64,000 nucleotides of DNA from the NCBI RefSeq assembly GCF_030464365.1, contig NZ_VCYI01000004.1:124001-188000 (forward strand). The letters run 5' to 3'. The notes below the pieces were generated by a model. That model was not told the DNA's origin and did no database searches. It was given only the letters and a program-made list of their open reading frames with translations. This stretch comes from Methanoculleus methanifontis (GTDB lineage: Archaea; Halobacteriota; Methanomicrobia; Methanomicrobiales; Methanoculleaceae). Position 1 is the stretch's first letter; each line of letters begins with the position of its first letter. Of this stretch, positions 1 to 64,000 are shown piece after piece. The translations under genes were made by a program, and so were the position numbers.

Positions 1-960
1 GCCCATGAGGTACGCGAGCGTCAGGGCCCCTCCGGCCCCCATCCCTTCCTTGACTTCGCCGATGCAGTAGCGGGCGAGCCCGACGTGCCCGAGCTCGGCG
101 AAGTTCGGATCAACGTAGTACGCGGCGGTGCCGACGTCGGCAACCGACCGGACGAACCCGGCGGACGGATCGTCCCTGACGTAGACCGTCGTCGCAAGAC
201 CGGGCACCCGTCTTCCGAGCGCCTTCAGGACGGCCGCAACGGCAAGCATCTGGGTTCCGCCGGCAAACATGACTTCGCCGGAGTAGGCGCTCGCGATCCC
301 TGCAGCGACCGGCATCATGGGGTCGCCCGCGGCACGGAGGATCTCGAGGGGCTCTCTTGCGCCCGTCGCGTCGACCCGGGCGAGCACTTCCCGGCAGACG
401 GCGTCTTTCAGTCCAAGAGGGTTCTCTACAAACGCGCTACTGACCGAGGCGTCGTAGCCGAGCGCCCGCAGAACGCAGAGGGCGGTGGTCGTACCGCCGG
501 GGACGCACTCCCCGAGCATCAATAAATCGCTGTACTGTGAGAGAAGCCTCCCAACCGCTTCGCCCCGCTCGAAGAGGGCTTCCGTCTGCGGCACCGCGTC
601 CTCCGTCCGCGGATCGCCGCCGGGGCTCCCGTAGACGTCGATGCAGGGGACGGTTGGCGTATGGGCAAGCCCTGCGTTGATGATGACGGGGGCAAGCCCG
701 GTCAGTTCCACCATCGACCGGGTGATGCTCGCGGGCGTCGGGCAGCCGGTGGGGGTGTTCGGCCGGGCCGGAACGCTCGTGATCGCGCCGGTCGTGACGA
801 GCTCCGCATCCAGGTTTGGGGTGAGCAGGGTCTTTTCGGGGGTCGGCCCTGCGCCGGATATGCCGGGGACGGTGGAGAGCATGGTGTTACCGAGAACGAG
901 CGCCAGCATCGGGCGCTTTGGCCTTATCCCCGGGTCTTCTGAGAGGAACGGGTTGGACAT
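1..960 (-). CDS. cobT: CobT-like nicotinate-nucleotide:DMB phosphoribosyltransferase family (TIGR00303), C-terminus cut by window
   Basis: My translation of the minus strand from ATG 960-958 gives an open frame of 320 codons running off the left edge. It begins MSNPFLSEDPGIRPKRPMLA and contains glycine- and threonine-rich loops such as GECVPGGTTTALCVLRALG and MFAGGTQMLAVAAVLKALG, typical of the archaeal CobT-like TIGR00303/UPF0284 family of about 330-350 residues, so only a short C-terminal piece is missing. The family is expected to activate the lower-ligand base for the corrinoid nucleotide loop by transferring phosphoribose from nicotinate mononucleotide. The divergent neighbours cobZ and cobS serve the same pathway, which supports the assignment. 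The lower-ligand specificity cannot be read from sequence. Confidence 0.85.
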   Translation of the reverse strand, partial: MSNPFLSEDPGIRPKRPMLALVLGNTMLSTVPGISGAGPTPEKTLLTPNLDAELVTTGAITSVPARPNTPTGCPTPASITRSMVELTGLAPVIINAGLAHTPTVPCIDVYGSPGGDPRTEDAVPQTEALFERGEAVGRLLSQYSDLLMLGECVPGGTTTALCVLRALGYDASVSSAFVENPLGLKDAVCREVLARVDATGAREPLEILRAAGDPMMPVAAGIASAYSGEVMFAGGTQMLAVAAVLKALGRRVPGLATTVYVRDDPSAGFVRSVADVGTAAYYVDPNFAELGHVGLARYCIGEVKEGMGAGGALTLAYLMG

Positions 961-1080
961 TGTGTACAGGATAGGTACCGTGAGGTAGAAGAGATTGCTG
1001 TCGGAGCGTGGGGGAGGAGTGTGGTGGTCGGGCGTGGGCGGGGAGGGGGGCGCAGTGGATGGGTGTGGGTTTCCACACAT

Positions 1081-1400
1081 CGGAACTTCGCCGGTCGTGC
1101 CTACGGGGCTTAAACTCGGTTCCTACGGAACCTCGCCACTCGCACCTACAGGGCTTAAACTCGGTTCCTACGGAACCTCGCCACTCGCACCTACAGGGCT
1201 TAAACTCGGTTCCTACGGAACCTCGCCACTCGCACCTACAGGGCTTAAACTCGGTTCCTACGGAACCTCGCCACTCGAAAACGCTTCACGTTTTCTCGAG
1301 CTCCGGCCGCTCGCACCGTCCAGTGCGAGCGCCCATCGCCGTTCGCACCTCCGGTGCTCACGTTCGCTACGCTCACGCGTCGAAGACCTTCGGTCTTCTC
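1081..1400. repeat. Hairpin-ladder repeat with a 45-bp tandem repeat
   Basis: This intergenic block between cobT and cobZ holds nearly four copies of a 45-bp unit (copies begin at 1106, 1151, 1196 and 1241 and end near 1277). Each unit contains a perfect GGTTCC-tac-GGAACC hairpin and a GCACC half-stem. It is followed by a GAAAACG/CGTTTTC hairpin at 1277-1295 and further short inverted repeats to about 1400. Read on the minus strand the linkers are GAGTTTAA and GAGTGGCGA, matching linkers of ladders elsewhere in the window. No protein is credible here. Confidence 0.85.
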
Positions 1401-1455
1401 CGAGCGTCGTTAATACCAAACCCAAAAATACCTCCCCAAACCAAATAATTCAACA

Positions 1456-1899
1456 ATGTTCGAGATAGAGCGCAGATTGGAAGAGAAGGGCATCGTAAGG
1501 AGAGATATCGTCGCCTCCGCGATGGAACTCTACGTTCCCCACGGAATAGAGGCGGATGAGGCCGCGCGCAGGCTTGACGCAAAGATCGGGAAGGCGCTTG
1601 AGGATCCGAATATTTCATCGCTCCTCCTCGGTGCCCTCCTGCTCGAGGACGAACTCTACGTGAAGCGGAAAGACTCCGAGATCGCCGACGACCCGGTCTT
1701 CCTCCTCTCCGACGAGATCATCGGGATGGCCATCGCTGAGGTGATCGGGGGAACCTACGCGCGGTTCGAGTTCACCCGCTACGACCAGAAGAAGCCGGGG
1801 ATCCTGGGCAAACTCGGACCGTTCCTCGACGACGCCGTCGCCGGGCTGATCGCCGGCTGCACGTCGCGCCTCTACAGCGAGTCGATGGGATCGATGTGA
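1456..1899 (+). CDS. cobZ: Alpha-ribazole phosphatase CobZ (PgpA-related)
   Basis: A 147-residue soluble protein. The C-terminal half carries a PgpA-like segment (KPGILGKLGPFLDD followed by AVAGLIAGCTSRLYS, about residues 115-142), as in the archaeal phosphatase CobZ described in Methanosarcina mazei, which replaces bacterial CobC by dephosphorylating alpha-ribazole-5'-phosphate. The gene lies directly before cobS and its stop overlaps the cobS GTG start by four bases, so the two are almost certainly translationally coupled. The divergent cobT-like gene completes a nucleotide-loop set. The function rests on family resemblance and context; a generic PgpA-like role is the alternative. Confidence 0.75.
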   Translation: MFEIERRLEEKGIVRRDIVASAMELYVPHGIEADEAARRLDAKIGKALEDPNISSLLLGALLLEDELYVKRKDSEIADDPVFLLSDEIIGMAIAEVIGGTYARFEFTRYDQKKPGILGKLGPFLDDAVAGLIAGCTSRLYSESMGSM

Positions 1900-2606
1900 G
1901 ATCAGTCCTCGCCCTCCTGCAGTTCTGCACCTCGCTCCCCCTCGGGAGACCGGTCGGCTTCGAGCACTTCGCCCGCCGCTCCTACCTCTACCCGCTCGCC
2001 GGGTACGTCATCGGCGGGATAGCGGCCGGTATCACCTGCTGGATAGCATCCCCCGTGGTGGGTGCGGCCGTCGCCGTCGCCGTGGTGCTTCTCCTCTCCG
2101 GGTGCAACCACTTCGACGGGCTGCTGGACTTCGGCGACGGGCTCATGGCCCACGGGAGCCGGGAAAAGAGAGTCACGGCCATGACCGACCGGACGACCGG
2201 GGCCGGAGCCGTTGCGGCGGGGATCATCGTCACACTTCTCTTGTTCGCCGGACTCCAGACCGCCGCGAACCTCCCGGCAGCCATCCTCATCGCCGAGGTC
2301 TGCGCGAAGATCGGGATGTCCTGGCTCACCACGCTCGGCACACCGTTCCGGGAGGGGATTCACTCCTACCTCCATGGGTTTGTAAAACCGTGGTTCGTCG
2401 TTCCGGCCATCCTGCTTGCGCTGCCCCTCTTCCTGTTGCCGGTGCCGCGGGCGAGTGTCGCGCTCGCCCTCGTAGCTACGGGCGTCATCACCGCACTGAT
2501 GCTCGCCCTCGCCCGGCGGCTCTTCGGCGGCGTCAACGGCGACGTCGTCGGCGCCGCAAACGAGATCGTCCGGGCAGGAATCATACTCCTCCTCGTTCTC
2601 CCGTAA
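1896..2606 (+). CDS. cobS: Adenosylcobinamide-GDP ribazoletransferase (cobalamin synthase) CobS
   Basis: A 236-residue polytopic membrane protein that joins alpha-ribazole to adenosylcobinamide-GDP, the last step of nucleotide-loop assembly. The signature NHFDGLLDFGDGLMAHGS (about residues 71-88, acidic D74, D78 and D81) is the CobS metal/substrate motif, followed by KRVTAMTDRTTGAGAVA, also typical. Several hydrophobic helices follow and the length fits the family (about 240-260). The start is GTG at 1896, overlapping cobZ as GTGA. The protein ends shortly before a six-T run at 2612-2617 that may terminate the cobZS transcript. Confidence 0.95.
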   Translation: MRSVLALLQFCTSLPLGRPVGFEHFARRSYLYPLAGYVIGGIAAGITCWIASPVVGAAVAVAVVLLLSGCNHFDGLLDFGDGLMAHGSREKRVTAMTDRTTGAGAVAAGIIVTLLLFAGLQTAANLPAAILIAEVCAKIGMSWLTTLGTPFREGIHSYLHGFVKPWFVVPAILLALPLFLLPVPRASVALALVATGVITALMLALARRLFGGVNGDVVGAANEIVRAGIILLLVLP

Positions 2607-2610
2607 TCAC

Positions 2611-2620
2611 CTTTTTTATC
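2611..2620 (+). promoter_or_regulatory. T-run/TATA box between cobS and the Dsr-like gene
   Basis: The stretch cttttttatc lies just after the cobS stop and about 28 nt before the ATG at 2644. The T-run could end the cobZS transcript, while tttttatc resembles an archaeal TATA box whose spacing would give a leaderless mRNA for the downstream gene. Confidence 0.45.
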
Positions 2621-2643
2621 CCGGCGACCGCTACTACTGTAGA

Positions 2644-3522
2644 ATGATGCAGGACCATACCCTCTACTCCCGGGGAGGGATCATCACCGAGCGGGACGCG
2701 GACTATGCGACAGTACGGCTGCGGGTCCCGGCAGGAGTTCTCTCCGCGGCGCAGGTCAAGCAACTCGGAAAAATCAGCGAGAAGTACGGCGACGGTTCGC
2801 TCCACCTCACCATGCGCCAGACGGTGGAGATCCCGCACGTGAACCCCGACAACCTCGTAAAGATCGCAAAAGCCCTCGAGAAGAACGGGACGCCCATCGG
2901 GGCGGAGCAGAACGAAGTCGTCAACATCATGGCCTGTCCGGGCACGGAACGGTGCAAATACGCCAACTGCGAGACGATCGACCTCGCCCGGAAGATCGAC
3001 GAGCGGGTATTCGGAAAGGAACTCCCGATACGGCTCCGCATCGCCATATCCGGCTGCACCTACATGTGCAACAGCCCGCTCTTAAACGACATCGGGATCA
3101 TCGGCAGGATCCGGCCGTTGCGGGTTCCGGGGCTCTGCACGGGATGCGGCACCTGCGTGGAGTACTGCAAGCAGTGCGCCATAGCGCTGAAGAACGGTGT
3201 ATCGGTTCTCGACGAGAGCAAATGCGTCCAGTGCGGCATCTGCATCCACTCCTGCCCCTACCACCTCCTGAAGTCCGAGTATGCGCACTACCAGATCACG
3301 GTCGGCGGCCGGCGCGGTGACTCTCCCGCCCCAGGAAGAGAACTCGTCACCGTCGAGACCGAAGAAGAGGTCATCGAAGTCATCGATCGCATCGTCTACT
3401 GGGTCTACCGGACCGCATGGAGCGGCCGGCCCCTCGCCGACCAGATGGACGAGATTGGATACGATAAGTTCGCAGAGGGGATTCGAAAAGAGTTTGGGCC
3501 CGAAGTCCCGGCAGCGGAGTAA
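2644..3522 (+). CDS. Dsr-like protein: siroheme/[4Fe-4S] sulfite/nitrite reductase family with ferredoxin insert
   Basis: A 292-residue protein of the small archaeal sulfite/nitrite-reductase-like family (Dsr-LP). The coupled siroheme-[4Fe-4S] ligands are visible as C-x5-C (C98, C104) and C-x3-C (C138, C142, in SGCTYMCNSPLLNDIG). An inserted two-cluster ferredoxin domain follows (C165/168/171/175 and C194/197/200/204). The length is close to that of single-subunit Dsr-LPs and much shorter than F420-dependent Fsr, and no F420H2-oxidizing domain is fused or adjacent. Such proteins are common in methanogens; their substrate (sulfite, nitrite or a biosynthetic thiol) is not settled. Probably monocistronic, convergent with the small gene at 3547. 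Confidence 0.85.
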   Translation: MMQDHTLYSRGGIITERDADYATVRLRVPAGVLSAAQVKQLGKISEKYGDGSLHLTMRQTVEIPHVNPDNLVKIAKALEKNGTPIGAEQNEVVNIMACPGTERCKYANCETIDLARKIDERVFGKELPIRLRIAISGCTYMCNSPLLNDIGIIGRIRPLRVPGLCTGCGTCVEYCKQCAIALKNGVSVLDESKCVQCGICIHSCPYHLLKSEYAHYQITVGGRRGDSPAPGRELVTVETEEEVIEVIDRIVYWVYRTAWSGRPLADQMDEIGYDKFAEGIRKEFGPEVPAAE

Positions 3523-3546
3523 TAAAGGAGAGTTCAGCGCCGGGAT

Positions 3547-3849
3547 CTAGCGGCCGTACATCGAAGAGAATCCTTCACCCGCGTCGTCCTCGCACTCGAT
3601 AGCGGTGCCGTCCCGGACAAGGGTGTTGAACATCATGGCTGCATTTAGCAGGTTCTCGTCAGGGTTGCCACCCAACCGGACGCCGGAGAGCGCCTGGCGC
3701 TGCGGTGTCGGGATCGTCCGCCTGCCCACCCGGACGCCCGCACAGTGCCTGCAGTAACTACAGTGGGAGTGGACCGACACCTCGCGATCTGCGCATGCTA
3801 CCGTCACCCGGTCACTCCCATCGTCACGGTGAAACTCAAGTATCTTCAT
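3547..3849 (-). CDS. Small Cys-rich hypothetical protein
   Basis: A 100-residue protein on the minus strand that I do not recognise. It has a cysteine cluster [10 protein letters not shown] (C-x2-C-x2-C) after an N-terminal beta-rich segment, and an acidic C-terminus ([10 protein letters not shown]). The cluster suggests zinc or Fe-S binding. It is convergent with the Dsr-like gene, 24 bp away, and divergent from EF-1A. GC-rich third positions and a clean ATG support it as real, but no homologue family can be named. A chance frame is possible. Confidence 0.55.
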
Positions 3850-3938
3850 GGTACGAGGAACGTAGATTTCCCGAGAATAAGATTCTGTCGATTGCCGGCG
3901 GTTTTTGAGGCATGCGCGCTATCGACGCGCATAGAAAT

Positions 3939-3948
3939 GCTTTATATG
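3939..3948 (+). promoter_or_regulatory. TATA box of the aEF-1A gene
   Basis: The string gctttatatg after an A/G-rich BRE-like stretch (agaaat) is a strong archaeal TATA box. A start about 27 nt downstream would leave a leader of roughly 60 nt before ATG 4027. Confidence 0.65.
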
Positions 3949-4026
3949 GTAGACGTCATATGTATAAGATACTCGCATAAGCAGGCTGTTCGAGCTGACA
4001 GGCCTATTGAGTGGAGGATACAATCT

Positions 4027-5304
4027 ATGGCAGTTGAAAAGCCCCACATGAATTTAGCAGTTATCGGACACATCGACCACGGGAAGTCTACCACCGTCGG
4101 TCGGTTGCTCTTTGAGACTGGAACCGTACCGCCCCACATCATCGAGTCGTTCAGGAAGGAGGCTGAATCCAAGGGTAAGGGCTCGTTCGAGTTCGCCTGG
4201 GTCATGGACAGCCTCAAGGAAGAACGTGAGCGTGGTATTACCATCGATATCGCCCACAAGCGGTTCGACACGGACAAGTACTACTTCACCGTCGTGGACT
4301 GCCCTGGCCACCGTGACTTCGTCAAGAACATGATCACGGGCGCATCCCAGGCAGACGCCGCACTGCTGGTCGTCGCCGCACCCGACGGCGTGATGGAGCA
4401 GACCAAGGAGCACGTCTTCCTCTCCCGTACGCTCGGCATCAACCAGCTGATCATCGGCATCAACAAGATGGACGCCGCCAAGTACGACGAGAAGCGCTAC
4501 AACGAGGTCAAGGAGCAACTCTCCCAGCTCCTCAAGGTGGTCGGCTACAAGCCCGACGACATCAGTTTCATCCCGATGAGCGCATTCGTCGGCGACAACG
4601 TCGCGAAGCCCAGCGAGAACACTCCCTGGTACAAGGGCCCGACGGTGCTCGACGCACTCAACGCGCTCAGCGAACCCGAGAAACCCACGAACCTGCCCAT
4701 GCGTCTCCCCATCCAGGACGTCTACACCATCTCCGGTATCGGAACCGTGCCCGTCGGCCGCGTCGAGACCGGCGTCATGAAGAAGGGAATGAAGGTCAGC
4801 TTCATGCCCGCGAACAAGGAAGGTGAGGTCAAGTCCATCGAGATGCACCACGAGGAGATCCCGCAGGCACTCCCCGGCGACAACGTCGGGTTCAACGTCC
4901 GTGGTATCGGCAAAGGCGACATCCGCCGTGGCGATGTCTGTGGTGCCGCCGACGTGCCGCCGACCGTTGCAGAGGAGTTCATCGCACAGGTCGTCGTGCT
5001 CCACCACCCCAGCGCTCTGACCGTCGGGTACACCCCGGTCTTCCACTGCCACACCGCCCAGATCGCATGCTCCTTCGTCGAGCTCATGAAGAAACTCGAC
5101 CCCCGGACCGGCCAGGTCAAGGAAGAGAACCCCACGTTCCTCAAGACCGGCGATGCCGCAATCGTCAAGGTCAGGCCCACCCAGCCGATGGTCATCGAGA
5201 AAGTCAAGGAGATCCCGCAGCTCGGCAGGTTCGCTGTCCGCGATATGGGATCCACCATTGCAGCAGGCGTGTGCATGGACATCACGCCCAAGCAGATGAG
5301 ATAA
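4027..5304 (+). CDS. tuf: Translation elongation factor aEF-1 alpha
   Basis: A 425-residue GTPase that delivers aminoacyl-tRNA to the ribosome. GTP-binding motifs are clear: GHIDHGKST (residues 14-22), DCPGHRDF (switch II) and NKMD, followed by the two beta-barrel domains. I chose ATG 4027 ([14 protein letters not shown]) because it matches the family N-terminus and length; an upstream extension of the frame has no homology-like sequence and would run through the promoter. The S10 gene follows after 30 bp, as in many archaeal translation operons, though no EF-2, S7 or S12 genes are seen upstream here. Confidence 0.98.
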
Positions 5305-5334
5305 GAGGGTACCTATAATTTTTTGGTGGTTAAT

Positions 5335-5643
5335 ATGCAGAAGGCCAGAATACGTCTTTCCGGAACCGACTTCGAAAAAATCGAGACGGTTTGCGACCGA
5401 ATCAAAGAAATAGCAGAGCGTACCGGCGTCAATCTGGCAGGACCGATCCCGCTGCCCACGAAGAAACTCGTGGTCCCCACCAGGAAGAGCCCTGACGGCG
5501 AAGGTACCGCAACCTGGGATCGGTGGCAGATGCGGGTGCACAAGAGGCTCATCGACATTGATGCCGACGAGCGTGCGTTGCGCCAGTTGATGCGCATTCA
5601 GGTTCCAAAAGACATCGGCATTGAGATTGTGCTGGAGAGTTGA
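5335..5643 (+). CDS. rps10: Ribosomal protein S10
   Basis: A 102-residue S10 of the archaeal type, beginning [17 protein letters not shown] and ending with [11 protein letters not shown]. The start ATG 5335 is preferred over an upstream in-frame codon at 5323 because it gives the standard N-terminus and has a GGTGGT purine-rich site just before it. S10 is a small-subunit protein contacting the 3' domain of 16S rRNA. It probably shares a transcript with aEF-1A upstream and, unusually, with a membrane glycosyltransferase-like gene that starts 12 nt after its stop. Confidence 0.97.
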
Positions 5644-5655
5644 GGTGAGTGCGGC

Positions 5656-7332
5656 GTGAAGGCCGCCGTGTTCGCGGCAGGATTCCGTGAACGACTGCTC
5701 TCATTTGAGGGGCTTTTTCTCCTCATATTTCTGGCCACAATTGCCCTCCGTTTTTACTCGCTCGACGTAAAGTTATTTCACCACGACGAGGCTATTCACG
5801 CGTGGTTTGCCTATCGACTCCTGACTGAGGGGACCTACAGCTACGACCCCATGTACCACGGGCCGTTCCTCTACTACGTGACGGCCGGAATCTTCTCGCT
5901 TCTTGGAGACTCCGATCTGGTGGGCCGGCTCTTCCCGGCGCTGCTCGGCACCCTGCTCGTCCCGCTCCTCTACCCGATCTACAGGCTCGGCTATCTCGAT
6001 AAGAAGCAGACCGTTGTCGCGGCGCTCTTCCTCGCCGTATCGCCGAACATGGTCTACTTTTCACGGTTCCTCAGGAACGACGTCTTCATCATCTTCTTTA
6101 CGATGGTGCTCCTCGTCGCTCTCCTCTACTACTTCGAGCGGCACAAGGTGCAGTACGCGCTCATCGCCGGGGCGGCGATCGGGTTCGGGATGTCCACGAA
6201 GGAGAACATGCCGATCGTCGTCCTGATCTTCGGGGCGTATCTCCTCTACCTGGTCTGGACCAGGAAGGTTCGGCTCCCGAAACGCTGGATCCGGGATCTG
6301 GCGCTCGGGGCTTTCGTCGCGGTCGGGATCATGGCGGTCTTCTACTCGTCGTTCGGCGCCCACCCCGAGGTGCTCATGGACGGGTGGCTCCGGGCTATCG
6401 AGCACTGGACCTCGATGCACCAGGCCCAGCGTCTCGGGGGGCCGCCGTACTTCTACATCCTGCTCTTCCTCCTCTATGAGGCGCCGATCCTGATCCTCGC
6501 CGGGGTCGGGGTCCTGCAGTTCGTCGATATCCCCGGCATCGTCTCCCGCTGGAGGGAGCGACGGGCGGGGCACACGAGGAGCCCCGGCGAAGAAGAAGAG
6601 GCAGAGGTAGAGACTGAGGCGAGCCGGGAGACTGAACTCCCACCCGTCGAGCAGAGACCGGGCTTCAAAGACCGGCTCCGCGAGATCCTCTCAGGCACCG
6701 GGGAACTCCGGCCGATTGACCGGCAGAAGGAGTTCGCGAGGTTCGCCATCTTCTGGATGATTCTCTCGCTTGCGGCCTACGCCTACATCGGCGAGAAGGT
6801 GCCGTGGCTGATCCTCCACCAGCTCCTGCCCATGATCTTCGTCGCGGTCTATATGATGACCACAAAGAAGGCGGTCATCGCCGTCGTGGCAAGCATTTTC
6901 CTGATCGTCATGACGTTCCATGTGGCGTTCACCCCGGCGGATATCAACGAGCCCATCGTGCAGGTGCAGAACTCCGAAGACCTGCGGGAGGTCTTCGCGA
7001 AGATCGATGCCGCAGATAAGGTGGCGGTCGCGACAGACTCCTACTGGCCGTTGCCCTGGTACTACCGGGGCGACCGCGCCTCAAAACTCGCGTACTACAG
7101 CCAGAAGGTGAGCGAGCCGACGATATACGGAGGGGACTTCGACGTCGTGATCACCCACGACGCCGATACCTACCCGACTCTTGACGGCTACGTGAAGGAG
7201 ACCTACCGGCTGAACTACTGGTTCTCGTACGATGAGAACAAGGACAGGCTGCTTGAGTATTACTTCCTGCGGGACGGGAAGGTAGGGAGCAGGAATCTCG
7301 AGGTCTTCTCGAGAGGTCCCACGACTGCCTGA
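5656..7332 (+). CDS. Agl23/TIGR03663 family GT-C-like membrane protein
   Basis: A 558-residue polytopic membrane protein of the TIGR03663 (flippase activity-associated Agl23) family, related to GT-C/ArnT/PMT glycosyltransferases. The first extracytoplasmic loop carries FHHDEAIHAWFAYRLL (D44/E45), where GT-C enzymes place their catalytic acidic pair, followed by YSYDPMYHGPFLYY. Hydrophobic helices fill residues 20-290 and 355-430, separated by a charged cytoplasmic loop (about 295-350); a soluble C-terminal part follows. The start is GTG 5656. TIGR03663 members typically occur in genomes, and often near, a TIGR03662/DUF2298 protein; one is present at 14077. Likely role: transfer from a polyprenyl-phosphate sugar outside the membrane; substrate unknown. 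Confidence 0.8.
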   Translation: MKAAVFAAGFRERLLSFEGLFLLIFLATIALRFYSLDVKLFHHDEAIHAWFAYRLLTEGTYSYDPMYHGPFLYYVTAGIFSLLGDSDLVGRLFPALLGTLLVPLLYPIYRLGYLDKKQTVVAALFLAVSPNMVYFSRFLRNDVFIIFFTMVLLVALLYYFERHKVQYALIAGAAIGFGMSTKENMPIVVLIFGAYLLYLVWTRKVRLPKRWIRDLALGAFVAVGIMAVFYSSFGAHPEVLMDGWLRAIEHWTSMHQAQRLGGPPYFYILLFLLYEAPILILAGVGVLQFVDIPGIVSRWRERRAGHTRSPGEEEEAEVETEASRETELPPVEQRPGFKDRLREILSGTGELRPIDRQKEFARFAIFWMILSLAAYAYIGEKVPWLILHQLLPMIFVAVYMMTTKKAVIAVVASIFLIVMTFHVAFTPADINEPIVQVQNSEDLREVFAKIDAADKVAVATDSYWPLPWYYRGDRASKLAYYSQKVSEPTIYGGDFDVVITHDADTYPTLDGYVKETYRLNYWFSYDENKDRLLEYYFLRDGKVGSRNLEVFSRGPTTA

Positions 7333-7492
7333 GACCGCGAGGGCGCCGGGAGTCCGGGAGGCTGTAACCGGCATCACCAACAGTGCAAGCCCCCATCACC
7401 AGATGTGTGTCCCACCCTGCTGATGCCCTCCACTCTTCTTCGCGGTTCGCGTGAGATTTCGTTAATGCTTCCACCGTCAACTCATGCGAAGA

Positions 7493-7582
7493 ACGACGCT
7501 CCTGGGAGCGGAGTTCGAGCACCGTAGGTGCGAGGTGCGACTGTCAGAACGACAGGAGTTAGAGAAGGCCGAAGGCCTTCGC
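7493..7582. repeat. Hairpin ladder
   Basis: Four consecutive short hairpins, GCTCC/GGAGC, GCACC-gta-GGTGC, CTGTC-agaac-GACAG and GAAGGCC-gaa-GGCCTTC, separated by linkers GGAGTTCGA, GAGGTGCGA and GAGTTAGA. The stems differ while the linkers recur in other intergenic ladders of the window. Confidence 0.85.
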
Positions 7583-7621
7583 TGTGTAACAAACAGAGTA
7601 GTCAAAATGGGAGAAATATCA

Positions 7622-7855
7622 CGGTGCAGTGGACTGTGGGGATATCGCCACGCGGGGAGGGGCTGACGGGGAGTGCGATGTTCCGGCAGGAACGGAGCTC
7701 GACCACCGTCAGGTGGGGAGGGGGGCGTGCCCCCCTCCCCTGTCTCCAACTCATACCATTGATGCTCACAAGTTGTCTCAAAACGCTGTTACCGGGAGGG
7801 GACACCCCCTCCCGGACCCTCCCCCGGGTGGCGATATCCAACGGAAACCGTTTCA
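7622..7855. repeat. Inverted-end TATCGCCA repeat element
   Basis: Left end gtgcagtggactgtgggg then GATATCGCCACG; the right end, read on the minus strand, gives TTGGATATCGCCAC followed by a G-rich run. The interior has a GTTCC/GGAAC hairpin and GC-rich filler. The same architecture recurs at 8285-8522, 17733-18012 and 39011-39130. Confidence 0.7.
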
Positions 7856-8284
7856 CCCTCCTGGCTCAGGATGAGGCTCGGATGACAGATACCTGAGACG
7901 TAAGGGCTCCGATAAGGGTATGCCGAAGGTTCGGAGATCTTTTTGGGATGACCTCTCAAACTCACTGTGTTAACACTCCTCGTCAACCCCCACCCCACCC
8001 GGCCTCCTCCCCCGCCCCCCTTGGGGCGGGGGCCGTCATGGCGATATGCGACTGGCCGAAGGGTGCGATGGGCTGAAGGGCCGGAGCTGGAGAAACCCGA
8101 AGGGTTTCGGGTCAGGAGCACGAGCACCGTAGGTGCGCAGTCCCCTCGGAATCCGTGTCTGGAATGCAATCAATGACTCTCCTGAGAGGTTTTCAACAAG
8201 CCCCAAGTTTCTCAAGTTCCTGCCTTCATACCTGACGGTGCTCACCCGGCCTGTCGCCGGGACGACTTTTTTTCGTGGACATCT

Positions 8285-8522
8285 CCGCATGCAGCGGACC
8301 ATGGTGGCTATCGCCATGGGGGGGGCGGGGCTTGACGGGGAGTGCGATGTTCCGATAGGAACGGAGCATGAGCACCAATAGGTGCGAGGGGGTCTCCCCC
8401 TCCCCTGTCTCGCGCGAAGAACCGCATATCTCAGGCACCACCCCGCCCGCGCTTCGCGCTCCTCCCCCTTCCTGCGGGCGGGGGCAGTCATGGCGATACC
8501 CGGTGGAAAGCCGTACCCCGGA
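8285..8522. repeat. Inverted-end TATCGCCA repeat element
   Basis: Left end gcggaccatggtggctatcg, with CCATGGGG following; the right end on the minus strand reads ACGGCTTTCCACCGGGTATC then GCCATG. The interior carries a GTTCC-gata-GGAAC hairpin and a GCACC-aata-GGTGC hairpin joined by GGAGCATGA. It is the second of four full copies in the window. Confidence 0.7.
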
Positions 8523-8793
8523 GTGCGGCCATCTGGAACAAACAGGGGGGTTCGACAAAGCCGCCGAAATTCTTCGAATTTCGAGCGGAGACCAGGGAGA
8601 TGTGACCGGAGGGAGCTCGAAAAGACCTTCGGTTTTCGAATGGCTGCCCCCTCCGGCAGAGGCGTTTGGGGACGGCACCCCCGGCAACAAATCAGACGCG
8701 CACCGGAAGTCAACTCGAATGTACAGTCATCGGCCAAAAGAGCCTGGCGAAAAAATAGGGAAGCAGGAAGTGCGAAGAAGGGGGAGGGACGGG

Positions 8794-9888
8794 TTATCCG
8801 AGTTCGTCCCAGCCGGTCTTCTTCCGGTATATCACGACACCGGCGACAATAAGAACGATGACGACTCCGACACCGATGTAGAGGAGAAGGTCACCTCCAA
8901 GGTTGAACCCCTCGCCGATCTTCTCCTTGAGCGCATTCGCATCACCCAGAGCCTCGTTCGCCTTACTCAGGCCATCAGACGCCTTCGAGCGCGCCAGCGG
9001 ATAGTTCTCGCCATTCAGGTTATCCTGTGCCTGCGAGTAGAACTGGACAGCGCTCTCGCGCTTGGTCATGATGGCGACCACCTGCGGGTCGGAGCTCATG
9101 GAGCGATCCTCGATGAAGTAGTTAATCATCCCGTCGAGAGACTCAATTGCCGCACCGGTGTCTGCGACCGCTTTCTCGGCCCATGCCTTATCGAGGAGGG
9201 CAATCCCCTCATCGATATCTTTCTTGGCGGTAGCGATGTAACTCGCCGCCTGTGATGGGCCTGCCGACGCGGCGCTGGTGAGCGCCTGGCTCGCGGCGTT
9301 GTACTCGGTCTGGACGGCAGCGACGTCCACGCCCTCTGCAGCCTTCTCATCTATATCGGCCTTCAGGTCTTTGAGACGCTGCTGCTGGGCGGCGAGGGAA
9401 CCCGCGGCCTGGGCCGCGCTCACGACGTCGCGGGTCATAAGGTATTCATCCTCCACAGTCTTGTCCCTGAAATGCTCAATCTTGACGACCTCCAACTTCC
9501 CGGTTGAAGTTGTGGGCACGGTACCGCGCAGCTGTACTTCGAGCTGGACTTCACCACTGTAACCCACATCGAACTCTAACAGGGTCTGGTAGGGACCTCC
9601 TCTTGTGGGGATTTCAATATCAGGATAGTTTTCACGCCGGATTTTGAAATCCCAGGCAGGTCTCTCCAGCCCGGTACTGAACTCGAATTTTTCATCATCC
9701 ATGTAGCCACTGCCTGTGGTGAGCATCTTATAAGAGAACACATAGTGCGCGTTCACGCTCTGACCGGGTTCGAGAATCTCGCTATCGGGTTGTATCCCTT
9801 CGTTGGTGACCTCAAATGCCGATGCCGCCTGCACGACACAGACCAGTGCCAGCAGGAGAACGAGCCATCTGCTGATGTTTGTCTTCAT
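8794..9888 (-). CDS. Exported, C-terminally membrane-anchored protein encoded with CetZ
   Basis: A 364-residue protein of unknown family. ATG 9888 is preferred over one six codons upstream because GGAGG lies five bases before it and it gives a clean signal peptide (MKTNISRWLVLLLALVCVVQ, cleavage near AASA-F). Residues 25-150 look beta-rich, and 155-325 are Ala/Gln/Lys-rich helices likely to form coiled coils. A transmembrane helix (about 337-355) and a short basic tail (YRKKTGWDELG) follow. Predicted topology is a large extracytoplasmic domain with a tiny cytoplasmic tail. It starts 10 bp after the cetZ stop, so the two are co-transcribed; a link between the cytoskeletal tubulin and the envelope is an inference. 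Confidence 0.85.
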   Translation of the reverse strand: MKTNISRWLVLLLALVCVVQAASAFEVTNEGIQPDSEILEPGQSVNAHYVFSYKMLTTGSGYMDDEKFEFSTGLERPAWDFKIRRENYPDIEIPTRGGPYQTLLEFDVGYSGEVQLEVQLRGTVPTTSTGKLEVVKIEHFRDKTVEDEYLMTRDVVSAAQAAGSLAAQQQRLKDLKADIDEKAAEGVDVAAVQTEYNAASQALTSAASAGPSQAASYIATAKKDIDEGIALLDKAWAEKAVADTGAAIESLDGMINYFIEDRSMSSDPQVVAIMTKRESAVQFYSQAQDNLNGENYPLARSKASDGLSKANEALGDANALKEKIGEGFNLGGDLLLYIGVGVVIVLIVAGVVIYRKKTGWDELG

Positions 9889-9898
9889 AACGCCCTCC

Positions 9899-11065
9899 TC
9901 ACTCAAACAGCGGCTCTATGCCGTCATCGAACATAGTCGAACGCTTCTCCTTCGATTTCAGGACATCTTCCTTCGTGGCCTTCGCAATCTCGAGAAGTTC
10001 CGTGATCCGGGGAGCGTTGCCGACTGTCGCAAGAACCACCACCGCAGCGACATAGTCGCTCTGCACCGGGTAGTCCCCACCACGCACCTCGACACCGGCG
10101 ATGTTCTCCTCCACCCAGCTCTTCGACTTCTCCACACCCTTCCGGTCCATCTCCTCCGACGGGCCCGCGAGAAGAACGAGGCCCCGCTCGGCAGTAGAGT
10201 AATCGCACGGCAGGGTGAGGCGCCCGAGCATGGCACGCCTGACAAGGGCAATGATCTTCGCCGACTTGTCCTCCCCGGTCAGGACCTCCTCGGTCCTCTC
10301 CTTCTTGCGCACCAGGCCGGAGAAGATCCCCTGGCTCTGCTTCGTACGGGGGCTGATCTTCTCGCTGATGGCGTATCCGACGGTACTGATGCCGCCACCC
10401 CGGAGAGTGTTGATGACCTCGCTCGAGTCCACCACCATCTCGCCGACACCCCCCTTGCCGACTTCGCCTGCACGGAAGAGCACCGCGAAGCGGCGGACGA
10501 TCTCGTCATTCAGCCGGTTATACGCATCCTTGACGCTTTCCCCTTCATTCTTCCAGGCACTGTTATCGAAGATGAAGGTATTATCCGCCTCGTTCACCAG
10601 GGTGCTCAGGGAACGCGCTGCGTTGTACGAATAGAGCCGCCCCTCTTCGGGGGCAGGCAGGATGCCGATCGCATAGACCGGTTCCCGGTAGATGCGCTTT
10701 AAGTGGCGGGCGAGTACCGGCGAGCCCCCTGAGCCGGTTCCGCCACCGAGGCCGGCGATGATGACAAAGGCATCGATATCGTGTGTACCACGCGAATCGA
10801 CGGCGTTGATGATGGCATCAATCTCATCGGCGGTTACCCGCGCACCGGTCACGTTGTCGGTTCCGACACCATGGCCTTTCACCACGGTCTGGCCAATCAG
10901 GAGCCGGTCTTTAAGTTCGATGTTCTTCAGTCCCATCAGGTCGGTACGCGCCGTGTTTACCGCGATTCCCCTGAAACTCTGGGTCTGCATTCGTTTGTCC
11001 TGTTCGATGAACATATCGACAATTTTGCCCCCAGCCTGACCGAATCCTATGAAGAAGACCCTCAT
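9899..11065 (-). CDS. cetZ: CetZ-family tubulin/FtsZ-like GTPase
   Basis: A 388-residue tubulin-superfamily protein. The N-terminal FFIGFGQAGGKIVD P-loop-like start and the tubulin signature GLGGGTGSGG (about residues 105-114) bind GTP; IAVNTARTDLMGL resembles the early nucleotide-contacting region. The sequence fits the archaeal CetZ group, which in haloarchaea controls cell shape and motility, rather than division FtsZ. It lacks an obvious FtsZ-type C-terminal partner-binding tail, ending MFDDGIEPLFE. It leads a two-gene operon with the exported protein at 8794. A TATA-like TTTATACAT lies about 50 nt upstream on the minus strand. Confidence 0.9.
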   Translation of the reverse strand: MRVFFIGFGQAGGKIVDMFIEQDKRMQTQSFRGIAVNTARTDLMGLKNIELKDRLLIGQTVVKGHGVGTDNVTGARVTADEIDAIINAVDSRGTHDIDAFVIIAGLGGGTGSGGSPVLARHLKRIYREPVYAIGILPAPEEGRLYSYNAARSLSTLVNEADNTFIFDNSAWKNEGESVKDAYNRLNDEIVRRFAVLFRAGEVGKGGVGEMVVDSSEVINTLRGGGISTVGYAISEKISPRTKQSQGIFSGLVRKKERTEEVLTGEDKSAKIIALVRRAMLGRLTLPCDYSTAERGLVLLAGPSEEMDRKGVEKSKSWVEENIAGVEVRGGDYPVQSDYVAAVVVLATVGNAPRITELLEIAKATKEDVLKSKEKRSTMFDDGIEPLFE

Positions 11066-11178
11066 TCAGCTTCACACCCTCATATTGACTAATTAATTAT
11101 ATCCACGCTTATGTATAAAGACCATACATACATTATAACCCAAAAGTGTTCTTATAATTTTCAGACGAAGGGTGAGTA
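11066..11178. promoter_or_regulatory. Divergent promoter region, cetZ and glycosylation operon
   Basis: This AT-rich 113-bp spacer separates two divergently transcribed operons. TTTATACAT (minus strand, 11110-11118) is a plausible TATA box for cetZ, and cttataattt (plus, 11151-11160) for the oxidoreductase gene, giving a near-leaderless start. No longer palindrome suggesting a dedicated operator is seen. Confidence 0.55.
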
Positions 11179-12411
11179 ATGAAGATCTGCGTTGTGGGGG
11201 GAGGTCTGTCCGGTCTGGTCTCGGCACTTGAACTCACCGGGACACACCAGGTAGATCTCTTCGAGCGAAGGCCCGTTCCGGGCGGCTGCCTCGGATCGTA
11301 CCGGATCGGCGATTACTGGATCGAGGAGTACTACCACCATTGCTTTGCCGGGGATACCGCTCTGCTCGAACTCTTCGACACGCTACAGGTGTCGGATCGG
11401 CTGGAATGGCTTCAAGGATCCACCGGCTACTACGTCGACGGAGCCATCCACCCGCTCACCACCCCGACCGAGATCCTGCGTTACCCCCATCTCACGCTCA
11501 TGGAAAAGGCCCGTCTCGGCCTGCTGACCCTCCGCTCCCGCCGGTTCGACGTCTCGGCGCTAGATGGGATCACGGCAAGGGACTTTATCCTCGATAACCT
11601 CGGTTCCGGGATTTACTCCTCGTTCTTCGAACCGCTCTTAAAGAGCAAGTTCGGAGACCGCGCAGGTGAGGTTTCCGCAGCCTGGCTCATATCCCGCATC
11701 GCCATCAGATCTGACCGGGGTGCCGGGGGCGAGCGCCTGGGGTACCTGAAAGGGGGTTTCCGGCACTTTGTCGCGCGGCTCGAAGAAGAGGCGGCGCGAC
11801 GAGGCGCCTCGATCATGCCTGACACTCCCGTCGAGGAGATCCAGCGGGAGGGGACCGGCTGGGTAGTCAACGGGAGACCGTATGATGCCGTCGTATCGAC
11901 GCTCCCTCCGCAGGTGACCGCAGACCTTGCCGGTCTCGATATCGCCCGGATACCCTATCAGGGCGCTGCCTGCATGACCCTTGCACTCAACCGGGACGTG
12001 ACCAATGGCATATACTGGCTGAATATGAAGGATGCGGCCCCTTACGGTGCGGTGGTCTCACACACCAACTTCGCTCCGCTCGAGTGGTACGGCGAGCATA
12101 TCGTCTACCTTGCATCCTACTTCACCGGCCGGCTGCCGGAGGGATTCGAGCAGTCGATGCTTGCCGACTTCTGCCGGCGGTTCTCCGTCGGCAGAGACGA
12201 GATCCACTGGCATCGGCTCGCGGTCGACCCGTATGCCGGCCCGGTCTACACGACGGGGCTCCGCAACCGGTTGCCCGACTACGAAGAGCACGGACTCTTC
12301 CTCGCCGGGATGTTCAGTCCCCCGAATTACCCGGAGCGGAGCATGAACGGTTCGGTCGTCGCCGGGCAGGAAGTGGCGAAGAGGGTTCTCGCGAGGTATC
12401 CTGATGCGTGA
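11179..12411 (+). CDS. NAD(P)/FAD-dependent oxidoreductase (amine-oxidase/PPO-like fold)
   Basis: A 410-residue flavoprotein. The N-terminal Rossmann motif VVGGGLSGLVSALE with a following acidic residue in DLFERRPVPGG binds FAD; a C-terminal LFLAGMFSPPNYPERSMNGS block is the second FAD-contacting region of the amine-oxidase/protoporphyrinogen-oxidase-like superfamily. No membrane segment is seen. It is the first gene of a tightly packed operon with GT2, UPF0104 and DUF2298 genes; its stop overlaps the next start by eight bases. Its substrate is unknown; context suggests a polyprenyl lipid or a sugar, and a HpnE- or UDP-galactopyranose-mutase-like activity are possibilities. Confidence 0.8.
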   Translation: MKICVVGGGLSGLVSALELTGTHQVDLFERRPVPGGCLGSYRIGDYWIEEYYHHCFAGDTALLELFDTLQVSDRLEWLQGSTGYYVDGAIHPLTTPTEILRYPHLTLMEKARLGLLTLRSRRFDVSALDGITARDFILDNLGSGIYSSFFEPLLKSKFGDRAGEVSAAWLISRIAIRSDRGAGGERLGYLKGGFRHFVARLEEEAARRGASIMPDTPVEEIQREGTGWVVNGRPYDAVVSTLPPQVTADLAGLDIARIPYQGAACMTLALNRDVTNGIYWLNMKDAAPYGAVVSHTNFAPLEWYGEHIVYLASYFTGRLPEGFEQSMLADFCRRFSVGRDEIHWHRLAVDPYAGPVYTTGLRNRLPDYEEHGLFLAGMFSPPNYPERSMNGSVVAGQEVAKRVLARYPDA

Positions 12412-13123
12412 GGTCGAGGTGAGCGCCGTCCTTCCGGTCTACAACGATCTTGCGGCTCTTAAGACCGCCATACCGCGATCGCTCGAGACACTCGAGGCGA
12501 TCGCTCCGGGGAGGTTCGAACTGATCGTCGCCGAGGACGGGAGCACCGACGGGAGCACCGAGTTCGTCAGGGAGTACGAGGCCGGAGATCCCCGGGTTCG
12601 CCTGCTCCATTCCGACGAGCGGCTCGGGCGGGGACGGGCACTCAACCGCGCATTTACCCAGGCGTTGGGGTCTATTGTCTGCTACTACGACGTGGATCTT
12701 GCCACCGACATGAGGCACCTCCCCGAACTGGTCGAGGCCATCCGCGACGGCAACGACATTGCAACGGGCTCTCGCCTCCTTCCCGAGAGCGTCATCGTAC
12801 GGAGCGGCGGGCGGGAGATCGCGAGCCGCGGTTATAACACGCTTGTCAGGACGATCCTCGGAAGTTCACTCTGCGATCACCAGTGCGGGTTCAAGGCATT
12901 CCGGCGTGACCGCCTGCTCTCGCTGATCCCGTCGGTGACCGCAGATCACTGGTTCTGGGACACCGAGGTGCTGGTTCGGGCACAGAAGAACGATTACCGG
13001 ATACGGGAGTTCCCCGTGCAATGGCGGCAGGGAGAAGGGACAACGGTACGGGGAACAGACGTAGTTGAGATGGGATCGGCGATTCTTCGCCTCTGGTGGC
13101 GGATTCATGTGGAAAAAAGTTAG
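12404..13123 (+). CDS. GT2 glycosyltransferase, dolichyl-phosphate sugar synthase-like
   Basis: A 239-residue GT-A enzyme. Visible motifs are SAVLPVYNDL at the N-terminus, AEDGSTDGS (about 43-51) for the nucleotide, and CYYDVDLATD (about 91-100) containing the DxD metal site, followed by TGSRLLPESV and CGFKAFRRD, which are typical of dolichyl-phosphate mannose/glucose synthases. No C-terminal membrane anchor is present. It would load a sugar on dolichyl phosphate at the cytoplasmic face, supplying GT-C enzymes such as the Agl23-like protein. It overlaps the oxidoreductase gene by 8 bp and the next gene by 17 bp, indicating one operon. Confidence 0.85.
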   Translation: MREVEVSAVLPVYNDLAALKTAIPRSLETLEAIAPGRFELIVAEDGSTDGSTEFVREYEAGDPRVRLLHSDERLGRGRALNRAFTQALGSIVCYYDVDLATDMRHLPELVEAIRDGNDIATGSRLLPESVIVRSGGREIASRGYNTLVRTILGSSLCDHQCGFKAFRRDRLLSLIPSVTADHWFWDTEVLVRAQKNDYRIREFPVQWRQGEGTTVRGTDVVEMGSAILRLWWRIHVEKS

Positions 13124-14087
13124 CGCGGTCGTCATCCCCACCCTGATCGCGGTCGGAATCGTCGCCTACATGATCTACCGCGTATGGGACGACCTCCTGC
13201 TGACGCTCGAACATGCGGTGCTGCCCTTCCTCTTTGCCGCCGTTGGGATCTGCATCACCGCCTGGATCCTCCGGGGGTACCGGTACCGGTTCATCCTGCA
13301 GGGGCTCGACGTCAGAAAAAGTCTCTGGTTCTCAACCGCCTGCATCTTCATCTCCCAGACGGCGAACCTCATCGTTCCCGCGCGCCTCGGTGATTTCGTG
13401 CGGATGCTCATCTTAAAGCACGAAGATGACGCCACCTACTCGCAGGGATTCTCCTCCCTGGTCGTCGAGCGTGTCTTCGATATCCTGATGATCGCGGTAC
13501 TCGGTGCCGTCGCGCTCCCGTTCGTCCTCGCGGTCCTCGACGTCCCCGACTGGTTCATCACGGTCATCATTGTCCCCCTCGCCGCAGGGGCCGTCTTCTT
13601 CGCCGTGCTGCTCTGGTCGGGCAGGATGGAATCAGGAAACCGGATCGTCGCCGCCATCCAGCGAATGCTCGATGAAGTGAAGCGAGCCTCACTCAACCCC
13701 CAGGCCCTCGGTGTGCTCAGCGGGTCATCACTCCTGATCTGGCTCGTCGACGTGCTGGTCTGCTATGCGGTCGTCCTGATGTTTCAGGCGCCGGTTCCCT
13801 TCGGCATCGTCGTCCTCGCGATCGTCATCGGTAACCTCGTCAAGGCTGTTCCAATCACCCCGGGCGGGGTGGGAACCTACGAACTCGCGCTCGCTCTGAC
13901 GTTCGGGCTCGCGGGGACCCCGGCGGCCACTGCAACGTTGATAGCGGTCATCGACCACCTGATCAAGAATCTCGTCACGCTCGTCGGGGGCGTCGGGTCG
14001 ATCTACTACTTCGGCGACTGGTCGATGAACCTCTTAAAGAAAGCATTCAACAGGGAGATCGAGAAGGAGGATACGTTTGGCGGTTGA
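13107..14087 (+). CDS. UPF0104/LPG-synthase-TM-domain membrane protein (AglD-C-terminal-like, flippase-like)
   Basis: A 326-residue membrane protein with about eight hydrophobic helices and the family marks RGYRYRFILQGL, QTANLIVPARLGDFVR and TPGGVGTYELAL. This fold is shared by the membrane part of lysyl-phosphatidylglycerol synthase and by the C-terminus of archaeal AglD-type dolichyl-phosphate sugar synthases, where it is proposed to help move the charged lipid across the membrane. ATG 13107 (MWKKVSAVVIP) is chosen because an upstream extension is fully inside the GT2 gene. The preceding GT2 plus this protein correspond to the two halves of a fused AglD-like protein. Confidence 0.8.
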   Translation: MWKKVSAVVIPTLIAVGIVAYMIYRVWDDLLLTLEHAVLPFLFAAVGICITAWILRGYRYRFILQGLDVRKSLWFSTACIFISQTANLIVPARLGDFVRMLILKHEDDATYSQGFSSLVVERVFDILMIAVLGAVALPFVLAVLDVPDWFITVIIVPLAAGAVFFAVLLWSGRMESGNRIVAAIQRMLDEVKRASLNPQALGVLSGSSLLIWLVDVLVCYAVVLMFQAPVPFGIVVLAIVIGNLVKAVPITPGGVGTYELALALTFGLAGTPAATATLIAVIDHLIKNLVTLVGGVGSIYYFGDWSMNLLKKAFNREIEKEDTFGG

Positions 14088-16077
14088 GTTCATCGTTCCC
14101 GTCCTGCTCTGGCTTGCGGTCGTCAAAATGCTCCATCTCGCCGTCTGGCCGGCGCTCAACCGCACCCTCGGCGACCTCTCGGCAGCCGCAGCATACCCGG
14201 CATCGGCCCTCCTCTTCACGCTCGGCACGTGGTACCTGGGACTGACGGGACTCCCGATCGTGCTCGGTCTTCTGCCGTTTGTGGTCGCGATCGCGTATGC
14301 AGGGTCACGCCGGTTCTTCACGAAAGAACGGCTACGGTCCGCGCTCACCTGGGACCTCGCCTTCCTGCTCCCCTTCCTCTTCATGCTCGAGGTGCGCTGG
14401 ATCAACCCGAGCATCTCCTACGCCGAGAAGTTCATGGACCACGCGATCCTCGCCTCGATCATGCGGGTGCCCACCGTCCCGCCGCTCGATCCCTGGTACG
14501 CGGGGGGAACGCTGGACGTCTACTACTACCTCGGCTACTGGATGAACGGGGCGCTCGGGCTTGTATCCGGCGTGCCTTCGACGATCGCCTTCAACCTCGC
14601 ACTCCCGACGGTGCTCGGTCTTGCCGTCGTCTCACTCTACGCCCTCGGGCACCTTCTCCTCGACCGTTACCGGTGGCTCCCGGTGGTTGCACTCTTCCTT
14701 CCGAACCCCTCTGCCATCTACCACATCCTGATCGGGGATGCCTGGTTCGACGTCCTCTGGGGAAGCACCCGGACGATCGAGAACACCATCAATGAATATC
14801 CCATCTTCTCGATGCTCTGGGGCGACGTGCACCCGCACGTCATGAGTTTCTTCAACCAGGGGTTCCTGCTTTTTCTTCTGGTCTTTGCTTACATGCGGTG
14901 GGGGACCATCTCCATGCGGGGGCGGGCGCTCCTCTGCGGGCTCGCCGCCCTCTCCCTCGGGTCGATGCCCGGGTTCAACTCCTGGGACGTGCTGGTCTAT
15001 GCCCCGGTCACGCTGGCCTTCGGCTTCCTGATATGGTGGCGCTACGGGAACCTTCGGCCGGACAGCCTGAAATCCTGGATGGTGCTTGCAGCGGTGCCGC
15101 CGCTCGCGATCGCGACCTACCTCCCGTTCTACCTGCAACTCAACAGCCCCGGCGTGGAAGGGATCGGGATCGTCCCCATTCCCTCCGAACCGGTGGAGTT
15201 CCTGCTGGTTCACGGATTCTTCCTCGCGGTGCTGGTCGCGTACTGCGTCCCGGATATCCGGAGGCGCCCCTACCTCCTGCTCGCCGCGGTGCCGTTCATG
15301 CTCGCTGGCTACCCGGCAGCGGCCATCGCCGCCGTCCCGCTGGTCTACCTTCTCGCCCGCCGCCGCTTTACGGCAGTCGAAACGCTTGCCATGCTCGGCC
15401 TTGTGATCATCCTCGTTACCGAACTCATCTACCTCGTGGACAACATGGGAGAGGTCTACTTCCGGATGAACACGGTCTTCAAGTTCTACCTCCCCGCGTG
15501 GTTCCTGATGGGGACGGCGAGCCTCGCCATCGTCGGGGAGTGGCTCCAGGGCGCCGGCATCGACCGACACATCTCTACCCGGATGGAGAAGGCGCTCCCG
15601 GCACTGGCCGCCGTGCTGCTCCTCGTCGCACCGTTCGCGATCAACGTCGACTTCGGCTACGGGAGCCACACCCTCGACGGGGCGGCATACCTCGAAGGCT
15701 CGCACCCCGGAGATGCAGCGGCGATCGCGTTCCTCCGGACCCTCCCCGGCGACCACGTCGTCGTCGAGGCTGAGGGCGGCGACTACACCTACTACTCACG
15801 GGTCTCGTCGTTCACCGGGATCCCGGCCATCATCGGGATGCCCTTCCATGAGTACATGTGGCGGGGCGACGAAGGCCGCATCACCGAACGGAGCGCCGAT
15901 GTACGGACGATATACGAGCAGCCCGCGCGGACTGTCGACCTTGCGCGGGCGTACAACGCCACCCTGCTGTACGTGGGTGCGGCGGAGCGCGAGCGCTACG
16001 CCGTCTCGATCCCGACGGAAACCCTGGAACTCATCTATGATGCGCAGGGAGTCCAGATCTACCGGATCCCCGCATAA
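14077..16077 (+). CDS. DUF2298/TIGR03662 (Chlor_Arch_YYY) membrane protein
   Basis: A 666-residue strongly hydrophobic protein with a DVYYYLGYWMNG segment (about 148-159), the YYY signature of TIGR03662. Multiple helices span residues 1-510, followed by an extracytoplasmic domain with THTLDGAAYLEGSHPGD and DHVVVEAEGGDYTYYSR. The start is TTG at 14077 with a strong GAAGGAGG six bases upstream. The family is a putative GT-C-like polyprenyl-sugar transferase found in archaea and Chloroflexi, co-occurring with TIGR03663 (5656 in this window). The biochemical activity is not established. Confidence 0.85.
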   Translation: MAVEFIVPVLLWLAVVKMLHLAVWPALNRTLGDLSAAAAYPASALLFTLGTWYLGLTGLPIVLGLLPFVVAIAYAGSRRFFTKERLRSALTWDLAFLLPFLFMLEVRWINPSISYAEKFMDHAILASIMRVPTVPPLDPWYAGGTLDVYYYLGYWMNGALGLVSGVPSTIAFNLALPTVLGLAVVSLYALGHLLLDRYRWLPVVALFLPNPSAIYHILIGDAWFDVLWGSTRTIENTINEYPIFSMLWGDVHPHVMSFFNQGFLLFLLVFAYMRWGTISMRGRALLCGLAALSLGSMPGFNSWDVLVYAPVTLAFGFLIWWRYGNLRPDSLKSWMVLAAVPPLAIATYLPFYLQLNSPGVEGIGIVPIPSEPVEFLLVHGFFLAVLVAYCVPDIRRRPYLLLAAVPFMLAGYPAAAIAAVPLVYLLARRRFTAVETLAMLGLVIILVTELIYLVDNMGEVYFRMNTVFKFYLPAWFLMGTASLAIVGEWLQGAGIDRHISTRMEKALPALAAVLLLVAPFAINVDFGYGSHTLDGAAYLEGSHPGDAAAIAFLRTLPGDHVVVEAEGGDYTYYSRVSSFTGIPAIIGMPFHEYMWRGDEGRITERSADVRTIYEQPARTVDLARAYNATLLYVGAAERERYAVSIPTETLELIYDAQGVQIYRIPA

Positions 16078-16153
16078 ACTGTCTGCGGCCACGCCCATGC
16101 GGACAGGCGCGAAAACAGCGGACTCCTACCCCAAAAAAGTGGTCGAATGACAA

Positions 16154-16163
16154 ACCTTTATCA
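16154..16163 (+). promoter_or_regulatory. Probable TATA box, L7Ae operon
   Basis: The string cctttatcaa, about 100 nt before the L7Ae start, resembles a TATA box and would give a 5' leader of roughly 75 nt. A second AT-rich stretch (ttattgacataa, 16170-16181) is an alternative. Confidence 0.4.
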
Positions 16164-16258
16164 ATCCTCTTATTGACATAATAGAGCGCATTCGATCAGC
16201 TACGCTACTGATGAATGATGACGGAGCAGCAGAGAACTGCTCCTGAAAGAGGTGAGTT

Positions 16259-16627
16259 ATGGCAAAGGCATATGTAAAATTCGAGATTCCGGAAGAGATC
16301 CAGAATAAGGCCCTTGAAGCCCTTGAGATTGCGAGAGATACCGGCAAGGTGAAGAAGGGGTCCAACGAGGCAACAAAAGCAGTTGAGCGCAACATTGCCC
16401 AGCTGGTTCTCATTGGTTCGGACGTTGAGCCAGAAGAAATTGTGATGCATCTGCCGCCGCTCTGCGAGGAGAAGCAGATCCCGTTCGTTTACATCACGAA
16501 GCAGAACGATATCGGCTCCGCAAGCGGCCTCGAGGTTGGCTCGGCAGCTGCCGCGATCGTCAAGTCCGGTAAGGCGAAGGACCTTGTCGAAGATATCGCG
16601 AAGCAGATTGCTGCACTGAGAGAGTGA
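16259..16627 (+). CDS. rpl7ae: Ribosomal protein L7Ae
   Basis: A 122-residue kink-turn-binding protein, beginning [17 protein letters not shown]. The [20 protein letters not shown] segment (about 38-57) is the RNA-binding L7Ae signature, and [11 protein letters not shown] follows. In archaea it serves in the 50S subunit, in C/D and H/ACA RNPs and in RNase P. It opens a short operon with S28e, L24e and Ndk, the standard archaeal arrangement, with a GAGGTGAG ribosome-binding site directly before the ATG. Confidence 0.98.
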
Positions 16628-16637
16628 GGGATAAATT

Positions 16638-16847
16638 ATGGCAAACGACGGAACGCCTGCAGAAGTTATCGAGATCATCGGCATGACCGGGATGCATGGC
16701 GAAGCCCAGCAGGTGAAGTGCCGGGTTCTCGACGGCCCGAACAAGGGGCGGATCATCACCCGCAACACGGTAGGCCCGATCAGGGAGGGAGACATCCTTT
16801 CGCTGCTCGAGACCGAACGTGAGGCCAAGAAGCTCTCGAGGCGATAA
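16638..16847 (+). CDS. rps28e: Ribosomal protein S28e
   Basis: A 69-residue OB-fold 30S protein found in archaea and eukaryotes. The family block [20 protein letters not shown] and the C-terminal [12 protein letters not shown] are complete. It lies 10 bp after L7Ae and 2 bp before L24e. Confidence 0.97.
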
Positions 16848-16849
16848 CC

Positions 16850-17041
16850 ATGGTCGACAAGTACGTCTGCAATTTCTGTGGAGAGGTTCTGGAGCCCGGC
16901 ACCGGCAAGATGTTCGTCAAGAAGGACGGAACCATCCTCTACTTCTGCAGCACCAAGTGCCAGAACAATTACAGGCTCGGCCGGGTGCCGCGCCGTGTCG
17001 AGTGGACCGCGATGGGACGCAAGGCCCGCGGCAAAGAGTGA
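16850..17041 (+). CDS. rpl24e: Ribosomal protein L24e
   Basis: A 63-residue 50S protein with a zinc site formed by [11 protein letters not shown] near the N-terminus and CSTKCQNN (about 33-40). The length and the [16 protein letters not shown] block are typical of archaeal L24e. Confidence 0.97.
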
Positions 17042-17046
17042 TCGGC

Positions 17047-17496
17047 ATGGACCGCACCTTCGTGATGGTCAAACCCGACGGTGTCCAGCGCGGACTCGTC
17101 GGGGAGATCGTCTCCCGGTTCGAGGCGAAGGGCCTCAAACTCGTCGGGGCGAAACTCGAACTCCTCCCCGAGGAGCGGGTCGTCGAGCAGTACCGTGAGC
17201 ATCTGGAGAAGCCCTTCTTCCCGGGCCTGAAGTCTTACATCATGAGCGGACCCTGCTTCCTGATGGCCTGGGAGGGCAAGGGTGTCGTCGCGATCGTCCG
17301 CAAGATGGTCGGCGCCACCAACCCCGCGGAGGCCGAGCCGGGTTCAATTCGCGGCGATTTCGCGCTCGATATCGGGCGGAACGTGATCCACGCATCCGAC
17401 TCCCCCGAGAGCGCCGCTCGCGAACTCGGCATCCACTTCGCGCCGGGCGAACTGGTCGATTACTCCCGTATCGACGAGCCCGTTCTCTACGAGTGA
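17047..17496 (+). CDS. ndk: Nucleoside diphosphate kinase
   Basis: A 149-residue enzyme that exchanges terminal phosphates between NTPs and NDPs. The active-site block [10 protein letters not shown] contains the phosphorylated histidine, and [18 protein letters not shown] is the canonical N-terminus. ATG 17047 lies five bases after the L24e stop; a longer in-frame extension through L24e has no support. In many archaea infB follows ndk, but here an 828-bp repeat region follows instead. Confidence 0.97.
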
Positions 17497-18324
17497 ACGG
17501 CGAAACCGCTGGATTCCGGCGGGATACCGTTTCTTTTTCCTGGAGATTGTGTTGCGTAGCGGTGCGTGGGGATTTTTCGCCCGGGATGAAAAGGTGTAGG
17601 CCGGACCTTTGCTTGCACAGCGCCGGGCTGCTGGATTTTGTGTACGGCACAAAGGGATTTGCACCGATAATCACTATATAGGGAAGAGTTTCGGGGTGAG
17701 TTGCGACAAAGTGGTCAATGCGAGGAAAGACCCCGTGCAGTGGACCGTGAGGATATCGCCACGCACTGCCCCCGCCCCTTGGGGCGGGGAACAACTGCTG
17801 GAACAGCAGGAGTTTGAGCACCGCAGGTGCGAGTTGCGACGGGCCACGGGGCCGGAGCATGAGCACCGAAGGTGCAGAGGGGGAGGCCGAAGGCCGGGCG
17901 GGGTGGGGGTTTTACAGGTATGGTTTTAGGAGGGAAGACAGGGGAGGGGGCGGGACCCCCTCCCCGTCAGCCCCTCCCCAGCCACGATATCCACTGGAAA
18001 GCCGTGTACGGTTTGATGTCTCGAAGAGAATTATCAAGTGCGAACGGCAGGGGTCCAGTAACCCTGCCCTAGGAAGACAAAAACCGGGCTTATACTCACC
18101 ATCTCGAAAACGGAAACACCCCCAACGTAACAGGAAACCCCGACCACCCCCCACACCGCAAACCTTCCAGACCACGAAAAGCCCCCGCACGGGAATAAGC
18201 CTGCACTTCCGGGCCCCATCATCGGAAACATTCTTCACAAAAAAAGATTTCCGGAGCAACGGATCGGCCGTCCCCCCCAAAACCACAAGCGCTAATATCG
18301 AACCTACCGCATACCTGATCACGA
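17497..18324. other. Intergenic region with repeats between ndk and marC
   Basis: This 828-bp gap holds one inverted-end element (17733-18012) that contains a hairpin ladder. The DNA on either side (17497-17730 and 18013-18300) has no recognisable gene. A T-rich stretch at about 17528-17540 may terminate the ribosomal operon. A ctaatatcg box near 18291-18299, about 29 nt before ATG 18325, may be the marC promoter. Confidence 0.65.
17733..18012. repeat. Inverted-end element enclosing a hairpin ladder
   Basis: The left end gtgcagtggaccgtgaggat continues as ATCGCCACG; the right end on the minus strand reads ACGGCTTTCCAGTGGATATC then GTGGC. Inside are CTGCT-ggaac-AGCAG, GCACC-gca-GGTGC, a GGCC stem and GCACC-gaa-GGTGC, separated by GAGTTTGA, GAGTTGCGA and GGAGCATGA. 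It shows that the two repeat types are nested. Confidence 0.75.
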
Positions 18325-18978
18325 ATGGCTGATCTCCTGAGTTTTGCGCTGCTGACGTTCTCTTCGATCCTCATCGTAGTGAACCCGCTTGCAGCCACCC
18401 TGATCTTCGTCTCCCTCACCGGCACGATGGAACAGGCAGCAAAGCTCAGGGTCGCACGCGACGCAAGCCGGTTCGCCCTGGTCATCCTGCTCCTCTTCAC
18501 CTTCGCAGGAGGCTGGATCCTGCAGCTCTTCGGCATCTCTATCGAGGCCTTCCGCATCGCCGGCGGTCTCCTCCTCTTCGGCATAGGCATGGACATGGTC
18601 TATGCAAAGACCTCCCGGACGAAGATGACCGCTACCGAGAAGTACGAAGGGCAGGACGCGGATGAAATCGCCGTCATGCCACTCGCCATCCCGATGATCG
18701 CGGGGCCCGGCGCCATCACCTCAGCAATCGTGCTGATGAACGAGGCAATGGGCATGAGCGTCGCCGCAATCGCCATCGTGCCGCTCGCTGCCGTTGTGGC
18801 CATCGGGATCACCTACGCCATGATGCAGCGCTCCGACGTTATTGTCCGGCGCATCGGCCAACGAGAGTACCGCGCCGTCAACCGGCTGATGGGGATGCTT
18901 CTCATCGCGATTGCGGTCCAGTTCATCCTCATCGGCATCAGAACCGCCTTCCCCATACTCACCGGAGGAATTGCATGA
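18325..18978 (+). CDS. MarC-family integral membrane protein
   Basis: A 217-residue protein with six predicted helices and the MarC marks SSILIVVNPLAATLIFVSLTG at the N-terminus and PLAIPMIAGPGAITSAI in the middle (about 115-131). MarC proteins are of unsettled transport function; the old antibiotic-resistance name is not supported. It overlaps the next gene by the four bases ATGA. Confidence 0.9.
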   Translation: MADLLSFALLTFSSILIVVNPLAATLIFVSLTGTMEQAAKLRVARDASRFALVILLLFTFAGGWILQLFGISIEAFRIAGGLLLFGIGMDMVYAKTSRTKMTATEKYEGQDADEIAVMPLAIPMIAGPGAITSAIVLMNEAMGMSVAAIAIVPLAAVVAIGITYAMMQRSDVIVRRIGQREYRAVNRLMGMLLIAIAVQFILIGIRTAFPILTGGIA

Positions 18979-19175
18979 CACCCGACCTTACGCTTCCTGG
19001 AGCCGCCCTGGTCAGCACCTGCATCATCGCAGGCGGGATCCTGATCGCGGCGCAGATATTCGCTGTAGAAGTCCCGTTCGCCCCGTACGTCATGGTGGCG
19101 CTCGCCGCCCTCGTCGTCCTCGGCGCCGCCATGCTCGTTCTCTCCTGCAGGGGCCGGGACGTAATCCCATCCTGA
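18975..19175 (+). CDS. Small two-helix membrane protein
   Basis: A 66-residue protein with two hydrophobic segments (about 9-30 and 36-57) and a short basic tail. It is unrecognised. The ATGA overlap with marC and a two-base gap to the next gene indicate translation within the operon. It may be an accessory of MarC, which is inference from coupling only. Confidence 0.65.
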   Translation: MTPDLTLPGAALVSTCIIAGGILIAAQIFAVEVPFAPYVMVALAALVVLGAAMLVLSCRGRDVIPS

Positions 19176-19177
19176 CG

Positions 19178-19975
19178 ATGACGAAGATAGCGCTTGCCCA
19201 GGTTGCCGGCGGCGGTAAGAGGCCGGCCGAGAGGCTCGAGGCGGCCGGCCGGATGGCCGCGGATGCTGCAGCGGCGGGAGCATCGCTCATCTGTTTTCCC
19301 GAGCAGTTCGTGACCGGATGGTCACCCAAGATCCCGCCGGGCTCCGGCGAATCCCTGGACGGCCCGCTCACTGTCGCGTTTGCGCGGATTGCACAGGATA
19401 ACGGTATCGCGGTCGCAGGCTCGATCGTCGAAGCGGGAGAGGGGCATCTCCCAAAAAACACCGCCGTGGTGCTCGATGGAGACGGGAAACTCCTCGCAAC
19501 CTACGCGAAGATCCACCTCTTCTCCCCCGAGGGAGAGGACCGATACTACACCGCAGGCGACCGGATCGCCACGTTCACCGTCGACAAAACGAAGTTCGGG
19601 ATCGCCGTCTGCTACGACCTGCGGTTCCCGGAACTCTTCCGGATCTACGCCGTAGCCGGCGTGGAGTGCATGCTGGTCCCGGCGGCATGGCCCTGCTCCC
19701 GGCTCTCCCACTGGGAGACCCTGCTCCCCGCACGCGCTCTTGAGAACCGGTGCTACGTGGCCGGGATCAACACGGCCGGCCGACCGGGCGCGCCCTGTTG
19801 CGGGGGGTCGCTCGCTGCCGATCCGGACGGCGCCGTCATCGGCCGATGCGGGGCCGGAGAAGAGGCCCTCACCGTCGAGGTCGATCCAGCGGCGGTTCAT
19901 GATGCCCGATCCGCGCTCCCTTCACTTTCAGACCGCAGAAGTGACCTTTATCACAGTCTCCTCTCCAAACTGTAG
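19178..19975 (+). CDS. Carbon-nitrogen hydrolase (nitrilase superfamily)
   Basis: A 265-residue amidohydrolase with the Glu-Lys-Cys triad: E42 in CFPEQF, K111 in YAKIHLF and C145 in VCYDLRFPELFR. The second structural Glu is also present before the Lys. The pattern fits the omega-amidase/Nit2-like branch, which hydrolyses small amides such as alpha-ketoglutaramate; deaminated glutathione is not expected in archaea, so the substrate is open. I start at ATG 19178 because it yields the standard MTKIALAQVAGG N-terminus. Confidence 0.88.
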   Translation: MTKIALAQVAGGGKRPAERLEAAGRMAADAAAAGASLICFPEQFVTGWSPKIPPGSGESLDGPLTVAFARIAQDNGIAVAGSIVEAGEGHLPKNTAVVLDGDGKLLATYAKIHLFSPEGEDRYYTAGDRIATFTVDKTKFGIAVCYDLRFPELFRIYAVAGVECMLVPAAWPCSRLSHWETLLPARALENRCYVAGINTAGRPGAPCCGGSLAADPDGAVIGRCGAGEEALTVEVDPAAVHDARSALPSLSDRRSDLYHSLLSKL

Positions 19976-19984
19976 AGATTTCCC

Positions 19985-20728
19985 ATGCGGGGTGACCAGC
20001 ACGTATCGCTCAGTCTCGCCACAGCAGCACTCCTTATCGCTCCCTGGGCCACCACAATCGACCCGGCCGCGATCGCCGTGCTTCTCTTCGGCGTTTTCGT
20101 CGGATCGCTTGCCCCGGACGCTGACGCCGTCGATGCGGCGATATTCAACGGCAGAATTGCCGGCGCGAAAGGGAAGAGAGGACAGGTCGTAAACGGTTTT
20201 GCCGTGTTGCTTCCGATCTTCGGCTATACCATCAGGTATCTCATCTATTACCCGCTCTCTCTCGTCTTCATGCTGATCCTCCGGAAGAGTTACCGGCACA
20301 GGCACCGCGGGCTGCTCCACTCGTTCTCAGGTGTCGGGCTGACAACCCTCGCCCTCTCCGGTTACCTGGCTCTCATCCTCACCTGGCTCGGGAGTTCCCT
20401 CGCGCTTCTTCCGGCTTTCGGGTGCGCATTCTTTGCAGGGTGCATCCTCCACCTCGTGGAGGACACCTGCACCCCGGCCGGGGTTGCCTGGCTCTACCCC
20501 TTCTCCCGGCGGCGAGTGGCCGGCCGTGTCCGGACCCAGGGAGCCTTTGAGGTGCGCCCTGCAGCCTTCGGCATCGTGCTTGTCATAGCAGCGGCCGGGA
20601 TGTTCATCGCGCCGTTCGTGACTGCCATCCCGGTCAAAGAACTCGGATCTCTCGCGCTCGTCGCCGCTCCCGTCCTCTGGCTGGTCTTCATGCTCGTCTC
20701 TCGCGTCCGGCCCGAGCGGCGGCGGTAA
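19985..20728 (+). CDS. YdjM/DUF457-like membrane-bound metal-dependent hydrolase
   Basis: A 247-residue membrane protein. His/Asp residues in GDQHVSLSLA, GSLAPDADAVDAA, YRHRHRGLLHSF and HLVEDTCTPAG correspond to the metal-site residues of the YdjM (LexA-regulated inner-membrane hydrolase) family. About five helices flank them. The biological substrate is unknown for the family. It lies 9 bp after the nitrilase gene in what appears to be one transcription unit. Confidence 0.8.
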   Translation: MRGDQHVSLSLATAALLIAPWATTIDPAAIAVLLFGVFVGSLAPDADAVDAAIFNGRIAGAKGKRGQVVNGFAVLLPIFGYTIRYLIYYPLSLVFMLILRKSYRHRHRGLLHSFSGVGLTTLALSGYLALILTWLGSSLALLPAFGCAFFAGCILHLVEDTCTPAGVAWLYPFSRRRVAGRVRTQGAFEVRPAAFGIVLVIAAAGMFIAPFVTAIPVKELGSLALVAAPVLWLVFMLVSRVRPERRR

Positions 20729-20754
20729 ACCGGACTTCCCTGGAGCCCATAGCA

Positions 20755-20763
20755 TATCTATAC
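20755..20763 (+). promoter_or_regulatory. TATA box for threonine synthase
   Basis: The string atctatacg is centred about 29 nt before ATG 20789, the spacing expected for a leaderless archaeal mRNA. Confidence 0.45.
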
Positions 20764-20788
20764 GTATCCGCGCGATCAACGATTCTCT

Positions 20789-21994
20789 ATGTACCGTCTC
20801 GTCTGCGTTCATTGTGGTGCAACCTACTCACCGGACCAGATCATCTATACGTGCAACCGCTGTGGACATCTGCTGACCGTCGAATACGACCTTGACGGCA
20901 TCAACGTCTCACGCGACGAATGGAACCGGCGCCCCCTCTCCGTCTGGCGCTACCGCGAACTCCTCCCGGTTCGGGGCGAGCCGGTCTCACTCCAGGAAGG
21001 AGGAACCCCGCTCTACCACCTGAAAAAAATCGGCAAAGAACTGGGTCTCTCCGAACTCTACGCAAAACACGAGGGGATGAACCCGACCGGTTCGTTCAAG
21101 GACCGCGGGATGACCGTGGGCGTCAGCATGGCCTGCGAACTCGGGATGAAGAGTGTCGCCTGTGCCAGCACCGGGAACACCTCCGCAAGCCTCGCTGCCT
21201 ACGCGGCGAAGGGCGGCGTCCCCTGCGTCGTCCTCCTGCCCGCGGGAAAGGTCGCTCTCGGGAAGGTCGCCCAGGCGCTGATGCACGGTGCCCGGGTCAT
21301 CTCCATCCGCGGCAATTTCGATCGGGCGCTCGAGATGGTACACGAGCTCTGTATCAGCCACGGCCTCTACCTCTTGAACTCGGTCAACCCCTACCGGCTT
21401 GAGGGGCAGAAGACGATCGGGTTCGAGGCGATCGACCAGCTCGGCGGCGAGGTGCCCGACAGGATAGTCCTCCCGGTAGGAAACGCAGGCAACATCTCCG
21501 CGGTCTACAAAGGGCTCCGCGAACTCGAAACCCTCGGGTTCATCGACCGGCTGCCGATGATGACCGGCATCCAGGCTGCCGGTTCTCAGCCGGTGGTGAA
21601 GGCGATAGAGCAGAACCTCGAGGTGCTGGTTCCGGAGTCCGCACCCGAGACCGTTGCGACCGCGATACGGATCGGCGCCCCGGTGAACGCGGAGAAGGCA
21701 CTCGTCGCCATCCGCGCGACGGGCGGGACGGCGGCATCCGTGACCGACGAGGAGATCCTTGCCATGCAGCGCGACCTTGCAAGAAAAGAAGGAATCGGGG
21801 TCGAACCCGCCTCGGCGGCCTCGGTAGCCGGAATACGGAAACTTGCCGAAAACGGCCTGATCGATAAGGATGAACGGATCGTCTGCGTGGTGACCGGCCA
21901 CCTCTTGAAAGATCCCGAAACAGTGGTGCGACAATGCGAGCCCCCCATCGAGATCGACGCGGATCTGTCCTCGCTGCTCTCTGCCTTGCGCTGA
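20789..21994 (+). CDS. thrC: Threonine synthase
   Basis: A 401-residue PLP enzyme converting O-phosphohomoserine to threonine. An N-terminal zinc ribbon (C6, C9, C22, C25) is common in archaeal ThrC. The PLP lysine is K104 in NPTGSFKDRGM; the phosphate-binding loop is seen in ASTGNTSASLAAYAAKGG, and LLPAGKVALGK follows. The last 61 bases encode, in another frame, the N-terminus of the next gene. Confidence 0.95.
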   Translation: MYRLVCVHCGATYSPDQIIYTCNRCGHLLTVEYDLDGINVSRDEWNRRPLSVWRYRELLPVRGEPVSLQEGGTPLYHLKKIGKELGLSELYAKHEGMNPTGSFKDRGMTVGVSMACELGMKSVACASTGNTSASLAAYAAKGGVPCVVLLPAGKVALGKVAQALMHGARVISIRGNFDRALEMVHELCISHGLYLLNSVNPYRLEGQKTIGFEAIDQLGGEVPDRIVLPVGNAGNISAVYKGLRELETLGFIDRLPMMTGIQAAGSQPVVKAIEQNLEVLVPESAPETVATAIRIGAPVNAEKALVAIRATGGTAASVTDEEILAMQRDLARKEGIGVEPASAASVAGIRKLAENGLIDKDERIVCVVTGHLLKDPETVVRQCEPPIEIDADLSSLLSALR

Positions 21995-22548
21995 TCCTGA
22001 TCGGTGCTCCGGCGGCGGCACAGGAGGCTGTCGTCCAGGTGCTCCCCGGGGGCACTGCCTACGAGGCCACGATCCAGGTCACGGGGAGCGAGCACACCTT
22101 CTGGACACCAGGGATGCTGGGGGAGCGGGTTCCACTTCAGGTCGAGGAACTCGAGGTGTTCGATTCTGCGGGCCCTATCGAGTACCAGGACGCGGGAAGA
22201 GGCGTCATCACCTTCCCGGAGGGAAACTACACGATCACCTACCGGGCCCCCGTGAGAGATAACCACCTTGTCGCGGCCTTCGATACGCCGTACTCCGTAA
22301 CCGTCGCTCTTCCCGAGGGAGTCGACGTCAAAAACCCGCTCATCGGCATGATCAGCCCCGGTGGGGTGATCTCTACCGGGGCGAACGGGACCACGGAGGT
22401 CGCCTGGGACCAGATACGTGTCGTGGAGACACGCTTCTACACACCCGAACGCGAGATCCTGCTCACCACCTTCGGCACCATATGGATCGCGGTCGCGCTC
22501 GTCCTGATCCTTCCCCTCCTCATCTCGCGAAGGAAGGGGGGCGAATGA
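21934..22548 (+). CDS. Exported protein with C-terminal membrane anchor, unknown function
   Basis: A 204-residue protein with a signal peptide (MRAPHRDRRGSVLAALCLAL, cleavage near PAAAQ), a beta-rich domain of about 140 residues with a single NYT glycosylation sequon near GNYTITYR, and one C-terminal transmembrane helix (about 180-198) followed by RRKGGE. Because the signal peptide is encoded inside the 3' end of thrC, the overlap is real rather than a wrong start. It overlaps the LysE-like gene by ATGA. I do not recognise the family. Confidence 0.75.
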   Translation: MRAPHRDRRGSVLAALCLALILIGAPAAAQEAVVQVLPGGTAYEATIQVTGSEHTFWTPGMLGERVPLQVEELEVFDSAGPIEYQDAGRGVITFPEGNYTITYRAPVRDNHLVAAFDTPYSVTVALPEGVDVKNPLIGMISPGGVISTGANGTTEVAWDQIRVVETRFYTPEREILLTTFGTIWIAVALVLILPLLISRRKGGE

Positions 22549-23120
22549 TCGACGTCGTCGCGGCATCGTTCCTGATCGGGTTCTCCGGGGCCGCCTCCCC
22601 CGGGCCCATGACCGCCTCGGTCCTCGGCCTCGGGTCGCGGCAGCCCGGCCGGTTCGTTGCGGGGCTTGTCGCGGGGCACGGCATCCCTGAAGCCGCCATG
22701 GTCGCGGCCATAGCCTTCGGTGTGCGCGACATCCCCCATATCGATCTCATTGCTCTTCTCGGCTCAGGTATTCTGATCGCGTTCGGCATTGTGCAGTTCC
22801 TCCATGCGGGAGAAAGTGTCATCGTGAAGGAAGAAACCCGGGCACCGGTTGCCCTCGGGCTGGCCTGCACGCTCGGCAACCCCTACTGGTGGGTCTGGTG
22901 GCTCACGTTCGGCGTCGGGTTTCTCGCGCTCCACCCAGCGTTCGTAGAGTTCTACGTCGGGCATATCGGCGCGGATATCGTCTGGCTGGGCCTCCTTGCC
23001 TTTGCGGTCTCACGGGGAGCGAATGTTCTCGGCCATCATTACAAAAAAGTGGTGCAGGCGAGCGGACTCGCCATGGTTCTCTTCGGGCTATACTTTACTC
23101 TGACGATTCTTTCGCCTTGA
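22545..23120 (+). CDS. LysE-type translocator family membrane protein
   Basis: A 191-residue protein with about six helices and the LysE/RhtB N-terminal mark [20 protein letters not shown], with [15 protein letters not shown] in the central part. The family exports amino acids or related solutes. It follows threonine synthase and an exported protein in the same run of overlapping genes, so amino-acid efflux is plausible, but the substrate is unknown. Its 3' end overlaps porB on the opposite strand by 26 bp. Confidence 0.85.
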
Positions 23121-24003
23121 TATCGATCCCGAACCGCTCGGCGTTTGCGTCGGCGATCCCCTGGATCTGCGTGATCACGTCGTCCCGGCGGGCGGGCTTG
23201 AAGAGGTGCCGGAAACGCTTCTGCTTTGCGAGGTACTCCTCGACCGGCTTCCGACTCACCTTCTTCGCCTTCTCGACCCGGCCGTCGACCATCTCGTAGT
23301 TCACCCAGAGACCGGTCTCGATGGCAAGTTTGGCCATGTTGAGCGTTTCGCCGGCCTCAAAGCCCCATCCCGTGCAGCAGGGGGTGTGCACCTGGATGTA
23401 GCAGGGGCCGGGGGTGTTGATTGCCCGCTCGACCTTCTTTATGAAGTCGTTCGGGTAGGCGATCGAGGCGGTTGCGACGTAGGGCGCACCGTGAGCCGCG
23501 AGGATCGCGGGCATATCCTTCTTCGGACGCGGATTGCCGAGCGAGCACGCCCCGGCCGGGCTCGTCGTGGTGCTCGCGCCGTAGGGCGTCGCGCCCGACC
23601 GCTGGATGCCCGTGTTCATGTAGGCCTCGTTGTCGTAGCAGATGTAGGTGATGTCGTGGCCGCGCTCGAAGGCGCCGCTGATGCAGAGCACCCCGATATC
23701 GAGCGTGGACCCGTCGCCCCCGATACAGACGACCTTCTCCGTTCGCCCCTGCCTCTTCAGCGACGCTTCGATGCCGGAGGCAACCGCCGCGGGGTTCTCG
23801 AAGAGCGAGTGGATCCAGGGAACGCCCCAGGCCGTCTCAGGATAGGGTGTGGAGAAGACCTCCATGCACCCCGTCGCGGCGGCGATGATGACGTTCTTTC
23901 CGGTCGCCTTGAGGAGGAGCCGGGCCGCAAGCGCCGGGCCGCACCCGCCGCACGCCCGGTGCCCGGCCGAGAAGAGTTCGCATCCTCCCTCTACTTCAGC
24001 CAT
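23095..24003 (-). CDS. porB: Pyruvate:ferredoxin oxidoreductase beta subunit
   Basis: A 302-residue TPP-binding subunit. Conserved cysteines (C18, C21, C46 and one near residue 210) ligate the proximal [4Fe-4S] cluster. The TPP motif [20 protein letters not shown], with a downstream [10 protein letters not shown], binds Mg-TPP. In methanogens the enzyme reductively carboxylates acetyl-CoA to pyruvate. It is the last gene of the porGDAB operon. Confidence 0.95.
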
Positions 24004-25158
24004 TCAGAGCACCTCCGTCCGTAGTCCATAGAACATATCTCCTTCTCCCTTCTCGGCGAGGTCGACGACCGCGGCGATATCCCGCTTTCTCACGTCGCGC
24101 CCGCCGAGGGCAATGATGTAGTCGTATACGGATATGCCGGAGCCATAGAGCGCCGCTTTCACCTCGGTGCCGACAGCCCCGCCGTTGCCGAGCGAGATGT
24201 TCTTGTCGAGCACCGCGACCGTCGAGACATCTTTGAGCGCATCCGCGATCTCCTGAGCGGGGAATGGTCGGAACACCCGGATGTTCAAGAGCCCAACCTT
24301 CCGTCCGTGCTCGCGCATCTCGTCGACGGCGTCCTTTGCGGTGCCGCAGATGGAGCCCATGGCGACAAGCGCGGTATCGGCGTCCTCGAGCCGGTAGCCC
24401 TCGACAAGCGCGGAGTAGTCCCTGTCGAACTGTTCGCCGAACTCACGCCCGGCCTTGATAAACGCTTGCTTGGCACGCTCCATCGCCCGGTCGACCTCAT
24501 AGCGGAACTCCATGTAGTACTCGGGCGTCGCGTACATCCCGAAACTCAACGGGTTTGCGGCGTCCAGCCGCTGGTACGGGTTGAAAGCGGGCAGGTAGGC
24601 GTCCACCTCCTCCTGAGTGGGGAGGGCGACCGGCTCATAGGTGTGCGTGAGGATGAACCCGTCGAAGCAGACGAACGCCGGGAGGAGGATGTCGTGATCC
24701 TCACAGACTTTGTAGGCGATCATGTGGAGATCGGCGGCTTCCTGGTTGTCCTCCGCGTAGAACTGCAGCCACCCAGAGTCGCGCAACGATATCGAGTCCT
24801 GCTGGTCGTTCCAGATCGAGAGCGGCGCGCCGAGAGAACGGTTCGCGATCGTCATCACGATCGGCTGGCGCATCCCCGCCACGTTGAAGCAGACCTCGAA
24901 CATCAGGGCAAGCCCCTGGGACGTCGTTGCCGAATAGACCCGGGAACCCGCCGCACTCGCACCGAGGCAGGCGGAAAGGGCCGAGAACTCGCTCTCGACC
25001 GTGATGTACTCGGCATCGATCTCGCAGTTCGCCACCATCTGGGCAAGGTCTTCGACGATGTGCGTCTGTGGCGTGATAGGGTAGGCTGAGATCACCTGCG
25101 GGCGGCAACGTTTCACAATCTCGGCTACCGCATGGGATCCTTCCATAAACTCCAGCAT
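24004..25158 (-). CDS. porA: Pyruvate:ferredoxin oxidoreductase alpha subunit
   Basis: A 384-residue catalytic subunit beginning MLEFMEGSHAVAEIVKRCRP and containing YPITPQTHIVEDLA and ATTSQGLALMFEVCFNVAG, which are typical of PorA. The C-terminal domain includes LNIRVFRPFPAQEIADALKD. It abuts porB with TGA directly followed by ATG and overlaps porD by one base (TAATG). Confidence 0.95.
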   Translation of the reverse strand: MLEFMEGSHAVAEIVKRCRPQVISAYPITPQTHIVEDLAQMVANCEIDAEYITVESEFSALSACLGASAAGSRVYSATTSQGLALMFEVCFNVAGMRQPIVMTIANRSLGAPLSIWNDQQDSISLRDSGWLQFYAEDNQEAADLHMIAYKVCEDHDILLPAFVCFDGFILTHTYEPVALPTQEEVDAYLPAFNPYQRLDAANPLSFGMYATPEYYMEFRYEVDRAMERAKQAFIKAGREFGEQFDRDYSALVEGYRLEDADTALVAMGSICGTAKDAVDEMREHGRKVGLLNIRVFRPFPAQEIADALKDVSTVAVLDKNISLGNGGAVGTEVKAALYGSGISVYDYIIALGGRDVRKRDIAAVVDLAEKGEGDMFYGLRTEVL

Positions 25159-25418
25159 TATTTCTCCTCCTTCTCCATCGTGATGCCTTTCTTCGGGCAG
25201 ATCTCCACGCAGATCCCGCAGCCCTTGCAGTAGTCAAGGTCGGGCTCGAACGTGCCTTCCTCCGTCTCGCGGACGCACCCTTCCGGACATACCAGGGCAC
25301 ACATGCCGCACTTCGTGCAGTTCTCGGGATCAAAGACCGGTTTGAAGACCCGCCAGCCGCCCGTCTTGTTATCAAGCGCCTTCCCGGGAGGCGCAACACA
25401 CCCGACCCGCAGCGCCAT
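25158..25418 (-). CDS. porD: Pyruvate:ferredoxin oxidoreductase delta (ferredoxin) subunit
   Basis: An 86-residue polyferredoxin with two [4Fe-4S] motifs, CTKCGMCALVCPEG and CKGCGICVEICPKKG. It wires electrons between PorB and external ferredoxin. It is coupled to its neighbours by one-base TAATG overlaps on both sides. Confidence 0.95.
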   Translation of the reverse strand: MALRVGCVAPPGKALDNKTGGWRVFKPVFDPENCTKCGMCALVCPEGCVRETEEGTFEPDLDYCKGCGICVEICPKKGITMEKEEK

Positions 25419-25963
25419 TATGCGGCACCCCCGATCTGGTTGTAGGCGCGTTCCGCGGCCCTGACGTTCTTATCGGCCATGCTCCCGGAGAACCGGCGCC
25501 GCAGCGCGTGCTCAAGCGGCTCAAGTCCAATCTCTCCGGTGGCTGCGGCAAACGCGCCCATCAGGGTTGTATTGGTGATGGGCACACCGAGTTCTTCGAG
25601 CGCGATAGTGGTCGCATCGATGGTATAGACCTTGACGCCCTCCGGAACACCGGAATCAAAGTCGGACTTCTCGGTGTTGACGATGGCGATCCCGCCTGCT
25701 TTCATACCGTTGAAGACGTCGACATCCCCAATCAGGGTCGGGTCCTGCACGATGATGTAATCGGGTTCATAGATCTGGCTGCGCAGCCGTACCTTCTCGT
25801 CGCTGAACCGGACAAACGCCTGAACCGGGGCACCTCGGCGTTCCACACCGAAAGCCGGGAATGCCTGGGAAAAGACACCGCCCTCAAAAGCCGCGTAAGC
25901 AATGAGTTCGGCGGCGGTCACGGAACCCTGACCACCCCTGCCGTGAATGCGTAACTCTCTCAA
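25418..25963 (-). CDS. porG: Pyruvate:ferredoxin oxidoreductase gamma subunit
   Basis: A 181-residue gamma subunit with the typical RIHGRGGQGSVTAAELIAYA start, FPAFGVERRGAPVQAFVR, and a C-terminal MGAFAAATGEIGLE. The start is TTG (25963-25961) with a G-rich site about eight bases upstream; no better ATG exists. It heads the porGDAB operon. Gamma and delta as separate small genes are typical of the four-subunit archaeal form. Confidence 0.94.
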   Translation of the reverse strand: MRELRIHGRGGQGSVTAAELIAYAAFEGGVFSQAFPAFGVERRGAPVQAFVRFSDEKVRLRSQIYEPDYIIVQDPTLIGDVDVFNGMKAGGIAIVNTEKSDFDSGVPEGVKVYTIDATTIALEELGVPITNTTLMGAFAAATGEIGLEPLEHALRRRFSGSMADKNVRAAERAYNQIGGAA

Positions 25964-25994
25964 ACAAAAACCCCCTTTAAATCTTAATGATTAA

Positions 25995-26006
25995 TAATAT
26001 AAATAC
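25995..26006 (-). promoter_or_regulatory. porGDAB TATA box
   Basis: The minus strand reads GTATTTATATTA here, a good TATA box about 35-40 nt before the porG TTG start, in an AT-rich patch within otherwise GC-rich DNA. Confidence 0.6.
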
Positions 26007-26125
26007 CCGGCACTCATAGGGCGCGCCGGAGCCGTGAACAGGCCGGAACATCCGTTGCCCCGCAGAGGACATAATTATTGCCGGTGCCGGGAGAGGTGGA
26101 GCGGAGGCGCGGAGGCTGTCGCCTT

Positions 26126-26743
26126 TCACTGGACGTTTGCAAGGCGGCTTTTGAGTTCCTCAGCGGTGCAGTGCCGCACTTCCATAAGGGCGGAGACGAT
26201 CGCGTCCGAAAAGACCAGTGCCGCGGTCTCGAAGAGTGTCCCGAGAGGGGCGAACGACCCGGAGACCGACCGGTACTGTCCGGTGAGCTGGCGAATCTCA
26301 AAGTCACTTGGGATATCCGCATCCTTGAGCCGGTTGTTCCCGATCTCGACGATGCAATCGGCCATACGGCCGATGTGCGAGTCGGGCGTCGAGGTGATGA
26401 GACAGATCTTCCCCCCGATCTCCCGGGCGGTCTCGCACGCGTCCACGACCGATCGGGTCTCCCCCGAGCCCGAGAACGCGACGAGAACGTCTTCCGGGCC
26501 GAACGCGGGCGTGATCGTCTCGCCGATGACGTAACTCTCGAACCCGAGATGCATCAGCCGCTGGGCAAACGCCCGCGCGACAAGGCCGGAGCGTCCGGCT
26601 CCAGCAAGATAGATCCGCTTTGCGTTGAGAATCTCTTCGAGAAACCGGCCGGCATTCTCCAGATCTATCGTGCGCGCCACCTCTTCAAGACGCGACGTCA
26701 TCAGGAGCATGAGATCGGCGATACTGGGGCATTCCTGCTGCAT
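26126..26743 (-). CDS. hxlB: 6-phospho-3-hexuloisomerase (SIS domain)
   Basis: A 205-residue SIS-domain isomerase. The sugar-phosphate site is seen in YLAGAGRSGLVARAFAQRL (about 45-63) and in AFSGSGETRSVVDACE (about 89-104); PLGTLFETAALVFSDAIV is typical of PHI. With hexulose-phosphate synthase it interconverts fructose 6-phosphate and ribulose 5-phosphate plus formaldehyde, the archaeal route to pentoses. No hxlA partner lies in the window. It appears to be a single gene. Confidence 0.88.
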   Translation of the reverse strand: MQQECPSIADLMLLMTSRLEEVARTIDLENAGRFLEEILNAKRIYLAGAGRSGLVARAFAQRLMHLGFESYVIGETITPAFGPEDVLVAFSGSGETRSVVDACETAREIGGKICLITSTPDSHIGRMADCIVEIGNNRLKDADIPSDFEIRQLTGQYRSVSGSFAPLGTLFETAALVFSDAIVSALMEVRHCTAEELKSRLANVQ

Positions 26744-26842
26744 GGTTCCGGCCTCTCCTCAATTAAACCACTATACTACCCGGCACCACTTAAAAGAATA
26801 TGAAACCGGAGGGGCGCTTCCCGCCGGTCTGCCCGGGCCGGG

Positions 26843-27715
26843 CTACCGCTCAACCGCGAGCCCGAGGATATGGGTTGCTCCCGAGAAGACGTCGCGGGCG
26901 ATCCGGGCGAGCCCCCGGGCCGCGCACCACTCGTCGTAGACGGTGACGCCGCGGGAGAGGAGTTCCTCCACCCGCGGCGCGATAGCGGGGGCCATGGTGC
27001 CGGCGAGGGCGACGTTCGCACCGGGGTTGAGGAGAAGCATCGAGGCGCACTCCATCGCGGCAAACATGGCCATCGTCTCCACCCGCAGATCGGGGGGGGT
27101 CGTGTAGTTCACGCCCGCATGGAGAAACGCGTCGTTCGCCGTGGATTCGCCCCGGTCGATCCGGCGGATGGCGTCCACATCGAGAGCGCCGTGCCGGGTT
27201 CCGGGCGCGAAGACACAGGCATCGAACGCGCCGGTTATCCGGCCTCCAGTCACGAGGAGGGTGACGGTGTTCGAACTTGCGTCGCAGACCACGACATCAC
27301 CGCCGAGGTCATGCGCGACCTCATACAGGATCCCGATCTTCTCGGGGCTCGCCTGGTGGGAGTAGGCTTTGAACCGGGGATCGGTCGGGGATCCGCGGTG
27401 CAGCCCGGGGATGACAAACGCAGGAAGGCCGCTCTCCCTGATCGCATCGTAGACCCGGGTGCCGCCGCCGATGTGCTTGCCGGCGCCCTCCCGTGAGATG
27501 ACGCCGCGGTTTTCGACGTTCCTGATACTGGTTACGGCCGAGATGCCGTCACCCATCGAGTAGCAGACAGCAATGCCCTCGATCTCGTCGAGCGGAGCGA
27601 TGCAAGCAAGATCAGCGACCGAGAAGCTTCTCGCCTCTTCCCGGGAGATCTTGAATTCCGCATCGCCGCTTGAGAAACGCATCGCGGTGGTACCGTGGTC
27701 GATGCCGATGAACAT
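26843..27715 (-). CDS. Methanogenesis marker protein 12
   Basis: A 290-residue protein with an ASKHA-like fold: FIGIDHGTTAMRFS at the N-terminus is the phosphate-1 loop, VVVCDASSNTVTLLVTGGRI the phosphate-2 region, and VALAGTMAPAIAPRVEELL the adenosine region. It matches the methanogen-restricted marker 12 family (TIGR03281). Its function is unknown; the fold suggests nucleotide-dependent activation or kinase activity. Placed 99 bp from hxlB on the same strand. Confidence 0.88.
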   Translation of the reverse strand: MFIGIDHGTTAMRFSSGDAEFKISREEARSFSVADLACIAPLDEIEGIAVCYSMGDGISAVTSIRNVENRGVISREGAGKHIGGGTRVYDAIRESGLPAFVIPGLHRGSPTDPRFKAYSHQASPEKIGILYEVAHDLGGDVVVCDASSNTVTLLVTGGRITGAFDACVFAPGTRHGALDVDAIRRIDRGESTANDAFLHAGVNYTTPPDLRVETMAMFAAMECASMLLLNPGANVALAGTMAPAIAPRVEELLSRGVTVYDEWCAARGLARIARDVFSGATHILGLAVER

Positions 27716-27782
27716 AATATATCCCGTTGCACCCAGAATAGGAAGTAAGTTTTCGGATCGCCACCTGTAAAAAGACTGAAAA

Positions 27783-28658
27783 TCAGGCTGAAACGGCTTG
27801 ATGGCGCCTCTTCATGTACTCCACCGCGCCGACAGCGGCGAGACCGACAAGGAAGAACATCCAGCCGCCGGTGAACATATCTCCGGCCGCAGCTCCCTTC
27901 TCCCAGAGCATCCTGGCCGAACCGAGCATCAGGCCGGTGAGCAGAGCGAGCATCGCCCCGTGGTAGGTCGCGAGGAGATATTTGAGGGCTTTCGTGAAGA
28001 GGAGGAGCCCCGCGACACCGCCCGCGATGTAGGCGAGAATCTCGGGGAGCGAGATGGCCCGGAGCGCCGCAAGCATGAACTCGTACTGGTTGAGGACGAG
28101 GGTGATGTAAGCGCCCGATATCCCGGGGAGGATCATGGCACAGAGCGCCGCCATCCCGGTGAGGAAGAGAACCGGCAGGGAATGGCCGGCGTCGAAGTTC
28201 CCGAGGCCCCCGAGGAGGTAGCCGGCGCCGGTCCCGACGACGAGGAAGGCAACAGTGGTCACGTTGTGCGAGCGGATCTCAAGGAATATGGCTACTGCGG
28301 AGGCGATGATGAGGCCGAGGAAGAAGGAGTAGGTCGCCACCGTATAGTTGTCGAGGAGGGAGAGGACCACGCGGGACATCAGGAGGAAAGCGGTGCCGAT
28401 CCCGGCAAAGAGGACGACGAGGAACGGGATGTCGATCTTCTCGAGATCCTTTTGGAGAGAGGCGAAGTCGCCCCTCGCGAGGTGTTTTACCGAGGCAGGG
28501 TCGATGCTGCCGATGGCCCCGACCAGCCGCTCGTAGATCCCGGTGATGAGGGCGATCGTCCCTCCCGAGACGCCGGGAACGATATCGCAGGCTCCCATCG
28601 CAAGGCCGCGGAGATAAATTCCTGCGTGTTCCCGTATACCGTCCGGGCGGAGGTTCAT
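27783..28658 (-). CDS. DUF368 membrane protein (PopT-like polyprenyl-phosphate translocase family)
   Basis: A 291-residue membrane protein with about eight helices. The diagnostic GLAMGACDIVPGVSGGTIALI (about 17-37) is the first DUF368 half-site and ALCAMILPGISGAYITLVL the inverted-repeat second. Bacterial DUF368 members recycle undecaprenyl phosphate across the membrane. By analogy this could return dolichyl phosphate after glycan transfer, which suits the two glycan gene sets here, although it is not adjacent to either. Confidence 0.87.
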   Translation of the reverse strand: MNLRPDGIREHAGIYLRGLAMGACDIVPGVSGGTIALITGIYERLVGAIGSIDPASVKHLARGDFASLQKDLEKIDIPFLVVLFAGIGTAFLLMSRVVLSLLDNYTVATYSFFLGLIIASAVAIFLEIRSHNVTTVAFLVVGTGAGYLLGGLGNFDAGHSLPVLFLTGMAALCAMILPGISGAYITLVLNQYEFMLAALRAISLPEILAYIAGGVAGLLLFTKALKYLLATYHGAMLALLTGLMLGSARMLWEKGAAAGDMFTGGWMFFLVGLAAVGAVEYMKRRHQAVSA

Positions 28659-28964
28659 CGTCCGGCTCCGTTCGGGCTATCGACGAACACGAAAACTCGG
28701 CTCTGCAGGGTGATGGCGGCGGGAAATCGGCCGGATCTGCAACAGGTGCGTACCTCTCTCAATCGGACAACTCCTTGTGATTCATCATATATCGGAGGCA
28801 ATCATGAAAAATATGCCCCGAACGAGGGTATCGGATCGTGGAGTGAACCGGATACGGGCATTAACCTTTCCCCGTGTCGGACTCCCCCGCTCCCGCCGGA
28901 TGAAGGGGGCTTTTCCCCGCTCTACCCATAAGTAAATCCTATAGCGTGAGAGGAAGATTACTCT
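28659..28964. other. Intergenic region, no gene seen
   Basis: This 306-bp divergent spacer lies between DUF368 and the epimerase gene. An AT-containing cataagtaaatcctatag near 28928-28945 is a candidate promoter for the epimerase. There is no repeat ladder and no credible small gene. Confidence 0.6.
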
Positions 28965-29897
28965 ATGATGTTCTGTATCGTAACGGGTGGTGCCGGTTTC
29001 ATCGGTTCGCACATCGTCGACGCCCTGGCGGCAGGGGGAGACGACGTGCTGGTCATCGACGACTGCAGTGCGGGCACCGAGAGGAACCTTGCCCACCACA
29101 CGGCGGGCGGGCGGGTCGCCTTCGTCAGGCAGAACCTGCTCGACGACGGGTGGCAGGAGCGATTTTCCGGCGCAGACCGGGTCTATCATCTCGCCGCAGA
29201 CCCCGACGTCCGGCAGAGCGCCGTGACCCCGGACTCCCAGATCAGGAACAATATCGTCGCGACGCACCGGGTGCTCGAGGCGATGCGGGCGCACGGCGTG
29301 CCGGAACTGGTCTTCACCTCGACCTCGACCGTCTACGGCGATGCCGCCGTCATTCCCACGCCGGAGACCTATACGCCGCTTCAGCCGATATCGGTCTACG
29401 GCGCGACGAAACTTGCCTGCGAGGCGCTCATATCGTCCTACTGCCACTCGTTCGGGATGACGTCCTGGGTCTACCGGTTCGCAAACATCATCGGTGAGCG
29501 GAGCGGGCACGGCGTCATCTCCGACTTCATCCGCAAGCTCCGCGAGAACCCGCAGGAACTCGAGATCCTCGGCGACGGTAGGCAGACGAAGTCCTACCTG
29601 GAGGTCGGGGAGTGCGTCCGCGCCGTGCAGTTCGGGATCGAGCACTCGAGCGACCCCGTGAACACCTTCAACATCGGCTCCGAGGACTGGATCGACGTCG
29701 TCACGATCGCCGACATCGTTGCGGAGGAGATGAGTCTCTCCGGCGTTCGCTACCGGTTCACCGGCGGAGCGCGCGGCTGGGTTGGCGACGTGCCCAGGAT
29801 GCAGCTCTCGGTCGAGAAACTCAAGGATCTTGGCTGGCGGTGCGCCACCACATCGGAAGAGAGCGTCCGGACAGCGGTCCGCGCCATGCTCGGATAA
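28965..29897 (+). CDS. NAD-dependent sugar-nucleotide epimerase (UDP-glucose 4-epimerase-like)
   Basis: A 310-residue extended SDR enzyme. The NAD motif is TGGAGFIGSH (residues 8-17), the catalytic Ser/Thr cluster is FTSTSTVYG, and the catalytic YGATK lies at about 144-148. RFANIIGERSGHGVISDFIRK (about 167-187) is the substrate loop typical of GalE-like epimerases. It would supply UDP-sugars for the glycan pathways. Single gene with repeats downstream. Confidence 0.87.
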   Translation: MMFCIVTGGAGFIGSHIVDALAAGGDDVLVIDDCSAGTERNLAHHTAGGRVAFVRQNLLDDGWQERFSGADRVYHLAADPDVRQSAVTPDSQIRNNIVATHRVLEAMRAHGVPELVFTSTSTVYGDAAVIPTPETYTPLQPISVYGATKLACEALISSYCHSFGMTSWVYRFANIIGERSGHGVISDFIRKLRENPQELEILGDGRQTKSYLEVGECVRAVQFGIEHSSDPVNTFNIGSEDWIDVVTIADIVAEEMSLSGVRYRFTGGARGWVGDVPRMQLSVEKLKDLGWRCATTSEESVRTAVRAMLG

Positions 29898-29980
29898 GGA
29901 CGCACATCCAGGGAATTGCAGCCGGGTCGGTGTTTCGGGCGCTGTTGGACCACTGCACTTAAAATTTCACGCAACGTCGC

Positions 29981-30105
29981 CTCACGCGAAGAACGCGAAG
30001 CCGCGAAGTCCGTGGGATTGTTACGCCCTCCTTTCGCGTCCTTCGCACCTAACGGTGCTCTTGCTCCGTTCCAACGGAACGTCGCACTTCGCGGCTTCGC
30101 GTGAG
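29981..30105. repeat. CGCGAAG palindromic element with internal hairpin ladder
   Basis: The left end ctcacgcgaagaacgcgaag continues as CCGCGAAG and is mirrored at the right by cttcgcggcttcgcgtgag. The interior carries GCACC/GGTGC and CGTTCC/GGAACG hairpins with the linker GAGCAAGA on the minus strand. It lies between two co-directional genes. Confidence 0.8.
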
Positions 30106-30177
30106 ATGGCAGTTCTCCACGTACCAGGACAACAAAATAGGTGAAACAGTTCACTATCGGGACTCACAAGGATTCAC

Positions 30178-31332
30178 ATGAAGTACATCATCATTCTCGG
30201 GGACGGCATGGCGGACGAGCCGCTTGCCGAACTGGGGGGCAGGACGCCCCTCGAGTACGCAGAGATACCGAATATGGACAGGATCGCCCGCGAGGGGCGG
30301 TGCGGGATGCTCCGGACCGTGCCGGATGGATTCGAGCCGGGGAGCGACGTCGCGAACCTCTCGATCCTGGGCTACGATCCCCGCACCTCCTACACCGGGA
30401 GGGGGCCGCTCGAGGCGGCCAGCATGGGAATCGATCTCGGGGAGGGGGAGATGGCCTACCGGTGCAACCTGGTCGCGGTCCGTGACGGCGTGATGGAGGA
30501 CTTCAACGCCGGGCACATCTCGAGTGCCGAAGGCGCCGAGCTCCTCCGCGATCTCGATGCCGCGCTCGACGGCGTCCGGGTCCACCCGGGGATCAGCTAC
30601 CGGAACCTGATGACCGTCCCCGGAGCGCGCGGCGCCGTCACCACCCCGCCCCACGACATCGTCGGTCAGCCGATTACAGAGTTCCTCCCGCGCGGAGACG
30701 ACGCCGAACGTCTCCTCGGCTGCATGGAGCGGGCACGGGAGGTCTTTGCCGACCACCCGGTCAACCAGCGCCGCCGGGAGGAGGGGAAGACCCCGGCAAC
30801 CGAGATCTGGCCATGGAGCGGCGGGAAGAAGCCGTCCCTTGCGTCCTTCCGCGAGAAGTACGGCCTTGCCGGGGGGGTGATCTCCGCGGTCGACCTCCTC
30901 GCCGGCATCGCCCGCCTTGCCGGGATGGAGGTGATCCACGTCCCCGGCGCCACCGGGTTCATCGACACCGACTACGAGGCGAAGGCCCGGTACGCGGTCG
31001 ACGCCCTCGACCGCCTCGACTTCGTCTACATGCACGTCGAGGCCCCCGACGAGGCCGGGCACATGGGGAGCGTGGAGGAGAAGGTGCGGGCGATCGAGCG
31101 GCTCGACGAAGCGATCGGGATCGTCCTCGACCGCCCGGACACGGCCGTCGCGGTTCTCCCCGACCACCCGACGCCGATACGGTGTAAGACCCATACTGCA
31201 GACCCGGTGCCGTTCGCGGTGCTCGGGAAAGGAAAGGACGGTGTCTCCGCGTTCTCCGAGCGCGGGGCGAAAGGGGGCTCGTTAGGGCTCATAGAGGCCC
31301 CGGACTTCCTATCCCTGTTCTTTTCGCCGTGA
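30178..31332 (+). CDS. apgM: Cofactor-independent phosphoglycerate mutase family (ApgM; proposed homoserine kinase subgroup)
   Basis: A 384-residue alkaline-phosphatase-superfamily protein. Metal and catalytic residues are visible: D9 in ILGDGMADEP, the nucleophile S56 in PGSDVANLS, the VEAPDEAGHMG block and the PDHPTPIRCKTHTADPVPF block. The family interconverts 2- and 3-phosphoglycerate. One subgroup, with this PLEYAEIPNMDRIA start, has been proposed as an alternative homoserine kinase. Threonine synthase is in the same window but not adjacent, so sequence alone does not choose. A strong hairpin terminator follows. Confidence 0.85.
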   Translation: MKYIIILGDGMADEPLAELGGRTPLEYAEIPNMDRIAREGRCGMLRTVPDGFEPGSDVANLSILGYDPRTSYTGRGPLEAASMGIDLGEGEMAYRCNLVAVRDGVMEDFNAGHISSAEGAELLRDLDAALDGVRVHPGISYRNLMTVPGARGAVTTPPHDIVGQPITEFLPRGDDAERLLGCMERAREVFADHPVNQRRREEGKTPATEIWPWSGGKKPSLASFREKYGLAGGVISAVDLLAGIARLAGMEVIHVPGATGFIDTDYEAKARYAVDALDRLDFVYMHVEAPDEAGHMGSVEEKVRAIERLDEAIGIVLDRPDTAVAVLPDHPTPIRCKTHTADPVPFAVLGKGKDGVSAFSERGAKGGSLGLIEAPDFLSLFFSP

Positions 31333-31356
31333 TCCGCCCCTGACGGGGCGGATTTT
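31332..31356 (+). terminator. Hairpin-T terminator after apgM
   Basis: ATCCGCCCC-tgac-GGGGCGGAT is a perfect nine-base stem immediately after the stop codon and runs into TTTT. Confidence 0.75.
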
Positions 31357-31403
31357 CCGGCACCACCTTTTTGTAGTCTCCATGTACAACGCTACCCAAG
31401 GAC

Positions 31404-32951
31404 ATGGAACCCCTGACGGCAGACAGCATCGTCGAGAAGATACGGGAGATCGAGCAGGGCGTGGGAAGGCTCTCCCCGATGCAGAAGGTTCTCATCGGGA
31501 CCGACGGGTCGGTGACCGGCCTGCTCGAGATGGCGACCGGCCATCCCGTCACCATCACCACCCTGGTGCAGGATGTCGTCGCCGCCGATACCGAGGCAGC
31601 GGCGGCACTCGATATCGAGCAGGGCGACGAGGTCAACTACCGTGTTGTTGAACTGAAAGACGCCGTAACGGGAGAGGTGCTCATCTACGCGGTCTCCTGC
31701 ACCCCGCTCCGGCGGCTTGCACCGGAGTTCAGGCAGGACCTCATGCGGGCCGATATCCCCATCGGGAGAATCCTTCGCCGTCACCGGATAGAGTCGCGCC
31801 GGGAGATCACCGACGCCCGCGTCGTCCGTGCCGGCGCGGATCTCGCGCGGACGTTCAGCGTCCACCGGTGCGAACCGATGCTCTCGCGGAAGTACCGGAT
31901 CATCCACCGCGAGGAGCCGTTGATCGCCATCGAGGAGATTTTCCCCTGCACGGCGTTTACGGACGAGATCAGGGTGCTGGTCGATGCTCCGTCCCGGATC
32001 CACATCACCCTGCTCGACATGAACGGTACGTCGGGCAGGGTGGACGGCGGGGTCGGGGTCACCCTCGACGAGCCGGGGTGCGTGCTCGATGCGCGGAAAG
32101 CCGCGGGGATCGAGGTTCGCGGCGGCGACGAGGAAGCACGCCGCAGGGTTGCCGATGCGGCCCGGGCAGCGAAGGAGACGCTCGGGCTCCCGGGGGGTGC
32201 GGAGATCGCCCTGCACGCCGCCGCACGGCAGCACGCCGGGCTCGGAAGCGGGACGCAGGTTGCTCTCGCCACGGCCGCCGCCCTCTGCCGCCTCTACGAG
32301 CGGGACGTCTCCGTATGCGATCTCGCGAAGGCCGTCGGCCGCGGCGGGACCTCCGGCATCGGCACGGCGGCGTTCGAGCAGGGCGGGTTTATCCTGGACG
32401 GCGGGCACCGGTTCGGCTCTCCGGGGGGCAAGGATGATTTCCGCCCGTCGGCAGCGTCACGGGGCGTCGCGCCCCCGCCGGTTCTCGCCCGGCACCGGTT
32501 CCCGGAGGACTGGCGCATCCTGCTGGTGACGCCTGAGGTAGGCGCAGGGGCGCACGGGAGAGGGGAGGTCGACATCTTCCGCACCCACTGCCCGGTGCCG
32601 CTCGACGAAGTCCGCGAGGTCTGCCACGAGGTGCTCATGCGGATGATCCCGGGCATCGTCGAGCACGATCTCGACCTCTTCGGTTCGGCAATCAACCGGA
32701 CGCAGTCGCTCGGGTTTAAGAAGGTCGAGGTGGGGCTGCAGAACCCGGTCGTCTCCTCGCTCCTCGAGGCGACGGTGCAGGCCGGGGCCGCCGGAGCGGG
32801 CCTGAGTTCGTTCGGGCCGACGGTCTACGCCGTCGGGGATTCCGGCATGCAGGATGCAGCCCGGGCAGCAAGGGAGGTGCTCGGCGACCGGGGAGGGTCG
32901 GTGCTCCTGACGCGGGCGAGGAACTGCGGGGCGAACGTGCGGGCGGGGTGA
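31404..32951 (+). CDS. Fused chorismate-lyase-like (DUF98) and beta-RFAP synthase protein
   Basis: A 515-residue two-domain protein. Residues about 20-185 match the DUF98/UbiC-like family (IGTDGSVTGLLEMATG, YAVSCTPLRRLAPEFRQDLM, IPIGRILRRHRIESRREI), which makes 4-hydroxybenzoate from chorismate in methanogens. Residues about 195-515 are beta-ribofuranosylaminobenzene 5'-phosphate synthase: RIHITLLDMNGTSGRVDGG (about 198-216) and the GHMP ATP loop AGLGSGTQVALATAAAL (about 278-294). The second enzyme joins the aromatic acid to PRPP with CO2 loss, the first committed methanopterin step. Fusion puts substrate supply and use in one chain. No stop or frame break is seen between the domains. Confidence 0.9.
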   Translation: MEPLTADSIVEKIREIEQGVGRLSPMQKVLIGTDGSVTGLLEMATGHPVTITTLVQDVVAADTEAAAALDIEQGDEVNYRVVELKDAVTGEVLIYAVSCTPLRRLAPEFRQDLMRADIPIGRILRRHRIESRREITDARVVRAGADLARTFSVHRCEPMLSRKYRIIHREEPLIAIEEIFPCTAFTDEIRVLVDAPSRIHITLLDMNGTSGRVDGGVGVTLDEPGCVLDARKAAGIEVRGGDEEARRRVADAARAAKETLGLPGGAEIALHAAARQHAGLGSGTQVALATAAALCRLYERDVSVCDLAKAVGRGGTSGIGTAAFEQGGFILDGGHRFGSPGGKDDFRPSAASRGVAPPPVLARHRFPEDWRILLVTPEVGAGAHGRGEVDIFRTHCPVPLDEVREVCHEVLMRMIPGIVEHDLDLFGSAINRTQSLGFKKVEVGLQNPVVSSLLEATVQAGAAGAGLSSFGPTVYAVGDSGMQDAARAAREVLGDRGGSVLLTRARNCGANVRAG

Positions 32952-32966
32952 CGACCTCGAATGCCC

Positions 32967-33040
32967 CTTCGCGGCTTCGCGGCCTTCGCGTGAGACTGTA
33001 TTGTTATCCCCAGCAAGTAGCTCACGCGAAGAACGCGAAG
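32967..33040. repeat. CGCGAAG inverted repeat with conserved loop
   Basis: Left arm ccccttcgcggcttcgcggc continues through CTTCGCGTGAG, and the right arm is ctcacgcgaagaacgcgaag. The 26-nt loop begins actgtattgttatcc and ends agcaagtag. The loop resembles that of the element at 56269. Confidence 0.8.
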
Positions 33041-33060
33041 TTCGGTATAATTACCTGTAA

Positions 33061-33235
33061 CTCTCCTTCGCACCTTCGGTGCTCGAACTCCGGCCCAAAG
33101 GGCCGTCGTCCTTCGAAACCCTTCGGGTTTCTCATGCTCCGCTTCAAACGGAACATCGCACTTCGCGGCTTCACGCTCTTCGCACCTTGCGGGACGGCGG
33201 ATGCATGAGCACCGTCAGGCGCGAGTGGGTGCCCC
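33061..33235. repeat. Hairpin ladder
   Basis: A run of GCACC/GGTGC, GGCCC/GGGCC, GAAACCC/GGGTTTC and GTTC/GAAC hairpins, read as a ladder on the minus strand, followed by ttcgcggcttcacg. It lies in the 796-bp gap downstream of the fusion gene, where no other gene is seen. Confidence 0.75.
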
Positions 33236-33424
33236 TTCCCGGCAGAGGCATTTTGGGACGACCTCAAGATGAAGTGTCCCACCCAGGCCAGGATGAAGAA
33301 ATAAGCCTTGTTCAGGTACTGAAGTCGTCCCAAAAGTACCACGTGGTTGAAGATTCACGGGATTCCGAATACGATTACGAGCGCTCATAGAGAATTGAAC
33401 GATCTCCTGTATCAAATTGCTGAA

Positions 33425-33690
33425 ACGGCTTCCCATTGGCTATCGCACCTCCGGTGCTCCTGCTCCGGTTCTCGAAACCCCATGGTTTTCTCGAACTCCG
33501 TTCCTTCGGAACATCGTTCTACGAACCATCGCATATCGCCACGCGGGGGAGGGACCGGGGAGGTGCGACCGAAGGGAGCTTGAGCACCGTCAGGTGCGAA
33601 GTGCGAGTGTAGCGAGCATGAGAAGCCATCAGGCTTCGAAGGGGGTGCCCCCCTCCCGGCAGAGATGTTCTGGGATGGCCTCACCATGAA
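33425..33690. repeat. Hairpin ladders flanking a half TATCGCCA element
   Basis: Hairpins at 33444-33510 (GCACC/GGTGC, GAAACCC/GGTTTTC, GTTCC/GGAAC on the minus strand) are followed by gcatatcgccacgcggggga at 33531-33550, then a plus-strand ladder (GCACC-gtca-GGTGC, GAAGCC-atca-GGCTTC) to 33640 and a ccctcccggcagagatgttc segment also found near 8650 and 33235. Ladder polarity reverses at the half element. Confidence 0.7.
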
Positions 33691-33747
33691 CCCTGCTCCA
33701 GTCAGCTCTCTGAACATTTTAATAGTTATATATTACCTCCGGCATGA

Positions 33748-34827
33748 ATGTCCGCACGCGCCGGGGGTGCCGGATTCGGAGGCGGCGGCCGCATCGGGAT
33801 CTCTGGAGACGGGGGCCGGCAGGCCCCTGCATCTCCCAAAAAGAACCGCACCGGTTCGGGGTATGCCCGCGAGTACCCGGTCGAGGGAGAGACGGCGCTG
33901 CCGGCTGTCTCGGTCGTCATCCCCCTCTACAACAAAGGTCCCTACATAACCCGGGCCATAAACTCGGTCCTCGCGCAGACCGTCCGGGAGTTCGAGGTGA
34001 TCGTGGTGGACGACGGTTCCACCGACGACGGGGCGGAGGTGGTCGGGGGATTCGGCGACCCCCGGATCCGGCTGATCCGGCAGGAGAACCGCGGGGTGTC
34101 GGCGGCAAGAAACCGGGGGATCGAGGCGGCCCGGGGCGAACTGGTCGCGTTTCTGGACGCAGACGACGAATGGATGCCGCGGCATCTTGAAGCCCTGCTA
34201 CGACTGCGGGAGAAGTACCCGCAGGCGGGAGCGTACGGGACGGCATATCTCATAACCGGGAACGGGTCGACGATCCAGACGCCCTCATACAGTGCCGCCA
34301 TACCCCCGGAGCCGTGGGAGGGGCTGCTCCCCAACTATTTCAGCGACGCCATCCTTGGCAGCCCGCCGATATCGTCATCGATCGTCGCCGTCCCGAGGTG
34401 CATCCTGAACGAGGTGGGGGGGTTTAATACCGGCGCATGGTACGGGGAAGACGTGGACCTGTGGGGCCGGATTGCCCTGAAATATCCCATCGCGTTTACG
34501 TGGGACGGCATGGGGATCTACCATACGGAGGCATCGAACAGAGCCTGCAACAGGAGAGAGCCGATCCTGGAGCATGCCTTCGTAGCCTCCGCACGGAATG
34601 CGTTGCAGGCGGGGGAGGTGCCGCCGGAGTTGACCGAGAGCGTTCTCGAGTTCGTCGCATCCAGGCAGATCCAGATCGCGTGCCGCAACCTCGAAGCCGG
34701 CAGGCCCGATCTCGCGAGGAACAATTTGAAGGGTTGTAAGACGCGGCGGCTCTGGAGATCTAAATGGCGGGCACTGATTCTCGCGCATATCCCCTCCGGG
34801 GTATATCTAGCGCTGCGGGGCCGGTGA
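33748..34827 (+). CDS. GT2 family glycosyltransferase
   Basis: A 359-residue GT-A enzyme. The catalytic domain starts at about residue 53 with PAVSVVIPLYNKGPYITRAI, followed by VVDDGSTDDGAEVV and AFLDADDEW, the DxD metal motif, then ENRGVSAARNRGI. The first about 50 residues are Gly/Arg-rich and unlike the family, so translation may begin later. A TATA-like ttatatatta at 33726-33735 lies only about 15 bases before ATG 33748, which also argues for a later start, though no in-frame ATG is visible. It opens the surface-glycan island. Confidence 0.82.
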   Translation: MSARAGGAGFGGGGRIGISGDGGRQAPASPKKNRTGSGYAREYPVEGETALPAVSVVIPLYNKGPYITRAINSVLAQTVREFEVIVVDDGSTDDGAEVVGGFGDPRIRLIRQENRGVSAARNRGIEAARGELVAFLDADDEWMPRHLEALLRLREKYPQAGAYGTAYLITGNGSTIQTPSYSAAIPPEPWEGLLPNYFSDAILGSPPISSSIVAVPRCILNEVGGFNTGAWYGEDVDLWGRIALKYPIAFTWDGMGIYHTEASNRACNRREPILEHAFVASARNALQAGEVPPELTESVLEFVASRQIQIACRNLEAGRPDLARNNLKGCKTRRLWRSKWRALILAHIPSGVYLALRGR

Positions 34828-35417
34828 ACGCGGATAAGGGGTGCTTCGACGGGGGTGCCGGGAGTTGAACCGCGCGATGTGCGTGATCGGAGGTGATCGG
34901 GGCGGTGCACACCGGTTTTTACAGGGGTTTAAGGGTATTTTTACGAATCGGCTTCCCGGATCCGCTCTCGCAGCCACCGGTGCAGCAGGAAAGAGACATA
35001 TGGATGCGATGGCCCGGGTTCATGTGAAAGGCATCCCAAAAGCCCTGCGACCCACCAACAACATCGGTTTGCCAAAAAAACAACAATATCACCAAATTTT
35101 GGAACTATAACAAGCCCAACAGGCGAAACTCCGTATAGAACACCAGCTCACCGGAAAAAGTGTGTAACACCACCAACTCCGCCATCGTCAGGAATCCCAT
35201 ATAAATATTTCCAATATCAAAATTTATTCCAAAATAGATCACTACATGAAAATAAAGAAGATTATAGAAAATTTAAATGATCTGAGCCACATATCAGACG
35301 ATACCAAAAAAGAAACAAATAAATATCAGACTTCAAGAACATATTACTGAGGGGCTACCCTCTATGAATCCTCTGGGGCTACATCGGCTTCCAGAAGGCA
35401 TTCTAAGGAGATGACGC
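34828..35417. other. AT-rich intergenic region, no gene seen
   Basis: A 590-bp spacer, markedly AT-rich compared with its surroundings from about 35020. Possible TATA boxes are ccatataaatattt (35198-35210) and caaataaatat (35316-35326), either of which could serve the exported CARDB gene. No hairpin ladder and no convincing reading frame. Confidence 0.6.
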
Positions 35418-36101
35418 ATGAAAAAAACCCAGTTTCTGGTACTGACATTGTCCGTGATGCTCGCTGTGGTCGCACCAGCACTGGCAACCCAGGACCAGGA
35501 GGCCTCCCAGGGGTCGTATGATGTCGTTGTGTACATCGACGATACGAAGGTCCTTGCGGAAGACAGCAACGGCCAGGTGATCAGCACCGGAACCGCGGGA
35601 ACGGATGACAGCGAGGTCGTCCAGGCCGCAGTACAGGCCGTCGGTGACGGTACCGTAGTCCTTCTGGCAGGAACCTATGCCCTGCAGAACCCCATCGAGA
35701 TCGGGGTATCCAATCCAACCCCGACACCGACGCCAACACCGACGCCTACCGCGACGCCCACGCCGGGAACGCCCGATCTCGTCGTGACCGACGTCTCCTG
35801 GATACCGGCAAGCCCGGCTCCGGGTGATGCAATCACGATGAAGGCGACGATCCGCAACCAGGGCACCGGTGCAACGCCCGCAGGCGTGATCCACGGCGTG
35901 GCCTTCACAGCGGACGGGAACCTCGGTTCCGCGGTCTGGTCGGACAGCCACACGGCGTCCATCGCCCCGGGCGAATGGATTACGGTGACCGCAAACGGCG
36001 GCGTTGACGGTGCAACCTGGACCGCGGTCGCAGGCACGCACACTGTCACCGCGACGGTCGACGACGTCGACCGCATGACGGAGAGCAAAGATACAAAATA
36101 A
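35418..36101 (+). CDS. Exported CARDB-domain protein, collapsed beta-helix relative
   Basis: A 227-residue exported protein. It has a signal peptide (MKKTQFLVLTLSVMLAVVAP, cleavage after ALA), then a short region (TDDSEVVQAAVQAVGDGTVV, then LLAGTYALQNPIEI) that equals the beginning of the beta-helix domain in the larger proteins of this island. The helix itself is missing, and a Thr-Pro linker leads into one CARDB repeat (PDLVVTDVSWIPASPAPGDA). The CARDB ends VDDVDRMTESKDTK and lacks the usual ESNENNN tail plus a final strand, suggesting a truncation by an in-frame stop. Surface-associated; function unknown. Confidence 0.78.
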   Translation: MKKTQFLVLTLSVMLAVVAPALATQDQEASQGSYDVVVYIDDTKVLAEDSNGQVISTGTAGTDDSEVVQAAVQAVGDGTVVLLAGTYALQNPIEIGVSNPTPTPTPTPTPTATPTPGTPDLVVTDVSWIPASPAPGDAITMKATIRNQGTGATPAGVIHGVAFTADGNLGSAVWSDSHTASIAPGEWITVTANGGVDGATWTAVAGTHTVTATVDDVDRMTESKDTK

Positions 36102-36566
36102 GTGGTCCCCGGTGCAAAAACCATCTCCGCAGGATGGCGGCATCAGTCCCCTGCTTCATCACCGATCAGTGGGGGTAACTCTCATCATCTGCCGCCCGGC
36201 GATCCAGGTACATACTCGGTGCATAAGCAGTTAATGGTTCGGCATCATGAGCTCCACCGTTACCGGGGCCCGCACCATGCCTCGCCGGGATTCCGGAGTT
36301 CCCGGGAAGCCATATGCGTCGAGATAAGCATGCCCAAGGTCATAATCAGGGCAAAATATATATTGTCGCATCGCCTGTCTGGAACTCAACGCATCGAGGA
36401 GGGAAGGCAGCATTCACGAATACCCGTACAGGATGGTTTCTCCCGCAGACGCCGGTAGGGTTCCACCGTTACGGTTCATAGGGCTGGGGATCTCCAGGTC
36501 GACGATGAAGGCCGGCTGCAGGCCCGGATCTCCCGTCCCGAGCAACGATTCTGCCGGAGGCGAATT
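36102..36566. other. Intergenic region, possible promoter only
   Basis: A 465-bp spacer. caaaatatatattg at 36352-36365 is a good TATA box that could drive the CapA-like gene with a leader of roughly 180 nt. Open frames in the first half have no family resemblance. No repeat ladder. Confidence 0.55.
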
Positions 36567-37634
36567 GTGACATCGGTGCGGCTGCGAGCGGTCGGGGACG
36601 TGCTCCTCTGGATGAGGAACGGCAAGAGACCGTTTGCCCTTGTCCAGCACGAACTCCAACAGAAAGACCTGCTCTTCGGGAACCTGGAGACGGTTCTCTC
36701 CGAGAGCGGAACCGAGAGCAAGAAACGCTGGGTCAATACAACCCCCCCGGAGGCGGGCGAGTACCTCAGAGAAGCCGGGTTCGACATCCTCAGCGTGGCA
36801 AACAACCACACGCTCGACATGGGCCGGGAAGGGCTTGAGAAGACCCTCGAAGAGCTTGAAGGCCGGGGCATCGCCTACGTAGGAGGAGGAAGAGGCGATG
36901 AAAGACCCCAAGGGCTGATCGTCGAACGCAATGGGATCCGGTTCGGTTTCCTCGCATACACGACCGGGAGGTTCCGGTCGCCGCCGGGCGTCACCGTTGC
37001 CAAACTGAAGAAGAAGAGCGTCATCGAAGATATCAGGGCGTTAAAGGAGCATACCGATCATGTCGTCGTCTCCCTGCACTGGGGGATCGAGAACACCTAC
37101 TACCCCTCGCCCGACCAGGTCAGGCTCGCTCACGCCTTCATCGACAACGGGGCGACCCTGATCCTCGGGCACCACTCGCATACCATCCAGGGGCTGGAAC
37201 GCTACAAAGACGGCCTGATCGCCTATTCACTCGGGAATTTCCAGTTCGATACCGAGATCTTCAAGGAGCAGATCAACACCTCCATGATCCTCTCGGTGGA
37301 CTTCGACCGGCACGGCATCCGGGACTACACGACCATTCCCTGCGTCATCAACAGCGACTTCCAGCCTGGAGTGGCGGAGGGCCGAACCAGGGAACGGGTA
37401 GCACGCTGGATAGCAAGGTGCTCCGAGAGGGTGCGTAACGGGAACGTTACCCGCCAGTGGTGGTTCGAGCAGATCGGCGAGGACTACCTGCTGTACAACC
37501 TGGAGAGTTACCGCTACCGGATCCGGCAGCACGGGCTTGCGCCCCTGATCGAGTGCGGAGTCTGGCTGGTGACGCCGTTCTGCCTGAACTGCTACGCAGG
37601 TGTGATCCGGAAACGGTTGAGACACGGAACATAG
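36567..37634 (+). CDS. CapA-family protein (PGA_cap metallophosphatase-like)
   Basis: A 355-residue protein with the calcineurin-like metal-binding blocks of the CapA family: RAVGDVLLW, FGNLETVLS, ANNHTLDMGREGL, SLHWGIE and LGHHSHTIQGLE. GTG 36567 has GGAGG seven bases before it. Bacterial CapA participates in poly-gamma-glutamate capsule production, but many members sit in other polysaccharide loci. Here it precedes a GT4 gene by 10 bp inside the glycan island, so a role in polymer processing or attachment is inferred. No signal peptide is visible. Confidence 0.85.
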   Translation: MTSVRLRAVGDVLLWMRNGKRPFALVQHELQQKDLLFGNLETVLSESGTESKKRWVNTTPPEAGEYLREAGFDILSVANNHTLDMGREGLEKTLEELEGRGIAYVGGGRGDERPQGLIVERNGIRFGFLAYTTGRFRSPPGVTVAKLKKKSVIEDIRALKEHTDHVVVSLHWGIENTYYPSPDQVRLAHAFIDNGATLILGHHSHTIQGLERYKDGLIAYSLGNFQFDTEIFKEQINTSMILSVDFDRHGIRDYTTIPCVINSDFQPGVAEGRTRERVARWIARCSERVRNGNVTRQWWFEQIGEDYLLYNLESYRYRIRQHGLAPLIECGVWLVTPFCLNCYAGVIRKRLRHGT

Positions 37635-37644
37635 GAGGATGTGA

Positions 37645-38880
37645 ATGAAGGTATTACAGGTGACCCCGTTCTTCAAACCGCTCTGGGAGTCGGGCGGGGT
37701 GGCACGGGTCGCATATGATATTTCCCGGACCCTGCACGAGAACGGGCACGATATCACCGTCTACACGACGAACCGGAGCATCTACCCAAACGACCTGCCG
37801 ACGAACCGCGCCACCTCCGTCGACGGGATGAACGTCTATTACTTCGAGAATTTACGAAAATACGCCCCGGGCGTGACCCCGCCGGTGCTGCCCTACCGGA
37901 TGCCGGCGGTCGCGAGAAGGGAGATTGCCGCATTCGACCTCGTCCACATCCACGACCACCGTACCATGCTCACCGTCATCGCCTCGCACTACGCGAGGAA
38001 GTACGGGATACCCTACGTGCTCCAGGCGCACGGGGCGCTCCCGCAGGATACGGGGTCAAAACGGATGAAGCGGCTCTTCGACCAGTTCTGGTCGGACAAG
38101 GTGATCCTCGGCGCCGCGGGCGTTATAGCGCTCAACGAGACGGAGGCCGAGCGCTACCGCGAGCGGGGTGTTGCCGACGAGAAGATCGCGATCTTCCCGA
38201 ACGGCATCGACCTTGCCGAGTATCCCTCCCTCCCGGCCCGAGGCAGGTTCCGTGTGGCATGGGGGATCGACGACGCCACGAAGATCGTGCTCTACCTCGG
38301 GAGGCTCGACCCCACGAAGGGGATCGATCTCTTGATCCGCTCGTTTGCCGTGGTCGCGCGGGAGTTCGACGACGCTGTCCTGGTGATCGTGGGCGGGGAC
38401 ATGGGCCACAACGAGGAGTTCAGGCAGCGGGTAGAGTCGCTCGGTCTCGACGACCGGGTGATCTTCACGGGGTTCGTGAGCAAGGAGGACAAGATGGCCG
38501 CGTACACCGACGCCGACGTCTTCGTGACGCCGAGTTTCACCGGTTTCCCCGTCACGTTCCTTGAAGCGTGCCTCTGCGGGACACCCATCGTGACCACGGG
38601 CAAGGGGGACCTGCTCGGGTGGATCGACAACACCGTCGGGTTCAATGCCGGGTACACGCCGGAGGCGCTCGCCGACGCCATCGGACGCCTGCTTGCTGAC
38701 GAAACGCTGCGGGCAGGGTTCGGGGAGCAGGCGAAAGAACTCGTCCGGACCAGGTACAACTGGCAGGCAATCGTCAGCGATATCGAGACGTTCTACGCGA
38801 AGGTTGCCGGGAAGGCGGAAGGAGGCATCCCGGCGGGGGTCTCGAAAGGGACAACACCGAAGGCCCCGGATACTTTTTGA
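37645..38880 (+). CDS. GT4 family glycosyltransferase
   Basis: A 411-residue GT-B enzyme. The N-terminal QVTPFFKPLWESGGVARVAYD and the C-terminal nucleotide site (YLGRLDPTKGIDLLIRSF; PSFTGFPVTFLEACLCGTP) identify GT4. In the C-terminal EX7E motif the first Glu is replaced by Thr (FTGFPVTFLE). A GGAGG site lies six bases before the start. It probably adds a sugar to a lipid-linked glycan in the cytoplasm. Confidence 0.88.
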   Translation: MKVLQVTPFFKPLWESGGVARVAYDISRTLHENGHDITVYTTNRSIYPNDLPTNRATSVDGMNVYYFENLRKYAPGVTPPVLPYRMPAVARREIAAFDLVHIHDHRTMLTVIASHYARKYGIPYVLQAHGALPQDTGSKRMKRLFDQFWSDKVILGAAGVIALNETEAERYRERGVADEKIAIFPNGIDLAEYPSLPARGRFRVAWGIDDATKIVLYLGRLDPTKGIDLLIRSFAVVAREFDDAVLVIVGGDMGHNEEFRQRVESLGLDDRVIFTGFVSKEDKMAAYTDADVFVTPSFTGFPVTFLEACLCGTPIVTTGKGDLLGWIDNTVGFNAGYTPEALADAIGRLLADETLRAGFGEQAKELVRTRYNWQAIVSDIETFYAKVAGKAEGGIPAGVSKGTTPKAPDTF

Positions 38881-38882
38881 GT

Positions 38883-38990
38883 GCACCCGGTGGAACGGCG
38901 GGTGCATGAGCACTGTTAGGAACGACTGCCCGTAGGACAGGAGTTCGAGCACCGAAGGTGAGAGTTGCGATGGGCGTTCGGAAGGCCGAA
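38883..38990. repeat. Hairpin ladder
   Basis: GCACCCG/CGGGTGC directly after the glycosyltransferase stop, then ladder modules with an imperfect GCAC/gtta stem, CTGCC-cgta-GGACAG, GCACC-gaa-GGTG and the linkers GGAGTTCGA and GAGTTGCGA. Confidence 0.7.
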
Positions 38991-39010
38991 GCGAGGAAAA
39001 AGCCCAAAAA

Positions 39011-39130
39011 AGTGGACCGTGGTGGCTATCGCCATATGGGGGAGGGGCTGACGGGGAGGGGGGAGTATTCCCCCCTCCCCTGTCCCCACCCCCCTCTCGC
39101 CGATAGCCCCTCGAAAGCCGTACACGGGGC
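39011..39130. repeat. Short inverted-end TATCGCCA element
   Basis: At 120 bp this is the shortest copy. The left end agtggaccgtggtggctatc continues as GCCATATGGGGG; the right end on the minus strand reads GTGTACGGCTTTCGAGGGGC then TATCGGCGAG. It has only GC filler inside, so the ends are the conserved part. Confidence 0.7.
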
Positions 39131-39239
39131 ATGCAATGTTCCGACTGAAACGACTGCCCGCAGCATACAACCGTTCGGAGTGAAACTGTCGGAACGTGCG
39201 ACGGTTCATTAGTATGACGTCCCGAAACGCGACTGGCTG

Positions 39240-39385
39240 GAAGCACCACGGTGCGAGCACCGAAGGTGCGAGTTGCGATGGGCCAAAGGGCCGGAGCATG
39301 AAAAGGCCAAAGGTCTTCGAGTTGCGACTCCGGCGGAACAGCGGGCCGGCACTATCAAAATTCTCCGAGTTTCTCATGCACCCGC
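39240..39385. repeat. Hairpin ladder
   Basis: GCACC-gaa-GGTGC, TGGGCC-aaa-GGGCC and AAAGGCC-aaa-GGTCTTC hairpins separated by GAGTTGCGA, GGAGCATGA and GAGTTGCGA, showing the regular alternation of two linker classes. Confidence 0.8.
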
Positions 39386-39406
39386 CCTCCGGCCGGGTGC
39401 AAAACC

Positions 39407-39440
39407 AAAAAAAGATTATGACCGGGCCCGTCGGGCCCGA
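39407..39440 (-). terminator. Hairpin-T terminator of the beta-helix gene
   Basis: On the minus strand, downstream of the stop at 39455, CGGGCCCGACGGGCCCG forms a hairpin and is followed by TCTTTTTTT. Confidence 0.65.
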
Positions 39441-39454
39441 TAGTATCGACCGGT

Positions 39455-40915
39455 TTACGCGCCGGCAGACGCAACCGCCATGCCTTCTGTCCGGACGTTC
39501 TCTCCGCCCTCGACCAGGAACGCTTTCTCGGAGGCGGAGGTTATATCTCCGGTGTACTGGACGTTCTGGTTGTTCTTCGCCCAGACGAGCGTCTCGGCCC
39601 GGTCGCCGGAGGCGTGGATGTCCACTTCGGCATTGCTGAACTGGCCGTTCGTGCCGCCGAGGCTTGCACCCTTGCCGTCGATCCCGGCCGGGTTCACGAG
39701 CTCGAAGTTCTTGATCTGGATGTTGCTCGCGAGGTCGACCTGGAGGCCGTAGCCGTGCGAGTCGATGCTCGTACAGTTCTCAAGCACCAGGGCGGGATCG
39801 GTCGAGCGGCACGGGATGCTGTAGTAGCCGGCCGGCTTACGGTAGGTGTAGTCGGTCTTCCCGGCGCCGGTGTCCTTCTCGACACAGTCGTAGAGTTTGC
39901 CGCCGTTCGTCGCGTAGAACCCATACAGCGAGTTACCTTCCGCGGTGCAGTCGATGAACGTCACGTCGGCGTTCGGGGCGTAGAAGCCGCACCCGAAGTA
40001 GTGGGTCGACATGTCGCTCTGCTTGTAGGGCACCGTCGGGTAGGGTTTCTGCCCGTTGTTTACACTCGTGCAGTTCTCGAGGACGGCGTTCGTCACCTTC
40101 GGGTCAAACTCGAAGTGGAACCCGGACTCCAGGTTGCCCTCCGCATAGCAGTCCTTCACGTAGAGACCGTCCATGTCGTTTAACTCCGCAAAGTCGAACC
40201 CGGTGATCCAGGGGTTGAACACACCCGTGCTTCCGCAGTTGATCGCGGCGCAGTTCTCGTAGCGGACGTCCTTGATCACCTTGTTGGACGAGCCCCACGC
40301 GTTGTGGATGAACCCGTACGTCCCGGTGTCCTCGGCCCTGCAGTCGATGAACTCGACGTCTTCGAGGGTCGGGGCATAGACCGCCGGATCGTGCAGCAGG
40401 AGGAAGACCGCCTGGATGCTTGCGTCAGCGGTACCCGTGATGTCGTGGATCTTTGCATGACTTGCCCGGATAGTCATCACACCGAGCCACTTGACACCGC
40501 TGCTGTAGCCGCTGCCCTCGATGTGGAACCCGTCCAGGGTCACGTATTCCTGGTCGACGTTGATACGCCCGTCACTGGTGAACACGAGGTTCGTTGCATC
40601 CGGACCCTGTCCGGAGAGCGTCGTGCCCGCAGGCGGCGCGATGACGCCGGCGCAGTTGAACGTACCGCCCGTAAGGACTACCTTACCGCCGTCGGGCAGC
40701 GCGGCGAGCGCCGCCTGGATCTCGGCCTGGTCATCGACTCCATCACAGACATAGTCTGCCTGGTTTTTCGACAGTTCGGTGCTATCGCTTGCAGCCACGG
40801 TGAGCGTGGCCGGACTTGCGGACTCGGCTGCACTTACCGGGGAGAGTGCCGGAATAATCAGGCAGCACGCCAGAAGTGCTGCAGCCAGTCTCAGTATATT
40901 CTGCCTATCTGTCAT
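39455..40915 (-). CDS. Exported right-handed beta-helix protein, paralogue A
   Basis: A 486-residue secreted protein. After a signal peptide (about 1-29) comes the family start LTVAASDSTELSKNQADYVC and DDQAEIQAALAALPDGGKVV, the first turns of a pectate-lyase-like beta helix with GGTFNC. The central block (GTADASIQAVFLLLHDPAVY, DTGTYGFIHNAWGSSNKVIK, GFDFAELNDMDGLYVKDC, ESGFHFEFDPKV) is nearly identical in the paralogues at 46522, 49511 and 51403. Many regularly spaced Cys and Asn residues stack along the helix. There is no C-terminal anchor or sorting domain. It could be a polysaccharide lyase, epimerase or adhesin; catalytic residues cannot be assigned. Confidence 0.88.
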   Translation of the reverse strand: MTDRQNILRLAAALLACCLIIPALSPVSAAESASPATLTVAASDSTELSKNQADYVCDGVDDQAEIQAALAALPDGGKVVLTGGTFNCAGVIAPPAGTTLSGQGPDATNLVFTSDGRINVDQEYVTLDGFHIEGSGYSSGVKWLGVMTIRASHAKIHDITGTADASIQAVFLLLHDPAVYAPTLEDVEFIDCRAEDTGTYGFIHNAWGSSNKVIKDVRYENCAAINCGSTGVFNPWITGFDFAELNDMDGLYVKDCYAEGNLESGFHFEFDPKVTNAVLENCTSVNNGQKPYPTVPYKQSDMSTHYFGCGFYAPNADVTFIDCTAEGNSLYGFYATNGGKLYDCVEKDTGAGKTDYTYRKPAGYYSIPCRSTDPALVLENCTSIDSHGYGLQVDLASNIQIKNFELVNPAGIDGKGASLGGTNGQFSNAEVDIHASGDRAETLVWAKNNQNVQYTGDITSASEKAFLVEGGENVRTEGMAVASAGA

Positions 40916-40961
40916 GCCATTCAGCCTCTCTGTGAGGTATCACTACCGTCTTTCCATTGCC

Positions 40962-40971
40962 ATATAAATAT
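40962..40971 (-). promoter_or_regulatory. TATA box of beta-helix paralogue A
   Basis: The minus strand reads ATTTATATGG, with a start expected about 25 nt downstream and a GAGAGG ribosome-binding site about ten bases before the ATG. Confidence 0.6.
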
Positions 40972-41426
40972 TTTATTGTTGAAATAAAATTATTTTGAGG
41001 GCTTAATCGGCAATATGGACTGCAGGAATGCCGTCAGTTGCGACGCTGCCGTAGCATAACGGAGATCGATTCCTGCAAAAAGATATTATATGATCAATTT
41101 AATTAAAATCGAAGGATACAAATACTCGCGCTTTTCGCTGCCGTTCGCCGGGAGTGACCCTCCCCGAAACGTTTTCATCCGGGACTGATGGGAATTCAGT
41201 TTCGTGCGCCGGCACGGCACGAGCCCCCCGACCCTCGCTACGAGGCGACGGCGTTAAAAAGCACGGATTCCACATCGCTTGCGTGAATCAGGAGCCGCTG
41301 CGGCCTGATGCAACAGGAATACCATGTGAATACGCCCGGAGGGAAACGGCTGGCGGGGCGGATGCCGGCGGGGTTACATGCACACCAGAAGGGTTCATCC
41401 ACCCAACGACGCTCCAGGGCACAACC
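40972..41426. other. Intergenic region, no gene seen
   Basis: AT-rich nearest paralogue A, GC-rich after 41150. No repeat ladder and no recognisable coding sequence; short frames here are unsupported. Confidence 0.6.
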
Positions 41427-41434
41427 TCTATATA
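41427..41434 (+). promoter_or_regulatory. TATA box, leaderless GT4 gene
   Basis: The string tctatata, centred 29-30 nt before ATG 41460, is the spacing of a leaderless transcript. Confidence 0.65.
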
Positions 41435-41459
41435 GAGCATCCTCACAGAGAGAGCCCCT

Positions 41460-42635
41460 ATGCGAGTGGCGTGCCTGACCTTCTGGTTCTACGACTACAC
41501 CATCCAGATGGCAAACGAACTTGCCCGGCATGCCGAGGTGCTGCTCCTCCTCCCCGATTACAGGTCGGAGGAGTACGTGGAGAGCATCGACCCGGGGGTG
41601 AACGTCCATATCTTCGGTTACTCCCGGTACGCCGGAAGGCCGGGCCCGTCGTGCTACCCGATGCTCAAAGATATCGTCGCCGCAATCAACGGCTTCGGGC
41701 CCGACGTCGTCCACTTCCAGGTGAACAACCCCATGCTCTGCCCGCTCCTCCCCATGCTCCGGAAGTACCCGCTGGTGGCGACGTTTCACGACATCGAACC
41801 CCACCGCGGCGAAGACCGTCTCCTTGATGTGGGCTCGCTGCTCTACCGGCTCACCCTCCTCGTATCAAGGGTCATGCCCGACCGGATCTTCGTTCACGGA
41901 AAGGCCCTCCGCGACACCCTGGTGGAGAACTACCACGTCCACGGAGAGAACGTGCACGTCATCCCCATCGGCGAGCACGAGGTGGCGCCGTTTGTGAAGT
42001 TCGAGCGCGACGACCTGGAACCCGACGGCCACCGGGTTCTCTTCTTCGGACGCATTCACCGTTATAAAGGGCTCGACTGCCTGATCCAGGCAGAACCGCT
42101 CATCACCCGGGAGATCCCGGACGCCCGGATCGTCATCGCCGGAACGGGCGAGGATTTCGGCAGGTATGAGGAGGCGATGGCGGGCCGTGACGCCTTCGAG
42201 GTCTACAACTACCGGATACCCTACGAAGAGGGCGCCCGGCTCTTCCAGCAGGCGAGCGCCGTGGCGCTCCCGTATCTCGAAGCGTCCCAGAGCGGCGTCA
42301 TCCCGACCGCATACGGGTTCCGGCGGCCGGTGGTGGTGACCGACGTGGGGAGCCTGCCCGAGGTCGTCGATGACGGGGTGACCGGCTATGTCGTGCCGCC
42401 GCGAAACCCGGAAGCACTGGCAGACGCGATCGTCCGCCTGTTGAAGGATCCCGGGGCGTGCCGCCGCATGGGGGAGCAGGGTTACGCAAAACTGAAGACG
42501 GACATGGCCTGGTCGACGATAGCGCGATCTCTCCTCGCGGTTTACAGCGAACTCGGATCCGCTCCGGGGAGGGGAACCGTTCCTGCGGATGAGGCATTCG
42601 TCGATACCGCTCCCGCTTCCGGGAAAGAGCGATGA
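41460..42635 (+). CDS. GT4 family glycosyltransferase
   Basis: A 391-residue GT-B protein. The second Rossmann domain shows VLFFGRIHRYKGLDCLIQAE, VIAGTGEDFGRYEE and LPYLEASQSGVIPTAYGFRR, followed by VVVTDVGSLPEVVDDGVTGY, all typical of GT4 donors using nucleotide sugars. A disordered Pro/Ala tail ends the protein. It stands between paralogue A and the DUF2206 gene in the glycan island. Acceptor and sugar unknown. Confidence 0.88.
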   Translation: MRVACLTFWFYDYTIQMANELARHAEVLLLLPDYRSEEYVESIDPGVNVHIFGYSRYAGRPGPSCYPMLKDIVAAINGFGPDVVHFQVNNPMLCPLLPMLRKYPLVATFHDIEPHRGEDRLLDVGSLLYRLTLLVSRVMPDRIFVHGKALRDTLVENYHVHGENVHVIPIGEHEVAPFVKFERDDLEPDGHRVLFFGRIHRYKGLDCLIQAEPLITREIPDARIVIAGTGEDFGRYEEAMAGRDAFEVYNYRIPYEEGARLFQQASAVALPYLEASQSGVIPTAYGFRRPVVVTDVGSLPEVVDDGVTGYVVPPRNPEALADAIVRLLKDPGACRRMGEQGYAKLKTDMAWSTIARSLLAVYSELGSAPGRGTVPADEAFVDTAPASGKER

Positions 42636-42796
42636 CCTGGCCCCCCTCGCGTAATGGGGGCCGGACCGGCGCAACACATTAATAGGTTGACCGGAGAGTA
42701 GGTGCACTGATGCAGCGCACGATCTGTCGGATGCCGCTAACGGAGAAGGCCCATCGTCCATGCACGTAGCCGACCAAAGACTGAACAAGGGATACC

Positions 42797-45004
42797 ATGC
42801 ACCTTCCAAACCCGTTCCGGATGAATGACTGGAATAATAGAACGTTTTTCTGGGTATTTCAGGCGCTCCAGTTTGTCTTCCTCGGGGTGGTCTGCCTCGA
42901 TCTCGTCGGCTATTATATACCGGTTGCCAGGGAAGTCCTGGCGTTTCTTTACCTTACTTTCCTGCCCGGAGTCCTCGTTCTGAAGGCGCTCAGGCTCCAC
43001 GATCTCGGCTCGATCGAGACGGTGCTCTACTCCGCAGGGCTGAGCCTCGTGGTCGTCATGCTCACCGGCCTTACGGCCAACTTCGTGTACCCGCTGCTCG
43101 GGTATACGCGGCCGTTCTCGTTTACGATCCTCCTTCTCACGCTCGTCGCCGTGGTGCAGGTCCTGCTCTACCTCGCGCTCACCAGGGATAAGGGGCGTAC
43201 CGGTGAGAGCCCGGGGCTGGCCGTCCCCTCCTCTCCTGCAGTACCGTTCCTGCTACTCCTTCCGTTCCTTGCGATCATCGGGACATACATGCGCGACGGC
43301 TACCACATGGTCACGCTCCTCTTCCTGCTCCTCATCCTGATCGCCGTCATCGGCCTCGCCGTCGGGTTCGAGCGCCTCATCCCGAAGTCCTGCTACCCGC
43401 TCGGGATCTACGCCATCGCGCTGTCGCTCCTCTACCATACCTCGCTGATATCAGAGTATGTCTGGGGCTACGATATCCACCACGAACTCCACCTTGTAAA
43501 CAGTGTGCTGATACCGGGGCTCTGGGATATGACCATCCCATTTAACACGAACGGGATGCTCTCCGTCGTTGCGCTCGTTCCCATCTACTCGCTCATATGC
43601 GATCTGGATCCCGTCTGGGTCTTCAAGATCATCTACCCCCTCCTTTTTGCGCTTGTGCCGCTCGGGCTCTACCGCGCGGTCGAGAAACAGACGGACGCGA
43701 GGATCGGGTTTCTCTCGATCTTCTTCTTCTTCTCGTTCTTCACGTTCTACACGGAGATGATCTCCCTTGCCCGCCAGCAGATCGCGGAACTCTTCCTCGC
43801 GCTGACCGTTCTTGCGATGATCGATAAAACCATGGACCGGGGGAAGCAGGCGTTTCTCATGATCGCCTTTGCATTTGCCATGATCGTCTCGCACTACGGG
43901 CTCTCGTACATCTACCTCTTCTCGCTCGTTCCGGCATGGCTGCTGCTCGCCGTTTCCGAACGCCTGCAGTCCTGGCTGCCGAAGAGGCTCGCCCGGGGCG
44001 CTTCCCTCCTGAAACCCGACTCCGCCCCACCGGCGGGAACCGGCGAGAGGGGGCCGGTGAGGACACTCATCCTCCCCTACATCCTCATCTTCGCCGCCCT
44101 CGTCTACCTCTGGTACTCGACGGTCGCCGGAGGCACGGCGCTCGCTACCGTCACCGGCATCGGGGACAAGATATGGAATACCCTCTTTATGGACTCATTC
44201 AACCCGACAACCGCCCAGGGCATGCATATCCTCACCAGCCAATCGACAACGGTCCTGCACGGCCTCGCGAAGATCGTCCATATCGCCACCCAGGGCCTCA
44301 TCGCCGTCGGGCTGCTTGCAACCCTCGTAAAACGCGAGCGGTGGCGCATCGAGCCCGAGTATCTTGCCGTCTCGCTCGTCTTCCTGCTCATCAACGTCGC
44401 CGGTATCGCCGTCCCGTTTTTCGCAAGCTCCCTCAACACCAGCAGGCTCTACCACATCACCCTGATCTTCCTTGCCCCGTTCGCGGTCATCGGCGGCATA
44501 GCGCTGTATGAGAAGTTAACCGGGTGGATACGCGCGATCAGGACCGCTCCATTCATGGGGACGGCGTACCAGGCGCTGTCGGCGTTCTTCGTCGTCTTCT
44601 TCCTCTTCAACAGCGGGCTCCTCTACCAGGTCATGGACGACAACCCGACATCGATGGCGCTCGACACCGCCGGCGATAAGCCGGTCTTCAACGGCATGGA
44701 GGTGCAGGGAGCGGCATGGCTCTTTTCAGAGGGGAATGAGCGCCCGATCTACGTCGACGGCACACGTTGGTGGCTTCTATTGGGGTTCAACCCGGACAGC
44801 CAGCGATACGTTCCGGCAGATGCATCGCTGCTGGAGCCCAACACCTATCTCTACTTCGGCACGTACAACCTCATGCGGGACAGCATCCGGATCGAGACGC
44901 AGGAGCACGCAGTCACGACGGCAACGTATACGGATGCGGACCGGTTCATCTGGAGCCACCACCAGATATACGACAACGCTGGTTCCGCCGTTTACTACCG
45001 GTGA
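42797..45004 (+). CDS. DUF2206-like polytopic membrane protein
   Basis: A 735-residue membrane protein with roughly a dozen or more helices (from residue 18 to about 610) and a C-terminal extracytoplasmic domain (YVDGTRWWLLLGFNPDSQRY region). It resembles the archaeal DUF2206/COG5617 group of predicted membrane proteins in polysaccharide clusters, which look like GT-C or polymerase-type enzymes. No catalytic motif can be assigned with confidence. The upstream 161 bp has no strong promoter, so it may be read with the preceding GT4 gene. A second possible start lies eight codons in (MNDWNNR). Confidence 0.75.
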   Translation: MHLPNPFRMNDWNNRTFFWVFQALQFVFLGVVCLDLVGYYIPVAREVLAFLYLTFLPGVLVLKALRLHDLGSIETVLYSAGLSLVVVMLTGLTANFVYPLLGYTRPFSFTILLLTLVAVVQVLLYLALTRDKGRTGESPGLAVPSSPAVPFLLLLPFLAIIGTYMRDGYHMVTLLFLLLILIAVIGLAVGFERLIPKSCYPLGIYAIALSLLYHTSLISEYVWGYDIHHELHLVNSVLIPGLWDMTIPFNTNGMLSVVALVPIYSLICDLDPVWVFKIIYPLLFALVPLGLYRAVEKQTDARIGFLSIFFFFSFFTFYTEMISLARQQIAELFLALTVLAMIDKTMDRGKQAFLMIAFAFAMIVSHYGLSYIYLFSLVPAWLLLAVSERLQSWLPKRLARGASLLKPDSAPPAGTGERGPVRTLILPYILIFAALVYLWYSTVAGGTALATVTGIGDKIWNTLFMDSFNPTTAQGMHILTSQSTTVLHGLAKIVHIATQGLIAVGLLATLVKRERWRIEPEYLAVSLVFLLINVAGIAVPFFASSLNTSRLYHITLIFLAPFAVIGGIALYEKLTGWIRAIRTAPFMGTAYQALSAFFVVFFLFNSGLLYQVMDDNPTSMALDTAGDKPVFNGMEVQGAAWLFSEGNERPIYVDGTRWWLLLGFNPDSQRYVPADASLLEPNTYLYFGTYNLMRDSIRIETQEHAVTTATYTDADRFIWSHHQIYDNAGSAVYYR

Positions 45005-45028
45005 CCATACCTGGGAGTCGCAAAAGGG

Positions 45029-46270
45029 TTATAGCCATCCTTTCTTCTTCAGGAGCAGGCCAACGAGGAGCGTTCCCGCCGCATACGTGGCCAGCCACGC
45101 GTATCCCATGCCGATGAGGCCGAACTGATTCATCATGGCATAGCCGAGCCCGAGCAGGGCGACGCTGATGAAACTGCTGAGGACGACGAGGCTCCGGATA
45201 TCGTTTCGAACTTTTGCAATGGATATGAACGTCTGGCAGACAGAGACAAAGAGGGCGGATGCGGCAAGCACGCGGAGCAGGGCCATCCCTTCAAGGTAGT
45301 CCTTGCCGATCAGGTTGAGGATCTGCTCCCCGAAGAGGGAAAGGCCGATGATCGCCGGCACAAGCAGGGCGAGCATGCCACCGAGCGCCCGGAAAACGCT
45401 CTTCTTCAACTCCTCCCCGTGGCTTCCCTCGACAAAGAGCGAGGTCGTGAACGCGTAGGGGATCATGAAGAGGATCGAGACGATCGCGTAGGTGATGTAG
45501 TAGTTGGCGGTGCTCTCCGCCCCCAGCACGTTGAGCACCATAATCGGGATGAGCATGTTCGGGGCGGCCATCAGGATCCCGGCGATGTATGCGCCGGCGG
45601 AGAACTGCCATGCCTCCCGCATGAAGACCCGGTCAACGCAGGGCGTCGGTTTCACGGAGCACCGGGCAAGGAGAATGAGCGCCAGGACGAGCCCGAGGAT
45701 GAACGAGAGGCCAAAGGCGCCGAAGATGCCCATCGCACCGAGGGATACCAGGGGAACGAGGAAGAGGATCCGTGTCCCGTAGAGGAGGTTCAGGGTGAAG
45801 TAGTGTTCGGACTTCCGCAGGGCGTTGAACGCGCCCTCAAAGACCCAGGTGATAGAGTAAGCCCCGAGGATGACGAGGTAGAACGGCGCGATCGATCTGA
45901 CGATCGCGAGCTCGGGGGCCAGAACGTCGACCGCGGCGATGAAGAAGAGGCCCGCACCGAGCGCGACCGCCGTCGGGACCAGGACAGCGGTTCCGAGCAC
46001 CCGGTTCCTGTCGCGGGTCGGGAAGAACCGGATCACCGACTGGTCCAGGCCGAGCCGGGAGATAAGGATGAGGAGGCCCATCGACGACATCAGGGCGGTT
46101 GCAATACCCACGTCCGCCTGCGAATAGAACCGGGCCGCGATCATCCAGAAGAAGAATCCAAACCCCGCTGCAGCGAACGACGAGGCCATGATAAAGAACG
46201 AATTCCTGATAAGCGGCTGCTCTAAGTGCTGCCTGACCTCACTGAAGTTTTTCGGGAGCGCTACTGCCAT
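45029..46270 (-). CDS. Wzx/MATE-like polysaccharide flippase
   Basis: A 413-residue protein with about 12-14 helices and the polysaccharide-export signature FFFWMIAARFYSQADVGIAT then ALMSSMGLLILISRLGLDQS. These proteins flip lipid-linked glycans from the cytoplasmic to the outer face. ATG 46270 (MAVALPKNFSEV) is preferred over one eight codons upstream because a TATA box at 46295-46302 predicts transcription starting at about 46271. It converges with DUF2206. It supplies the translocation step for the glycan island. Confidence 0.88.
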   Translation of the reverse strand: MAVALPKNFSEVRQHLEQPLIRNSFFIMASSFAAAGFGFFFWMIAARFYSQADVGIATALMSSMGLLILISRLGLDQSVIRFFPTRDRNRVLGTAVLVPTAVALGAGLFFIAAVDVLAPELAIVRSIAPFYLVILGAYSITWVFEGAFNALRKSEHYFTLNLLYGTRILFLVPLVSLGAMGIFGAFGLSFILGLVLALILLARCSVKPTPCVDRVFMREAWQFSAGAYIAGILMAAPNMLIPIMVLNVLGAESTANYYITYAIVSILFMIPYAFTTSLFVEGSHGEELKKSVFRALGGMLALLVPAIIGLSLFGEQILNLIGKDYLEGMALLRVLAASALFVSVCQTFISIAKVRNDIRSLVVLSSFISVALLGLGYAMMNQFGLIGMGYAWLATYAAGTLLVGLLLKKKGWL

Positions 46271-46294
46271 TCGGTCGCCAGTATCGGTCGGCAC

Positions 46295-46302
46295 CTATAT
46301 AG
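46295..46302 (-). promoter_or_regulatory. TATA box of flippase gene
   Basis: The palindromic ctatatag is centred about 28 nt upstream of the chosen ATG at 46270, predicting a leaderless transcript. The remaining DNA to 46521 shows no gene. Confidence 0.65.
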
Positions 46303-46521
46303 ATGTATCCACCACTCTGACCCCGGGGGAGCCGGATATCATTCAGGAAAGAACTCTCAGGGCCGTGTTGCACGATGTGGCAACGGAAAATGCTCCTCGG
46401 ATCAGGTGAAAAAGACCTGTCCATAACCAATATGACCATGTACTGTACAGGTGTTACGGGGCGGCACCTGTGGCAAAACCAGGAGGAGAGGAGGGATCAA
46501 CCGCTCCTCCAGGTAGACGCT

Positions 46522-49092
46522 TTAGAGAGAAGAGGTCCTGCCGAAGAAGAAGTCGGCGATCAGGGCAACATCCTTCCAGTCCACAGTGCCGTCTCCATTA
46601 AAGTCAGCAGATGCGTTGGACGGAGTTGTTTTCTGCGCCATCTCGGCAGCGATCGTCACGTCGACCCAATCGACGTTGCCGTCTCCGTTAAGGTCGCCCC
46701 TGACGGGAGCCGGCAGGCTTCCAACGACGATCTCTTTGCTCATTACGTTGTTGTTCTCATTGTTTTCTGCAATCCGGTTGACGTCGTCCACATGCGCTTT
46801 CACGGTGTGGGTGCCTTCGACGGCCTTCCAGGTCGCACCGGCCGAGCCGCCGTTCGCGGTCACGGTGACCGACGCACCGGGAGCGATGGCCGTGGCGTGA
46901 GTGTCCGACCAGACGCCAGAGCCTGCCGCGCCGTCATCGAACGTGAAGAGGACGCCGTGTTTCGTGCCCGCAGGCGTCGGGGCATCGCCCTGGTTCTTGA
47001 TCGTGGCCTTCATCGTCACCGCATCCCCGGAGGCGGGCTTCGCCGGCGTCCAGGAGATGTCGGTCACCACGAGGTCGGGCTTTCCGGAGGGGGCAGGCGT
47101 GGTGGGAGTGGGGGTCGGGGTAGGCCCCGACGCGGCCTTTGCGACCGTGATCTGTTCACTCCTGATGTTGTTGTTCTCGTTGCTTTCTGCAATCCGGTTG
47201 ACGTCGTCGACGTGCGCCATCACGGTGTGGGTGCCTTCGACGGCCGCCCAGGTTGCACCAGCAGAGCCGCCGTTCGCGGTCACGGTGACCCATTCACCTT
47301 GAGCGATCGGCGAGGTGTGGGCATCAGACCAGACACCGGGCCCGGCGGCACCGTCATCGAACGTGAAGAGGACGCCGTGTTTCGTGCCCGCAGGCGTCGG
47401 GGCGTCGCCCTGGTTCTTGATCGTGGCCTTCATCGTCACCGCATCCCCGGAGGCGGGCTTCGCCGGCGTCCAGGAGATGTCGGTCACCACAAGGTCCGGC
47501 TTCCCGGAGGGAGCCGGGGTGGTGGGAACGGTTGGGGTGGGGGTCGGGGCCGGCGAGCCGGTGGACGTCACCTTCACGTTCTGGAGGGTCGCCTGGCCTG
47601 CCGGAACCGTGCCGACGATGGTCACGCCGGGGGAACCGGCGGGGAGGGTCTCAGAGACGATCTCCATGTCTTTCACGAGGACGTTCTTGGTCCTGTAGCC
47701 CTCGATCACGAACGGCTTCGCGGAGTCGGAGACAATCTGACCGGAGAAGACAGTGTTAATGTTCTCCTTCGCCCAGACCAGCGTCTCAACGCGGTTGCCG
47801 GATGCATAGATGCTCACCTCGGAGTTGTCGAACTGGCCGTTCGTGCCGCCGAGGCTGGAACCCTTGCCGTTGTACCCAACCGGGTCGACCAGGTGGAAGT
47901 TCCGGATCTTGACGTTGTTCGCGAGGTCAACCTGGAGACCGAACGCACGCGAGTTGATGCTCGTGCAGTTCTCCATCACCGTAGAGGGGTTGACCGAACG
48001 GGTCGGGATGCTGTAGTAGCCGGCGGGCACCCGGTAGGAGAAGTCGGTTCTCCCGATGCCGGTGTCCTTCTCGACACAGTTGTAGAGCTTCCCGCCGTTC
48101 GTCGTGTAGAACCCGTTCATGGAGTTGCCCTCCGCGGTGCAGTTGATGAACGTCACGTCACAGTTCGGGGCGTAGTAGCCGCACCCGAAGTAGTGGGTCG
48201 ACATGTCGTTCTGCTGGTAAGCACGCGTCGGGAAGGGCTTAACCCCGTTGTTGTTGCTCGTGCAGTTCTCGAGGACGGCGTTCGTCACCTTCGGGTCGAA
48301 CTCGAAGTGGAACCCGGACTCGAGGGTGCCCTCCGCGTAGCAGTCCTTCACGTGAAGGCCATCCATGTCGTTCAATTCTGCAAAGTTGAACCCGGTCACC
48401 CAGGGATTGAACGCTCCGAACTTACCGCAGTTGATTGCCTGACAGTTGTCGTAGCGGACGTTCTTGATCACCTTGTTCGTCGAACCCCATGCGTTGTGGA
48501 GGAACCCGTACGTCCCGGTGTCCACGGCCTTGCAGTTGACGAACTCGACATCTTCGAGGGTCGGGGCGTATACGGTCGGATCGTGAATCAGGAGGTAGAC
48601 CGCCTGGATGCTTGCATCAGCGGTTCCCGTGATGTTGTGGATCTTTGCGTGGCTTGCACGGATGTTCATCACACCGAGCCACTTGACGCCGCTGCTGTAG
48701 CCGGTTCCCTTGATGTGGAACCCGTCCAGCGTGACATGCTCACGGTCGACGTTGATGCGTCCGTCACGGGTGAACACAAGGTTTGTCTTGTCTGCACCCT
48801 CCCCCTTGAGGGTGGAGCCTGCTTTAGGAGCAATGATCCCTGCACAGTTGTACGTACCACTGGAGAGGAGGACAACACCGCCGGACGACGGCAGGGCATT
48901 CAGTGCTGCCTGGATCTCCACGTGATCGTTGACCCCATCACAGACGTAGGCAGCCGCCGCTTTATCGGCCGCACTGCTGTCGCTTGCCGCGACAATCGTG
49001 GTGGGAGTCGCTTCGAGTGCCCCGACAATCGGGACGAGCCCGACGATCAGGAACACTGCAATAAGAAGCTTGGTTGTCCGTCTATCTCGCAT
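46522..49092 (-). CDS. Exported beta-helix protein with two CARDB repeats and a dockerin, paralogue B
   Basis: An 856-residue secreted protein. ATG 49092 is chosen because GAGGTGA lies five bases upstream and it begins a clean signal peptide (MRDRRTTKLLIAVFLIVGLV). Residues about 30-510 are the beta helix shared with A, C and D. A Thr-Pro linker follows, then two CARDB domains (PDLVVTDISWTPAKPASGDA ... ESNENNN) each preceded by a TPTPT linker, then a C-terminal type-I dockerin: DLNGDGNVDWVDVTIAAEMA and DFNGDGTVDWKDVALIADFF, with two calcium loops. A dockerin implies docking to a cohesin-bearing surface partner, not seen in this window. Largest member of the family here. Confidence 0.9.
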   Translation of the reverse strand: MRDRRTTKLLIAVFLIVGLVPIVGALEATPTTIVAASDSSAADKAAAAYVCDGVNDHVEIQAALNALPSSGGVVLLSSGTYNCAGIIAPKAGSTLKGEGADKTNLVFTRDGRINVDREHVTLDGFHIKGTGYSSGVKWLGVMNIRASHAKIHNITGTADASIQAVYLLIHDPTVYAPTLEDVEFVNCKAVDTGTYGFLHNAWGSTNKVIKNVRYDNCQAINCGKFGAFNPWVTGFNFAELNDMDGLHVKDCYAEGTLESGFHFEFDPKVTNAVLENCTSNNNGVKPFPTRAYQQNDMSTHYFGCGYYAPNCDVTFINCTAEGNSMNGFYTTNGGKLYNCVEKDTGIGRTDFSYRVPAGYYSIPTRSVNPSTVMENCTSINSRAFGLQVDLANNVKIRNFHLVDPVGYNGKGSSLGGTNGQFDNSEVSIYASGNRVETLVWAKENINTVFSGQIVSDSAKPFVIEGYRTKNVLVKDMEIVSETLPAGSPGVTIVGTVPAGQATLQNVKVTSTGSPAPTPTPTVPTTPAPSGKPDLVVTDISWTPAKPASGDAVTMKATIKNQGDAPTPAGTKHGVLFTFDDGAAGPGVWSDAHTSPIAQGEWVTVTANGGSAGATWAAVEGTHTVMAHVDDVNRIAESNENNNIRSEQITVAKAASGPTPTPTPTTPAPSGKPDLVVTDISWTPAKPASGDAVTMKATIKNQGDAPTPAGTKHGVLFTFDDGAAGSGVWSDTHATAIAPGASVTVTANGGSAGATWKAVEGTHTVKAHVDDVNRIAENNENNNVMSKEIVVGSLPAPVRGDLNGDGNVDWVDVTIAAEMAQKTTPSNASADFNGDGTVDWKDVALIADFFFGRTSSL
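46931..47490 (-). repeat. Near-identical 140-bp direct repeat in the CARDB repeats
   Basis: 46931-47070 and 47351-47490 differ at one visible base (46984 a versus 47404 g), spaced by exactly 420 bp, i.e. 140 codons. Flanking parts of the CARDB units differ more, so this is a recent duplication or gene conversion patch. Confidence 0.85.
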
Positions 49093-49510
49093 TATCTCAC
49101 CTCTTGGGAGATACTCCATTATCTGATAGTTGTGTTTTAAAAGGTTTTTTAAATAAAGTGGGCCTATTTGAAAGAGCTGAATTTTAAAAAAAGCTCGCAT
49201 TAGCGAGGTAATCAACAATTTTCACCATTTTGGGAATTTGTGTTCCGACGAAAAAGAATATATACAAATTTGGAATTTAATACATACCCGCCGCAGAATA
49301 CGCACCCTGCCCGGGGATCCCCGGGGGCATTCCTGGAGGATGAACGGGGCCTGAATATCCATTATAATACGATAAGAATTATAAAACTCACGAAATCACA
49401 TGAGAGTCCGTGACCGTCGGCCGCGGCGGCAACAACCCCCCTGCCGCACCCCCGCCAGAACAGGATCAGCCGGGGAAACAGCACCGGCGATCCGGGGGAT
49501 GTACAGACGG
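49093..49510. other. AT-rich promoter region of paralogue B
   Basis: Strongly AT-rich (49120-49400), with several TATA-like stretches on the minus strand upstream of paralogue B, such as the reverse of tttaaaaggttttttaaata at 49136-49155. The GC-rich end (49400-49510) holds no gene. Confidence 0.55.
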
Positions 49511-51163
49511 TCAGAGCGAAGCCGAGGTGACCGCCACGTTCTCAAACGTCACCGCACCGGTAGGAACTGTATTCGTGAGGATGACGCCGTTGGTGAACGG
49601 CGCGAGGTTCGCGGAGACGATCTCCATATCCTTGACCCGGACGTTCTGGGTGCGATCGCCCTCGATCACGAACGGCTTTGACGAGTCCGAGACGATCCTG
49701 CCCGAATACTCGACATTTTCGTTATTCCTTGCCCATATAAGCGTCTCAGCCCGGTCACCCGATGCATAGATGTTGACCACGGAGTTTGCCAGCGGGCCCC
49801 CCTGTGATCCCCCGAGGTTCGTCGCTTTTCCATCGATTCCGGCCGGATTCTCCAGGTGAAAGTTCTTGATCCAGACGTCGCTCGCAAGGTCGATGTGGAG
49901 GCCGTAGCCGCACGAGTCGATGCTCGAACAGTTCTCGAGCACGAGCGACGGGGCAATCGAACGCGTCGGGGCGGCGTAGAACGATGCCGGCTGCACAATC
50001 CGATAATCGGTCTTCTCGACCCCGACGTTTCGGTCGACACAGTTGTAGAGTTTGCCCCCGTTCGTCGCGTAGAACCCGTGCCGGCTGTTTCCCTCGGAGT
50101 AACAGTTGATGAAGGTGATATCCCCCCGTGGGGCGTAGTAGCCGCATCCGAAGTAGTGCGTGGATCGGTCGTCCTCCCGATAGGGCTTTGTAGGATAGTC
50201 TTTCTGCCCGTTGTTGCGGCTGATGCAGTTTGTGAGGAGGCAGTCCCGCTTCTCAGGGTCCCACTCGAAGTGGAATCCGGACTCCAGGTTGCCTTCCGCA
50301 AGGCAGTTCGTCACCCGGAGACCCTCGATGTCGTTTAACTCCGCAAAATCGAACCCGGTCACCCAGGGGTTGAACGCTCCGAACCTGCCACAGTTGATCG
50401 CAGCACAGTTCTCGTAGCGGACATCCCGGATAACCCGGTTCGCCGTCCCCCAGGCGTTATGGAGGAACCCGTACGTCCCGGTGTCCACGGCCTTGCAGTT
50501 GACGAACTCGATGTCTTCGAGGGTGGGGGTGTAGACGTCCGGGTCGTGCATCAGGAGGAAGACCGCCTGGGTGCTGGCATCAGCAGTCCCCTCAACACCC
50601 AGGATCTTCGCATGGCTCGCATAGATGGTGACCACGCCGAGCCACTGGTCGGCCCCGGCCTTCGGGTACCCGGTGCCCCTGACGTGGAAGTTGTAGAGCG
50701 TGACGAACTCATGGGGAACAAGAAGCCGCCCGTTATTGGTGAACTCGATGAACGTCGCATTCGCCCCCTCCCCGCGAAGCATGGTCTTCGCACCGGGGTA
50801 GATGCTCCCGGCGCAGTTAAACGTGCCATCGAGGAGAGCGACCGTGCCGCCCGATGATAGTTCATCGAACGCTGCCTGGATATCCACCTGATCATCGGTA
50901 CCGTCGCACTGGATGTCGGCCCGGGCTTTCGCCGTAGCGCTGCTGTCGCTTGCTGCAACGACGATCGTCGGCCCGGCGATCTCCGGGGGCACCGCCGGAG
51001 TTGTCGGGATCGGGGTGATGGGTGGAGGAGGAGGGGGCGGGGGCACCGGAACCGGAGGGTAAAAGTGCATGATCAGCACGACGGCGACGATCACCGAGAG
51101 TATGATCGCGATGGCGATGAGGATGCGCCGTTCTCTGGCCCCCAGTTGCAGTCTTGCCGACAT
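49511..51163 (-). CDS. N-terminally anchored beta-helix protein, paralogue C
   Basis: A 550-residue protein. Instead of a cleavable signal it has a cytoplasmic basic start (MSARLQLGARERR), one transmembrane helix (about 14-34) and a Pro-rich spacer (HFYPPVPVPPPPPPPP), so the beta helix would stay tethered outside. The helix domain (IVVAASDSSATAKARADIQC onwards) aligns with A, B and D through DTGTYGFLHNAWGTANRVIR and ESGFHFEWDPEKRDC. The domain ends without CARDB or dockerin. The promoter would lie in the 239-bp gap to 51402, where no other feature is seen. Confidence 0.88.
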   Translation of the reverse strand: MSARLQLGARERRILIAIAIILSVIVAVVLIMHFYPPVPVPPPPPPPPITPIPTTPAVPPEIAGPTIVVAASDSSATAKARADIQCDGTDDQVDIQAAFDELSSGGTVALLDGTFNCAGSIYPGAKTMLRGEGANATFIEFTNNGRLLVPHEFVTLYNFHVRGTGYPKAGADQWLGVVTIYASHAKILGVEGTADASTQAVFLLMHDPDVYTPTLEDIEFVNCKAVDTGTYGFLHNAWGTANRVIRDVRYENCAAINCGRFGAFNPWVTGFDFAELNDIEGLRVTNCLAEGNLESGFHFEWDPEKRDCLLTNCISRNNGQKDYPTKPYREDDRSTHYFGCGYYAPRGDITFINCYSEGNSRHGFYATNGGKLYNCVDRNVGVEKTDYRIVQPASFYAAPTRSIAPSLVLENCSSIDSCGYGLHIDLASDVWIKNFHLENPAGIDGKATNLGGSQGGPLANSVVNIYASGDRAETLIWARNNENVEYSGRIVSDSSKPFVIEGDRTQNVRVKDMEIVSANLAPFTNGVILTNTVPTGAVTFENVAVTSASL

Positions 51164-51402
51164 GGAACTACGACCTGCCCATTATTGCTGTTGCCGGGAG
51201 ATTGCACGAGGCCGCGAGTGCCCGGTGACGCCGTTCACCCCGGCTCATACCCTATGGCACGGAAGTACCATTTAAGGGTTTAGCCGACCCCCTCAAACCG
51301 AAGGGTTCCATCCAGGGGTTCAGGGGGGACAGCGGACCCTGCAGCCCCCGGAACCGCAAATATCCGCGCACGACGCATTTCAGACCACAGGTGCCCCGGC
51401 AA

Positions 51403-52956
51403 CTATGCCGCACCGCCGGCCGGCAGCACTTCGAGATCGGTCAGATCCACATCCCCCGCCAGAGTCCACTCGGCCACCACCGGCCGGAGGGCATCGGAGA
51501 CGACCCTCCCGGAGTATTCGACGTTTCTGTTGTTGATGATATAGACCAGCGTCTGTGGCCGGTCTCCCGATGCGGCGAGATCGATGACCGAGTCGGAGAT
51601 GCCCGCATCGATCGTCGAGTTTACCGGGAGTTCGTGGGATGGGCACCCCAGCATCGCGCCGATCCCATCGATGCCCGCCGGATTGGTCATGGTGAAGTTC
51701 CTGATGAGCGCGTTCTTCGTGCCGCAGATGAAAAGGCTCCAGCCATAGGAATCGAGACTCCGGCAGTAATCCATCACGATGGACGGGCTCTTCGTGACGG
51801 GCAGGGACTGGAGGATGCAGTAGGATATGGGTTTTGCGGAATCACCGGCGGTCGAATCACGACCGGTCTCGCTCTCGGTGCAGTTGTAGAGGAGCATGCC
51901 TTCCGGGTTGATGACAAAGAACCCGAACGCACCGTTCCCCTCTGCCCGGCAGTTCACCAGCGCCACCTCCCCTCCCGGGAGGTAGAAGCCGGCGCCGAAG
52001 AAGTCAGGATCGCCCACCAGGTAGTCGTCGGGATAGGGTTTTTGCCCGTTGTTCCGGCTCACGCAGTTGGTGAAGACGCAGTCGCGTTTCTCTGGATCCC
52101 ACTCGAAGTGGAACCCGGACTCCATGTTGCCCTCCGCGAGGCAGTCCGTCACCCGGAGACGCTCGATGTCGTTTAACTCCGCGAAGTTGAACCCGGTCAC
52201 CCACTGGTTGAACGCGCCGTCGCTCCCGCAGTTAACGGCGGCGCAGTTCTCGTATCGGACGTTTTTAATCGTCGTGTTCTCTGAACCCCAGGCGTTATGG
52301 AGGAACCCGTACGTCCCGGTGTCCGCGGCCCGGCAGTTGACGAGCTCGACGTCTTCGAGGACGGGGGCGTAGACGTTCGGGTTGTGCAACAGGAGGAAGA
52401 CTGCCTGGATGCTTGCGTCGGCGGTGCCCGTGACGTTGTACACCCGGGCGTGGCTCGCGTAGATGGTGAGCACCCCGAGCCACGGGGTGAGATCGAGGGT
52501 CGTGTTCGTGCTCGCATTCACGTAACCCGAGCCCGCTATGTGAAACCCATCCAGGGTGACCCGCTCTTCCGAGACGTTGAGCACCCCGTTCCGGCTGAAC
52601 TCGATGGACGTTACCTCTGGCCCCTGCCCGAGAAGCGTCGTTCCGGCGCCGGGGATGAGGCTACCAGAACAGTTGAACGTGCCGTCCGAGAGGACGACCG
52701 TGCCGCCGTCAGGGAGGTCTGCGAGCGCTGCCTGGATCTCCACCTGGTCGTCGAGGCCGTCACAGGTGTAGTTCGCATCCGCTGCAGCACTGCTGTCGCT
52801 CGCCGCCACAACGATCGGCGCCACGGATGCGGCAGCAACACTCTGGACGAGCAGGAGGCCGGCAACTACGCCAACCAGGAGTACGACCGGCAGGTCCGCG
52901 GCGGGTGGGCGTGGCCGGGATGGGAACGGCGCTTTTTGACGCAAGTGGGCAATCAT
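51403..52956 (-). CDS. Exported beta-helix protein, paralogue D
   Basis: A 517-residue protein. I begin at ATG 52956 with GAGGAG upstream, giving a basic, Pro-rich start (MIAHLRQKAPFPSRPRPPAA) and a hydrophobic helix ending SVAAASVAP that may be a signal peptide or an anchor. The beta helix starts at VVAASDSSAAADANYTCDG. It has the conserved central block but an altered right-hand part (PDDYLVGDPDFFGAGFYLPG in place of the shared STHYFGCGFYAP region), making it the most divergent of the four. A longer upstream frame lacks supporting signals and runs over the promoter. Confidence 0.85.
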   Translation of the reverse strand: MIAHLRQKAPFPSRPRPPAADLPVVLLVGVVAGLLLVQSVAAASVAPIVVAASDSSAAADANYTCDGLDDQVEIQAALADLPDGGTVVLSDGTFNCSGSLIPGAGTTLLGQGPEVTSIEFSRNGVLNVSEERVTLDGFHIAGSGYVNASTNTTLDLTPWLGVLTIYASHARVYNVTGTADASIQAVFLLLHNPNVYAPVLEDVELVNCRAADTGTYGFLHNAWGSENTTIKNVRYENCAAVNCGSDGAFNQWVTGFNFAELNDIERLRVTDCLAEGNMESGFHFEWDPEKRDCVFTNCVSRNNGQKPYPDDYLVGDPDFFGAGFYLPGGEVALVNCRAEGNGAFGFFVINPEGMLLYNCTESETGRDSTAGDSAKPISYCILQSLPVTKSPSIVMDYCRSLDSYGWSLFICGTKNALIRNFTMTNPAGIDGIGAMLGCPSHELPVNSTIDAGISDSVIDLAASGDRPQTLVYIINNRNVEYSGRVVSDALRPVVAEWTLAGDVDLTDLEVLPAGGAA

Positions 52957-53280
52957 CACGCTCCTCGGGCATATTGTACGGGCTACCGGGTAGAGGTGTC
53001 GGGAACTTTTCCTGAGTATAGTAGCAGAGATATAAAAATCCATGCGCGGCGAAATGACCATACACCGCCATACACGAGTTTTCAGGCACCCGAACGGGCG
53101 GCGGCCGGAACCGGCACGGATACCCGGGGCAACCCCCAGTCCCCATCGTGCCGCCGGCTGCCGGCCCGGATCGTCTTCGATACCGAAGGCGGAGGAATGC
53201 GACCCGAAGGGGCGAACGGCGGGGCGATGCGGGTCGCCGGTGGAATTGTATATAATGGAATACAATATTTACGTGAATAT
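52957..53280. promoter_or_regulatory. Bidirectional promoter region
   Basis: On the minus strand TTTTTATATC (about 53029-53038) is a TATA box for paralogue D with a leader of roughly 50 nt. On the plus strand gtatataatg (53248-53257) is centred about 28 nt before ATG 53281, giving a leaderless start. The GC-rich middle shows no gene and no clear origin-recognition box. Confidence 0.6.
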
Positions 53281-53877
53281 ATGTCCAGAAAAAAGGAAGT
53301 CACCATCGGGATCACCATCAACCTCGAGAACTACGAAAATCTCCGTCTCGAGGTCGAAGGAGATGTAGAGACCCACGAGGATGTGGACGACCTTATCACA
53401 TTCCTCGACGGGATCCTTGGCCGGCTCGGGCGCGGCGATCAGGCGACCGCCGAGCGTGTGGACGCATACCGGCGCCGCGTTCTCACGGGCAGGCCCGCGG
53501 TTCAAGAGGCACCCGCCCCGGAGAAGAAGGCGCCTGAGCCGGTTGCCCCGGTGACGGAACCGATTCACCGGGAGGAGGAGAAAACCTGTCCCTCGCCCGA
53601 GGTCATCGAGGCGGCGATTCCCCCGGCACCGGAGCACCCGGAGCCGCCACGGGTACTGAAGCCCCCCGAAAAACCGGAGGAGAAGCCCGCCGCACAGCCG
53701 GAGGCGGCTCCGGTGCAGGCACCGCCGCAACAGGAACCGACCCCGGCGAAGCCGTCCGGGGCTCCGGCGGAGGACGTCTGTGAGGTCTGCGGGGCGGGAG
53801 TGTCGAAATCACAGGCAAAACTCTCTCAGCTCTTCATGAGCAAAACACTCTGCAAGAAGTGCATGGAACAGCCCTAA
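53281..53877 (+). CDS. Unknown protein: alpha/beta N-domain, Pro/Glu-rich linker, C-terminal zinc ribbon
   Basis: A 198-residue protein that I do not recognise. Residues 1-70 form a compact-looking domain (VTIGITINLENYENLRLEVE, then DDLITFLDGILGRLGRG). Residues 75-160 are a Pro/Ala/Glu-rich disordered linker. The C-terminus holds CEVCGAGVSKSQAKLSQLFM followed by CKKCM, a four-cysteine zinc ribbon. It starts leaderless from its own TATA box and lies 74 bp upstream of orc1/cdc6 on the same strand. A nucleic-acid-related role is suggested by the ribbon and the neighbour but not shown. Confidence 0.8.
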   Translation: MSRKKEVTIGITINLENYENLRLEVEGDVETHEDVDDLITFLDGILGRLGRGDQATAERVDAYRRRVLTGRPAVQEAPAPEKKAPEPVAPVTEPIHREEEKTCPSPEVIEAAIPPAPEHPEPPRVLKPPEKPEEKPAAQPEAAPVQAPPQQEPTPAKPSGAPAEDVCEVCGAGVSKSQAKLSQLFMSKTLCKKCMEQP

Positions 53878-53919
53878 TTCCTGCAGGCTCCGCACGATGA
53901 AGAAATGCCAACCTGGAGG

Positions 53920-53928
53920 ATATAAATA
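53920..53928 (+). promoter_or_regulatory. TATA box of orc1/cdc6
   Basis: The string gatataaat after ctggag is centred 27-28 nt before ATG 53952, so the mRNA is probably leaderless. Confidence 0.7.
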
Positions 53929-53951
53929 CTACTGTACCCGAGGATTGTATA

Positions 53952-55097
53952 ATGAAGAAGAACCTGCTCATGTGGGACGAGACGCTTTTTCGGGACCCGG
54001 AGGTCTTCGAGATCGATTATCTCCCCGAGCAGTTCAACCATCGTGACGCCCAGATCCAGGAACTCGCGTTTCAGGTCAAGCCCGGACTGCGCGGAGCGAG
54101 GCCGCTCAACACCATCTGCCGCGGCCTCCCGGGAACCGGGAAGACGACAAGCGTGAAGAAGGTTTTTGTCCAGATCGAAGAGGCTACGAAGAAACTCATT
54201 CCCGTCTACATCAACTGCCAGATCGACAACACCAGGTTCGCCATCTTCTCCCAGATCTACCGCAGGGTCACCGGGCACCCGGCGCCGGCGTCAGGCACGT
54301 CGTTCAAGCAGGTGTTCGACGCCATAGCCAGGACGTTGCAGCGGGAAGAGCAGGTACTCCTCGTGGCGCTCGACGACGCGAACTACCTCCTCTACGAGAG
54401 CGAGATCAACCAGGTGCTCTATCCCCTGCTGCGCTCGCACGAGGCCTATCCGGGCGTGCGGATCGGTGTCATCGCCATCGTCAGCGACATGTCCGTCACC
54501 CTGCAGACCGAGGTCGACGCACGGGTGGCGTCGGTCTTCAGGCCCACCGAGATCTACTTCCCCCCTTACTCGGAGGAAGAGGTTTTCGGGATCCTCGAGG
54601 AGCGCGTCCTGCAGGGACTCTACCCGAACGTTATCCAGACCGAGATGCTGGATCTCGTGGTGGAGCAGACGATGAAGAGCGGCGACCTCCGCGTCGGTAT
54701 CGACCTCCTGAAGCGTGCGGCCCTGAACGCCGAGCGGGAAGCGCGCCGGGCTGTCGAGCGGGACGACGTCTGCAAGGCCTACGAGGTCTCCCGCTACCTC
54801 CACCTTGCGTTCTCGCTCCGGGCGCTCAAGGCCGAGGAGCGGGAGGTGCTGGCCAGGATCGCGGATATGTCGGCCCGCGACGATAAGGAGATGAACGCCG
54901 GCGACGTCTACCGTTTCGTAAAAGAGCAGGTGGGAGGGGTCAGTTACACCAAGTTCTACGAGATCATCCAGAAATTCGACGCGATGCGGCTCTTGAACCT
55001 CCATTACCGCCAGGGAAGGGGGCGAACGAGGCTGATCAGTCTCCGTTACGATCCCGGGCGTGTGCTGGAGCACCTGGGACAGGAGCAATCGATTTAA
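53952..55097 (+). CDS. cdc6: Orc1/Cdc6-type replication initiator, divergent Walker B
   Basis: A 381-residue AAA+ protein. Walker A is RGLPGTGKTTSVKKV (about residues 57-71). The Walker B equivalent is LLVALDDANYLLYE, which has Asp-Asp-Ala rather than the usual Asp-Glu of Cdc6. Sensor 1 falls in IAIVSDMSVTLQTEV, without the common Asn. The C-terminal winged helix covers about 300-381. Archaeal Orc1/Cdc6 proteins bind origin boxes, often next to their own gene; this member could be an origin binder or a regulatory paralogue. Followed by mch after 49 bp. Confidence 0.9.
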   Translation: MKKNLLMWDETLFRDPEVFEIDYLPEQFNHRDAQIQELAFQVKPGLRGARPLNTICRGLPGTGKTTSVKKVFVQIEEATKKLIPVYINCQIDNTRFAIFSQIYRRVTGHPAPASGTSFKQVFDAIARTLQREEQVLLVALDDANYLLYESEINQVLYPLLRSHEAYPGVRIGVIAIVSDMSVTLQTEVDARVASVFRPTEIYFPPYSEEEVFGILEERVLQGLYPNVIQTEMLDLVVEQTMKSGDLRVGIDLLKRAALNAEREARRAVERDDVCKAYEVSRYLHLAFSLRALKAEEREVLARIADMSARDDKEMNAGDVYRFVKEQVGGVSYTKFYEIIQKFDAMRLLNLHYRQGRGRTRLISLRYDPGRVLEHLGQEQSI

Positions 55098-55146
55098 TAA
55101 TCCTTATCTGTTCCCCCGGCGTTTGTACTCTGATGAGGTTTTCCAC

Positions 55147-56094
55147 ATGCTCAGCGTGAACGAACTGGCACTGGATATTTTTGAGGAGCTCTTCGAATAC
55201 GCCGAGGAGTTACATGCCGTCCCGCACGAGCTCGACAACGGCGCACGCGTCGTAGACTGCGGCGTCAGCACAACCGGCGGGTACCTGACCGGGCGACGGT
55301 TCACCGAGATCTGCATGGGCGGGCTTGGCGAGGTCGACATTACGATGGGCCGGATCAAGGAGTTCCCCATGCCGTTCGTTGAGGTCAGCACCGACTTCCC
55401 GTCGATTGCGTGCCTCGGCGCCCAGAAAGCGGGCTGGACGGTCAGCGTCAACAAGTACTTCGCGATGGGGAGCGGCCCCGCACGGGCGCTCTCCTTAAAG
55501 CCCAAGCACACCTACGAGGTCATTGACTACGAGGACGAATTCGATTACGCGGTCATCTGCCTCGAGAGCGACCACCTCCCGAACGCCGCGGTGATGGAGA
55601 ACATCGCCGAGGCCTGCAACGTGGACGTGGCGAACACCTGCGCGGTCGTCGCCCCCACGGCCTCCCTCGTCGGCTCGATCCAGGTCGCGGGCCGCTGTGT
55701 CGAGACGGCGGTCTACAAGCTGAACGAGCTCGGCTTCGATACCAAGAAGATCACCGCCGGTATCGGCCACGCCCCGATCGCGCCCGTCAAGAAGGACGGC
55801 ACGAAGGCGATGGGCAGCACCAACGACGCGACGATCTACCACGGCAGCATCATGCTGACGATGAACGCTCCCGAGATCAAGGACTACCTGGACAAGATCC
55901 CGAGCAACAAGTCCAAGGGATACGGGAAGCCGTTCTACGATATCTTCAAGGAAGCCAACTTCGACTTCTACCAGATCGACACCTCGCTCTTCTCCCCGGC
56001 GGAGGTCGTCATCAACGAGCTCTCCGAGGGTGCCGTCTACCACGTGGGAGCCGTCAACCCCGAAGTGACGCTGAAGTCCTTCGGGTTCATCTGA
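55147..56094 (+). CDS. mch: Methenyltetrahydromethanopterin cyclohydrolase
   Basis: A 315-residue enzyme that hydrolyses or forms methenyl-H4MPT, the third step from CO2 to methane. Diagnostic stretches are GVSTTGGYLTGRRFTEICMG, VSTDFPSIACLGAQKAGW and GIGHAPIAPVKKDG. ATG 55147 gives the standard MLSVNELALD start; an extension into the orc1 3' end is unsupported. It has TTTAATAA about 50 nt upstream as a possible promoter and a T-run terminator directly after. Confidence 0.97.
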   Translation: MLSVNELALDIFEELFEYAEELHAVPHELDNGARVVDCGVSTTGGYLTGRRFTEICMGGLGEVDITMGRIKEFPMPFVEVSTDFPSIACLGAQKAGWTVSVNKYFAMGSGPARALSLKPKHTYEVIDYEDEFDYAVICLESDHLPNAAVMENIAEACNVDVANTCAVVAPTASLVGSIQVAGRCVETAVYKLNELGFDTKKITAGIGHAPIAPVKKDGTKAMGSTNDATIYHGSIMLTMNAPEIKDYLDKIPSNKSKGYGKPFYDIFKEANFDFYQIDTSLFSPAEVVINELSEGAVYHVGAVNPEVTLKSFGFI

Positions 56095-56098
56095 ACTC

Positions 56099-56106
56099 TT
56101 TTTTTT
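56099..56106 (+). terminator. T-run terminator of mch
   Basis: Eight consecutive T residues, five bases after the mch stop codon, without a strong stem, the usual archaeal termination signal. Confidence 0.6.
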
Positions 56107-56147
56107 GTGATTGGCTCAGCAATCTCCATTACCTCACGTGCAGAACG

Positions 56148-56238
56148 ACTTTCCCGCAGGGTGCGACGTTCCGTAGGAACGGAGCTTGAGCACCGCAAGG
56201 TGCGGGAAAGGAGTTAGAGCACCGTCAGGTGCGAAGAG
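56148..56238. repeat. Hairpin ladder
   Basis: CGTTCC-gta-GGAACG, GCACC-gcaa-GGTGC and GCACC-gtca-GGTGC hairpins separated by GAGCTTGA and a GAGTTAGA linker, preceded by the GTGCGA linker end. Confidence 0.8.
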
Positions 56239-56268
56239 CACGATGATCGGTTAATCTGAGAGCAACTC

Positions 56269-56352
56269 CCCTTCGCGGCTTCGCGTCCTTCGCGTGAGAC
56301 TGTATCGCTATCTGCGCCAGCTACCTCACGCGAAGCCGCGAAGAACGCGAAG
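56269..56352. repeat. CGCGAAG inverted repeat with conserved loop
   Basis: Arms ccccttcgcggcttcgcgtc continuing to CTTCGCGTGAG, and ctcacgcgaagccgcgaaga continuing to ACGCGAAG. The 26-nt loop starts actgtatcgctatc and ends cagctac, close to the loop at 32967-33040. Confidence 0.8.
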
Positions 56353-56507
56353 TCTGCAGAGTCCGAACTTCCTTCCCGCCTATTCCAATAAAGCATCCCT
56401 GCGAGCATGAGCCACAAAGGACGGGAGATGCCGCGCACGACGCCCCCGGAATCACCGGCAGGCAACACGTTTATCCGTCACGGTGCAAAACACTATAAGG
56501 CATCCAC

Positions 56508-56582
56508 GGGGCTTGTGGTCTAGTTGGTTATGACGTCGCCCTTACACGGCGAAGATCCCCGGTTCGAATCCGGGCAGGCCCA
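56508..56582 (+). tRNA. tRNA-Val (anticodon UAC)
   Basis: A 75-nt cloverleaf. The acceptor GGGCTTG pairs with CAGGCCC (one G-T pair), with discriminator A; the D-arm includes GTCTAGTTGGTTATGAC; the anticodon loop is CTTACAC in the CGCC/GGCG stem; the T-arm is CCCCGGTTCGAATCCGGG. No intron and no encoded CCA. The accessory genes that follow make it a possible integration site. Confidence 0.95.
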
Positions 56583-56974
56583 TTCCTTTTGTAGAATATC
56601 CCCCATGATTCTGAGCACTCCTGCACGTTCGCCTGAGGTCAAACGCCGGCATGGCCTCCCACCGGGTATCGCCACGGTGGGGGAGGGGGTGAGGTGAACG
56701 ATGGACAGTCAACGGTGGCGTGCACCACCATAGGGACTTTTGAGGTATATCCCTCTATTTCCTGAATCTCCTCGTTTAGCAGGGCCTTAAAACCGAAATC
56801 ATAATCCCATCCCACAAACAAAGAAATTTTCAGCAGAAAAATAGAGTTACCATTGCTCTGCCATTCATCCTGGAGGAAATTCGGCAACTTTGCCTTTCAC
56901 CCGATCAGGCATGCAGAAGAACGTACAACCGGAGAGGAGTTCCGCCATGCTACAAAGGGAAGATATCAGGAGAG
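56583..56974. other. Post-tRNA intergenic region with repeat fragment and a doubtful small frame
   Basis: At 56655-56690, cgggtatcgccacggtgggg is a fragment of the TATCGCCA repeat. A minus-strand frame at 56887-56639 would encode an 82-residue protein starting MPNFLQDEWQSNGNSIFLLK, with normal-looking composition until it enters the repeat, so it may be a relic of a gene truncated by the repeat. No family recognised. The rest has no feature. Confidence 0.4.
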
Positions 56975-58351
56975 ATGCGCGTGGATGACCTATACTCCCT
57001 GCTCGCCCGCTTTGAAGGGCGGCAGATCGACTTCAAGGAAGATGTGAGCGCAAGCCTTTACCGGCTCCTGTCCGCCTTCGCCAACACCGCCGGTGGTGCC
57101 GCCGTCATCGGAATCCGGGACCATGACCATGCCGTCATCGGGCTCGACCTGAGGAATAACGCTGTTAAGAAACTCGCGGACAGCATAACCACCCGGCTCG
57201 GCGTTCATCCGGTCATCGATATCCATGAGATCGAGGGGAAGTCCATCGTCATCGTCACTGTCGAGCGGAGCCGCGTTCCGGTCGCCTTTGACGGGCGGTA
57301 CTACACCCGTGTCGGCGATACAACCCGCGAGATGCTCCCCGACGAGCTCAGGGAGTACTTCCAGCAGAGCATTGAGTGGGACAGCGTCACCGGGCCGTAC
57401 TCGTTCGATGAGATCGACGAAGAGACGGTGCGGCGTTTCCTTGCACGGGCAAATGCGACGGGCCGACTCACTTCTGTCGATCCGGCCGAATCAGTAGAGA
57501 CAGTGCTCTCTCGACTCGGGCTTGCCAGGGACGGAGGGATCAGCAACGGCGCCATCGCCCTCTTCGGCAAGAACCCGCAGCGGTATTTCTTGAACTGCAT
57601 CCTCCGGATCGGGCGGTTCAAGCGGGCGGATATCATCATCGGCGACCACGAGATCGGGGGCAATCTCTTCCAGCAGTTCGAGGAGGGCGAGCGGATTATC
57701 AAGCAGTATCTCGGCGTCAGGTACGACATCTCAGAGGAGGCGATGCGAGAGTCCTTCCAGAGGAGAGAGATCTGGGACTACCCACTTTTGGCGATCCGGG
57801 AGGCGCTTCTCAACGCGCTTATCCACCGCGATTACTTCAACAACACGATCCAGACGCAGGTCAAGATCTTTGACGACCATATCCGCTTTCACAATCCCGG
57901 CCATCTTCCCGAAGGTGTCACCGTTGAGATGATCATACAGGAGCACTACTCCTTTCACCGCAACCCGAAGGTTGCTGATATCTTCTACCGTGCCGGGCTT
58001 GTCGAACGCTACGGGTCAGGGGTTGAGCGGATCATCACGGCCTTCCGCGATGCCGGTATGCCGGTTCCCGCCTTCGCGAGCACCTCGCTCGGGTTCACCC
58101 TGACGATGCGGATGGATACGCTGAGCGCGAGTTATCTTCAGAAGATGGAACTGAGTGAACGGCAGATCCTTGCGGTGGAGCGGATCAAGGCCGAGGGGAG
58201 TATCACGAGCGGTGTCTATCAATCACTCACCGGCGTCTCGGCACCGACGGCTTTCAGGGATCTCAAGGGCCTGGTTGACCGCGGTATCCTGGAGCAGGTG
58301 GGCACGTCGAGGAGGAATACACGATATATCCTGCGGGAGAGGTCACGATGA
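56975..58351 (+). CDS. AlbA_2/Schlafen-type ATP-binding regulator with winged helix
   Basis: A 458-residue protein. The N-terminal AlbA_2 domain (EGRQIDFKEDVSASLYRLLS, then AFANTAGGAAVIGI) is followed by a GHKL-like ATPase part (AIREALLNALIHRDYFNNTI; FHNPGHLPEGVT; GSGVERIITAF) and a C-terminal winged helix (about 395-455). This is the architecture often mislabelled RecG-like; members are DNA-binding regulators or defence-linked NTPases. The start is ATG 56975 with AGGAG unusually close; GTG two codons later is possible. Position between tRNA-Val and a type I RM operon suggests accessory DNA. Confidence 0.85.
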   Translation: MRVDDLYSLLARFEGRQIDFKEDVSASLYRLLSAFANTAGGAAVIGIRDHDHAVIGLDLRNNAVKKLADSITTRLGVHPVIDIHEIEGKSIVIVTVERSRVPVAFDGRYYTRVGDTTREMLPDELREYFQQSIEWDSVTGPYSFDEIDEETVRRFLARANATGRLTSVDPAESVETVLSRLGLARDGGISNGAIALFGKNPQRYFLNCILRIGRFKRADIIIGDHEIGGNLFQQFEEGERIIKQYLGVRYDISEEAMRESFQRREIWDYPLLAIREALLNALIHRDYFNNTIQTQVKIFDDHIRFHNPGHLPEGVTVEMIIQEHYSFHRNPKVADIFYRAGLVERYGSGVERIITAFRDAGMPVPAFASTSLGFTLTMRMDTLSASYLQKMELSERQILAVERIKAEGSITSGVYQSLTGVSAPTAFRDLKGLVDRGILEQVGTSRRNTRYILRERSR

Positions 58352-58436
58352 ATCGAAGGCATTTCCAGAGCGCTCCGGCGAATAAGCGGCTGATCCAGGC
58401 CGAAAACAAGGTAGATGCCCAACCTGGCGTGGATAC

Positions 58437-58522
58437 ATGAACGATGAATGAACGATGAATGAACGATGAATGAACGATGAATGAACGATGAATGAACGAT
58501 GAATGAACGATGAATGAACGAT
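58437..58522. repeat. 11-bp tandem repeat, 7.8 copies
   Basis: The unit ATGAACGATGA is repeated head-to-tail without a visible mismatch, between the convergent AlbA_2 and hsdS genes. The unit length is not a multiple of three and no gene crosses it. The flanking DNA from 58352 to 58698 holds no certain gene. Confidence 0.95.
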
Positions 58523-58698
58523 ACGATAGATAAGAAAACCAATTGAGGATGAGCGCCGGGCGGGATGCAGCGTGACCGCTCCGGCGAGGATGCTAAAAAG
58601 GCTGATCGAGGTGGCGCTGTACCCCGGTGGCCGGCGGGAACCGATCTCCCTCCCGCTCTCCGAGGTCGAAGATCTCCTTCTCGAAGATCCCGGCGCCT

Positions 58699-60225
58699 TC
58701 ATGTCAACGTGGACTGAGATTCTTTTCCCGCTTTCTTCGCTCTCTCCCCCGACCGTATCCGCTCAAGCAGCACCGATGCCGGCTCGTACTCGCGTCCCTC
58801 CCGCCGGGCGAGTTCTGCTTCGGTGGGGACCAGCCGGCCAGAGAATGCCCGGGCGAGGATGGACTGCCGCATCGTTTCGGTCTTTGCGCGTGCCGCGGCG
58901 ACTTCGGCCTCGATCCGGTCGGCAAGGGCAAAGAGGGCATCGACCCGGCGGACAATCTCGTGTTGTTCGGGGAGGGGTGGGAGTGCAAGGGGTAGATCCC
59001 TGATATTCTTGCCACTGATGCCTCTTTGACCAGCAGAAGATTTTGAGGAGTCGATAATCATTTGACGCGCAAACCCATTTAGGTAGAATAATTCGACGTA
59101 ATTTGGTAGAATCTGTTGGTGATCAAATCTGACTCTTATCAATTTATCAGGATATAGAATCACATTGTCTTTTAGACCACGCACTAATCCACAAATACCT
59201 ACAAACTCCTCACTCCCGCTATATCTTGTAAATAGTAAATCATTATCCTCTAATTGATACGATTTAATGTGTATCTCAGAGTTTCGGAGGTATCGGTAAT
59301 CGCTCAGATTCACATTTCGTGCACGAAGAGCACTAATCCGAAGAATTCGGTCTCCTGGAGGGTCATTGTGCGGCTTTATACTAATGCCGTTCTTTATTTC
59401 ACCTAAAACCGTGCCGAAATTAACCCAAAGCCACGAGGATGGTATTTCAAAATATTCTTCATACCCATTCTGAATTATTTTAGGGGTAACTATCCGCTCT
59501 TTGTTTTTGTTCCCTATTACACTCTGATGTTTTCGTTCGGCAACAATCCTGCTTATTATGACGCTTCCATTCTCCCTGTTAGGATTTTCAGCCCGCCAAT
59601 CCTCCGTCAGCCGCCCATCGCACGCGGCGGCGAGCACCGCCTGCCGGAATTGCTTGAGAATGCCCGGCACGCGCTCAAGGCGGGCGTTCGCGGCGTCCAG
59701 CCGTGCAAACAGCGCCTCGATGGCGGCGACGATGCGGTGCTGTTCGGCGAGGGGTGGGAGAGGAACTTTAATTTCTGCTAAGTCTGTTCGACGAAGGCTC
59801 GGGACAGTTGTGGCTTGCGAATATTGCATAAAATCGATGGTTTCAAGAAATCGTAGTAAGTATTGCGATAGTATCGAGGTATTAGGTACAGCCGCCATCA
59901 TATTATTATCGATACAACTCGGAACTCCAATCAGCCGTCGTCGATTAAGAGCTATAGCCATTCCGATTTTTGCAAAGACAATAGAGTCTTTCGGAATTAT
60001 TTTTGCCCGTAACTCAGATGCAGTATCCTCACTAATCGTATGCTTCGATTCGGTGAGATACTGTCCTGATTTTACTTCGCCCAGGTTTCCAACTTTATAA
60101 AAGGGATATTTTTGCCCGGTCTTTTCTTGATATTCTAGTGGAAACCCCGATCCGCTAATTAATTCTGCAACAGTGCCGAGATTTGCGTATTCCCACCCCT
60201 CCGGCACCTCACTCCTCTCTGGCAT
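58699..60225 (-). CDS. hsdS: Type I restriction-modification specificity subunit
   Basis: A 508-residue HsdS with two target-recognition domains, each ending in the conserved helix start LPPLAEQHRIVAAIEALFAR (about 154-173) and LPPLPEQHEIVRRVDALFAL (about 413-432). The two TRD stretches are visibly AT-rich compared with the GC-rich conserved helices and with hsdM, a sign that the TRDs were exchanged by recombination. It starts inside the 3' end of hsdM (17-bp overlap). It determines the DNA site recognised by the methylase and the nuclease; the site cannot be predicted from sequence. Confidence 0.93.
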   Translation of the reverse strand: MPERSEVPEGWEYANLGTVAELISGSGFPLEYQEKTGQKYPFYKVGNLGEVKSGQYLTESKHTISEDTASELRAKIIPKDSIVFAKIGMAIALNRRRLIGVPSCIDNNMMAAVPNTSILSQYLLRFLETIDFMQYSQATTVPSLRRTDLAEIKVPLPPLAEQHRIVAAIEALFARLDAANARLERVPGILKQFRQAVLAAACDGRLTEDWRAENPNRENGSVIISRIVAERKHQSVIGNKNKERIVTPKIIQNGYEEYFEIPSSWLWVNFGTVLGEIKNGISIKPHNDPPGDRILRISALRARNVNLSDYRYLRNSEIHIKSYQLEDNDLLFTRYSGSEEFVGICGLVRGLKDNVILYPDKLIRVRFDHQQILPNYVELFYLNGFARQMIIDSSKSSAGQRGISGKNIRDLPLALPPLPEQHEIVRRVDALFALADRIEAEVAAARAKTETMRQSILARAFSGRLVPTEAELARREGREYEPASVLLERIRSGERAKKAGKESQSTLT

Positions 60226-61633
60226 ACCCGTTCCCCATCATCTCAAGGATCGCGTTCAGTTCCTCCACCGCGGCCTCAAGTTCGTCGATCGCCTCCGCGG
60301 CCAGTTCCTCCGGGGCCGGCAGGTCATCACCGTCCGAGAGCGAATCATCCCGCAGCCACTTCAGCGAGTCGATCTTGTAGTCCCGCTCCTTGAGTTCGGT
60401 GATATGGAACGACCTCCAGCGGTCTTCCGCCGAGTCTTCGGGCCGGCGGGGCGACCTCCCGTTCGGGTCCTCGCCGTAGCAGCGCTCGAACTCCGCAAAA
60501 TGCTCCTTCGTGAGCGGCCGGTCCTTCTTCGTGATCCCCGGCACGTTCGTCCGTCCGTCGTAGACCCAGGTGTGATCGGTCGGGATGCCCTTCGTGAAGA
60601 AGATCACGTTCGTCTTCGTCCCCGGCGAGTAAGGGGTGAACGTCCCGTCCGGCAGCCGGAGAACCGTATGCAGATCGTTGTCCTCGCAGAGCACCTTGAA
60701 GACCTCGCCCGCCGCGTCCGCGAAGAGGACGTTGTCCGGCACCACGACCGCCGCACGGCCGCCGGGCTTCAAGATCGTCATCACGTGCTGGATGAAGTTG
60801 AGCTGCTTGTTGCTCGTCTCCACCACGAAGTCTTCCCGGTGCGGTGCCTGGTTCGCGCCCTTCGTGCCGAAGGGAGGATTGGTCAGCACCACATCGAACC
60901 GCCGGGAGTCGGGCACCTCGTAGATCGAGTCGCCCAGTTTGATCTCCGGCTCGATGCCGTGCAGGTAGAGGTTCATCAACGCCAGCCGCCGCGGGCGCTC
61001 GACGAGTTCCTGCCCGAAGTAGGTGCCTTTCCGGATACGCGGCGCAAGATCCCGGTCGAACGCCCCGCCGCCGGTCACCGCCTTCAGCCACTCATAGGCG
61101 CAGACCAGGAACCCGCCGGTTCCACAGGCGGGATCGGTGATGGTGAGCTCGCGGCTCTTACGCGGGTCGGGTTTTGTGCACCGCACGATCGTCTGGATGA
61201 GGATACGCGGGGTGAAGTACTGCCCGGCACCCTTCTTCCCCTCGCTTGCGGCCTTCTCAAGCAGCCCCTCGAACGCGGCGGCCTTCACGTCGACGTCGAG
61301 CCCGGTCCACTCGGTCTCGTCGATCACCCCGATCAACTTCTTGAGGTTCACCGGGTTGTGGAAGCGGGAGAGCGCACCGGCGAAGATGTCGCCGAGCAAC
61401 CCCTCGGCCTTGCCGAGGGTGCGGAGCAGGTCGGCATAGTGCTCGGTGAGGTCGGTCCCGGACTGCTCTTTGAGCGCGGTCCAGTCGCAGCCCTCGGGAA
61501 GCTCGACGCCGCGCTCGTCGGCCATCTTGAGAAAGAGCAGGTAGGTGATCTGCTCGATGTAGTCGCCGTAATCGATCCCTTCGTGCCTCAGCGTATGGCA
61601 GAATCCCCAGAGTTTCTGTACGACGTCACTCAT
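60209..61633 (-). CDS. hsdM: Type I restriction-modification methyltransferase subunit
   Basis: A 474-residue N6-adenine methyltransferase. The SAM site TDPACGTGGFLVCAYEWL (motif I, about 166-183) and the catalytic NPPFGTKG (motif IV, about 252-259) are intact, preceded by the HsdM_N helical domain and GAGQYFTPRILI. It overlaps hsdR by ATGA and hsdS by 17 bp, so the R-M-S genes form one minus-strand operon. Confidence 0.95.
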   Translation of the reverse strand: MSDVVQKLWGFCHTLRHEGIDYGDYIEQITYLLFLKMADERGVELPEGCDWTALKEQSGTDLTEHYADLLRTLGKAEGLLGDIFAGALSRFHNPVNLKKLIGVIDETEWTGLDVDVKAAAFEGLLEKAASEGKKGAGQYFTPRILIQTIVRCTKPDPRKSRELTITDPACGTGGFLVCAYEWLKAVTGGGAFDRDLAPRIRKGTYFGQELVERPRRLALMNLYLHGIEPEIKLGDSIYEVPDSRRFDVVLTNPPFGTKGANQAPHREDFVVETSNKQLNFIQHVMTILKPGGRAAVVVPDNVLFADAAGEVFKVLCEDNDLHTVLRLPDGTFTPYSPGTKTNVIFFTKGIPTDHTWVYDGRTNVPGITKKDRPLTKEHFAEFERCYGEDPNGRSPRRPEDSAEDRWRSFHITELKERDYKIDSLKWLRDDSLSDGDDLPAPEELAAEAIDELEAAVEELNAILEMMGNGYAREE

Positions 61634-64000
61634 GCCGCAATAGCCTCATTCAACTCGTGAAGAAGTCTTGAGAGCCGGTTTCCAAAAACGCGGTTTGCCC
61701 GTCCCCAACCGCCGTGATCGGCGAAGACGGGGATGATCTCAAAGTCTTCCTCATCTATTGAGAGGTTAAGGGTTAAATGAGCGCGGATACGATCCAGCCA
61801 TGCAGCCTGCTCTGCGGTGAAGTTCTTTCCATCCACGATCGCCGCAAACGCCCGATCAATCCGCTCTTCCGCGGTGAGCAGTTCCTCGTCCTCGCGGGCG
61901 GCGTGCTTCACCATCGATATGATGTCGACGAGCGCCTTCTGGTAATGCACCTGGTGCGCCCGCTGCAGGTTCTCGATGGTGAACCGCTGCGGTGTCGCCG
62001 TGAGTTTCTCCTTCAGTTCGGCAAGCGCGTCCGTACTCCACTCCTGCGGCCGGTCGAGGAGGATCCGGATGGCCTCGATCTTCTCGGGGTTCTCCTGGAC
62101 GAACCGGGCGAAGAGGGTGAGATAGTCCGCCGGCTTGTACTCCTGCCCGGCCGAATCGCGCACCACCCAGGTCGACGCCACCCCGTCCTGCGTGTGGTAG
62201 TCGATGAGGAACGTCCGGGGGGGCCGGGGATAGTTTACCAGGAGGTTCTGGAAGTCAGGGTCACGGAGGATCTCCATCGTCCCGGTGAAGTCCTCCTCCA
62301 GCCGGCGTTGCAGAGAGACGGCAAACTGCTTCAGGTCTCCCTTATCGACGAACTTCCGGAAGAGGTCCCGCGCCTCCCCCGACATCTCCTTGTCGATCCG
62401 GTTCAGGCGCTTGACGAGCACGCGGAGGTTGTAGGCGCGGTCCCGGTTGTTCCAGATATCGTCGATGATCTTCGTGATCGGCTTTGCCTCCCTCTGCGGC
62501 GGTTCGGCTGTGATACCGGTGGCCTGCCGGAAGTAGTCGATCAGCGTCCCGCCGAAACAGTCGAAGACGGTAAAGTGCGATTTGTCCGGGTGATGCTCCC
62601 CTTTGCGCGTGCCTCTCCCCATCATCTGCTCAAAGAGAATACGGGACTTCACCGGCCGGAGGAAGACGATGTATTCGAGGTCGGGGATATCCACGCCGGT
62701 CGAAAGGAGATCGACGCTGACGACGATTCCCGGTAGTTTCCGATTCCGAAACTCCCTTATTCTCTGCAGGGGGCGGTCGACCTTGCCGGTGATCTTCTGG
62801 ACGAACGCATCCTCTCTCCCGAAGACCTCGCGGGCGGCATCGACCAGTTGATCCGCATGGGATGTATGCGGGATGTCCTGGACGGCAAAGATTAGGGTCT
62901 TCGGGAAGCGGCCGTAGCGCTCCTCGTGCTCATCAGCGTATCGCTTGATCTCTTCGAGGATCTTATGGTTCGAGTCGATCGATGTGATACTCCGCTCGAT
63001 CTGTTCCGAGGGGTATTCACGCTCGTCTTCTAAGATATCGAGCGTCTTCTGTCCGGTCTCGGGGTCGACGAGATCGACAGTCTCGCCTTCCTTGAGGAAG
63101 ATCCCCTGCATCCGGACGCTGGACTCGATGGCAACGAGATCGTAATCGACCAGGTAGCCTTCCCCGACAGCCCGCTCGTAGGGATACTCGTAGACCTTGT
63201 GCTTGAAGTAGGCCATCGTATGCGAGGCGGGCGTCGCGGTGAGCCCGATCTTTATCGCGTCGAAGTGGTCGAGCGTGCTGCGCCAGATCGACATCTCCTG
63301 CGAGGTATACCCGCGGTGGCACTCATCTGCAATGATGAGATCGAAGGCGTGGATCGGGATATCCATCTTCTCGGCGTCTTCTTCCGCCTCCTCCGTGCAG
63401 GGGAAGGCGGCAGCCCTGCCGAAGAGGTTGATGGTCATCCGCTGGATGGTCGAGACATACACAAAGGCATGTCCGGGCTGTGGATCGGTGAGGTAGGCGT
63501 TCGGCAGCACCGTGATATCGAAGGGATCGTCGTCGTCCAGGTCGCCGCGGTGGAACTGCTGGCTATAGACCTCGTAGGTCTTGTCGAACTTCAACCCCTG
63601 CTCGGTATCGAACGAGGCGAATGCACGCACCGCCTGCGCCGCGAGAGCCCGCCGGTCGACGAGGAAGAGGACGCGCTTTGCCACACCCGCTTTCATCAGG
63701 CGGTAGACGAGGTTGACCATCGTGAACGTCTTACCCGTCCCGGTCGCCATCGCAACCAGCATTGCCCGATGGCGCTCTGCGATCGCATTTCCGATGGCAT
63801 TGCAGGCTTCGCGCTGATAGGGACGCATCCGGGGATTATCCGGGACCGTGGAGAACTGCAAACACTCTCGATCGATATCGCTCTGCAGGCGTTCCAGCAC
63901 AGCATCCGGCGAATGGAATCCCGCAATCTCCCGCGAACGGTTCCGTGGGTGCCGTGCATCGCGATACCAGATCACCTCGCCGTTGGTTGCATAGAGAAAC
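61630..64000 (-). CDS. hsdR: Type I restriction endonuclease/translocase subunit, N-terminus beyond window
   Basis: The visible C-terminal 789 residues, open to the right edge, begin FLYATNGEVIW. The helicase motor is clear: Walker A AMATGTGKTFTMVNLVYRL, motif II ADECHRGYTSQ, motif III TATPASH, and motif VI around EQMMGRGTRKGEHHPDKSHF. The nuclease domain, normally at the N-terminus, lies outside the window, so its integrity cannot be judged. It would be the first gene of the operon. Confidence 0.93.
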   Translation of the reverse strand, partial: FLYATNGEVIWYRDARHPRNRSREIAGFHSPDAVLERLQSDIDRECLQFSTVPDNPRMRPYQREACNAIGNAIAERHRAMLVAMATGTGKTFTMVNLVYRLMKAGVAKRVLFLVDRRALAAQAVRAFASFDTEQGLKFDKTYEVYSQQFHRGDLDDDDPFDITVLPNAYLTDPQPGHAFVYVSTIQRMTINLFGRAAAFPCTEEAEEDAEKMDIPIHAFDLIIADECHRGYTSQEMSIWRSTLDHFDAIKIGLTATPASHTMAYFKHKVYEYPYERAVGEGYLVDYDLVAIESSVRMQGIFLKEGETVDLVDPETGQKTLDILEDEREYPSEQIERSITSIDSNHKILEEIKRYADEHEERYGRFPKTLIFAVQDIPHTSHADQLVDAAREVFGREDAFVQKITGKVDRPLQRIREFRNRKLPGIVVSVDLLSTGVDIPDLEYIVFLRPVKSRILFEQMMGRGTRKGEHHPDKSHFTVFDCFGGTLIDYFRQATGITAEPPQREAKPITKIIDDIWNNRDRAYNLRVLVKRLNRIDKEMSGEARDLFRKFVDKGDLKQFAVSLQRRLEEDFTGTMEILRDPDFQNLLVNYPRPPRTFLIDYHTQDGVASTWVVRDSAGQEYKPADYLTLFARFVQENPEKIEAIRILLDRPQEWSTDALAELKEKLTATPQRFTIENLQRAHQVHYQKALVDIISMVKHAAREDEELLTAEERIDRAFAAIVDGKNFTAEQAAWLDRIRAHLTLNLSIDEEDFEIIPVFADHGGWGRANRVFGNRLSRLLHELNEAIAA

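Follow-up and report, generated by a model that had tools for sequence, protein, structure and literature searches.

The window, that is, the whole 64,000-nucleotide stretch of Methanoculleus methanifontis DNA that was analysed, contains four minus-strand ORFs (paralogues A-D) whose products appear to represent a new family of secreted right-handed β-helix proteins. The function of this family is probably directed at glycans, and our best reading, to which we assign a probability of roughly 0.5, is that its members are enzymes acting on the glycan made by their own locus. The features of the locus are as follows:

36567..37634 (+): PGA_cap protein (Pfam), syntenic in the genus
37645..38880 (+): GT1, family-4 glycosyltransferase (Pfam; gene-order comparison)
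39455..40915 (−): paralogue A, signal peptide and β-helix core only, 486 aa
40109..40210 (−): signature region of A (W236, D241, E244, E263, H267, E269)
41460..42635 (+): GT2, family-4 glycosyltransferase (Pfam), syntenic in the genus
42797..45004 (+): DUF2206 protein, predicted GT-C superfamily glycosyltransferase with invariant D226/E230/R550
45029..46294 (−): Polysacc_synt flippase (Pfam; gene-order comparison)
46522..49092 (−): paralogue B, signal peptide, β-helix core, two CARDB repeats and a dockerin
46558..46698 (−): dockerin type I domain of B (Dockerin_1, E 1.6e-6)
46738..47499 (−): two CARDB repeats of B (Pfam)
48301..48402 (−): signature region of B (W, N, E, E, H, E)
49511..51163 (−): paralogue C, N-terminal transmembrane segment (about 51059-51130), Pro-rich linker and core
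50264..50365 (−): signature region of C
51403..52956 (−): paralogue D, signal peptide (variable n-region) and core
52102..52203 (−): signature region of D

The four proteins have a common core of ~450-474 residues, with identities to A of 71% (B), 60% (C), and 53% (D). An alignment of eight sequences, bacterial copies included, contained ~140 invariant columns, among them DTGTYGF.HNAWG, FAELN, and ESGFHFE.DP; the motifs by which the first-pass annotation had recognized the core are indeed invariant in A-D. Pfam's Beta_helix model (PF13229) matched A and D above its cut-off and B and C more weakly, and a match to Pect-lyase_RHGA_epim (PF12708) was also obtained, with B and C under the cut-off for both models. 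Nothing above threshold was found in NCBIfam, which returned just sub-threshold matches of NosD type, and a sequence search of solved structures using A alone as query gave no match. Comparison with the orthologues of genome G048 yielded dN/dS values of 0.14 (A), 0.07 (B), 0.08 (C), and 0.09 (D), similar to those of the adjoining glycosyltransferase and DUF2206 genes. A-D are real and under purifying selection, and since the architecture of each orthologue is kept across the genus at dN/dS values of 0.07-0.14, the pattern is far beyond chance. Two further paralogues occur on another contig (C4:70679-74158), which brings the number in the genome to six. In some MAGs the copies of A or C were interrupted or N-masked (L051:331-2154, L047:18271-19589), which may reflect assembly problems. 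Elsewhere in the window, positions 35418-36101 (+) code for a secreted protein of 227 aa whose CARDB domain is similar to those of B. Residues 61-90 of this protein look like the β-helix N-cap, the remainder of the core being missing, and the protein is 89% conserved in Methanoculleus sp. MH98A (L038).

The AlphaFold model of the B core was a right-handed β-helix (pLDDT 94, pTM 0.93), and this model, the Foldseek results and the PF13229 matches of A and D together place the core in the right-handed β-helix (pectate-lyase-like) superfamily. Foldseek matches to the core comprised the AlgE4 C5-epimerase, PL6 lyases (chondroitinase B), GH87 glucanases, rhamnogalacturonan lyase, and phage tailspikes, at TM scores of 0.3-0.5 and identities of 10-17%; scores in this range indicate likeness of fold rather than family membership. 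Within the family, W203, E211, E230, H234, and E236 were kept in 59, 61, 60, 60, and 62 of 63 diverse members, respectively, i.e., in ~94% or more each, against a mean column identity of 37% over the same members. The signature W..GF[DN]FAE..ESGFHFE was near-invariant from 30% identity upward, and the conserved residues were present in all four paralogues. In the strand register of residues 207-210 against 231-235, position 208 lies over 234 and 210 over 236, outward-facing, and DSSP assignments taken with the sequence suggest that E211, H234, and E236 face outward on neighboring coils. The conserved, substrate-type site that the first-pass annotation had proposed to look for was found, in the form of this near-invariant set of polar and aromatic residues. 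Some members have N, L, I, or A in place of D208, and in genome G105 E211 gives way to N; such substitutions would count against an enzyme. The same is true of the fold comparisons, in which the likeness to known enzymes is generic, and of the profile comparison, in which no known catalytic motif was matched. The D/N alternation at position 208 within pairs was considered as a sign of specialization and rejected, because the residue also varies within orthologues.

Among known systems, the A-modules of the AlgE proteins (Azotobacter mannuronan C5-epimerases/alginate lyases) provided the best Foldseek and profile matches to the core. Like A-D, the AlgE proteins are secreted, modular β-helix paralogues, and they act on the cell's own exported polysaccharide, a property that we count as common with the proposal made here for A-D. 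However, sequence similarity peaks in the N-terminal cap, A-D have no R-modules, and the AlgE catalytic residues Y149, D152, H154, and D178 (PMC8824271) do not coincide with the conserved set of A-D; the AlgE6 profile match pairs GFDPHE with a later coil and not with the conserved ESGFHFE. Membership in the AlgE/AlgG C5-epimerases was rejected since the conserved set differs from the AlgE catalytic set. PL6 lyases (chondroitinase B, alginate lyases) have the fold in common with the core (TM about 0.5), but at 10-13% identity and with no PL6 sequence match in the profile search, so that the likeness is at the level of fold only. PF13229 and PF12708 are generic fold models that carry no functional assignment for A-D. 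Phage tailspike depolymerases also have this fold, and two distant members of the β-helix family lie among tail genes, whereas the methanogen copies are chromosomal and syntenic, have signal peptides and CARDB/dockerin or transmembrane anchors, and, in the window, are not encoded among tail genes.

The viral homologs (L157:5476-7353, L158:4123-5895) represent two lineages with a 28%-identical core and the signature W..GF..AE..WESGFH.E. On both contigs the core gene lies near a phrog_290 minor tail protein gene, and on L157 it adjoins a tape-measure protein gene and the C-terminus of its product matches a phage tail protein; phage records otherwise gave just partial matches, either N-cap or C-terminal. 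By sequence and gene context, the β-helix domain is a tail protein on these contigs, a second, independent setting that points to glycans.

The first-pass annotation had described four distinct modes of surface attachment. The domains reported for A (signal peptide only) and B (signal peptide, two CARDB repeats, and dockerin) were found as described, as were the N-terminal hydrophobic segment and polyproline spacer of C. Across the genus, A and D consist of a signal peptide and core in every case, with a variable n-region in D, and C always has its hydrophobic segment and Pro-rich linker; B always has a signal peptide, core, and CARDB repeats, and every complete B gene also encodes a dockerin, which ends in (F)FGR.xS. 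The Pro-rich stretch of D, on which a fourth mode had been based, forms the n-region of a signal peptide that looks cleavable (...LLLVQSVAA-AS) and is absent from the plain signal peptides of the D orthologs in L035 and L047; D was accordingly rejected as a separate mode, and the sequences indicate three attachment types, A and D being alike. Dockerin-mediated attachment of B did not stand either. Dockerin_1 is kept in the B orthologs, but a Pfam search for cohesin (PF00963) gave no match in this genome (G000), while a control genome did give one, so that the dockerin cannot be taken as a sign of attachment. Two forms were seen repeatedly among the distant members, commonly side by side in tandem. 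The long form has a short N-terminal region and a C-terminal extension of >200 residues in 16/18 cases, and the short form has a linker of at least 18 residues after its hydrophobic segment in 14/24, as sorted by a simple hydropathy rule rather than a signal-peptide predictor. The deeper rule thus appears to be a tandem pair of a long, modular secreted form and a short form that is often membrane-tethered. Different placement, as originally claimed, holds for B (modular, secreted) versus C (membrane-tethered), and this long/short pairing recurs across the order, but it does not hold for A versus D. In G046 and G074 (L069, L067), an extra long/short pair was observed ~10-20 kb from the main locus, adjoining further glycosyltransferase genes.

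Pfam matches bore out the genes said to be interleaved with A-D, namely two family-4 glycosyltransferases, the DUF2206 protein, and the Polysacc_synt flippase. The structural model of the DUF2206 protein had a pLDDT of 85, and its first 21 Foldseek matches were all GT-C enzymes (E 1.6e-5 to 0.04, TM 0.28-0.40), including STT3, AftA, ArnT, DPY19, and ALG9. From this fold, the protein is predicted to be an extracytoplasmic glycosyltransferase of the GT-C type. D226 and E230, candidates for the acidic residues of the first external loop, are invariant among 32 sequences; our literature search found no paper on DUF2206. The gene order A - GT2 - DUF2206 - flippase - B - C - D was kept in 16 Methanoculleus-type loci, these being the loci that span the whole order (fragmented contigs show parts of it), with an ATPase gene and mch in conserved order beyond C and D. 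A second locus of the genome consists of two glycosyltransferase genes, DUF2206 (40% identity), a flippase (54%), a CARDB/dockerin copy, and a transmembrane copy. The genome has no DUF2206 gene beyond these two, which between them flank all six β-helix copies. In family f4 a β-helix pair adjoins DUF2206 and three glycosyltransferase genes. Counted on contigs that carry both genes (fragmented contigs left out, species not independent), DUF2206 lay <12 kb from a β-helix copy in 30/32 cases in f1, 7/9 in f4, 1/3 in f5, and 0/2 in f6. The expected linkage to glycan genes in relatives was found in the genus, at the second locus, and in f4, but not in f6, where the copies are dispersed, nor in part of f5, where the link is loose. 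The refuting observation named by the first-pass annotation, paralogues of relatives lying mostly away from glycan genes, was thus made in part, among distant relatives, and these copies away from DUF2206 do argue against a link to the locus. So does the position of the UDP-sugar dehydrogenase genes of this genome, none of which is at either locus, though in G081 a group of four copies, far from DUF2206, is bordered by a flippase gene on one side and a UDP-glucose/GDP-mannose dehydrogenase gene on the other. At the usual position of DUF2206 between glycosyltransferase and flippase, L063:2377-4341 encodes a 654-aa protein with no Pfam match, possibly a substitute transferase.

Of 232 genomes of the methanogen's order, 62 carried the β-helix family, and all 25 positive genomes of a phylum-wide sample were within this order. 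Outside archaea, matches came from 1/393 genomes sampled from one bacterial order and 3/101 from the matching family, with Bacteroidia bacterium 43-41 and Proteiniphilum sp. UBA4977 among the carriers. Contamination was rejected as the source because the copies occur in three genomes, one of which is a single 3.9-Mb contig. The bacterial sequences formed one clade, sister to Methanoculleus B and nested within A, C, and D (supports 100/99 and 98/95), and a constraint holding archaeal A and B together to the exclusion of bacterial sequences was rejected (p-AU 0.0125), the group having been chosen after seeing the tree. B thus moved from a methanogen to Bacteroidia (Proteiniphilum group). After the transfer, B was duplicated, one copy losing its CARDB repeats; those retained are 69-74% identical to the first CARDB repeat of B. 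By inspection, the Bacteroidia copies look like a tandem pair of lipoproteins. Their locus contains genes for a SusC/TonB-dependent receptor, SusD, a DUF5060 protein, a GH27-type α-galactosidase, and a DLH esterase, as well as sugar isomerases, a ceramidase-like protein, and LarA. This locus of polysaccharide-utilization type is an independent context that, again, points to glycans. It was observed in L053:861-20293, L054, and L122/L123 as a carbohydrate locus organized around archaea-derived genes, and the DUF5060-protein gene appears shortened or absent in UBA4977 and G673.

In the mechanism that we propose, the cytoplasmic family-4 glycosyltransferases would build a lipid-linked glycan, the flippase would export it, and the GT-C type DUF2206 protein would extend or transfer it outside the cell, where the β-helix proteins may cleave, trim, or epimerize it using a candidate pocket of W, E (of FAE), and E/S, H, and E (of ESGFHFE). 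A and D would be released or loosely held, B would be carried on its CARDB modules, and C would be tethered to the membrane by its Pro-rich stalk; such placement would set one activity at different distances. For A-D we infer catalysis, reaction type, substrate, and final location alike. The earlier claim that the family binds or remodels the glycan of the locus gained from the conserved site, the glycan linkage, and the two further contexts. Binding alone would make A-D non-catalytic glycan-binding or matrix proteins, turned into adhesins or cross-linkers of the extracellular layer by their CARDB modules and transmembrane stalk. We regard this as a serious possibility but clearly the less probable one: CARDB has been linked to adhesion (PMC5244752), architecture is kept ortholog by ortholog, virus tail proteins may do no more than bind a receptor, and no known catalytic motif was matched, but the most conserved surface cluster is one of carboxylates and a histidine beside a tryptophan, as active sites typically have, the Bacteroidia copies sit with glycosidases and an esterase, and A and D have no adhesive module.

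That the β-helix genes lie beside the glycan locus by history, through tandem duplication, and have an unrelated function such as attachment to partner cells or solids, we consider improbable. Tandem duplication does account for part of the linkage, and copies are dispersed in f6 and distant in f5; nevertheless, linkage is seen at two diverged loci of one genome, in a second family whose DUF2206 is 37-40% identical, and, in another domain of life, again within a glycan locus. Still less probable is a role of the β-helix proteins as acceptors to which DUF2206 attaches the glycan, an idea suggested by the genomic linkage and by the resemblance of DUF2206 to oligosaccharyltransferases among other GT-C enzymes; A and C, at about 490-550 aa, contain just two N-x-S/T sequons apiece, the viral and Bacteroidia homologs have no DUF2206 neighbors, and the conserved site would be left unexplained. 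Returning to enzymes that act on the locus's own glycan, a wider scheme can be put forward only tentatively, and we think it rather unlikely as a whole: one glycan-recognizing or glycan-cutting domain may have circulated, with which the methanogen edits its coat, Bacteroidia feed on the coat or its debris, and viruses breach it, the Bacteroidia locus then being one for archaeal-glycan utilization.

Methanomicrobiales are dominant methanogens of biogas digesters, and their surface glycans are poorly known; our literature search found no paper on the β-helix family and no enzyme acting on Methanomicrobiales surface glycans. The family offers a candidate enzyme, a likely source of its substrate, and a transferred bacterial locus in which the neighboring glycosidase-type genes (GH27 type, DUF5060, esterase) give a clue to the chemistry of the sugar. 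Should that substrate prove archaeal, the idea that bacteria feed on the coats of methanogens could be put directly to the test.
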